From: Clostridia bacterium
GTDB lineage: Bacteria; Bacillota; Clostridia; Oscillospirales; Acutalibacteraceae
Length of the DNA stretch: 32,063 nucleotides
Direction of reading: 5' to 3'
NCBI GenBank assembly: GCA_017517865.1
Contig: JAFWYB010000062.1
Coordinates: 1-32,063, forward strand
Part shown: positions 1 to 32,063 of the stretch, in pieces
Position numbering within the stretch: the first letter of the stretch is position 1
How the letters are laid out: each line of letters opens with the position of its first letter
Position numbers and translations under genes: made by a program
The notes under the pieces: generated by a model
What the model was told of the DNA's origin: nothing
Seen by the model: only the letters and a program-made list of their open reading frames with translations
Databases searched by the model: none

Positions 1-39
1 AAGCACTTTAAAATGCGAAACAGCTTTGCAAGAAAAGGC

Positions 40-78
40 AAAAATCACCGATAATGCTGACGCATATCGGTGATTTTT
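40..78. terminator. Bidirectional intrinsic terminator
   Basis: A perfect 14-bp stem (40-53 with 65-78) closes an 11-nt loop. The stem starts with five A and ends with five T, so a T-run follows the hairpin on either strand. It lies about 80 bp beyond the stop of the leftward ABC gene at 160 and is the best candidate for ending that operon. It may also end a rightward gene outside the window. Confidence 0.75.
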
Positions 79-127
79 AACGAATTATTGTGAAGTTGTT
101 TCGCTTTTTAAAGAAATACTTCCTTAT

Positions 128-157
128 GGGGTGTCGGCGTTTTACAGCCCCTTTTTT
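128..157 (+). terminator. Possible rightward terminator hairpin
   Basis: Four G at 128-131 pair with four C at 148-151, extended by three more pairs beyond a bulged G, and six T follow at 152-157. The T-run is on the plus strand only, so it would stop transcription entering from left of the window and protect the 3' end of the leftward ABC gene. No plus-strand gene ending here is visible, so the role is inferred. Confidence 0.4.
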
Positions 158-159
158 GA

Positions 160-2904
160 TTATTCGGTTCTGAGTGCCTCAACCGGGTCTTTCTTAGCCG
201 CAATTGACGAAGGTACAAGGCCGGCAATAAAGGTCAGGAACACACTTATACCTACAAGGAATATAGCTGCATTTATAGGCAGAGCCGCCGCCGCAGGTGT
301 TTTCGTCAGTATTCTTAAAAGCACATTTATCGGTATTTCAAGCAGCACGGTAGACACAACGCCCAATATACCTGCCGCAAGGCCGATAGTTATGGTTTCT
401 GCATTGAACACCCTTGAAACGTCTCCCTTTGATGCACCGATTGAACGGAGAATACCGATTTCCTTTGTTCTTTCAAGAACGGAAATGTAGGTGATAATAC
501 CTATCATAACCGATGAAACAATAAGCGAAATTGCAATAAATACAACCAGCACGTAGGTTACAATATCAATTATGCTCAGCACCATTTCAAGAGCACCGCC
601 TACAACATCGGTAGGTGTAATCTGATATTCGGGATGACCGTCCTGTGCAACCTGCTCGTTATAATAATTTATCATTTCCGTCACTTCATCCTTATAGTCG
701 AAGTTTTTAGGATAGAAATATATCGAGGTAGGTCTGTCAACATCTGCGTAGCCGAGATTTTCCATTGTCTGTGCATAAGAGCATTTTGCGTTAAGCGTAT
801 CAACGTAAGCCTGCTTGAGAGCGAGCACCTGAGCATCGTTCAGATACCCCTCAATAAGCTTTTTCTGTAGCTCTGAAAGGTCACCCAAGCCCATCATACT
901 TCCAATATCTGCAATATCAACCGTTGAAAGATCAATATCACCCAGGAGGCTCATAAAGGGTGCAAGGTTAAGATAAGCAAAGTTGATGTCCTTGAAGTCT
1001 ATATCTGCAAGGTCAAAATCATTTACCGTAAGAGTATTGAACTTATTGCCGGTGATGACATCGATTTCCTGATTTGCAAGCTGCTCCTGAACGACCTGAG
1101 AGTTTGCAGTGCTTTCAAGTGCATAGTCAAGAAGCTCGGGAAGATAGCCTATACCATTGGTGCCGAAGGAGAATACGGTATCCTCGGTGGGAAGAATAAC
1201 GCCGACAATGCTTATCTGAAGACCGTTTTTGATAGCATTGTTAAGGAAGGTTTTGTCGCCGCTCATATCCTTCCAGAGACCTGTTTTCTTATCCTTGACC
1301 ATAAGATCCGAATTAAGCACGAGGCTGAACTTGAGGCTGCAGATTTCCTCGTAATTGTAAACCATCTTATCAATAGCCAGAGCATCCTCGGAGCCTGCAA
1401 GACTCGACATGATATCAGCTGAAAAATTAGCCTGATCCTTTATGCCGAGGCCGTAAAGAACGAACTCTGTAATTTCACTGAACTGGTCAAGAATAAGCAC
1501 AACCTCGTTCTTGTTCTGCGGAAGTCTGCCGTAAACGATGTCATATTGCTCTTTGATAAACTCCTCGTCACCGATAAGCTGCTTCCATGAGTCAAGAATT
1601 GTGGTACCCGTAATACCCTCCATCATGCTCATAAGGTCAAGACCCTGAAAATCGTTCAGCATTGTGCAGGGGTTAACGTGAATTATTCCGTTTTCCGTGT
1701 CAGCGCGGTAAATATTAAGCGGTGTCGTATACTTATACTGTATATCGTTACATATTTCGTCGAACTTTTCCTGGTTTTTGTGAATGTACTGCTTGAAGGC
1801 AGCAACATTATTGGCATCGGCCTGAGAAACAAAGGTGGTCAGCATTTCGCCGTACATATCATTGACGTAAACGTGCTCCTTATCGTGGTCCACCTCAGTG
1901 TTTGCCGCTATAAAGCCCGAAAAAATATTCATAATTGTATCGGAATTGACTGCTTCTCTTTCAATTGAGTAGGGATAAGCAAGAAGTGCGTCACTTTGTA
2001 TTTTTTCAACATAGTCGGTAATGCCCTGAGAAAGAGCTATAACAAGAGCAATACCGATAATGCCGATTGAGCCGGCAAAGGCCGTAAGTATTGTTCTTGC
2101 CTTTTTGGTCATAAGGTTACGCAGCGAAAGACCGAAGGCTGTTTTGAAATTCATAGAAGGCTTTCTGCCCTTTTTCTTTTCCTCCTCCGCCTTGACTTTT
2201 TCCATACGAAAATCAGCATCAGAAGGCTCATAGGGGTTACTGTCACCGGTCATTCTGCCATCCTTGAAGCGTATGATTCTGTTTGAATATTCATGAGCAA
2301 GCTCCGGATTATGGGTAACCATAATGATAAGCTTGTCCCTGGAAATCTCCTTAAGAAGTTCCATAATCTGCACGCTTGTTTCACTGTCAAGGGCACCGGT
2401 GGGCTCGTCGGCAAGAAGAATATCCGGGTCGTTGATAAGAGCACGGGCAATAGCAACCCTCTGCACCTGTCCGCCCGACATCTGATTGGGCTTTTTATTG
2501 ATATAATCGCCCAGACCCACCTGCTCAAGAGCCTTTATCGCTCTTTCACGTCTTTCTGCTTTACCGACACCCGAAAGGGTAAGAGCAAGCTCGACATTGG
2601 CAAGCACCGTCTGGTGAGGAATGAGGTTATAGCTTTGGAAAATGAAGCCGATTGAATGGTTTCTGTACGTATCCCAGTCCTCATCCTTGAAGTTTTTGGT
2701 ACTCTTGCCGTTTATAATAAGGTCACCGCTTGTGTAATGGTCAAGACCGCCGATGATGTTGAGCATTGTCGTTTTACCGCAGCCCGAAGGACCGAGAATT
2801 GAAACGAATTCGCTTTCTCTGAAATTTATGCTGATATTGTTCATCGCACGAAGCTTGGTGTCGCCCGTTATATAGTCTTTAACAATATTTTTTAGTATAA
2901 GCAT
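160..2904 (-). CDS. ABC transporter, fused ATPase and FtsX/MacB-type permease
   Basis: 914 residues. Residues 1-240 form an ATPase of the LolD/MacB type: Walker A GPSGCGKT at 38-45, Q-loop Q90, signature SGGQ at 143-146, Walker B ending D166-E167 and H-switch H198. A lysine-rich linker leads to the first membrane helix at about 270-292. A large non-cytoplasmic domain of roughly 470 residues follows, then three helices from about 775 with the FtsX-family motif RTKEIGILRSIGAS; the protein ends KKDPVEALRTE. This is the MacB layout, with four membrane helices per chain, so it should dimerise. Such proteins are mechanotransmitters or exporters rather than conventional importers. It starts 5 nt after the surface-protein gene stops, so the two are almost certainly cotranscribed and probably coupled. 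The substrate is unknown. Family assignment is secure. Confidence 0.9.
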   Translation of the reverse strand: MLILKNIVKDYITGDTKLRAMNNISINFRESEFVSILGPSGCGKTTMLNIIGGLDHYTSGDLIINGKSTKNFKDEDWDTYRNHSIGFIFQSYNLIPHQTVLANVELALTLSGVGKAERRERAIKALEQVGLGDYINKKPNQMSGGQVQRVAIARALINDPDILLADEPTGALDSETSVQIMELLKEISRDKLIIMVTHNPELAHEYSNRIIRFKDGRMTGDSNPYEPSDADFRMEKVKAEEEKKKGRKPSMNFKTAFGLSLRNLMTKKARTILTAFAGSIGIIGIALVIALSQGITDYVEKIQSDALLAYPYSIEREAVNSDTIMNIFSGFIAANTEVDHDKEHVYVNDMYGEMLTTFVSQADANNVAAFKQYIHKNQEKFDEICNDIQYKYTTPLNIYRADTENGIIHVNPCTMLNDFQGLDLMSMMEGITGTTILDSWKQLIGDEEFIKEQYDIVYGRLPQNKNEVVLILDQFSEITEFVLYGLGIKDQANFSADIMSSLAGSEDALAIDKMVYNYEEICSLKFSLVLNSDLMVKDKKTGLWKDMSGDKTFLNNAIKNGLQISIVGVILPTEDTVFSFGTNGIGYLPELLDYALESTANSQVVQEQLANQEIDVITGNKFNTLTVNDFDLADIDFKDINFAYLNLAPFMSLLGDIDLSTVDIADIGSMMGLGDLSELQKKLIEGYLNDAQVLALKQAYVDTLNAKCSYAQTMENLGYADVDRPTSIYFYPKNFDYKDEVTEMINYYNEQVAQDGHPEYQITPTDVVGGALEMVLSIIDIVTYVLVVFIAISLIVSSVMIGIITYISVLERTKEIGILRSIGASKGDVSRVFNAETITIGLAAGILGVVSTVLLEIPINVLLRILTKTPAAAALPINAAIFLVGISVFLTFIAGLVPSSIAAKKDPVEALRTE

Positions 2905-2909
2905 CCTTC

Positions 2910-5534
2910 TTACCTCCCCTTATTTTTTTCTGCCCTTGCGGCAGCCATATCCTGAATGCGGAACTTTATTTTATCTCTGTTTACAAGAACCGCTATTATC
3001 AAAAGCATTACTGCTATAACCAGCACAAGTATAACCGTTTCCGAGGGCATTCTGTTCCCGTCGTCGTAGGTTACCTCGGGAACATAACCGTCATCAATAA
3101 TCTCCTGCGAAATAACTCTCTCCGCAAAGAAGATGTTGAAAACCCACTCGAGAGTTTCGTCAACACTCATTGAGCTTATGTTATCGCTTATACCCTTGGC
3201 AAAGCTTGATACCATACTGTTGCCTCCGAGCTCACTGTCACCGACCAGATTAAGAATTATGCTGTCGTTACCGGGAAGCTTGATTGTTTCAACCGCATAT
3301 CTGAAAAGAGTAACCAGCACATCAGCCTTTGAAGAATTGACTGCATAAATTCTGATAGGCATACCGCCCTGAGTTCTCTTTGAGTCAACGGCAATAAGCT
3401 CTCCCATACCCTCGAACTGAGAAAGGTTTAGCTCAGCAAAATCGAAGTTTATTTCAAAGATTTGCGTAAGCTTTGCTATAAGAGAATTTACGTCAACATC
3501 CGTAAGCACAGAAAAATCTATCAGTCCTTCAAGACCCAGCTTACCCAGAATACTCATAACGGGGAAGATAATATTCTGTGCGCAGATGCTCAGACCGCCG
3601 TTGTTGAGGAAATACATAAGGTTGGGAAGAATTTCCGTAACCGTGTTTATAGGCTTATCCATTATTCTGTCAAGAAGCGAGAAAACCGAATCGAGAACAG
3701 GCCGTATTGCATCGCCGTTTGCAATCTTTTTAAGATACTCAGCATAGCTGAGGATGTCTTCGCCGTAAATACCGAGCGCCTCAAGAAGAGGTATTACAGC
3801 CGTGTTGTAGCCGTCACTGCCGTAAAAATCAACCGAGCCGAGAAGAGAAATCTTTTCGCCTGCAAGAAGCATTCTGAATATTCCGTCTGCCGGTCTTAGC
3901 ATAGCTGTTACAGCATTGATAAAGCCCTCTTTATCTCCGTCCTCGAAGCCCCAGTCAAGAGCATCCTTGTTTGCATACTCCCACGAGCTGAGATTTGCAA
4001 GCTGACCCGCAACAACGCTGAACTGCTCCTCCGTAAGTGTCTCGGCAACAGAACAGGGTGCAAAATCAACACCGAGAAGCTCGACAAACCTATTTACATC
4101 ATCACTCTGGAGAAGCTTGTATACCTCAAGTGCCAGCCCGCTCAGAAATGAGTTCGAATAAATGGCCGGCTCAAGCAATTCTCTCAGTGTCTTGTATTCG
4201 CCCATCTCTGCAACAAACTGATCTACAAGAACATCTGCCTGTTCAATAGCTCTGTCAAAGTCTTCCTTTGTAAGATTCTGAGTATACTTGACCGAATTAT
4301 CTCTGAGCTTTGAGAAGCGCCACTGATAGTTATTTATCTCTCCGCCCTCAGAAGCAAGTATATTTACAAGCATGGAAATAATCTCGTCGGTGGGCTTTGC
4401 AAGAAGATTTGCCGTTACCGAATTGATATCAACCGTACCCATATCTGCAGTGTTTGAAGCGATAAGGCTCATTATTGCGCCCTGATTAAGCTTTGCGGTT
4501 TCAATAATCCACCTAAGAAGCTCAATATAAACATCGCCCTTTCGCGGAGTCACTCTGTTACCCTCAACCGTGCCGCAGGATGCAAAGGTATCAAGATCAA
4601 GAGGTGCTGTTTTGAAATCAGCAAGTGAAATATTACCCAAATCAAGGTTAAGACTCATACCGCCCTCAAGAGAGCCTAAGTCAACAAAGGAATCCACCTT
4701 GAGAAGAGGAATACCCATAACCGATATTCTCATCGGAGCCATAAGCTCTGAAATTGCCGCCTCAAGGCCGCCGTTGTTTATAAAATATGCTATGCTCGGC
4801 AGATTTTCCGTAAGCATTTTTGCCGGTGCATCAAGAATTCTTTCAATATAGCTGAGCAAATCAAGCACAACGTTTCTTATCATAAGGTGTCTGTCTGTAG
4901 CCGCCTGAGCATAAAACTCTTCCGGGCTCATATAGTCGGTACAGCCGAGACTTTTGAATATAGGTATAATTGCCGTTTCATAGCCCCTTGCACCGGTTAT
5001 GCCGACAAGCGTACCGATAATGGGATAAGTACCTCCGCAGACCAGAGCATAAATAAGAGAATTCAGCGGTCCGAAAACAGCACTTAAGGCAACTGCAAAG
5101 CCTCTTTTGCCGGTTACCCCCCACTTTACACCGTCAAGGTTAACCTGACTCCAGGAGCTGTATGACGAAAGCCTTGCACTTACATCGGGGTATACGCTCA
5201 GATATGAAGCAAGGTCGCTTACGCTTATTTTAAGGCCAAGGGAAGAAATGCTTTCTCCGTTTGCCTCAAGAGCCTTGTAAACCTCAAGCATAATAAGTGA
5301 AACTACCTCGTCAGAGCAGAGCTCGGGCATAACTATATCCCTGAGTGATGTATCCGCAAGGTGTGTAAGAAGTCCGTTTATAAGAGTATCTGTGCTGTCT
5401 ATGGCATTCTCGGCCTGAGCAGAAGTTACTCCCTCAGGGTAGGTAGTAGCCGATGCACCAATAGGCATAAGCGAAACACAAAGCAAAGCAACAACTAATA
5501 TACAGCTAAAAGCTTTTTTCATAAATCTGTTCAT
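2910..5534 (-). CDS. Membrane-anchored surface protein with a duplicated ~390-residue unit
   Basis: 874 residues, family not recognised. A signal peptide (basic N-terminus, hydrophobic to about residue 28, A-S-A cleavage region) and one C-terminal helix at about 833-851 followed by a basic tail predict an extracellular body anchored in the membrane with the C-terminus inside. The body is an internal duplication of about 50-400 and 430-800. Matching blocks are LEVYKALE (83) with LEVYKLLQ (469), GYETAIIPIFKSLG (184) with GYNTAVIPLLEALG (575), and LPSIAYFINNGGL (245) with LPNLMYFLNNGGL (636). No catalytic motif is apparent. AAGGAG lies 9 nt before the ATG at 5534. It is first in the operon with the MacB-like ABC gene, so it may be that transporter's extracellular partner, an inference from coupling and topology. 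Confidence 0.8.
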   Translation of the reverse strand: MNRFMKKAFSCILVVALLCVSLMPIGASATTYPEGVTSAQAENAIDSTDTLINGLLTHLADTSLRDIVMPELCSDEVVSLIMLEVYKALEANGESISSLGLKISVSDLASYLSVYPDVSARLSSYSSWSQVNLDGVKWGVTGKRGFAVALSAVFGPLNSLIYALVCGGTYPIIGTLVGITGARGYETAIIPIFKSLGCTDYMSPEEFYAQAATDRHLMIRNVVLDLLSYIERILDAPAKMLTENLPSIAYFINNGGLEAAISELMAPMRISVMGIPLLKVDSFVDLGSLEGGMSLNLDLGNISLADFKTAPLDLDTFASCGTVEGNRVTPRKGDVYIELLRWIIETAKLNQGAIMSLIASNTADMGTVDINSVTANLLAKPTDEIISMLVNILASEGGEINNYQWRFSKLRDNSVKYTQNLTKEDFDRAIEQADVLVDQFVAEMGEYKTLRELLEPAIYSNSFLSGLALEVYKLLQSDDVNRFVELLGVDFAPCSVAETLTEEQFSVVAGQLANLSSWEYANKDALDWGFEDGDKEGFINAVTAMLRPADGIFRMLLAGEKISLLGSVDFYGSDGYNTAVIPLLEALGIYGEDILSYAEYLKKIANGDAIRPVLDSVFSLLDRIMDKPINTVTEILPNLMYFLNNGGLSICAQNIIFPVMSILGKLGLEGLIDFSVLTDVDVNSLIAKLTQIFEINFDFAELNLSQFEGMGELIAVDSKRTQGGMPIRIYAVNSSKADVLVTLFRYAVETIKLPGNDSIILNLVGDSELGGNSMVSSFAKGISDNISSMSVDETLEWVFNIFFAERVISQEIIDDGYVPEVTYDDGNRMPSETVILVLVIAVMLLIIAVLVNRDKIKFRIQDMAAARAEKNKGR

Positions 5535-5766
5535 TCAGACTATCTCCTTAGTAATATTTATATCTAAACAGAGGTCTATTACTCCATATTAAAATAATAC
5601 TTATAGATATTAACACAAAGCCGTAAACATTTCAACGAGAAATTGTAAAATAGAGCGTTCTTTTTTACTATTTTAAAAAAATTTCATACTTAAACCAAAA
5701 TTCTTTCGAATATGCACTGCATCCCGGAATTTATTCTGATCTCGGGGAATATTTCGCTTTGCCGTG
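5535..5766. other. Intergenic DNA upstream of the surface-protein operon
   Basis: AT-rich stretch that must hold the leftward promoter for the gene starting at 5534. Several AT-rich hexamers could serve as -10 elements, but I see no convincing paired -35/-10 set and make no promoter call. There is no credible coding region: frames that remain open here continue into the GC-rich junction element and lack a ribosome binding site. Confidence 0.5.
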
Positions 5767-5795
5767 TTGACAAATATCGGCAACGGGAATATAAT
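5767..5795 (+). promoter_or_regulatory. Consensus sigma-A promoter of the marR-ABC operon
   Basis: TTGACA at 5767-5772, a 17-bp spacer and TATAAT at 5790-5795: both hexamers and the spacing are exact consensus. Transcription should start near 5801-5803. This puts the MarR-like inverted repeat at the start site and the four-way-junction element inside a leader of about 195 nt. A promoter this strong suits an operon held off by its own repressor. Confidence 0.85.
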
Positions 5796-5805
5796 ATAAA
5801 AGTTC

Positions 5806-5815
5806 GTTGGCTAAC
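5806..5815. promoter_or_regulatory. Candidate MarR operator at the start site
   Basis: GTTGGCTAAC is a 10-bp inverted repeat in which all but one symmetric pair match. It resembles the TTAG/CTAA-type sites bound by many MarR repressors and sits directly after the predicted start, where binding would block initiation or clearance. It is assigned to the MarR protein encoded at 5999 by position only. Confidence 0.45.
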
Positions 5816-5835
5816 AATTAAAGCTTGCGGAGATC

Positions 5836-5951
5836 GGCGGCGGCTCCCGTCACAAAGCAACCGCAGGTTGCTTTGTGCTTTACGGGCTGCCTTCGCAGCC
5901 CGTAAAGGCAAGGGGCGCGCGAAAGCGCTCCCCTTGCCGGGAGCCGCCGCT
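5836..5951. repeat. GC-rich four-way-junction element in the marR leader
   Basis: Four stems account for nearly every base. The closing stem pairs 5837-5849 with 5938-5950 (13 bp, perfect) plus a G-T pair at 5836/5951. Inside are three contiguous hairpins: 5851-5862 with 5866-5877 (12 bp), 5878-5890 with 5895-5907 (13 bp, CTTC loop) and 5908-5920 with 5925-5937 (13 positions, one mismatch, GAAA tetraloop). Only base 5850 is unpaired at the junction. It is much richer in GC than its surroundings, has no T-run and encodes nothing convincing. It may be a mobile palindromic repeat or a folded leader RNA; the sequence alone does not decide. Confidence 0.8.
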
Positions 5952-5998
5952 CCTCACCGTTTCATCCGCCCCATCCCTCACGCCGTAAAGGAGGCACT

Positions 5999-6445
5999 AT
6001 GAACAACAGAAAACTCGGCTTTGAAATTCATAAAACCGCCCGTCTTACAAAGCGGTATATGGATTCAGACGCCTCAAAAAGCTATGCCGATAAAATAACC
6101 GGCACCCACGGTTGGGCAATAGGCTATCTTTACCACAACCGTGACAAAGATATTTTTCAGAAGGACTTTGAGCAGGAATTCAACATACGGCGCTCAACAG
6201 CCAGCTCAATTCTCTCACTGATGGAAAAAAACGGACTTATAAAGCGTGAAAGTGTAGATTACGATGCAAGACTCAAAAAAATCACGCTCACGCAAAAGGC
6301 AATAGACATACAGCTCCCCGTTGAAACCGCGTTTGACCGCTTTGAAAATATGCTAAAGCAAAACATAAGTGAAGATGAGCTGAATGTTTTTTTCACCGTG
6401 CTTGATAAAATCAACCGAAATACAGAAAGGAGCGATACTGAATGA
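5999..6445 (+). CDS. MarR-family transcriptional regulator
   Basis: 148 residues, normal for MarR. The winged helix-turn-helix covers about 35-100: the recognition helix is near 64-80 (RRSTASSILSLMEKNGLI) and the wing near 86-98 carries the family-typical D-x-R-x-K-x-I-x-L-T pattern. Flanking helices would form the dimer interface. AAGGAGG lies 4-5 nt before the ATG. The stop overlaps the next gene's start by 4 bp (ATGA), so the regulator is translated with the exporter subunits. The arrangement predicts a ligand-responsive repressor of its own operon, relieved by compounds the exporter removes. The ligand cannot be read from the sequence. Confidence 0.9.
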   Translation: MNNRKLGFEIHKTARLTKRYMDSDASKSYADKITGTHGWAIGYLYHNRDKDIFQKDFEQEFNIRRSTASSILSLMEKNGLIKRESVDYDARLKKITLTQKAIDIQLPVETAFDRFENMLKQNISEDELNVFFTVLDKINRNTERSDTE

Positions 6446-8184
6446 TCAAACGGCTTTCGGCATGCATAAGGGAATATAAGCTTCCCTCTTTACTTTCACC
6501 TGTTTTTGTTTCACTTGAGGTTGTTATGGAGGTGTTCATACCTCTTCTGATGGGCAAACTCATTGATAACGGCATCGAAAAAGGTGACAGCAGCTATGTT
6601 CTTAAGGTAGGCGCACTACTCGTTGTTATTTGTCTTCTCAGCCTTTTCTTCGGTGTTGCGGCAGGTACCTACGCCTCAAAGGCATCGGCGGGCTTTGCAA
6701 AGAATCTGCGCCGCGATATGTTTCACAACATACAGACCTTTTCTTTCGCAAGCATAGACAAATTCTCCTCTTCAGGACTTGTTACAAGACTTACCACTGA
6801 TGTTACAAGCCTGCAGAATGCTTATCAGATGATAATACGTATTGCGGTGCGCTCACCTGCAATGCTTATCTTCTCTCTTTCAATGGCACTGAGCATAAAT
6901 GCAAAGCTTAGCCTTATTTTCGTCTGCATAATTCCCCTTCTCGGTGCCGGACTTGCCTTTATCGTCTCAAAAGCGCACCCGGTTTTCAAGAGAATGTTCA
7001 AGGTTTACGACAAACTCAACACAGTTGTTAACGAAAATCTTCACGGCATAAGGGTTGTAAAGGCCTTCGTAAGAGAAAATGAAGAGGAAAAGAAATTCCG
7101 CGGTGTTTCTCAAACAATTTACAAGCTTTCCAAAAAGGCTGAATTCTATCTTTCCTATAACGCCCCTCTTATGCAGATAAGCTCCTATACCGCTATGCTT
7201 CTTATTGCCTGGGTTGGTGCAAAGCTTATAGTCAGCTCAGGTGAAACCGAGCTGACAACAGGTGAGCTTACCTCTGTCATTTCCTACACGATGCAGATTC
7301 TTTCCACGCTTATGATGCTTTCAATGATTTTCGTTATGCTTACTATGTCACGTGCAGCAGGCGAAAGAATATGTGAGGTCCTTGATGAAAAAAGCGACCT
7401 TATCTCTCCCGAAAGCCCCGTTACACAGGTCAGAGACGGCAGTATCGATTTCGAAAACGTAGGCTTCAGCTATTCGGGAGATAAGGAAAAGCTTTGTCTT
7501 AAAAACGTGAATATCCACATAGAAAGCGGAGAAACCGTAGGAATTATCGGTTCGACCGGCTCTTCAAAAACATCGCTCATTCAGCTCATTTCCCGACTTT
7601 ACGATGTCACTGAGGGTACCCTTAAGGTAGGCGGAGTAAACGTTAAGGAATATGACCTTGATGTTCTCAGAAGAAGTGTTGCAACCGTACTTCAGAAGAA
7701 CGTTCTTTTCTCCGGAACCGTAAAGGAAAATCTCCGTTGGGGCAACGAAAACGCCACCGACGAGGAGCTTACAGAGGCCTGTACTCTCGCTCAGGCAGAC
7801 TCCTTCATAAGAGAGCTTCCCGAGGGCTACGACACCTTTATCGAGCAGGGCGGCACCAACGTTTCCGGCGGACAGAAGCAGAGAATCTGTATTGCACGTT
7901 CACTTCTGCAAAGGCCAAAGATTCTTATTCTCGACGACTCAACGAGTGCTGTTGACACCAAAACCGATGCACTTATAAGAAAAGGCTTTAAAGAATACAT
8001 CCCCGAAACAACAAAAATCATTATCGCTCAGAGAATATCCTCCATTGAGGCTGCCGATAAGATAATCGTTCTTGACGGCGGTGAAGTATCAGGCTTCGGT
8101 ACTCACAGTGAGCTTATAGCCTCAAATGAAATTTATAGGGATGTTTATTATTCACAGCAGAAGGGAGGAAAAGAAAATGAGTGA
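6442..8184 (+). CDS. Heterodimeric ABC exporter, degenerate-site subunit
   Basis: 580 residues: six-helix exporter domain (about 15-310) then an ATPase. The ATP site is degenerate. Walker A is GSTGSSKT (370-377), with serine for the usual last glycine; the catalytic glutamate after Walker B is aspartate (LDDS, D499); the H-switch histidine is glutamine (Q530). Its signature VSGGQ (474-478) is intact and would complete the partner's functional site. This is the pattern of the LmrC/BmrC/TM287-type half of asymmetric multidrug exporters. AGGAG precedes the ATG, which overlaps the marR stop by 4 bp. The partner gene starts within its last codons. Likely substrates are drugs or other amphipathic compounds, by family only. 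Confidence 0.9.
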   Translation: MIKRLSACIREYKLPSLLSPVFVSLEVVMEVFIPLLMGKLIDNGIEKGDSSYVLKVGALLVVICLLSLFFGVAAGTYASKASAGFAKNLRRDMFHNIQTFSFASIDKFSSSGLVTRLTTDVTSLQNAYQMIIRIAVRSPAMLIFSLSMALSINAKLSLIFVCIIPLLGAGLAFIVSKAHPVFKRMFKVYDKLNTVVNENLHGIRVVKAFVRENEEEKKFRGVSQTIYKLSKKAEFYLSYNAPLMQISSYTAMLLIAWVGAKLIVSSGETELTTGELTSVISYTMQILSTLMMLSMIFVMLTMSRAAGERICEVLDEKSDLISPESPVTQVRDGSIDFENVGFSYSGDKEKLCLKNVNIHIESGETVGIIGSTGSSKTSLIQLISRLYDVTEGTLKVGGVNVKEYDLDVLRRSVATVLQKNVLFSGTVKENLRWGNENATDEELTEACTLAQADSFIRELPEGYDTFIEQGGTNVSGGQKQRICIARSLLQRPKILILDDSTSAVDTKTDALIRKGFKEYIPETTKIIIAQRISSIEAADKIIVLDGGEVSGFGTHSELIASNEIYRDVYYSQQKGGKENE

Positions 8185-10162
8185 TAATATGAAAAAGATT
8201 CCTCCTAAGATGCCGCCGAAAATGCCTCCCAACCGTCACGGCGGAGTCCCGATGAAAATTGAAGGTATGAAGCTTGACCCAAAGGTAATAAAGAGAATTT
8301 TCTCATATATGAGCAAAAAGCACATCGTGCTTCTGCTTTGCGTTGTGGCCTGCATTTTTCTTTCGAGCCTCGCAAACGTCTATTCTTCTTTATTTTTAGA
8401 GGACCTTATCGACGGATATATAAAGCCTATGCTTCTGAACGGCTCAGACGATTTCAGCGGGCTTCTCAGTATGCTGCTTCGTATGGCAGGCCTTTTCGCC
8501 CTGGGTATTGTTGCTACCTTTACCTATAACAGAATTATGGTTGTTGTGGCTCAGGGCGTGCTTAAAAAGGTAAGAGACGAAATGTTCACCCATATGCAGA
8601 GCTTGCCGATAAAGTATTTTGACACCAACAGTCACGGCGATATTATGAGCCGATACACAAACGATATTGATACTCTCAGACAGATGATTTCTCAGACAGT
8701 GCCCCAGGTTATTTCCTCGGCAGTAACTATCGTTGTCACCTTTACGGCTATGGTTACCTCAAGCATACCTCTGACCTCGGTTGTAATAATCTGCGTTGCA
8801 TTTATGCTGTTCTTCACAGGCAAAATTGCCTCACAAAGCGGAAAATTCTTTATGAAGCAGCAGGATGCTCTCGGCGATGTCAACGGATATATAGAAGAAA
8901 TGATGACGGGTCAGAAGGTTATCAAGGTTTTCTGCCGTGAGGACAAAACCAAGGAGATCTTTGACGAGAAGAACGAGGAGCTTTACCGCAACGCCTTCTC
9001 AGCCAACAAGTTTGTAAATATGCTCGGTCCGATAAATAACAATCTTGGTCATTTACAGTATGTTATTCTTGCAATTGCCGGCTGCTTCCTTGCCATTCTT
9101 ACCGCCGCAGGGAAATTCCCCGAAAGCGGCTTTATGAGCATTTTTACCATAAGCGCGGGCACAGTTGTCGCCTTTCTCCAGCTTTCAAGGTCTTTCACAA
9201 TGCCCGTAAACCAGATTTCCCAGCAGATGAACTCTGTTGTTATGGCTATGGCAGGCGCAAAGAGAATTTTTGATGTTATAGACGAGGAAAGTGAAGCTGA
9301 CGAAGGTTACGTAAGTCTTGTCAATGCAAAATACGGCGATAACGGTGAAATAACCGAAACCGCTGAGCACACAGGTCTCTGGGCTTGGAAACATCCCCAC
9401 GAGGACGGCACAACAACCTATACTAAGCTTGAGGGAGAGGTACGCTTCTTCGACGTTGATTTCGGCTACAATGAAGAAAAAATTGTTCTTCACAACATCA
9501 GCCTTTACGCCGAGCCCGGGCAGAAGGTTGCCTTCGTAGGCTCAACGGGTGCAGGTAAAACCACAATAACAAACCTTATCAACCGCTTCTATGATATAGC
9601 AGACGGTAAAATACGCTATGACGGTATAAACATTAACAAAATAAAAAAGAGCGACCTTCGCCGCTCACTCGGTATTGTTCTTCAGGATACCAACCTGTTT
9701 ACAGGTACAGTAAAGGAAAATATCCGCTACGGCAACCTTGATGCCACCGACGAGCAGATTATAGAGGCAGCAAAGCTTGCCAATGCCCATTCCTTTATTT
9801 CAAGACTGCCTCAAGGCTACGATACCTTGCTTACAAACAACGGCGCAAACCTTTCTCAGGGTCAACGACAGCTTATTTCAATTGCCCGAGCCGCTGTTGC
9901 CGACCCGCCGGTTATGATTCTTGACGAGGCAACCTCCTCTATTGATACCCGTACCGAAGCTCTTGTGCAAAAGGGTATGGATGCTCTTATGAAGGGCCGA
10001 ACCGTATTCGTTATCGCTCACCGCCTTTCAACGGTTATGAATTCCGACGTTATAATGGTTCTCGAAAAGGGGGTCATAATTGAAAGGGGTACTCACGAGG
10101 ACCTTATTGCAAAAAAGGGCAAATACTATCAGCTTTATACCGGTGCCTTTGAGCTGGAATAA
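8177..10162 (+). CDS. Heterodimeric ABC exporter, catalytic-site subunit
   Basis: 661 residues from the ATG at 8177, chosen because GGGAGG sits 8 nt upstream; an in-frame start at 8126 would lie inside the previous gene. The N-terminus is proline-rich (KIPPKMPPKMPP). Six membrane helices span about 45-350. A ~45-residue insertion (about 371-417) separates them from the ATPase, as in LmrD-like proteins. Walker A GSTGAGKT (455-462), Walker B with catalytic E584 and H-switch H615 are intact, but the signature is LSQGQ (559-563) instead of LSGGQ. That altered signature would face the degenerate Walker site of the upstream subunit, so the two chains complement exactly as in a heterodimer. A terminator follows the stop at once. 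Confidence 0.92.
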   Translation: MSDNMKKIPPKMPPKMPPNRHGGVPMKIEGMKLDPKVIKRIFSYMSKKHIVLLLCVVACIFLSSLANVYSSLFLEDLIDGYIKPMLLNGSDDFSGLLSMLLRMAGLFALGIVATFTYNRIMVVVAQGVLKKVRDEMFTHMQSLPIKYFDTNSHGDIMSRYTNDIDTLRQMISQTVPQVISSAVTIVVTFTAMVTSSIPLTSVVIICVAFMLFFTGKIASQSGKFFMKQQDALGDVNGYIEEMMTGQKVIKVFCREDKTKEIFDEKNEELYRNAFSANKFVNMLGPINNNLGHLQYVILAIAGCFLAILTAAGKFPESGFMSIFTISAGTVVAFLQLSRSFTMPVNQISQQMNSVVMAMAGAKRIFDVIDEESEADEGYVSLVNAKYGDNGEITETAEHTGLWAWKHPHEDGTTTYTKLEGEVRFFDVDFGYNEEKIVLHNISLYAEPGQKVAFVGSTGAGKTTITNLINRFYDIADGKIRYDGININKIKKSDLRRSLGIVLQDTNLFTGTVKENIRYGNLDATDEQIIEAAKLANAHSFISRLPQGYDTLLTNNGANLSQGQRQLISIARAAVADPPVMILDEATSSIDTRTEALVQKGMDALMKGRTVFVIAHRLSTVMNSDVIMVLEKGVIIERGTHEDLIAKKGKYYQLYTGAFELE

Positions 10163-10182
10163 TAAACAAGCATTTATATATC

Positions 10183-10212
10183 AAAAAGGAGCTGCGAGAA
10201 CAGCTCCTTTTT
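10183..10212. terminator. Intrinsic terminator, usable in both directions
   Basis: A perfect 12-bp stem (10183-10194 with 10201-10212) has a six-base loop. Its GC core GGAGCTG is flanked by A5 on one side and T5 on the other. It ends the marR-ABC operon 20 bp past the stop and can also end leftward galE transcripts. Confidence 0.85.
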
Positions 10213-10274
10213 ATTTGTGTATAACATATAATTTGGCGGGATAAAGCCTTTGAACCTTCGAACTGTAACCCGCG

Positions 10275-10306
10275 ATTGCGCATTGCGAATTGGGAATTGC
10301 GAATTG
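10275..10306. repeat. Heptanucleotide tandem repeat (ATTGCGA type)
   Basis: Four consecutive 7-base units (ATTGCGC, ATTGCGA, ATTGGGA, ATTGCGA) plus ATTG, directly against the galE stop codon. Noncoding. Two other loci in the window carry heptameric repeats of different sequence. Confidence 0.8.
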
Positions 10307-10307
10307 T

Positions 10308-11318
10308 TTAATATCCGTTAGGATTCTGACTTTGCCATCTCCACGAATCCTCGCACATTTCTTCAATGCCTCTTTCAGCCTTCCAGCCAAGCTCCTCAAA
10401 AGCCTTAGTGGGGTCTGAATAACAGGTAGCGATATCACCGGGGCGGCGGTCAACAATTTTATAGTTAACCTTTACGCCGCTTGCCTTTTCAAAGGCATTC
10501 ACAACGTCAAGAACGCTGTAGCCGGTACCCGTGCCGAGGTTGTAAACATCAAGGGTGTTGCCCGAAAGAGCTCTGCCAAGAGCCTTGACGTGACCGAGAG
10601 CAAGGTCAACAACGTGAATGTAGTCTCTTACGCCTGTTCCGTCGGGGGTATCGTAATCGTTGCCGAAAACGCTCAGGCACTCACGCTTGCCGATAGCAAC
10701 CTGAGTGATGAAGGGCATAAGGTTATTCGGTATACCGTTGGGGTCCTCACCGATTCTGCCGCTCTTATGTGCACCGATGGGGTTGAAATATCTGAGAAGG
10801 CAGATTGACCATTCGTTGTCTGACTTGTAAATATCTGAAAGAATAATTTCAATCATATATTTTGTTGTGCCGTAGGGATTTGTTGTGCCGCCGGTCTGCA
10901 TTGTTTCCTTAAGAGGGGAAACATTGTTGCTGCCGTAAACGGTTGCAGATGATGAGAAAACAATTTTCTTACAGCCGTTGTTTCTCATAACGTCGCAAAG
11001 AGTAAGCGTGCCGCCGATGTTGTTATCGTAATATTCAATGGGCTTCTGACAGGATTCACCGACAGCCTTGAGGCCTGCGAAATGAATAACTGCATCAATT
11101 TTCTCTTTTTTAAAGATTTTATCCATACCCTCAGCATCGCGGATATCGCACTCATAGAAGGTAAATTCCTTACCGCTGAGTTCAGCTATTCTGTTAAGTG
11201 ATTCTCTTTTACTGTTATAGAAATTATCTACAACAACGATTTCATAACCCGCATTGAGAAGCTCAATACAGGTGTGGGAGCCGATATATCCTGCTCCTCC
11301 TGTTACAAGAATTGACAT
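10308..11318 (-). CDS. galE: UDP-glucose 4-epimerase
   Basis: 336 residues, against 338 in E. coli GalE. Cytosolic short-chain dehydrogenase/reductase fold that interconverts UDP-glucose and UDP-galactose with bound NAD, in the Leloir pathway and in making galactose donors for surface glycans. The NAD loop GGAGYIG is at 7-13. The catalytic Ser is in SSSATVYG (S124) and Tyr/Lys in YGTTK (Y149, K153), the same numbering as the E. coli enzyme. RYFNPIGAH near 176-184 is the family substrate-site motif. GAGGTG precedes the ATG. It is divergent from rsmA, with overlapping promoters, and has no other galactose gene beside it, so it is likely a stand-alone housekeeping unit. Confidence 0.96.
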
Positions 11319-11340
11319 TATGCTTCACCTCGTTTATAAT
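11312..11340 (+). promoter_or_regulatory. Promoter of rsmA, overlapping the galE start codon
   Basis: TTGACA at 11312-11317, a 17-bp spacer and TATAAT at 11335-11340, all exact consensus. The -35 overlaps the galE start codon (11316-11318). The predicted start is near 11347, giving an rsmA leader of about 60 nt that contains the opposing galE promoter. Confidence 0.75.
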
Positions 11341-11350
11341 ATGTGATATA

Positions 11351-11379
11351 ATTATACAGAGAATAAAAACAAATTGCAA
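11351..11379 (-). promoter_or_regulatory. Promoter of galE, inside the rsmA leader
   Basis: Read leftward: TTGCAA at 11374-11379, a 17-bp spacer and TATAAT at 11351-11356. Transcription should start near 11344 with a leader of about 26 nt that covers the opposing rsmA -10. Confidence 0.7.
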
Positions 11380-11406
11380 TACTTTTTTATGTCAGGAGTT
11401 ACATAA

Positions 11407-12255
11407 ATGGAAAATTTATCCGATATACGCGTTGTCAGAGAGGTTATGGAAAAGCACGGTGTAAGCTTTTCAAAGGCTCTTGGTCAGAATTTCATTATTA
11501 ACCCCACAGTATGCCCTAAAATGGCTGATTTGTGCGGTACCGACGAAAACACCGGCGTTATTGAAATCGGCGGCGGCGTGGGCGTGCTCACAAACGAGCT
11601 TTGCAAAAGAAGTAAAAAGGTTGTCTGTGTTGAGCTTGATACACGCCTTTTACCCGTGCTCTCAGACACCCTTTCCGAATATGACAACTTTGAGTGTGTC
11701 AATGCCGACATTATGAAAATTGACCTTCACGCTCTTATAAAAGAAAAGTTCGGGGATATGAGAGTAGTCGTCTGTGCCAATCTCCCCTATTACATCACAA
11801 GCCCCATTCTTACAATGCTTCTTGAGGGACACTACCCCATTGACAGCATAACCGTAATGGTGCAGAAGGAGGCAGCCGACAGACTGTGCACACCTGTCGG
11901 CTCAAGAGAGTCGGGTGCCATAACCGTATGCACCAATTATTATTCAACGGCAAAGCAGCTGTTCAACGTTTCGCGGGGCTCCTTTATGCCTGCACCCAAT
12001 GTTGACAGCACCGTAATAAAGCTTGACATAAGAAAAGAACCGGCCGTAAAGGTTGACGAAAAAAAGTTTTTCAGAATGATAAAGGCCGCCTTTGCCCAGA
12101 GAAGAAAGACCCTCGTAAATTCGCTCAGCTCGGGGCTTTCCCTCTCAAAGGAGGAGCTTTACACCGTTCTTGACGGTGTGGGTATTGACAGAAACGTGCG
12201 CCCCGAAAAGCTTTCAATGGAAGAGCTTGCAGATATATGCAACAACCTGCCGTAA
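11407..12255 (+). CDS. rsmA: 16S rRNA dimethyladenosine transferase (RsmA/KsgA)
   Basis: 282 residues, normal length. The enzyme uses S-adenosylmethionine to dimethylate the two adjacent adenines in the loop of the 3'-terminal helix of 16S rRNA (A1518/A1519 in E. coli) late in 30S assembly; its loss gives kasugamycin resistance. The N-terminus has the family motif KALGQNFI (23-30). The cofactor loop is VIEIGGGVGVLT (51-62) and the target-base motif NLPYYIT (125-131). A C-terminal helical domain has FAQRRKTL at 229-236. AGGAG is 9 nt before the ATG. It appears monocistronic, between a consensus promoter overlapping galE and a strong terminator. Confidence 0.96.
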   Translation: MENLSDIRVVREVMEKHGVSFSKALGQNFIINPTVCPKMADLCGTDENTGVIEIGGGVGVLTNELCKRSKKVVCVELDTRLLPVLSDTLSEYDNFECVNADIMKIDLHALIKEKFGDMRVVVCANLPYYITSPILTMLLEGHYPIDSITVMVQKEAADRLCTPVGSRESGAITVCTNYYSTAKQLFNVSRGSFMPAPNVDSTVIKLDIRKEPAVKVDEKKFFRMIKAAFAQRRKTLVNSLSSGLSLSKEELYTVLDGVGIDRNVRPEKLSMEELADICNNLP

Positions 12256-12323
12256 GCCTGTCTGTGAATTTATTCCTTAAAAAGGTGCTTATATGCAGCC
12301 TTATATACACAAATTCAGTAAAG

Positions 12324-12364
12324 AAAAAAACTTTACAGCTGAAATTCAGCTGTAAAGTTTTTTT
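12324..12364. terminator. Strong bidirectional terminator
   Basis: An 18-bp perfect stem (12324-12341 with 12347-12364) begins with A7 and ends with T7, around the core CTTTACAGCTG. It ends rsmA 68 bp after its stop and can also end leftward transcripts from the lipoprotein gene that stops at 12562. Confidence 0.9.
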
Positions 12365-12365
12365 C

Positions 12366-12541
12366 TTACCTATGTGGAAAACCCGGTTAAAAATGTTAGT
12401 TTCCCTTGGTTTTTAACATCTGACCGGTCATTTCACAACTTTTCGGTGTTGAAAACTGACAAGTTTTTAACTTTACTAACAGAGTTTTGAACATTTTTGT
12501 TGAAAAGCTCTGTTGATTATTCATTATGCACTGATTTGTGC
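12366..12541. other. Noncoding repeat-rich island between convergent genes
   Basis: No coding region is supported. Three copies of GTTAAAAA occur (12386-12393 direct; 12410-12417 and 12464-12471 inverted). TGTGGAAAA at 12373-12381 is the complement of the DnaA-box variant TTTTCCACA, and TGTTGAAAA occurs at 12447-12455 and 12498-12506. There is a perfect palindrome TGACCGGTCA at 12421-12430 and a long imperfect hairpin at 12478-12514 (AACAGAG with CTCTGTT at its base) that has no T-run. The function is unknown. Confidence 0.5.
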
Positions 12542-12561
12542 ATATACAGCACTTATGCATA

Positions 12562-14712
12562 TCAGTTTACTCTGATAAAGCTCATCGCTTCAACAGTAAG
12601 ACCCGAAACGGTTACCGGCTCCGAGCCGTAATTTACGTAGATTTCCGTTTCATTATCGTAAACGGTGAGATAAACATTTTCTGCCACCTTACCGTGCTGA
12701 GTGATTTTGGATTCTCTTAAATCTGAAAATGCTTCCTTCGCAAGAGAATACTGCTGCTGAGCCTCAGCGGTTGAATTAAGATAATATCTGCTGTCAGTCT
12801 CAGAGTCCGTACCGTTGTCTTCATAGTACCATTCATAATAGGGCACGGCACCGTATTCCACAGCCTTCAGAAATTCCTGCTGACGATTTTCGGCAAGGTT
12901 TACGGGAGAAAGTGAGTAGTCGCAGATTCCGTGAAGCAAGGTCTGCACAAAGGGCACCTGAGTAAAGGATTCCCTGTCTGCGTAATATGCCTTATCGGGA
13001 AGCCCGACAATAACGTCGGCATATTTGATTGCATAAAGATTTCCGTTTTCAACCATCACCCTTTTTGTTGCCGAAGCCGAATCGGCCTGGGCAGATAAAA
13101 GCTTCTGCATATCACTTCTGAGAGTCACGTCACCCTCGGTGAAATCCGAATACAGGCTTTCGCCTATGTCGTTAAGACATATACCCGAAAAGCCGCTTTC
13201 AAGGTGAGAGTAAAGCACGCTGTTTACTCTTTCGTCAACCGACTGCGCACCTATATAGGTTTCCTCGTATTGCGTAAAGCTTTCCCGGTCAGTCCTTACC
13301 GCCTCAGAGTCAGCTCTCAGAGCCACATCGTCAGAGGAAGACGCAAAGCGTATGATGTTAACATCCGTGAAAACATTTATACCGCTGTCACCTAAGGCTT
13401 CATAAAGCTCCTTAAGGTCATTGGCAGACCCGAGCTTTTTCTCGAAATCCGTTTCTGCCGCATCGGTTTTATCAGTACCGCCCGAAAGCACGCCTTTATA
13501 TCTGAGGTTGATTTCGTTTATACCCTTACCCTTAAGCGCAAGCAATATATCGGTGCACTGTGAAAAGTCTGTATAAGCCTTACCGCCCGCGGCTCCGATG
13601 ATGCTCAGGTTAAAGGGATACTCATTATCCTTTATTCCGTCGGTTGTGAGAGCACCGTTTCTTGTGAGCATTTCTCTTGTAACGGTTGCCATACCCACAT
13701 AGTCGGTGTTTTCCTTTGAAATAAAGCGGTATGAAAGCTTTATATTGCCCTTGTAGCTTTCTGAAGAAACATATATACCGTCCTCCGTTGTAAGGGTGGG
13801 AGTTATATTGAACTTTGCATACACACGGTCGAAGCCCTCTTTTTCAGTTGCTTTATTTGCCATAACGGTTGCCATAGCATCACCCTCGTCTATAACGGCA
13901 ACAAAGGCACCGTCACCGGACTTCATACCGAAGGCGGGTACAATTGCCTCCGCCTCCCCTGAAGCATCAGCCGAGGGGTCATTACCGTAAACCGCAACAG
14001 AAAAGCTCTGCTGTTCATTACCTCTGCGGGCAAGCTCCGTAACCGCACCGCTTCCGTCGGGAATGAGGATAAAATCTCCGTCTGCACCCTCCTTGCCCGT
14101 AGCAAGATAAGGAAGCACACTAACGGATTTTATAACGACCTTATCGGAATTACCCTTACCTTCAAGAGCAGAGCAATCAATGCTCACAGACATCGTACCG
14201 TCTGAGGCTCTGAAAGCACAGGGCACCGTAATGTCTATTTTAGTTCCGTCTGTAAGCGTTCTTTTAAAGCTGTAATTTATACAAATTCCGTCGTCCGCTG
14301 TTTCGTAAGAGGCTCCTCCCATTTCCTTTGAGTCACTCTGAGAATTGAGTGTGTAAACCTTGCCGTCTATAAGAAGCTCAAGAACTATCACACCCGTTTT
14401 TTCGCCCTTATATTTTCGGGGAATGCTTTTCCAAAGAGTATCTGAGCCCGAATCGTAAACCGAAATGCCGTAGCTTTCTTCGCTGAAGCAAAGCCTGAAC
14501 ATATCAGATTCGGTAATCTCTTTCAGATTTCTGAAAAGAGTTTTCTCGGTAAACACCGAATTGTCATCGCCGTCAAGCACCAGACCTGCCGTATCGTCAC
14601 CGGTTTTCATAAGAAAGGTATCCGCTTGTGCTTTATCCTCAGAGCAACCGAAAAGAGAAAGCATAAGAGCAATACACATTATAATACAGATATATCCTTT
14701 AGCTTTTTTCAT
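12562..14712 (-). CDS. Lipoprotein resembling the DUF5696 family
   Basis: 716 residues from the ATG at 14712, which has AAGGAG 7 nt upstream; an earlier in-frame start at 14757 falls in the promoter. A signal peptide with lipobox LFGC (C23) predicts a lipid-anchored extracellular protein. The N-terminal half looks beta-rich. The middle (about 375-600) has alternating strand/helix stretches such as INEINLRYKG and INVFTDVNI, compatible with a glycosidase-like barrel, and the C-terminus (NVYLTVYDNETEIYVNYGS) resembles a closing beta domain. I recognise the overall pattern as DUF5696, from memory and not from a search. Members often accompany carbohydrate transporters in Firmicutes, but none is adjacent here. 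It is transcribed alone from a promoter overlapping the end of sigF. Confidence 0.65.
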   Translation of the reverse strand: MKKAKGYICIIMCIALMLSLFGCSEDKAQADTFLMKTGDDTAGLVLDGDDNSVFTEKTLFRNLKEITESDMFRLCFSEESYGISVYDSGSDTLWKSIPRKYKGEKTGVIVLELLIDGKVYTLNSQSDSKEMGGASYETADDGICINYSFKRTLTDGTKIDITVPCAFRASDGTMSVSIDCSALEGKGNSDKVVIKSVSVLPYLATGKEGADGDFILIPDGSGAVTELARRGNEQQSFSVAVYGNDPSADASGEAEAIVPAFGMKSGDGAFVAVIDEGDAMATVMANKATEKEGFDRVYAKFNITPTLTTEDGIYVSSESYKGNIKLSYRFISKENTDYVGMATVTREMLTRNGALTTDGIKDNEYPFNLSIIGAAGGKAYTDFSQCTDILLALKGKGINEINLRYKGVLSGGTDKTDAAETDFEKKLGSANDLKELYEALGDSGINVFTDVNIIRFASSSDDVALRADSEAVRTDRESFTQYEETYIGAQSVDERVNSVLYSHLESGFSGICLNDIGESLYSDFTEGDVTLRSDMQKLLSAQADSASATKRVMVENGNLYAIKYADVIVGLPDKAYYADRESFTQVPFVQTLLHGICDYSLSPVNLAENRQQEFLKAVEYGAVPYYEWYYEDNGTDSETDSRYYLNSTAEAQQQYSLAKEAFSDLRESKITQHGKVAENVYLTVYDNETEIYVNYGSEPVTVSGLTVEAMSFIRVN

Positions 14713-14745
14713 AGCCTTACTCCTTATTTTTGTGTTGACTTCTGT

Positions 14746-14774
14746 ATTATAACACATCTTTTAAAATATTTCTA
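14746..14774 (-). promoter_or_regulatory. Promoter of the DUF5696-like gene
   Basis: Read leftward: TAGAAA at 14769-14774, a 17-bp spacer and TATAAT at 14746-14751. The -10 is perfect and the -35 matches four of six. It lies 5 bp beyond the sigF stop, so the lipoprotein can be expressed independently of the sporulation operon; no terminator separates them. Confidence 0.65.
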
Positions 14775-14779
14775 CCGTA

Positions 14780-15448
14780 TTACATCATACTTTTTCGCAT
14801 TATGCCCAGTATTATCTTTTCCCGTCGGGAAACCTGCACCTGACTCATACCTAATTCCTCGGCCGTTTTTACCTGAGTCATACCCTTGAAATAGCGCAAC
14901 TCTATAAGCCTTCTGTCCTTTTCCTCAAGAGCTTCCACCACCGACCTGAGTGCCATTTTTTCCGTTATCTCCGCCTCGGGTGCCTGAACAGGTATATCAA
15001 GCTGGCCGCTCTTGCTTTCATCGTCGCAGGCTGTGAGCGAAATTGCAGGCATTGAAACGGTTATAAGCTCAGCCGCCGAAGCAACGTCAACACCCAGCCT
15101 TTCGGCAAGCTCACTTACGGTAGGCTCTCTTGAAAGCTCCGAAGCAAGCTCGTCGCGTATTTTCATAGCCTGCCTTGCCCTTTCCTTGAGGGTTCTGCCA
15201 ACCTTGACCGTGCCTCCGTCGCGGAATATCCTCCTTATTTCACCGAGTATAACAGGCACGGCATAGGTAGAAAAGGCAAAGCCTCTGCTTTTGTCAAAGT
15301 TATCCGCTGCCTTTATAAGCCCCACACAGCCCGCCTGAAACAAATCGTCATATTCTACCCCTCTGCCTCTGAATTTGTTGGCACAGGCATGAACAAGACC
15401 GTAATTTTCGCCTATGAGAGCTTCCCTTTCATCCTTATTCTCTCTCAC
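14780..15448 (-). CDS. sigF: Forespore sigma factor F
   Basis: 222 residues, a sigma-70 group protein (SpoIIAC) that directs the first forespore-specific transcription after asymmetric division. Region 2 contains DLFQAGCVGLIKAADNFD (35-52) and the -10 recognition/melting stretch FAFSTYAVPVILGEIRR (57-73); region 3 follows, and region 4 ends with a helix-turn-helix at about 190-212 (MTQVKTAEELGMSQVQVSRR). It starts at GTG (15448) with GGGAGG 8 nt upstream. It is shorter at the N-terminus than B. subtilis SigF (about 255 residues). It is third in spoIIA, 15 nt after spoIIAB, whose product should hold it inactive. Gene order makes sigma F, rather than sigma G or B, the safe call. Confidence 0.94.
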   Translation of the reverse strand: MRENKDEREALIGENYGLVHACANKFRGRGVEYDDLFQAGCVGLIKAADNFDKSRGFAFSTYAVPVILGEIRRIFRDGGTVKVGRTLKERARQAMKIRDELASELSREPTVSELAERLGVDVASAAELITVSMPAISLTACDDESKSGQLDIPVQAPEAEITEKMALRSVVEALEEKDRRLIELRYFKGMTQVKTAEELGMSQVQVSRREKIILGIMRKSMM

Positions 15449-15463
15449 GGCACCGACCTCCCG

Positions 15464-15898
15464 TCAACTGTTTTTGCCCCAGATTTTCTTTTTCAGAGTG
15501 ACGGTTGTACCCTTTGAAGGCGCAGACGTAACTCTGACCGAATCCATAAAGCTTTCCATAACAGCAAAGCCGAGGCCGGCTCTTTCAGAGCCCGCAGTAG
15601 TAAACAGCGGCTCCATAGCCTGCCTTATATCCTCTATGCCCACACCCTTGTCTCTTACCCTTATTCTGACCGTTGAGCCCTCAAGAATGCTAACCGTTAT
15701 GTAAATCTTGCCCTGAGTGTTTCTGTAGCCGTGTACTATGGAATTTGTAACTGCCTCACTCACTGCCGCCTTGATGTCGCTGAGCTCCTCAATATCGGGA
15801 TCAAGGCAGGCAATAAAGGCTGATACAGCCACTCTCGAAAAGCCCTCGTTGACACTTTTTGAGTCGATTATCATTTTTAATTCGTTGATATTTTTCAT
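15464..15898 (-). CDS. spoIIAB: Anti-sigma F factor / serine kinase SpoIIAB
   Basis: 144 residues, GHKL-type ATP-binding protein. The N-box EAVTNSIVHGY is at 48-58, with N52 the likely metal ligand; the G1 box RDKGVGI is at 82-88 and the G2 segment ERAGLGF at 105-111. In the established system it binds sigma F in the ATP form and phosphorylates SpoIIAA on serine; dephosphorylated SpoIIAA strips it from sigma F. Its start overlaps the spoIIAA stop by 4 bp (ATGA), which helps keep stoichiometry. The activating phosphatase SpoIIE is not in the window. Confidence 0.95.
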   Translation of the reverse strand: MKNINELKMIIDSKSVNEGFSRVAVSAFIACLDPDIEELSDIKAAVSEAVTNSIVHGYRNTQGKIYITVSILEGSTVRIRVRDKGVGIEDIRQAMEPLFTTAGSERAGLGFAVMESFMDSVRVTSAPSKGTTVTLKKKIWGKNS

Positions 15899-16218
15899 TG
15901 TACCGTCTCCTTTTGTCTTATTTCTCCAAGGCGCTCCATACCTGCAAGGTGCATAATTTTATACGCCGACGGTGAAAGATTTTCCACCCTTATTTCACCG
16001 CCGAGGCTTTTTATGAGCTTGTACCTTCCCATAACCAGACCTATTCCGGAGCTGTCCATAAACGTAACCTCTGAAAAATCAAGAATAAGCAAGGCGGGTC
16101 TTACCTGACACACAGCACAGTCTATCTCATTTCTTATAAATGCCGCACTGTGATGGTCAATCTCCCCCTGAATAAAGGCTATGAGCTTTTTTTGTTCCTT
16201 CTGAATTTTTACGCCCAT
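15895..16218 (-). CDS. spoIIAA: Anti-anti-sigma F factor SpoIIAA
   Basis: 107 residues from the ATG at 16218, preferred because GGAGG is 7 nt upstream; the longer reading frame would need a TTG at 16236 that lies before the ribosome binding site. STAS-domain protein with the phosphorylation motif MDSSGIG; the target is S56 by analogy with the B. subtilis serine in the same motif. The unphosphorylated form binds SpoIIAB and frees sigma F. It heads the three-gene spoIIA operon. The leader is unusual: a terminator-like hairpin ends only a few bases before the ribosome binding site. Confidence 0.95.
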   Translation of the reverse strand: MGVKIQKEQKKLIAFIQGEIDHHSAAFIRNEIDCAVCQVRPALLILDFSEVTFMDSSGIGLVMGRYKLIKSLGGEIRVENLSPSAYKIMHLAGMERLGEIRQKETVQ

Positions 16219-16238
16219 TTCAATTCCTCCAAACAAAA

Positions 16239-16272
16239 AATCCTTTATGACGGATTACCATCATAAAGGATT
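16239..16272 (-). terminator. Terminator-like hairpin directly before spoIIAA
   Basis: A 12-bp stem (16239-16250 with 16261-16272) has a 10-base loop. Read leftward it is followed by a T-rich tract and then at once by the spoIIAA GGAGG. It can end the ABC exporter operon whose last stop is at 16320, but it must also lie inside the spoIIA leader unless the spoIIA promoter overlaps it. Confidence 0.7.
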
Positions 16273-16286
16273 ACATTTAATTATTT

Positions 16287-16293
16287 TGCCGAA
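16287..16293 (+). promoter_or_regulatory. Candidate Spo0A box upstream of spoIIA
   Basis: TGCCGAA matches the Spo0A consensus TGNCGAA, within TTTGCCGAAAAA. It lies in the 45 bp between the hairpin and the ABC stop, about 70 bp from the spoIIAA start. Spo0A with sigma H activates spoIIA in Bacillus. I could not find a convincing sigma H promoter next to it, and a 7-mer with one free position is weak evidence. Confidence 0.35.
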
Positions 16294-16317
16294 AAATGAA
16301 GCATACCGGATACTTTT

Positions 16318-18105
16318 TCAGTTCTTATACTTTTCTGCCTGGAGATTAAACATATAGGCATAGGTGCCGCCCAGAGCCATAAGCTCCTTATGGGAGCCGC
16401 TTTCGATTATCTCACCGTTTTCCATAACATATATTTTATCTGCATTTACCGTTGTGGAAAGTCTGTGAGAGATAAATATAACGGTTTTGTTTGCCGCTGC
16501 GCTGAGCATAGCCTGATTAAGGTTATATTCGGCTATAGGGTCAAGATTTGCACTCGGCTCGTCAAGAATTACGTAGGGACAGTCCTTGTAAAAAGCTCTT
16601 GCAATAGCAACCTTCTGACTCTCACCGCCCGAAAGCATCTGACCCTCATCGTCAAATTCTCTGAGCAGCTCTGTTTCAACACCGTTTTTCAGCTTTTTAT
16701 CAAAGCCGCTGTGAGAAAGTGCCTGCTCTACCCTTTTACCGTCGTAGCTTTTATCAAGTGCAACGTTTTCACCAACACTGCAGGAAAACAACTGAAAATC
16801 CTGGAAAACAGCCGAGAAGCGGTTACGGTGAGAATCAAGAGTGACCTCTCTTATATCTTCCCCGCCGATATACACGCCGCCCTCAGTGGCATCGTAAAGT
16901 CTGAGAATAAGATTTGTCAGTGTTGTTTTGCCTGCACCGTTATAGCCTACGAGGGCTATTTTTTCATAGGGCTTTACAGTGAGATTTATGTTTTTAAGAG
17001 TAGGCTTATCGTTGCCGGGATAAGTAAAGGAAAGGTTTTCTATTCTGATTTCCTTCGGCTCTGACTTTTCTGCCGTCTTTTGTCCGTCTTTTACCTTGAA
17101 ATCCGCCTTTATGAACTCGCGGTATTTTTCAATCATTTTTCCTCTTTCTGAAAAGACTGCAACCGCCCACACCGTAAGGAAGTTTATTGATATCGCTATT
17201 GAATGAGCTCCGTTGAAGGCAGCGACAAAATCACCGGGGGTTATGCTTTCCTTAACGAGCACGCAGTAGCCCAGATAAAGAGGAAGCACAAACATAAAGC
17301 CCAAAATCTGAATACCTGTTTCCTGCACCATATAAAGTGAGGATATCTTCTTCCAATACTTTTTCTGATTTTTTATAACGTCGTCTGCCGCATCGTTGTA
17401 ACGTTCCATAAGAAGCGGCGCGATGTCGTTCATACGCACCTCCTTGCAATATTCCTGAAGGTAGAAAATACGCTGAAAGTAGTCGCTCCTTCTGTGGAAC
17501 TTTGTGTTGTCGATTCTTCTGCCCATCTGCAAATCGCCGATTTTGCGGCTCAGAGGCAGAAAGCCGCAGATGAAAACAAGTATGATAACAAGACAGACCG
17601 GGTCAATTGTGAGAAGCACACCGCCGACTGTAACAAGGGATATAAAATTACCCACATAGTTTCTCACAAGTCCGAGAAGATTCTGAATGTTGTCTGAGGA
17701 GGACTCGATAGTGAGAATAAAGTTATTGTAGAACTCAGGGTTGTCGTAGCTTTCCTGGTCAAGCTTTTTTGCCTTTTCGTAAAGGCTTCTGTTAAGGTTA
17801 TAGTGTACCTTTTCTTTCTCCACGTTCCAGAAAAACTCTCTGTAAAGCCAAGAAAGAAGTGTACTCAGAACAAGCACTGCCGCTATGACCAGCACAGCAT
17901 AAAAAATACGCTGAAGGTTCTCACCCTCGGAAACGACGTCTATAACGTATTTAACACCTATAACAGAAATAAGCCTTCCGGGAAGTATTGTGAGAATACC
18001 CCATATAAAGTCACCTATAACAAGCAAGGGAGAGGCCTTGAAAATAAGACCGACGAAGAAAATAATATTAGAAAGCATTGAGTGATTTTCTTTTTTATTC
18101 TTCAT
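16318..18105 (-). CDS. ABC exporter half-transporter (second of pair)
   Basis: 595 residues: six predicted helices (about 10-320) then an ATPase. Walker A GYNGAGKT (387-394), Q-loop Q435, signature LSGGE (491-495), Walker B with catalytic E516 and H-switch H547 are all intact. The variant signature and the motif LDEPSANLDPIAEY recur nearly unchanged in the upstream partner, so the two are paralogues and probably a heterodimer. GGAGGTG precedes the ATG, and the reading frame overlaps the previous gene by 11 bp. Half-transporters of this look often export peptides or lipids in Clostridia, but no precursor peptide, maturation enzyme or protease domain is present, so the substrate is open. Confidence 0.88.
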   Translation of the reverse strand: MKNKKENHSMLSNIIFFVGLIFKASPLLVIGDFIWGILTILPGRLISVIGVKYVIDVVSEGENLQRIFYAVLVIAAVLVLSTLLSWLYREFFWNVEKEKVHYNLNRSLYEKAKKLDQESYDNPEFYNNFILTIESSSDNIQNLLGLVRNYVGNFISLVTVGGVLLTIDPVCLVIILVFICGFLPLSRKIGDLQMGRRIDNTKFHRRSDYFQRIFYLQEYCKEVRMNDIAPLLMERYNDAADDVIKNQKKYWKKISSLYMVQETGIQILGFMFVLPLYLGYCVLVKESITPGDFVAAFNGAHSIAISINFLTVWAVAVFSERGKMIEKYREFIKADFKVKDGQKTAEKSEPKEIRIENLSFTYPGNDKPTLKNINLTVKPYEKIALVGYNGAGKTTLTNLILRLYDATEGGVYIGGEDIREVTLDSHRNRFSAVFQDFQLFSCSVGENVALDKSYDGKRVEQALSHSGFDKKLKNGVETELLREFDDEGQMLSGGESQKVAIARAFYKDCPYVILDEPSANLDPIAEYNLNQAMLSAAANKTVIFISHRLSTTVNADKIYVMENGEIIESGSHKELMALGGTYAYMFNLQAEKYKN

Positions 18106-19936
18106 TCCGCTTCACCTCCCCGCCCTGATTATAGCTTGAGGACTGCAGGGTAAACATACGGCAGTATTCGCCGCCTTTTGCCATAAGCTCTGCGTGAGAG
18201 CCCGTTTCAATAAGTTCCCCGCCTCCGATAACTATAATTTTATCGGAAAGCACGGCACTCGAAAGCCTGTGAGATATGTACATTACGGTTTTGCCCCTTG
18301 TAACCTCAATAAGATTCTGATACATATTGTATTCCGCTATGGGGTCAAGAGCGGAAGAGGGCTCGTCAAGAACGGCAAACTGAAAATCCTTTGCAAAAAG
18401 ACGGGCCGTTGAAACCTTCTGGTTTTCACCGCCTGAAAGACCGATACCGTCGCTTTCAAACTCTCTTGTAAGCACTGTGTCGCCGCCCTTTTCCAAAGCC
18501 GAAATTTTATCCCATATACCCACCTGAGCCAGAGCCGCCTGAGCCGCCTGCTTTTCCTCATCGGTACATTCGTGGCACAGCACATTTTCAAAAACGGAAA
18601 CGGCAAAGTTTCTGTAATCCTGAAAAACTGCTCCGTAGCTTGTTCTCAGGCTTTCAAGACTGTATTCCTTTATGTTTCTGCCGTTATACAGTATCTCGCC
18701 CTCGGTTACGTCGTAAAAGCGCAGCATAAGCTTGACTATCGTACTCTTACCCGCACCGTTGACGCCCACGAGAGCAACGGTTTCGCCTTTGTCAATGCGG
18801 AAGGAAAGATTTGTTATGCTGTTTTTGTTTGCTGAGGGATAGCGGAAGGATACGTTTCTGAATTCAAGAGACTCAAACTCACCGCATTCCTCTTTACCGC
18901 TGACCACCTGTGCCTCATAATCAAAAAAGTCCCGCAGATTCTGAAAATAGAAGGCCCCGCGGCTGAGCATTTCAAAGCTTTGGGCAACCTGCATTGCCGC
19001 ATGCTGAACTGCATTTATTGAAGAAAGCACCACCGAAAAGGATGACACAGTCATTTTATCTGTGTATATAAACTGATATCCCGCAAGGGCGTAGGTGCCG
19101 ATTGTGGGTATGAAATCACTGAAAAGTGAGCTCAGACAGCTGTAAAGAAAAAGTCTCACACCGTATCTTTTAAGAATCTCAACATTTGAAGCAATTGCCG
19201 CCGAGAAGCGTTCCATAAGCACTGCAAAAATATTTGAGGTTCTCATATCCTTGGAATAATCCTTAAGGAAAACCGTTCTCTGAACGTAGGCCTTGATACG
19301 GTCGTTGGTCGTCATTTCCTTATCTCTTTTATAAACGAGCTTGCTTTTGAACATTTCAACAGCAAAAACAAGAGCAACGGGCAAAAGGAAAATTATATAG
19401 GCAGGGTCAATAGCGGTAACCGTGCCGATAACGAGTATAAGAGAAATAATTGCCGCACAGATTGAAGCTACGTTAGCACATACGGAATCAAACATACCCC
19501 AGGCAAGAATCTGTGTTGCTCTCTGATATTTGTCGTAAAACTCAGGATCCTCGTAGCAGGAAACATCGAGCTTTACAGCCTTGTCGAAAACCTTATTGTT
19601 CAGCCCCTTAAGAACAGCCTTTGTAGAAACCTGCTTTACATAATTCGCATACCAGTTTATGCCCTTGGTAGCCACTGACAGCACAAGAAAGAGGATAAGA
19701 TTTTTTACAAACTCACTGAAATCTCCCTTTGAGTCTATAATGCCGAGAAGCACCTTGAGAAAAAGAATATTCTGAAGAAAAACAGAAAATATCATATCTG
19801 CGCTCATATTTACAAACAGGCTTATAACAAGCCTTTTATCAGTCTGCCATACAAGCTTAAGCGCATAAAGCACATTTTTTACAACAGGCACCTTCTTGTC
19901 ACGGTCGAAATCTCTGTATCTGCGATATGGTGCCAT
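18095..19936 (-). CDS. ABC exporter half-transporter (first of pair)
   Basis: 613 residues: membrane domain to about 340, then an ATPase with Walker A GVNGAGKS (391-398), signature LSGGE (500-504), Walker B with catalytic E525 and H-switch H556. Unlike the plus-strand exporter of this window, neither subunit of this pair has a degenerate ATP site, so both sites should hydrolyse ATP. The N-terminus is highly charged (MAPYRRYRDFDRDKK) before the first helix. GAGGTG precedes the ATG. It is first in a two-gene operon with its own promoter and an overlapping inverted repeat, but no regulator gene sits beside it. Confidence 0.88.
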   Translation of the reverse strand: MAPYRRYRDFDRDKKVPVVKNVLYALKLVWQTDKRLVISLFVNMSADMIFSVFLQNILFLKVLLGIIDSKGDFSEFVKNLILFLVLSVATKGINWYANYVKQVSTKAVLKGLNNKVFDKAVKLDVSCYEDPEFYDKYQRATQILAWGMFDSVCANVASICAAIISLILVIGTVTAIDPAYIIFLLPVALVFAVEMFKSKLVYKRDKEMTTNDRIKAYVQRTVFLKDYSKDMRTSNIFAVLMERFSAAIASNVEILKRYGVRLFLYSCLSSLFSDFIPTIGTYALAGYQFIYTDKMTVSSFSVVLSSINAVQHAAMQVAQSFEMLSRGAFYFQNLRDFFDYEAQVVSGKEECGEFESLEFRNVSFRYPSANKNSITNLSFRIDKGETVALVGVNGAGKSTIVKLMLRFYDVTEGEILYNGRNIKEYSLESLRTSYGAVFQDYRNFAVSVFENVLCHECTDEEKQAAQAALAQVGIWDKISALEKGGDTVLTREFESDGIGLSGGENQKVSTARLFAKDFQFAVLDEPSSALDPIAEYNMYQNLIEVTRGKTVMYISHRLSSAVLSDKIIVIGGGELIETGSHAELMAKGGEYCRMFTLQSSSYNQGGEVKRNEE

Positions 19937-19979
19937 AGTACCACCTCTTTTTTCTAAAAAGTAAATCTGATTCTTTTAC

Positions 19980-20008
19980 AGTATAGTACAACTGTGCACA
20001 TATTTCAA
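19980..20008 (-). promoter_or_regulatory. Promoter of the second ABC exporter operon
   Basis: Read leftward: TTGAAA at 20003-20008, a 17-bp spacer and TATACT at 19980-19985. Each hexamer matches consensus at five of six. The -35 lies inside a perfect inverted repeat. Confidence 0.7.
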
Positions 20009-20017
20009 GACTTGAAA
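20003..20017. promoter_or_regulatory. Candidate operator over the ABC promoter -35
   Basis: TTTCAAG-A-CTTGAAA is a perfect 7-1-7 inverted repeat whose left arm covers the whole -35 hexamer. Such placement is typical of a repressor site. The protein that would bind is not identifiable here. Confidence 0.5.
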
Positions 20018-20052
20018 TTCAATAATAAATATGATATTATATATACATAGAA

Positions 20053-20089
20053 AAAACGGTCTGTTTACCTTAAAGGAACAGACCGTTTT
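20053..20089 (-). terminator. Terminator of the FN3 protein gene
   Basis: A 13-bp perfect stem (20053-20065 with 20077-20089) with core ACGGTCTGTT is followed, read leftward, by a run of T. It separates the secreted-protein gene ending at 20105 from the exporter operon downstream. Confidence 0.85.
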
Positions 20090-20104
20090 ATGTTTTTTAC
20101 TGCT

Positions 20105-21682
20105 TTATCTGAGCTTTACACTCTTTACAGCGCTCCACTCGCTGAATATTGTCTGACCGTTTACCTTTTTGTAAGCTCTTACCTTAAAGTAAATTGTCTT
20201 GCCGCTTGCTGACGACGAGAATGTCTTTGAGCCTGCAAGCTTATCTGCAGCATAGCTGTTAACCTTTTTGTAGCCGCTTGTTTTCTTGGTTGAATAGTAA
20301 AGCTGATATCCGCTTTCGCCCGAAACATTTGACCACTTGACTGTTGCCTTGCTCTTTGCCGTTGAGGCTACAGACGTAATTGCGGGAGCCTTACATTCTG
20401 TTGCTGTTGCAAACTCAGCCGATGCCGTACCCCAGAGAACTGTTCCGTCTGAAAGCTTGGTGTAGGGCTTGATCTTGAACTTATATTCTGTACCCGCCTT
20501 GAGGTTGGTTGCTTTTCTGTATGTGGTTGTCTTGATTGAAGCAATCTGAACATACTTACCCTTTGAGGGGCTGTACTGATATACTCTGTAACCGGTTGCA
20601 CCGGCGCTTGCTTTCCACGAAAGCTTGATTACACTTGTTGACTGTGTAGCAGAAATATCGGAAGCGGCGGGAGCCTTGGGAAGAATTGTGAAATCGAGCT
20701 CCTTTGTACCGCTGTAATCGCCCTTGAATTCAACGGTAATTACATACTTGCCGGGGTTCTTTCTGCCGTCAGGATATGTAACGGTGTAGTCGGTATCCTT
20801 AACAAGGAGATTGCCCTCTGAATCCTTAACGGTAACGGAGGGGGTTCTTACCTTACCGTTATAGGTGCAGCTTGAGGTGGAAAGAGAGGCAGAGCAGGCA
20901 GAAGCATCAATCTTACAAGGTGCGAAATCATATGAGACATAAGCAACTACACTGCTTTCGTTCAGATGCTCACCGGCATTACCGTTAATGCTTACCGCAA
21001 GATCCGCGTCAGTAATAAATTGGTAGCCGTTGATTGCTCTGAGCCATACGCATACTCTGTATTTATGATCTGCAACAAACTTTTCGTTTTCAGGCATCTG
21101 GGGAGCACTTTCGCCGTCGGTGATATCGTACCACTCGATTGTTGCAATACCCTCTTCGTCTATTTTATAGCATTCGCTGTCAACAACACCTGTGTAGTCG
21201 GGAGTTTTACCGGGAGCGGGAGCATCAATGCCCGTTACTGCAACCTCGCTGACAAGCTTTGACTCAAAGGGCGCATAGTCGATGCGGATCTTCATCTGTT
21301 CATTGCTACCGGTCAGCTCATATACTTCGTGTATTTCTTCATAGTTGTTGGTTACACGTACGTAAAGGTCGCCGCGTACGGTCGTATCGAATACGAAATT
21401 ATTCTGAGTCTCAACCCATATTACAACAGCGTAGCTGTGACCTGCCACGAATTTATCGTAGGCATCCATTTCAAGTCCGGTCTCGTTATCAAACCATTCA
21501 ACGTAAACAACCTCGTAGTCCGGATCGTTATCGGTTATATACCAGTTGGGATAGGCGTTCTCTGTGGGAGGCACAAGGCCGATAAGTTCAACAAGACCGA
21601 TGGTGGATGCACCAAAAGCGACAAAGGGAAGTGCGCTTAAGAGCATAAGTGTGCTTAATAATAAGCATAGTGTTTTTTTCAT
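20105..21682 (-). CDS. Secreted protein with two N-terminal repeats and two fibronectin type III domains
   Basis: 525 residues. A signal peptide (1-24) predicts secretion. Two related regions follow at about 28-140 and 145-255: each has an IEW or VEWFD strand, a KFVA(G/D)H block then Y(A/R)V-x-(I/V)-W, and each ends Y-x-x-AP. Residues 256-335 resemble a bacterial Ig/MBG-like domain (YNGKVRTPSVTV and DYTVTYPDGRKNPGKYVITV). Two fibronectin type III domains lie at about 337-427 and 430-525 (SWKASAGATGYRVYQYS; KWSNVSGESGYQLYYST). No catalytic domain, LPxTG motif or C-terminal helix is seen, so attachment and function are unknown. AGGAGG precedes the ATG. It is monocistronic, with its own terminator, and is plausibly a cell-surface or matrix scaffold protein. 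Confidence 0.85.
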   Translation of the reverse strand: MKKTLCLLLSTLMLLSALPFVAFGASTIGLVELIGLVPPTENAYPNWYITDNDPDYEVVYVEWFDNETGLEMDAYDKFVAGHSYAVVIWVETQNNFVFDTTVRGDLYVRVTNNYEEIHEVYELTGSNEQMKIRIDYAPFESKLVSEVAVTGIDAPAPGKTPDYTGVVDSECYKIDEEGIATIEWYDITDGESAPQMPENEKFVADHKYRVCVWLRAINGYQFITDADLAVSINGNAGEHLNESSVVAYVSYDFAPCKIDASACSASLSTSSCTYNGKVRTPSVTVKDSEGNLLVKDTDYTVTYPDGRKNPGKYVITVEFKGDYSGTKELDFTILPKAPAASDISATQSTSVIKLSWKASAGATGYRVYQYSPSKGKYVQIASIKTTTYRKATNLKAGTEYKFKIKPYTKLSDGTVLWGTASAEFATATECKAPAITSVASTAKSKATVKWSNVSGESGYQLYYSTKKTSGYKKVNSYAADKLAGSKTFSSSASGKTIYFKVRAYKKVNGQTIFSEWSAVKSVKLR

Positions 21683-21767
21683 AAAGTGTTCCTCCTTTAT
21701 TTTTCAGGACTATTATATATATAATAACCCTATTGTAATTTTGATTTTATCACAGCAAACAAAGAAA

Positions 21768-21802
21768 AAAATCACCCTTTTTATCAAAAAAAGGGTGATT
21801 TT
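21768..21802 (-). terminator. Terminator after the LuxR-type gene
   Basis: A 15-bp perfect stem (21768-21782 with 21788-21802) has a five-base loop and core ATCACCC. Read leftward it is followed by T-rich sequence. It lies 8 bp past the stop of the membrane LuxR gene. Confidence 0.85.
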
Positions 21803-21810
21803 ACCTTGTT

Positions 21811-22914
21811 TTATTCCATTTCAGAACTTATTTTTTCAAGAAGCTCCTTTTTTGAAGAAACGCCTGCCTTTGCAAAAATATGAGAGAGATGTGTTTTCAC
21901 CGTATTTTCGGAAACGCACAGCTCATCGGCAACGGCTTTTCTTTTTTGTCCCATAAGAGTCAGCTTTAATACCTCCTCTTCCCTGGAGGTAAGCTTTTCA
22001 TTTCGGCTGATTATTTCGGCAGCTCTTTCAAGCTGCTGTGCAGTGAAAGCAGGCTTTTTATCAATAACTCTTTCCTGTTTTTTATCTGCCTGAGCGGTAA
22101 TTCTTTCAAGATTTCTGTGAAGCTCGTTTTGATCGTTAAGCATTCCGTAAATAAACAGCAGTAAAAGCTCACTGACAATATATGAAACTGAAAGGAACTC
22201 AAAATCCGTATCAACAAGCTGTTCAAGAAACCATATAAGCATATTGAGCAGTACCACAAGAGCAAGCATAGCCGCATATTTATATGAGCCGAGCTTTTTG
22301 CGCATTACGGCATACACTACAAAGCCTGCCATAAGAGCAAAATAAACAACAAGGTAAACAAGAAAAAGTATGTGAAGCTCGCCGTAAACCTTTTCAAGCC
22401 TTGACGTACCGTTTTCAATAACGAGGCTTACCTCTTTATAATAAATATCAAGCCAGCCTCCGCTTGCGGCAAGAAGAAACACAAGGCAGCCGATTACAAC
22501 AGCAGCCGTTACACCGGCTTTACTGAGTTTTATCCTGCACACTCCCGCTATTGACATAAGCATACAAAGAGGCAGAAACACAGAGCCGAGGTATGAAACT
22601 CTGTTTGCCCATAAAGCACCGTCAAGAGTTTGTGCCCCTGAGAGCATATAATAGCCGGTATTTACAATCCAAACCGCAACGAAAAGAAGCATAAGCCACC
22701 TTTCTCTGTTTTTTGCGATATAACGGTACCCAAACGCAAGAAGATAAGAAAGCAAGGCAACCACACCGTAAACCAGGGTGAGATTTATATTATATGCCGT
22801 TGAACTGCCACTTTCAGCCGATGCTCCGAGGCTTATCAAGGCAGCACCGTAAGCGAGAAAAAGAATTGCTGCAGAAAAAACGGTCGGTTTTAAAAGTAAT
22901 CCTTTTTTATTCAT
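21811..22914 (-). CDS. Membrane-embedded LuxR-type transcriptional regulator
   Basis: 367 residues. About seven or eight hydrophobic segments fill residues 10-260, an arrangement like the 7TM sensor region of some histidine kinases. A charged linker (260-305) joins them to a LuxR/GerE helix-turn-helix at about 308-362 (LTSREEEVLKL, ADELCVSENTVKTHLSHIF). No kinase or receiver domain is present, so sensing and DNA binding sit in one membrane protein. The gene begins 2 nt after the phosphoglycerate-mutase-like gene stops and has a weak ribosome binding site, so it probably depends on translational coupling. The ligand and targets are unknown. The fold calls are firm; the one-component membrane mechanism is inferred. 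Confidence 0.85.
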   Translation of the reverse strand: MNKKGLLLKPTVFSAAILFLAYGAALISLGASAESGSSTAYNINLTLVYGVVALLSYLLAFGYRYIAKNRERWLMLLFVAVWIVNTGYYMLSGAQTLDGALWANRVSYLGSVFLPLCMLMSIAGVCRIKLSKAGVTAAVVIGCLVFLLAASGGWLDIYYKEVSLVIENGTSRLEKVYGELHILFLVYLVVYFALMAGFVVYAVMRKKLGSYKYAAMLALVVLLNMLIWFLEQLVDTDFEFLSVSYIVSELLLLFIYGMLNDQNELHRNLERITAQADKKQERVIDKKPAFTAQQLERAAEIISRNEKLTSREEEVLKLTLMGQKRKAVADELCVSENTVKTHLSHIFAKAGVSSKKELLEKISSEME

Positions 22915-22916
22915 TC

Positions 22917-24122
22917 TCAGCCTATAAATCTGCCCATAAGCTCCGAGCCTTTTTCAATAAAGTTGCCCGTAGCCTTTGCAGTTTCCTCGTTGATGGTGTC
23001 AACGCCCTCAACAGGAGTGCTCTTATGATATATCATATAGGGCACTGCGTCTCTTGCATGTGTCTTTGTCACAATGGGCGTCGGGTGGTCGGGAAGAATC
23101 ATTATCTTATAGTCATCGTACTTTTCGAGACCTTCGAGAAGAATTGAAAGTACCTTTTCGTCGATAAGCTCAATGGAACGCACCTTGTTTTCGGGCTCAT
23201 TTCTGTGTCCGCATTCGTCGGGAGCTTCAATATGGATATACACGAAGTCCTTGCCGCCTTCAAGCTCGGCAAGAGCGCACTTTGCCTTGCCCTCAAAGTT
23301 TGTATCAATGTAGCCGGTAGCCCCCTCAACCTCGGGAGTTGACATACCTGCACTTATGCCGATACCCTTAAGAAGATCAACCGCTGAGATAACGCTACCC
23401 TTAAGTCCGTAAAGGCTTTCAAAAGAGGGAAGAATAGGCTTGTTGCCCTCACCCCAGAGCCAGATTGAGTTTGCGGGACGCTTACCCTCGGCAACTCGCT
23501 TAAGGTTTACGGGGTGGTCCTTAAGTACGTCATAGCTCTTTTTCATCATAGCGATAAGCTCTTTCGCATTTTCGCTTTTTGAAAGATAGGGGCCTACCAC
23601 TCTGTCGCTGATGTCGTGAGGAGGTGTCATATCTCCGAGGTCTGTTGTACCCTCACGTACCGTAAGGCAGTGACGGTAGCTGACGCCGCTGTAATAGGTG
23701 TATTTTTCGTTTCCGAAGGCTTCCTGAACAGCCTTTATAAGCTCAGCCGCCTCAGCGGTGCTGATGTCACCTGCTGAGTAGTCCACCATAGTTTTATCCT
23801 CGTATTTTTCCTCGTCTGAAAGAGTGACAACATTACAGCGAAGTGTCACGTCATCGTCACGCAGATTTACTCCGATGCTGACTGCCTCAAGAGGTGAGCG
23901 GCCTGTGTAATATTTAAGAGGGTCAAAGCCCATAACGCTCATATTTGCAACGTCACTGCCGGGCTTGAGTGTGTCGTCAACGGTCTTGACAAGACCCACC
24001 TCACTCTTTTTTGCAAGAGAATCAAAAATAGGCTTATTTGCACACATCATCGGTGTTTTGCCGTCAAGAGCGGGTACGGGGTAATCTGCCATACCGTCGT
24101 AAAGAACAACTACATACTTCAT
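22917..24122 (-). CDS. Cofactor-independent phosphoglycerate mutase family protein (ApgM-like)
   Basis: 401 residues from the ATG at 24122, which has AAAGGA upstream and matches the usual MKYVVVLYDGMADYP start; an in-frame start at 24152 overlaps the promoter -10 region. Alkaline phosphatase superfamily enzyme: D9 in YDGMAD, nucleophile S56 in PGSDVANMSVMG, and metal ligands in APDECGH (D302, H306), LPDHPTP (D345, H346) and THARDAVPY (H355). The archaeal-type family interconverts 2- and 3-phosphoglycerate. A sister group was proposed to be a homoserine kinase from gene context and is similar in sequence. No threonine genes are next to it, and serCA is nearby but separate, so the mutase role is the default. 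It is cotranscribed with the membrane LuxR gene. Confidence 0.87.
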   Translation of the reverse strand: MKYVVVLYDGMADYPVPALDGKTPMMCANKPIFDSLAKKSEVGLVKTVDDTLKPGSDVANMSVMGFDPLKYYTGRSPLEAVSIGVNLRDDDVTLRCNVVTLSDEEKYEDKTMVDYSAGDISTAEAAELIKAVQEAFGNEKYTYYSGVSYRHCLTVREGTTDLGDMTPPHDISDRVVGPYLSKSENAKELIAMMKKSYDVLKDHPVNLKRVAEGKRPANSIWLWGEGNKPILPSFESLYGLKGSVISAVDLLKGIGISAGMSTPEVEGATGYIDTNFEGKAKCALAELEGGKDFVYIHIEAPDECGHRNEPENKVRSIELIDEKVLSILLEGLEKYDDYKIMILPDHPTPIVTKTHARDAVPYMIYHKSTPVEGVDTINEETAKATGNFIEKGSELMGRFIG

Positions 24123-24158
24123 TTTTATATCATCCTTTCGGGTAGTTTTCATATTAAA

Positions 24159-24186
24159 ATTATATCAGTATTTTTTAAGTTGTCAA
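24159..24186 (-). promoter_or_regulatory. Promoter of the mutase-LuxR operon
   Basis: Read leftward: TTGACA at 24181-24186, a 16-bp spacer and TATAAT at 24159-24164. Both hexamers are exact. The leader is about 30 nt. Confidence 0.8.
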
Positions 24187-24321
24187 TAGAATATCATCTC
24201 TGCAGAAAGGTATATATCCCCTTTTTGGTGGCAAACTGATATAAAAAACTTATAAAACCACTTCCGTGTTTTTATATTACCGTCAAATTTTAGTTTACGC
24301 CAACATTTTTTACCAAAACTA

Positions 24322-24350
24322 TTGACTTTTCCGTATTTTTAGTTTAGAAT
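24322..24350 (+). promoter_or_regulatory. Promoter of tRNA-Lys
   Basis: TTGACT at 24322-24327, a 17-bp spacer and TAGAAT at 24345-24350, each one base off consensus. The start would be near 24357, about 12 nt before the mature tRNA. The AT-rich 135 bp to its left (24187-24321) shows nothing else I can name. Confidence 0.75.
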
Positions 24351-24368
24351 ATAGCACGTTGCAAATAT

Positions 24369-24444
24369 GATCCATTAGCTCAGCCGGCAGAGCACTTGAC
24401 TTTTAATCAAGGTGTCCGGAGTTCGAATCTCCGATGGATCACCA
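24369..24444 (+). tRNA. tRNA-Lys (anticodon UUU)
   Basis: A 76-nt cloverleaf with encoded CCA. The acceptor arm GATCCAT pairs with ATGGATC (24434-24440), discriminator A at 24441 and CCA at 24442-24444. The anticodon stem CTTGA/TCAAG holds the seven-base loop CTTTTAA with TTT at 24402-24404. The T arm has CGGAG-TTCGAAT-CTCCG. It is single, with its own promoter and terminator. Confidence 0.97.
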
Positions 24445-24448
24445 AACG

Positions 24449-24481
24449 AAAATCCGTTCACATTATGTGAGCGGATTTTTT
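24449..24481 (+). terminator. Terminator of tRNA-Lys
   Basis: A 14-bp stem (24449-24462 with 24466-24479), with one G-T pair and a three-base loop, runs into six T. It begins 5 nt after the tRNA CCA. Confidence 0.85.
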
Positions 24482-24487
24482 ATTTGT

Positions 24488-24585
24488 ATTATTCATTATT
24501 CAATATTCAATTTTCATTATTCATTGATGAAGAACGGATTTTCGAATGAATAATGAAGCCGCTTCGCTGATAAATAATGAATAAT
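24488..24585. repeat. Heptanucleotide repeat block with inverted copies (ATTATTC type)
   Basis: Five tandem 7-base units at 24488-24522 (ATTATTC twice, AATATTC, AATTTTC, ATTATTC) are followed by inverted units (TGAATAA, TAAATAA) between about 24544 and 24585, so the block can fold on itself. GAAGC-C-GCTTC at 24555-24565 is a short palindrome inside it. Noncoding, between the tRNA terminator and the merR promoter. Confidence 0.75.
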
Positions 24586-24624
24586 ATCCCGATAAAAATC
24601 ATAACCGATCTTTTAAAAAAACTC

Positions 24625-24655
24625 TTGACTCTCACTATACGTCATAGTATATACT
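24625..24655 (+). promoter_or_regulatory. MerR-type promoter with 19-bp spacer and dyad
   Basis: TTGACT at 24625-24630 and TATACT at 24650-24655 are 19 bp apart, the stretched spacing characteristic of promoters that MerR-family activators untwist. ACTAT at 24634-24638 and ATAGT at 24644-24648 form an inverted repeat centred in the spacer. It drives the merR gene itself, so autoregulation is predicted. TATATA at 24648-24653 would give 17-bp spacing as an alternative. Confidence 0.65.
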
Positions 24656-24681
24656 ACTGTTGCGAGGTGATAAAATTGAAA

Positions 24682-25401
24682 ATGCGGATTAAAGAATTTG
24701 CCGATTTTACGGGTGTAAGTGTGCGCACACTGCATTATTACGATGAAATAGGATTGTTGCGACCTGCCTTTGTTGACAGGGCTACCGGCTATCGCTTTTA
24801 TGACGAAAAATCTTTTCTTCGTATGCAAGAGATTCTCTTTTACCGTGAGCTTGACTTTTCCTTAAAGCGCATTGAAGAGATTTTGTCATCTCCGAATTAT
24901 GACAAAAACAAGGCATTGAATGAGCAGATGCACCTCCTCACACTCAAAAAAGAGCGGTTGGAGCGATTGATTTCTGCTATTGACAATGCTGTGAAAGGAG
25001 CAAATGTTATGAGTGTATTTGATAACAGAGAGCTTGAAAAATACAAAAACGAAGCAAAGGAAAAATGGGGCAGCACCGAGGCCTACAGGGAGCACACGGA
25101 AAAAACGAAGAATTATTCCGAAGGCAAGTGGCGCAGTCTTTCCGAGGGAATGGATAATATACTTGAACAGTTCAGTCTGTGTATGAAAAAGGGTGATACC
25201 TACGATTCAGCCGAGGCTCAGACTCTTGTTAAGTCTCTTCAGGAGTATATCACCGAAGGCTACTACAACTGCACAAAAGAGATACTTTCGGGGCTCGGTC
25301 AGATGTATGTGTGCGATGAACGCTTCAGAAGCAACATAGACAAGCACGGCGAGGGTACTGCCGAATTTATAAGCAAAGCAATATCAGAATACTGCAAATA
25401 A
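24682..25401 (+). CDS. MerR-family regulator with TipAS effector domain
   Basis: 239 residues from the ATG at 24682. A TTG two codons upstream (24676) is better spaced from GAGGTG and is an alternative start. Residues 1-70 are the MerR winged helix (FADFTGVSVRTLHYYDEIGL and ATGYRFYDE). A coiled-coil dimer helix spans about 75-108. Residues 115-239 match TipAS, with the signature YKNEAKEKWGSTEAYREH at 121-138. Relatives (TipA, Mta, SkgA) activate multidrug or stress genes when TipAS binds a ligand; TipA binds thiopeptide antibiotics. No transporter or other obvious target gene is adjacent, so it may act only on itself here or on distant genes. Monocistronic, with its own terminator. Confidence 0.88.
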   Translation: MRIKEFADFTGVSVRTLHYYDEIGLLRPAFVDRATGYRFYDEKSFLRMQEILFYRELDFSLKRIEEILSSPNYDKNKALNEQMHLLTLKKERLERLISAIDNAVKGANVMSVFDNRELEKYKNEAKEKWGSTEAYREHTEKTKNYSEGKWRSLSEGMDNILEQFSLCMKKGDTYDSAEAQTLVKSLQEYITEGYYNCTKEILSGLGQMYVCDERFRSNIDKHGEGTAEFISKAISEYCK

Positions 25402-25407
25402 AAGTAA

Positions 25408-25440
25408 GGTCTGCACAGCAACGTGCAGACCCTGTTTTTT
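25408..25440 (+). terminator. Terminator of the merR gene
   Basis: GGTCTGCAC (25408-25416) pairs with GTGCAGACC (25423-25431) around a six-base loop, followed by CTG and a run of T. It is 6 bp past the merR stop. Confidence 0.88.
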
Positions 25441-25454
25441 CTTCCGGAGGCTTC

Positions 25455-25483
25455 TTTACTTCTCCTTGCGGATTTGTTATAAT
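25455..25483 (+). promoter_or_regulatory. Promoter of the GH26 gene
   Basis: TTTACT at 25455-25460, a 17-bp spacer and TATAAT at 25478-25483. The -10 is exact. The expected start near 25490 coincides with the ribosome binding site (GAGGTG, 25490-25495), so the leader would be only about 11 nt. Confidence 0.6.
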
Positions 25484-25500
25484 CGGGCTGAGGTGATAAT

Positions 25501-26481
25501 ATGATGAAAAACTGTATCAGAATCATATCAGCGGCACTTATTATGCTTTTGCTCTTTTCAGCCTGTTCCGTACCTCACAGCACCGAGGGTGCGGTGCTTT
25601 CTAACAGAAGTGCTGATGAAAATGCGGTGAAGCTTTATGAATACATAGCCTCCCTCAGCGGTAAGAAAATCCTCTCGGGGCAGCAGGAAAGCACCTGGAT
25701 GGGCTCTGATGATTACGAATTCGAATATCTCACCGAAAAGGCGGAAAAGCTTCCCGCTATAAGGGGCTTTGACTATATGAACGATGATTTCGAGGGTGTG
25801 AACGAAAGAGCAATACGTTGGCACGAAAAGGGCGGTATCGTTACAGTATGCTGGCACTGCGGAAGCGATTTCAGCGGTGAGTGGAAGGACGCTATGGAGG
25901 ATACCGTTACCGATTGGGATAAGATGCTTACCGAGGGCACCGAGGAGTACGATGCTATGATAGCGGGTATGGATAAAGCCGCTACAGCGTTAAAGGAGCT
26001 TGAAGAAAAAGGCATACCTGTGCTGTGGCGACCCTTTCACGAGTTTGACGGCACCTGGTTCTGGTGGGGAAAATGCTCTCCCGGGCAGTTTGTGCGGATG
26101 TGGCGTATTATGTATGAACGCTATACGGATTACTGGAAGCTCAACAATCTTATCTGGGTGCTCGGTTTTTCCGATCAGGGCACCGACAGCAGTGAAAGAT
26201 ATGTGGGTGACGAATACTGTGACGTAATAGGGGCAGACACCTATAACATTGAGCTTTGCAGAGAGCTTTATAAAAAAATGCAGAGCATAACTGATGCGCC
26301 CAAGCCCCTTTGCCTTCACGAGTGCGGCAAAAACCCGTCGCTTGTTGACCTTAATTACTCCCCCTGGAGCTATTTTATGACCTGGCATACGGAGTATCTG
26401 ACCGGCAATAACACAGACGAGGAGCTTTACGGGCTTTATAACTGCGAATACGTGCTGACTCTTGACGAGCTGAGCATATAA
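25501..26481 (+). CDS. GH26 beta-mannanase-type lipoprotein
   Basis: 326 residues. The signal peptide ends in FSAC (C22), suggesting a lipoprotein, though phenylalanine at -3 is not the commonest residue. The catalytic domain fills the rest and is compact for the family. The acid/base glutamate is E181 in WRPFHEFDGTWFWWG and the nucleophile E274 in CLHECGKNP, the two conserved glutamates of glycoside hydrolase family 26. KILSGQQES near 56-64 is also family-typical. GH26 enzymes mostly cleave beta-1,4-mannans, and some members act on other beta-glucans. It would act outside the cell on plant mannan. GAGGTG lies 5 nt before the first ATG and 8 nt before a second one at 25504. Monocistronic, with no carbohydrate-binding module or partner transporter. 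Confidence 0.9.
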   Translation: MMKNCIRIISAALIMLLLFSACSVPHSTEGAVLSNRSADENAVKLYEYIASLSGKKILSGQQESTWMGSDDYEFEYLTEKAEKLPAIRGFDYMNDDFEGVNERAIRWHEKGGIVTVCWHCGSDFSGEWKDAMEDTVTDWDKMLTEGTEEYDAMIAGMDKAATALKELEEKGIPVLWRPFHEFDGTWFWWGKCSPGQFVRMWRIMYERYTDYWKLNNLIWVLGFSDQGTDSSERYVGDEYCDVIGADTYNIELCRELYKKMQSITDAPKPLCLHECGKNPSLVDLNYSPWSYFMTWHTEYLTGNNTDEELYGLYNCEYVLTLDELSI

Positions 26482-26487
26482 CAAAGA

Positions 26488-26515
26488 GGGGCTGTATTTT
26501 TTTACAGCCCCTTTT
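26488..26515 (+). terminator. Terminator of the GH26 gene
   Basis: GGGGCTGTA (26488-26496) pairs with TACAGCCCC (26503-26511) around a T-only loop, followed by four T. The opposite strand has only a short T-run, so it is weaker for leftward serA transcripts, which stop at 26549 and have no better terminator nearby. Confidence 0.85.
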
Positions 26516-26548
26516 CATTGTAATTATACTTTATGCCGAAAATTAAAC

Positions 26549-27709
26549 TCAGCCGATTTCAATTATGCGGATGATGTTTTCAATTTCTGAAATGCTTTCG
26601 ATAAGTGCGCCGTCAGCCTTTTCGGGAATCTCAATAAGAGTGCATGCAAAATCGCCCTTTGAGCTGTTTGCAAGGTGGTCAATATTGATACCCTTAAGTG
26701 AAATCTTTGAGGTTATCTGGCTGATGATGTTGGGCACATTCTTGTGAAGGACGAGTATTCTGTAGCCGCCGCTTCTGGGAAGTGAAATTGCAGGATAGTT
26801 CACACTGTTTGTGATGTTACCGTTCTGAAGGAAATCATCAAGCTGATGAGCCGCCATAACTGCACAGTTATCCTCTGATTCGCCTGTTGAAGCACCCAGG
26901 TGAGGAATTGTGACTATCTTGTCGCACTTTACGGTTTCCTCTGTGGGGAAGTCTGTTACGTAAGCCGCAACCTTGCCGCTTTCAAGCGCCTCAATCATAT
27001 CGGCTGTGTTGACAAGGTCTGCACGTGAAAGATTTACGATCCTTACGCCGTCCTTCATCTTTGCAATTGTTTCCTTGTTAATCATACCCTTCGTATCCTT
27101 TGTTGCAGGCACGTGAAGAGTGATGTAATCTGACTTTTCGTAAATTTCATCGTAGGATGCAGCCTGAGCTATTGAACGTGAAAGATGCCATGCTGCACTG
27201 ATTGTAATAAAGGGGTCGTGGCCGAGAACCTTCATACCGAGGCTCTTTGCAGTGTTTGCAACCATACCGCCGATTGCACCAAGACCGATAACACCGAGAT
27301 TCTTGCCGAGAAGCTCGCAGCCGCCGAAGGAACTCTTTCCCTTTTCAACCTGCTTTGCAACATCCTCACCTGTAAGACCCTTTGCCCACTTGATACCGCC
27401 GTAAATATCTCTTGAAGCAAGAAGAAGTGCGGCAACGGTAAGCTCCTTAACGCCGTTGGCATTGGCACCGGGTGTGTTGAAAACTACAATACCCTTTTCT
27501 GCACACTTATCAACGGGAATATTGTTTACACCTGCACCGCAGCGAACAATAGCAGTGAGCTTATAGCCGAAGTCCATATCGTGAAGACTTGCCGAGCGTA
27601 CCATTATGGCATCGGGGTTATCTGTTGCGTCCGAAATAGCATATTTGCTTTTATCGAGCTCATTAAGACCGATATCGGCAATTTTGTTCATTGTTTTAAT
27701 GATTTTCAT
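26549..27709 (-). CDS. serA: D-3-phosphoglycerate dehydrogenase
   Basis: 386 residues from the ATG at 27709, which has GGAGA 8 nt upstream inside the end of serC; a longer frame from 27742 lies within serC. The cytosolic NAD-dependent enzyme oxidises 3-phosphoglycerate to 3-phosphohydroxypyruvate, the first step to serine. The Rossmann motif is GLGAIG (142-147), with catalytic R229 in LSRADLVN, a glutamate in the PTEE segment (about 257) and H270 in IPHLGAST. A C-terminal ACT domain (about 317-386) suggests regulation by serine or another amino acid. It starts 1 nt after the serC stop. LSRADLVN departs slightly from the common ARG motif, but the set of catalytic residues is complete. Confidence 0.94.
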   Translation of the reverse strand: MKIIKTMNKIADIGLNELDKSKYAISDATDNPDAIMVRSASLHDMDFGYKLTAIVRCGAGVNNIPVDKCAEKGIVVFNTPGANANGVKELTVAALLLASRDIYGGIKWAKGLTGEDVAKQVEKGKSSFGGCELLGKNLGVIGLGAIGGMVANTAKSLGMKVLGHDPFITISAAWHLSRSIAQAASYDEIYEKSDYITLHVPATKDTKGMINKETIAKMKDGVRIVNLSRADLVNTADMIEALESGKVAAYVTDFPTEETVKCDKIVTIPHLGASTGESEDNCAVMAAHQLDDFLQNGNITNSVNYPAISLPRSGGYRILVLHKNVPNIISQITSKISLKGINIDHLANSSKGDFACTLIEIPEKADGALIESISEIENIIRIIEIG

Positions 27710-27710
27710 A

Positions 27711-28805
27711 TCAGTTCTCTCCTTTGGGATTTTCAGCGGCAAACTTCTTCATAAATTCAACAAGAGCCTCTACGCCCTCATAAGGCATAGCATTGTAAAT
27801 GGAAGCTCTCATACCGCCTACGCTTCTGTGGCCCTTAAGATTTTTGAGGCCAGCATCCGAAGCCTCCTTGGCAAATTTCTTGTCAAGGTCTGCATCGCCT
27901 GTTACGAAGGTTACGTTCATCATTGAACGGCTTTCCTTTTCAACGGGAGCGATATAGTAATCCTGGCTGTCAAGGTAATCGTAAAGCACTGCTGCCTTCT
28001 TTTCGTTAAGCTTTTTCATTTCAGCAAGACCGCCGAGCTCCTTTATCCACTCATAAACCAGCTTTGCAACGTAAATGCACCAGCACGGAGGTGTGTTATA
28101 CATCGACTCACCCTCTGCCATAAGCTTGTAATCAAGCATAGCAGGTGTAATATCTCTTGCATTGCCGATAAGGTCCTCACGGACAATAACGATTGTAAGG
28201 CCTGCGGGAGCCATATTCTTCTGAGCACCTGCATAAATCATACCGAATCTGCTTACGTCAACGGGCTCTGAAATAATGCAGGAGGACATATCTGCTACGA
28301 GAGGTATATCGCCTGTATCGGGAACAGCAGGGAACTTTGTGCCGTAGATTGTGTTGTTGTAGCAAACGTGAACGTAGTCTGCATCCGCACGGAAGCTTTC
28401 TCTTGTGGTTGCGGGAATAGCTGAGAAGTTGATATCCTTTGATGAAGCGGCGGCAACAACGTCACCGTACTTCTGAGCCTCCTTGAAAGCCTTTGTTGAG
28501 AACTGACCTGAAAGCACATAGTCGGCCTTACCGTTTTTGTTCATAAGGTTGAGAGGCACTGCGGCAAACTGTGTTGATGCACCGCCCTGAAGGAAAAGCA
28601 CCTTGTAGTTATCGGGAATTTCCATAATCTCACGAAGGAGAGCCTCAGCCTCCTTGATGATAACATCGTAATCTGCAGAACGGTGGCTCATTTCCATAAC
28701 GGACATACCGCTGTCACCGTAGCAAACAAGATCCTTCTGAGCCTTTTCAAGAACTGAAAGAGGAAGCATTGAAGGACCTGCCGAGAAGTTGTAAACCCTT
28801 TTCAT
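27711..28805 (-). CDS. serC: Phosphoserine aminotransferase
   Basis: 364 residues, normal length. This pyridoxal-phosphate enzyme transfers an amino group from glutamate to 3-phosphohydroxypyruvate, giving phosphoserine; it can also act in vitamin B6 synthesis in some bacteria. The conserved start YNFSAGPSMLP is at 5-15, the cofactor-phosphate segment FLQGGASTQF at 71-80 and the Schiff-base lysine K196 in YAGAQKNMAPAG. GAGGTG precedes the ATG. It is first in a serC-serA operon, opposite to pathway order. The third enzyme, phosphoserine phosphatase, is not in the window. The leader of about 38 nt is too short for a riboswitch. Confidence 0.96.
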   Translation of the reverse strand: MKRVYNFSAGPSMLPLSVLEKAQKDLVCYGDSGMSVMEMSHRSADYDVIIKEAEALLREIMEIPDNYKVLFLQGGASTQFAAVPLNLMNKNGKADYVLSGQFSTKAFKEAQKYGDVVAAASSKDINFSAIPATTRESFRADADYVHVCYNNTIYGTKFPAVPDTGDIPLVADMSSCIISEPVDVSRFGMIYAGAQKNMAPAGLTIVIVREDLIGNARDITPAMLDYKLMAEGESMYNTPPCWCIYVAKLVYEWIKELGGLAEMKKLNEKKAAVLYDYLDSQDYYIAPVEKESRSMMNVTFVTGDADLDKKFAKEASDAGLKNLKGHRSVGGMRASIYNAMPYEGVEALVEFMKKFAAENPKGEN

Positions 28806-28849
28806 AATATTTCACCTCATAGAAGTATTTAATAAAATAATTGTCTTAT

Positions 28850-28878
28850 ATTATACTATTATAAAGAAATTATGTCAA
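28850..28878 (-). promoter_or_regulatory. Promoter of serC-serA
   Basis: Read leftward: TTGACA at 28873-28878, a 17-bp spacer and TATAAT at 28850-28855, exact consensus at both hexamers. Confidence 0.85.
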
Positions 28879-28886
28879 TCAAAAAC

Positions 28887-28900
28887 TTTAGCGCGCTAAA
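28887..28900. promoter_or_regulatory. Palindromic candidate operator between serC and the GH51 gene
   Basis: TTTAGCGCGCTAAA is a perfect 14-bp palindrome 8 bp upstream of the ser -35 and about 90 bp upstream of the GH51 -35. A CG-centred palindrome with T/A arms is the style of LacI/GalR-family operators. It could serve either divergent gene; no regulator is adjacent. Confidence 0.5.
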
Positions 28901-28990
28901 ACTTTGTGAAATTCTACCCAATGCTTTGTGCAATTTTATGCCAAAATTTTTTGTCCGTGCTTTAATGTATATTTAAAAGCCGTTCTTTTG

Positions 28991-29019
28991 TTGACAAAAC
29001 TTACAGATTACTGTATATT
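28991..29019 (+). promoter_or_regulatory. Promoter of the GH51 gene
   Basis: TTGACA at 28991-28996, a 17-bp spacer and TATATT at 29014-29019 (five of six). The start would be near 29026, giving a leader of about 25 nt. Confidence 0.8.
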
Positions 29020-29050
29020 TTAATTATCTTTACACAAAGGAGAGAGTAAT

Positions 29051-31783
29051 GTGAGGCATACAATAATTGCATATTACAAAAAAATCATTGCTACGGTTAT
29101 GGCGTTTTTCCTTTCCTGGGGTATGTGCTCAGGCGGCAGTGATACAGACAGCATCGTAAGAGGCGAGGAAAATTCGGTTTCCGCTTACGACACCGTCAAT
29201 TCCGACTATCAGCTCACAGTTGATGCCGACAATGAGGTGCACGAAATAAGTGAGCTCCTTTACGGCATTTTCTTTGAGGATATCAACTTTGCCGCAGACG
29301 GCGGTCTTTATGCCGAAAAGGTAATCAACCGTTCCTTTGAATACGGTGAACTTGCCGCAGGTGACGAGCTTCACGGCTGGAGCGGTATCGGCAAGGCTGA
29401 TTACAGCGTTGTCACCAACGACGCTGAAGGCGGACTCAATGTAAACAACACCAACTATCTTGTTATAAATAACACCACCGACGAAAAGAGCGGTGTTGCC
29501 AACAAGGGCTTCCTTGAGGGTATGGCAATTGAAAAGGGCGTAACATACAGCTTTTCAGTTTATGCAAAGGCTCTTTCAGATTATGACGGTGATATCACCG
29601 TGCGTCTCGTCGCCGGAAACAGCGTTGCCGCAGAAGCACTGATTTCAGACATCGGTTCAGAGTGGAAAAAATACGAGGCTTCTCTCACTTCAGACATAAG
29701 CGCAACGAGTGAGGTTTACCTTCAGGTTCTCACCGGAAAGGGCAAAATTGCTCTTGATATGGTTTCACTTATGCCTCCCACATATAAAAACCACGGTATG
29801 AGAATTGACCTTGCCGAAAAGCTTGCAGAGCTTGAGCCCGCATTTCTCCGCTTCCCCGGCGGCTGCATCATTGAGGGCTACGACAAGGAAACGGCATACA
29901 GCTGGAAGGATTCTGTCGCAACAGGTCCCGACGGTCTTCCTCTTGAATTCAACGGTAAATACGGCGATATTGCCGCCCGTCCCTACGGCACAAACCTCTG
30001 GACAAATATCAGTGCAACCGAGGATCCCCTCCCCTGCTATATGAGCTACGGTCTGGGCTTCTATGAATACTTCCTTCTTGCCGAGGATATCGGTGCTGTG
30101 GGCGTTCCCGTGCTCAACTGCGGTCTTTACTGTCAGATGAGAGGCAAGGGCCCCGTAGAAATGTACACACCCGAATTTGAGCAGTATCTTCAGGATATGG
30201 TTGACCTTGTGGAATTCTGCAGAGGCGACGAAAGCACAACCTGGGGTAAGGTAAGAGCTTCTCTCGGTCATCCCGAGCCCTTCAAGCTTAAATATATCTG
30301 CATAGGCAACGAAAACGAAGGTCAGGTATATTTTGAAAGATATGCAGCCTTCCTTGAACGCTTCAATGAAGAAAAGGAAAAGAACCCGGAGCTTTACGAG
30401 GGTCTTGAGCTTATCTATTCATCAGGCGCAGACGATGCAACAAGCGGTGCAAACTATCTTGCTTCCTATGAGTACGCTTACAACTACATAAAAGAAAACG
30501 GTATCACTCTTGAGGATTTCGCAGGCGCAACAGACCACCACTATTACAACGAACCCCAGTGGTTCCTTAAGAATACAGACCACTATGACGAAAAGAACTA
30601 CAAAAGAGATTACGAAAGCATGACCGACACCTACTACGGCGGCGGTATCAAGGTTTTCGTGGGCGAATATGCGGCTCGCTCAAACAGACTTGAAGCGGCC
30701 CTCGCAGAAGCAGCATATATGACGGGGCTTGAAAGAAACGGCGACATTGTTGAAATGGCTGCCTACGCACCCCTTTTCGGCAACCTTACAGCCACCCATT
30801 GGGCACCCAATCTTATCTGGTTCAACAACCACCTTTCAACGGGCTCAATCAACTACTATATGCAGAAGCTTTTCTCAACCAATGCAGGCACAACCCTTCT
30901 CGGCTCTGAGCTTACGGGAGCCGACGTACCCGCAGAGTCTCTCAGAGGCAAGGTGGGACTCGGTACCTGGTACACCAAGGCAGAATTTGACAACCTTAAG
31001 GTTACAGATAACAAAACCGGCAAAACCCTTGCCAAGGATAATTTCACCGTGCCGAATTTCTGGTGGGACTTTTATGAAATGAGCCCTGCTGACTGGAAGG
31101 AAAAGAACGGCAAGCTCATTCAGCAGAACGATTATCACGCTTACCACCTTCTCGGTGCATCGGCAGCCTACGGCGACGCTGATTGGTCAGATTATACCTA
31201 CAGCTTTGAAGCAACAAAGCTCGAAGGTGCAGAGGGCTTCTATATTCCCTTCCTTATTGAAGACGAGCAGAATATGTTCTTCTGGAACATAGGCGGCTGG
31301 GGTAACACAAAATCCGCTCTTCAGAGAATGGAGGACGGCATCAAAACAGATGCTATTCCCGGCACCTCAAGCAGCTTCACCGTTGAAGACGGAGTAACCT
31401 ACGAAATCAAGCTTGTTGTAAACGGCAATAATATCAAGGGCTACATCGACGGCGTTCTTCAGTTCAGCTACGATGCAACCAACGGTACCGAAGCAGAAAG
31501 CTATCAGGTTGTTTCCACAGACGAAAGCGGAGATATCATCATCAAGCTCGTTAACGTAACGGGTGTAGACAGAGCCTTCGCAATCGACATAAGGAATGCT
31601 GAAATTGACGGCACAACCGCAACAGTTTATCAGGTTGCAGGAGACAGCCTCGACAATGATAACATTCTCGGCGCTGAGGAGGACTGCACAATGAAGGAAT
31701 TCACCGTTGAAGGCATCAGCAATCAGTTCAATTATACCGTACCCCAGTATTCGGCAACGGTTATCAGAATACCTACTAAGTAA
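29051..31783 (+). CDS. GH51 alpha-L-arabinofuranosidase with jelly-roll modules
   Basis: 910 residues. The GTG start at 29051 is chosen because GGAG is 8 nt upstream and the overlapping ATG at 29049 is followed at once by TGA. A hydrophobic N-terminus (about 8-26) predicts export; CSGGS follows it without a good lipobox. Domains: LLYGIFFEDINFAADGG (69-85) opens the GH51 fold; a carbohydrate-binding-like jelly roll is inserted at about 105-242; the catalytic barrel has acid/base E421 in IGNENEG and nucleophile E539 in FVGEYA. A second concanavalin/LamG-like module (about 630-808) interrupts the C-terminal beta domain, which resumes near 812 and ends SATVIRIP. It would release arabinose from arabinoxylan, arabinan or similar polymers outside the cell. 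Confidence 0.9.
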   Translation: MRHTIIAYYKKIIATVMAFFLSWGMCSGGSDTDSIVRGEENSVSAYDTVNSDYQLTVDADNEVHEISELLYGIFFEDINFAADGGLYAEKVINRSFEYGELAAGDELHGWSGIGKADYSVVTNDAEGGLNVNNTNYLVINNTTDEKSGVANKGFLEGMAIEKGVTYSFSVYAKALSDYDGDITVRLVAGNSVAAEALISDIGSEWKKYEASLTSDISATSEVYLQVLTGKGKIALDMVSLMPPTYKNHGMRIDLAEKLAELEPAFLRFPGGCIIEGYDKETAYSWKDSVATGPDGLPLEFNGKYGDIAARPYGTNLWTNISATEDPLPCYMSYGLGFYEYFLLAEDIGAVGVPVLNCGLYCQMRGKGPVEMYTPEFEQYLQDMVDLVEFCRGDESTTWGKVRASLGHPEPFKLKYICIGNENEGQVYFERYAAFLERFNEEKEKNPELYEGLELIYSSGADDATSGANYLASYEYAYNYIKENGITLEDFAGATDHHYYNEPQWFLKNTDHYDEKNYKRDYESMTDTYYGGGIKVFVGEYAARSNRLEAALAEAAYMTGLERNGDIVEMAAYAPLFGNLTATHWAPNLIWFNNHLSTGSINYYMQKLFSTNAGTTLLGSELTGADVPAESLRGKVGLGTWYTKAEFDNLKVTDNKTGKTLAKDNFTVPNFWWDFYEMSPADWKEKNGKLIQQNDYHAYHLLGASAAYGDADWSDYTYSFEATKLEGAEGFYIPFLIEDEQNMFFWNIGGWGNTKSALQRMEDGIKTDAIPGTSSSFTVEDGVTYEIKLVVNGNNIKGYIDGVLQFSYDATNGTEAESYQVVSTDESGDIIIKLVNVTGVDRAFAIDIRNAEIDGTTATVYQVAGDSLDNDNILGAEEDCTMKEFTVEGISNQFNYTVPQYSATVIRIPTK

Positions 31784-31809
31784 AAAAACGCCCTTCGGGG
31801 CGTTTTTTT
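31782..31809. terminator. Terminator of the GH51 gene
   Basis: CGCCC-TTCG-GGGCG (31789-31802) is a stem with the very stable UUCG loop, preceded by A7 and followed by T7. The A-run overlaps the GH51 stop codon. It is symmetric enough to work in both directions. Confidence 0.9.
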
Positions 31810-31810
31810 C

Positions 31811-31831
31811 AGTAGCCAGTAGCCGGTAGCC
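31811..31831. repeat. Heptanucleotide tandem repeat (AGTAGCC type)
   Basis: Three consecutive 7-base units: AGTAGCC, AGTAGCC, GGTAGCC, immediately after the GH51 terminator. Noncoding. Confidence 0.7.
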
Positions 31832-32063
31832 ACGCGCCGTCGTGGGCAAAAAAAGAAAGTCTCTGCCCGCGAAAATCAGATTGATAAATAAATAAAAAAT
31901 CAACTACAATTAAATAAGTCAACATAGGGTGGCGAGCATAATCCGAACCCCGTTTTTTACGGGCGGATTTCCGCCAATACTTCGTTAAAATACTCGTAAA
32001 TCCGATAGGATTTACTGCGTTTTGTGTCTTGTCTTGCCAAAAATCCGCTCCGCAAAAAATCGC
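31832..32063. other. Noncoding window edge with small hairpins
   Basis: No credible gene. The segment 31921-32063 carries three short stem-loops: CCCGT/ACGGG (31949-31953 with 31959-31963), GGCGG/CCGCC (31962-31966 with 31971-31975, overlapping the first) and GTAAATCC/GGATTTAC with loop GATA (31996-32003 with 32008-32015). It may be the start of a structured or repeated element cut by the window end. Confidence 0.4.

Follow-up and report, generated by a model that had tools for sequence, protein, structure and literature searches.

The four-way-junction element at positions 5836–5951 of the window, by which we mean the whole stretch of 32,063 nucleotides of a Clostridia bacterium contig analysed here, is on balance probably one copy of a genus-restricted, shape-conserved and dispersed DNA repeat family that is itself probably mobile, with the copy upstream of marR having been inserted there. 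Copies of the element are dispersed, share one architecture, combine a fixed closing stem with hairpin arms that change and stay paired, and are absent from orthologous marR leaders. Of the three proposals in the original prediction, namely a drug- or RNA-binding leader, a nuclease-resistant 5′ structure and a mobile palindromic repeat, the last fits best: the host genome has 20 copies at scattered places, and within the genus the family occurs patchily.

Fold of the element and search for copies

RNA folding of 5836–5951 yields a closing stem, in which 5836–5849 pairs with 5938–5951, around three hairpins (Table 1), with T5850 as the sole unpaired junction base, in agreement with the four-way junction originally proposed. 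All four stems had been put at 12–13 bp, which holds for the three hairpins (12, 13 and 12 bp) and not for the closing stem, which has 14 bp, nor had the single mismatch in the third hairpin been foreseen; the GAAA tetraloop is indeed there, on that same hairpin. The predicted RNA fold has an energy of −98.9 kcal/mol against −51.6 ± 3.9 in 200 shuffles (0 of 200 as stable; z −12), and DNA parameters give −64.4 kcal/mol (z −12.6) for a fold that differs from the RNA one just at the outermost pair. The element is, as stated at the outset, richer in GC than its flanks (0.68 versus 0.31 over 300 bases on its left and 0.46 over as many on its right). No Rfam 15 match at gathering score was found for the element, a tRNA elsewhere in the window being the sole match, and the four sub-threshold matches over 5700–6010 reach at best 29.1 bits for SraB versus a cut-off of 130; a known RNA family was rejected on these grounds.

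Table 1. Features of the marR leader and operon, with positions in the window
Feature	Position	Strand	Details	Basis
Sigma-70 type promoter TTGACA-17-TATAAT, marR-ABC operon	5767..5795	+	12/12 consensus positions	
MarR-operator-like motif GTTCGTTGGCTAACAA	5802..5817	+	left of element; candidate	read by eye
Closing stem, 5′ arm	5836..5849	+	family core GGCGGCTCC at 5839–5847	folding, pattern, covariation
Hairpin 1	5851..5877	+	12 bp, GCA loop	folding
Hairpin 2	5878..5907	+	13 bp, CTTC loop	folding
Hairpin 3	5908..5937	+	12 bp with one 1x1 mismatch, GAAA loop	folding
Closing stem, 3′ arm	5938..5951	+	family core GGAGCCGCC at 5940–5948	folding, pattern, covariation
Right flank, pyrimidine-rich	5952..5985	+		
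marR ribosome-binding site AAAGGAGG	5987..5994	+	outside four-way junction	
MarR family regulator gene, 148 aa	5999..6445	+	ATG at 5999	PF12802, 2.5e-10
Two ABC exporter half-transporter genes (ABC_membrane + ABC_tran)	6442..10162	+		

The family comprises 38 copies, 20 in the host genome, 14 in G024, two in G008 and one each in G007 and G020, the numbers outside the host being lower bounds (at least 18 in four species, at least 14 of them in G024). BLAST with the window copy recovered 2 of the 19 other host copies, both of them complete four-way junctions with unrelated hairpins. A pattern made from the closing stem only gave 18 host copies, and the pattern GGCGGCTCCN{70,100}GGAGCCGCC gave 29 matches in 5 of 34 genus genomes, with none for its reversed control. 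Covariance model R2 added two copies in the host and two in G024, and a shorter 14-base pattern another five in G024, eight matches of the latter pattern being set aside as chance because of low pairing. The final covariance-model search of the host returned 40 matches, that is, 20 places on two strands each, with the weakest at 76 bits; weaker or decayed host copies were not found down to E 0.1 (150 of 220 first-look candidates scored). The 20 host copies are spread over 15 contigs of a 2.69 Mb genome, and L078 and L054 (contig C42, positions 22618 and 18798) lie about 3.8 kb apart.

The element was found in 0 of the 29 remaining genus species, the copy numbers in its bearers being 20, 14, 2, 1 and 1. 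Covariance model R3, run with stricter filters on 150 family genomes, matched in the host and G008 alone, and the closing-stem pattern, run on 394 order genomes, matched the host and once in G126, the reversed control matching in nine genomes. Nothing outside the genus rises above the control, in searches that a family with a different closing stem could both escape. No phage match to 5700–6450 and no plasmid match to copy L046 was found, and the 39 matches in a pattern scan of viral contigs all fall within the 48 chance cases; a phage or plasmid origin was rejected for these reasons.

All 38 copies form a three-branch four-way junction with 80–91% of bases paired, and the unpaired junction bases number zero in 15 copies, one in 13, two in six and four to six in four. 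Since 34 of the 38 were collected by closing-stem patterns blind to the hairpins (the other four by covariance model), the 48 chance matches of the closing-stem pattern constitute a fair control: eight of these have a three-branch junction and none reaches 80% paired. The margin is narrow at its worst, with 79.6% for the best chance match and 80.0% for the G020 copy, in which the second hairpin is degenerate, so that pairing is not kept everywhere. Each copy can fold into the junction on either strand. Hairpin length is uniform within a species and differs between species, being about 13 bp in the host (means 12.9/12.8/12.5 bp) and 8–10 bp, with other sequences, in G024 (means 9.2/9.9/8.1 bp). 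Across the family the flanks lean to purines on the left and to pyrimidines on the right over some 10–20 bases, and going by this lean in composition the element may be somewhat longer than its core.

Closing stem and hairpin arms

Covariation was assessed on an alignment (A3) of 15 of the 18 host copies then known, with L044, L049 and L055, whose hairpins were misaligned by MAFFT, omitted. Here 11 of 12 pairs of the closing stem GGCGGCTCC/GGAGCCGCC are invariant, while 26 of 38 hairpin pairs are changed on both sides versus 12.0 in shuffles, and double-sided changed cells number 83 versus 21.7 (0 of 500 shuffles as high). Sliding the partner by one to three columns lowers pairing from 92.8% to 40–50%. 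A second alignment (A6), in which 34 of the 38 copies are represented and many of these by both strands, gives 916 versus 241 covarying cells, figures that are not independent of the fold, the alignment being fitted to the structure. The hairpin regions of two host copies have a median identity of 0.61, versus 0.50 for shuffled sequence. G-U pairs account for 22 of 1682 pairs (1.3%) and are equally rare on the opposite strand, with 19; other internal mismatches also number 19, and these low counts make pairing intermediates rare beside double changes. Their rarity fits arm-to-arm copying by template switching, which is argued for RNA hairpins in passages of PMC8794818, and a similar picture would arise if copies that lose their pairing were strongly selected against. 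Loop inversion, a possible trace of template switching, shows no excess (one pair observed, 2.4 expected) and was rejected as such.

Orthologous copies exist at a site shared by G008 and G020, where the flank is identical at 54/54 bases, the element at 77/95 and the adjoining hairpin at 13/32 columns, and where one pair of the last hairpin of the element is G-C in one copy and A-T in the other. Flanking the element at this site (copy L065 in G008, copy L064 in G020) are two more hairpins, whose arms differ almost wholly between the two species and are still well paired; hairpins at this place seem to be replaced far more quickly than the sequence around them. In copy L109 of G024 (about 461–554) the closing stem itself has changed, to GGTGGCTCAGG/CCTGAGCCACC, and is still paired, which suggests further families with other stems. 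A second, GGGAGAGGTGTCACGCAGTGACGGAGAGG-like repeat lies in the right flanks of four host copies (L051, L052, L059 and L048), and its inner hairpin likewise varies and stays paired (TCAC-GCA-GTGA versus TCC-GGA-GGA).

The marR leader and evidence for mobility

The exact consensus promoter had been predicted correctly, as had the position of the element between it and the marR ribosome-binding site, and the stated lack of a T-run agrees with our finding no terminator-like site in 5600–6010. In one predicted fold of 5801–6030, AAAGGAGG is partly and weakly paired with the right flank. A marR gene was detected in 27 other genus genomes, and for the 26 with E ≤ 3e-40, which we took as the strong set, every leader was read (an earlier set of 37 marR relatives had leaders read for four). 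None of the 26 leaders contains the element; they show a promoter, TTAG/CTAAC-type motifs and a short spacer to the start codon, the motifs standing at the position of GTTCGTTGGCTAACAA in most leaders, often twice. We read these motifs, from their sequence, as MarR operators. In the window leader the promoter is still there, as is a single motif of this type, and the space ahead of the ribosome-binding site is taken up by the element and its flanks; set beside the other leaders, this looks as though the element had been inserted between operator and ribosome-binding site. No exact empty site was found for the marR copy, and the exact ends of the insertion are unreadable because the nearest leader, that of a 77% identical protein, is too diverged. 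To one side of the operon, and divergent from it, a minus-strand gene for an 874-aa protein with no Pfam match at E 0.001 (2910–5534) adjoins a gene for an ABC-FtsX protein (160–2904).

These leaders bear directly on the idea that the marR exporter operon has a ligand- or RNA-binding leader of its own, an idea favoured by the place of the element between promoter and ribosome-binding site. With 26 of 26 other strong leaders lacking the element and 19 other host copies lying elsewhere, this marR-specific leader was rejected, and we hold it to be highly improbable; the original proposal of a drug- or RNA-binding leader is accordingly unsupported. The covariance-model check originally suggested had opposed dispersed copies, as a sign of a repeat family, to retention upstream of marR operons with compensatory changes, as a sign of a regulatory RNA: dispersed copies were found, and so were double-sided compensatory changes, and retention just at marR operons was not.

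Mobility of the family is likely rather than proven. In its favour, host flanks are largely unrelated, recent near-copies exist, copy number is uneven and orthologous marR leaders lack the element; against it stand the negative results for a target duplication, an exact empty site and a matching transposase in the two families searched. Copies L048 and L059 are 94% identical over their hairpins, with no similarity detected between their 300-bp flanks. The flanks of the 20 host sites are unrelated save for short matches and one stretch, a right flank of 63 bases at 84% shared by L051 and L059 alone. Flanking direct repeats of 3–8 bases at offsets 0–35 show no excess over permuted flanks, in a test that could miss a target-site duplication further out, the ends of the element being uncertain. 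Terminal inverted repeats are present as the closing stem GGCGGCTCC/GGAGCCGCC, but are part of the fold, with approximate ends. Two transposase profiles, PF01797 (Y1) and PF01548 (IS110), were searched in the genus. Y1_Tnp occurs in 21 of 34 genomes (2 of 5 bearers, 19 of 29 non-bearers) and IS110 in 1 of 5 bearers and 5 of 29 non-bearers, being absent from both copy-rich genomes; neither is associated with bearers, both were rejected as the obvious partner, and no autonomous relative of the element was found with these profiles. Within 12 nt of the closing stem of the 38 copies, GTAG occurs in three left and no right flanks and CGTC in no left and two right ones, with CTAC in no left and three right and GACG in three left and no right flanks. 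REP tags, being scattered, and target duplications were both rejected.

Competing explanations and known systems

If the family is a dispersed and probably mobile repeat, it would spread, or once have spread, within genomes as a non-autonomous element, with its closing stem read by sequence and its three hairpins by shape, the recognised form being folded single-stranded DNA or an extruded cruciform. We infer that the cruciform DNA form is what matters. The arms would stay complementary partly by copying of one arm from the other through template switching at hairpins and partly by loss of unpaired copies. The marR copy would have landed between promoter/operator and ribosome-binding site. If the promoter is used, the 5′ leader of the transcript would contain this copy as a very stable fold, with the Shine-Dalgarno site clear of the junction, and this would account for the insertion being tolerated. 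Consequences for the exporter, if there are any, would be a by-product, and the proposed nuclease-resistant 5′ structure, a possible side effect at this site, fails to account for the family. A bolder version, in which a class of mobile DNA is recognised by a Holliday-junction-like fold, with the closing stem as sole sequence tag and the arms free to evolve by arm copying, we put forward as a tentative possibility.

The idea that unrelated hairpins came together by chance, or that the assembly is at fault, can draw on single hairpins being common and on the draft state of the host and related assemblies, but hardly deserves belief next to 38 copies of one architecture in five independently assembled genomes and a fold z of −12. 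A host-selected chromosomal site, a DNA four-way junction that is not selfish and is bound by a protein sensing junctions or supercoiling (gyrase, HU, RuvA-like), would work in the gaps between transcription units, as has been suggested for REP/BIME elements. A crude scan for ORFs puts the copies between genes (six of the 38 are overlapped by mechanical ORFs, which look spurious or have starts too early), and the host copies lie on 15 contigs. By the same scan 10 of the 20 host copies sit between convergent genes, one of these, L045, being probably tandem; of the 36 copies that have a gene to either side, five, among them the marR copy, sit between divergent genes. In 36 flanks outside the host AAAAA outnumbers TTTTT 45 to 3, the A-runs pointing outward, which on sequence grounds suggests that a terminator faces the element from one side or from each, and is as expected of a site beside inward-facing terminators. 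In 40 host flanks, in contrast, the asymmetry is weak (27 versus 21). Elsewhere in the window (12321–12367), a 23-bp inverted repeat without mismatches, its arms one base apart and its ends marked by A/T runs, resembles a bidirectional terminator. Decayed copies were not found in the host, which also favours host selection, but the element is missing from 29 of 34 genus species, its copy number varies from 1 to 20 and nearly identical recent copies exist, and we regard a host-selected site as unlikely.

Somewhat less likely again is a family that acts mainly as RNA, a stable bidirectional fold shielding 3′ ends or blocking exonucleases, as has been proposed for transcribed REPs. Such a role would suit the very stable RNA fold, the double-sided changes and the many copies that follow a gene 3′ end; by eye, 11 of 15 classifiable host copies are oriented like the tandem pair or the nearest 3′-ending gene, a tally too small to exclude it. 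Against it, several copies lie beyond terminators and outside transcription units, G-U pairs are equally rare on either strand, the orientation of the G024 copies relative to genes looks mixed and no Rfam family matches at its gathering cut-off.

Sequence is the usual means of recognising palindromic repeats, whereas the dispersed repeats described here keep a precise shape, with three evenly long hairpins around a nearly gapless junction, while most of their sequence turns over, and ordinary repeat finders, as the BLAST result shows, therefore miss most of the family. Its orthologous and paralogous hairpins form a natural series for asking how perfect stems survive turnover, with selection and template switching as candidates, and they raise the question of whether some enzyme recognises a four-way junction in DNA as an element. 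Were shape-recognised mobile DNA of this kind to exist, it would imply an enzyme acting on perfect four-way junctions, in single-stranded or extruded DNA, so as to move or protect them. The family also serves as a warning that covariation in a leader does not prove a regulatory RNA.

In searches of the open-licence literature we came across no repeat in bacteria whose closing stem encloses three hairpins. Integron attC sites are recognised as folded single-stranded DNA, as is proposed here, and keep their structure while their sequence varies; they differ in being single imperfect hairpins tied to gene cassettes and an integrase. MITE and stem-loop repeat families are generally defined by sequence similarity along the unit, whereas ours is conserved in the closing stem alone, with no target duplication found. 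Our family is like ERIC, bcr1, NEMIS, YPAL and the 92 families of Cozzuto et al. 2008 (PMC2267715) in being dispersed and intergenic with a conserved predicted secondary structure. Hairpin repeats of mitochondria (Allomyces double-hairpin elements and sponge RHE), as presented in sections of PMC2800124, are likewise palindromic, spreading elements with complementary stem substitutions and double or multiple hairpins, but are organellar and have no fixed three-hairpin junction closed by a conserved stem. REP and REPIN sequences are described, in portions of PMC3733652 and PMC3116915, as GTAG- or CGTC-tagged extragenic palindromes mobilised by RAYT Y1 transposases, and our family resembles them as there characterised in being short, intergenic, dispersed, palindromic, non-autonomous and often at gene 3′ ends. 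The host alone has 20 such short, dispersed, extragenic palindromes; unlike REPs, which have one or two hairpins, the present family has three inside a closing stem that is conserved while the hairpins change, and it has neither a GTAG/CGTC tag beyond scattered occurrences nor an association with a Y1 transposase. Since the family showed neither the REP tag nor the transposase association and no target duplication was found, we class it with neither group: it works like REP/REPIN or MITE repeats and is best taken as a variant of the dispersed palindromic repeat.
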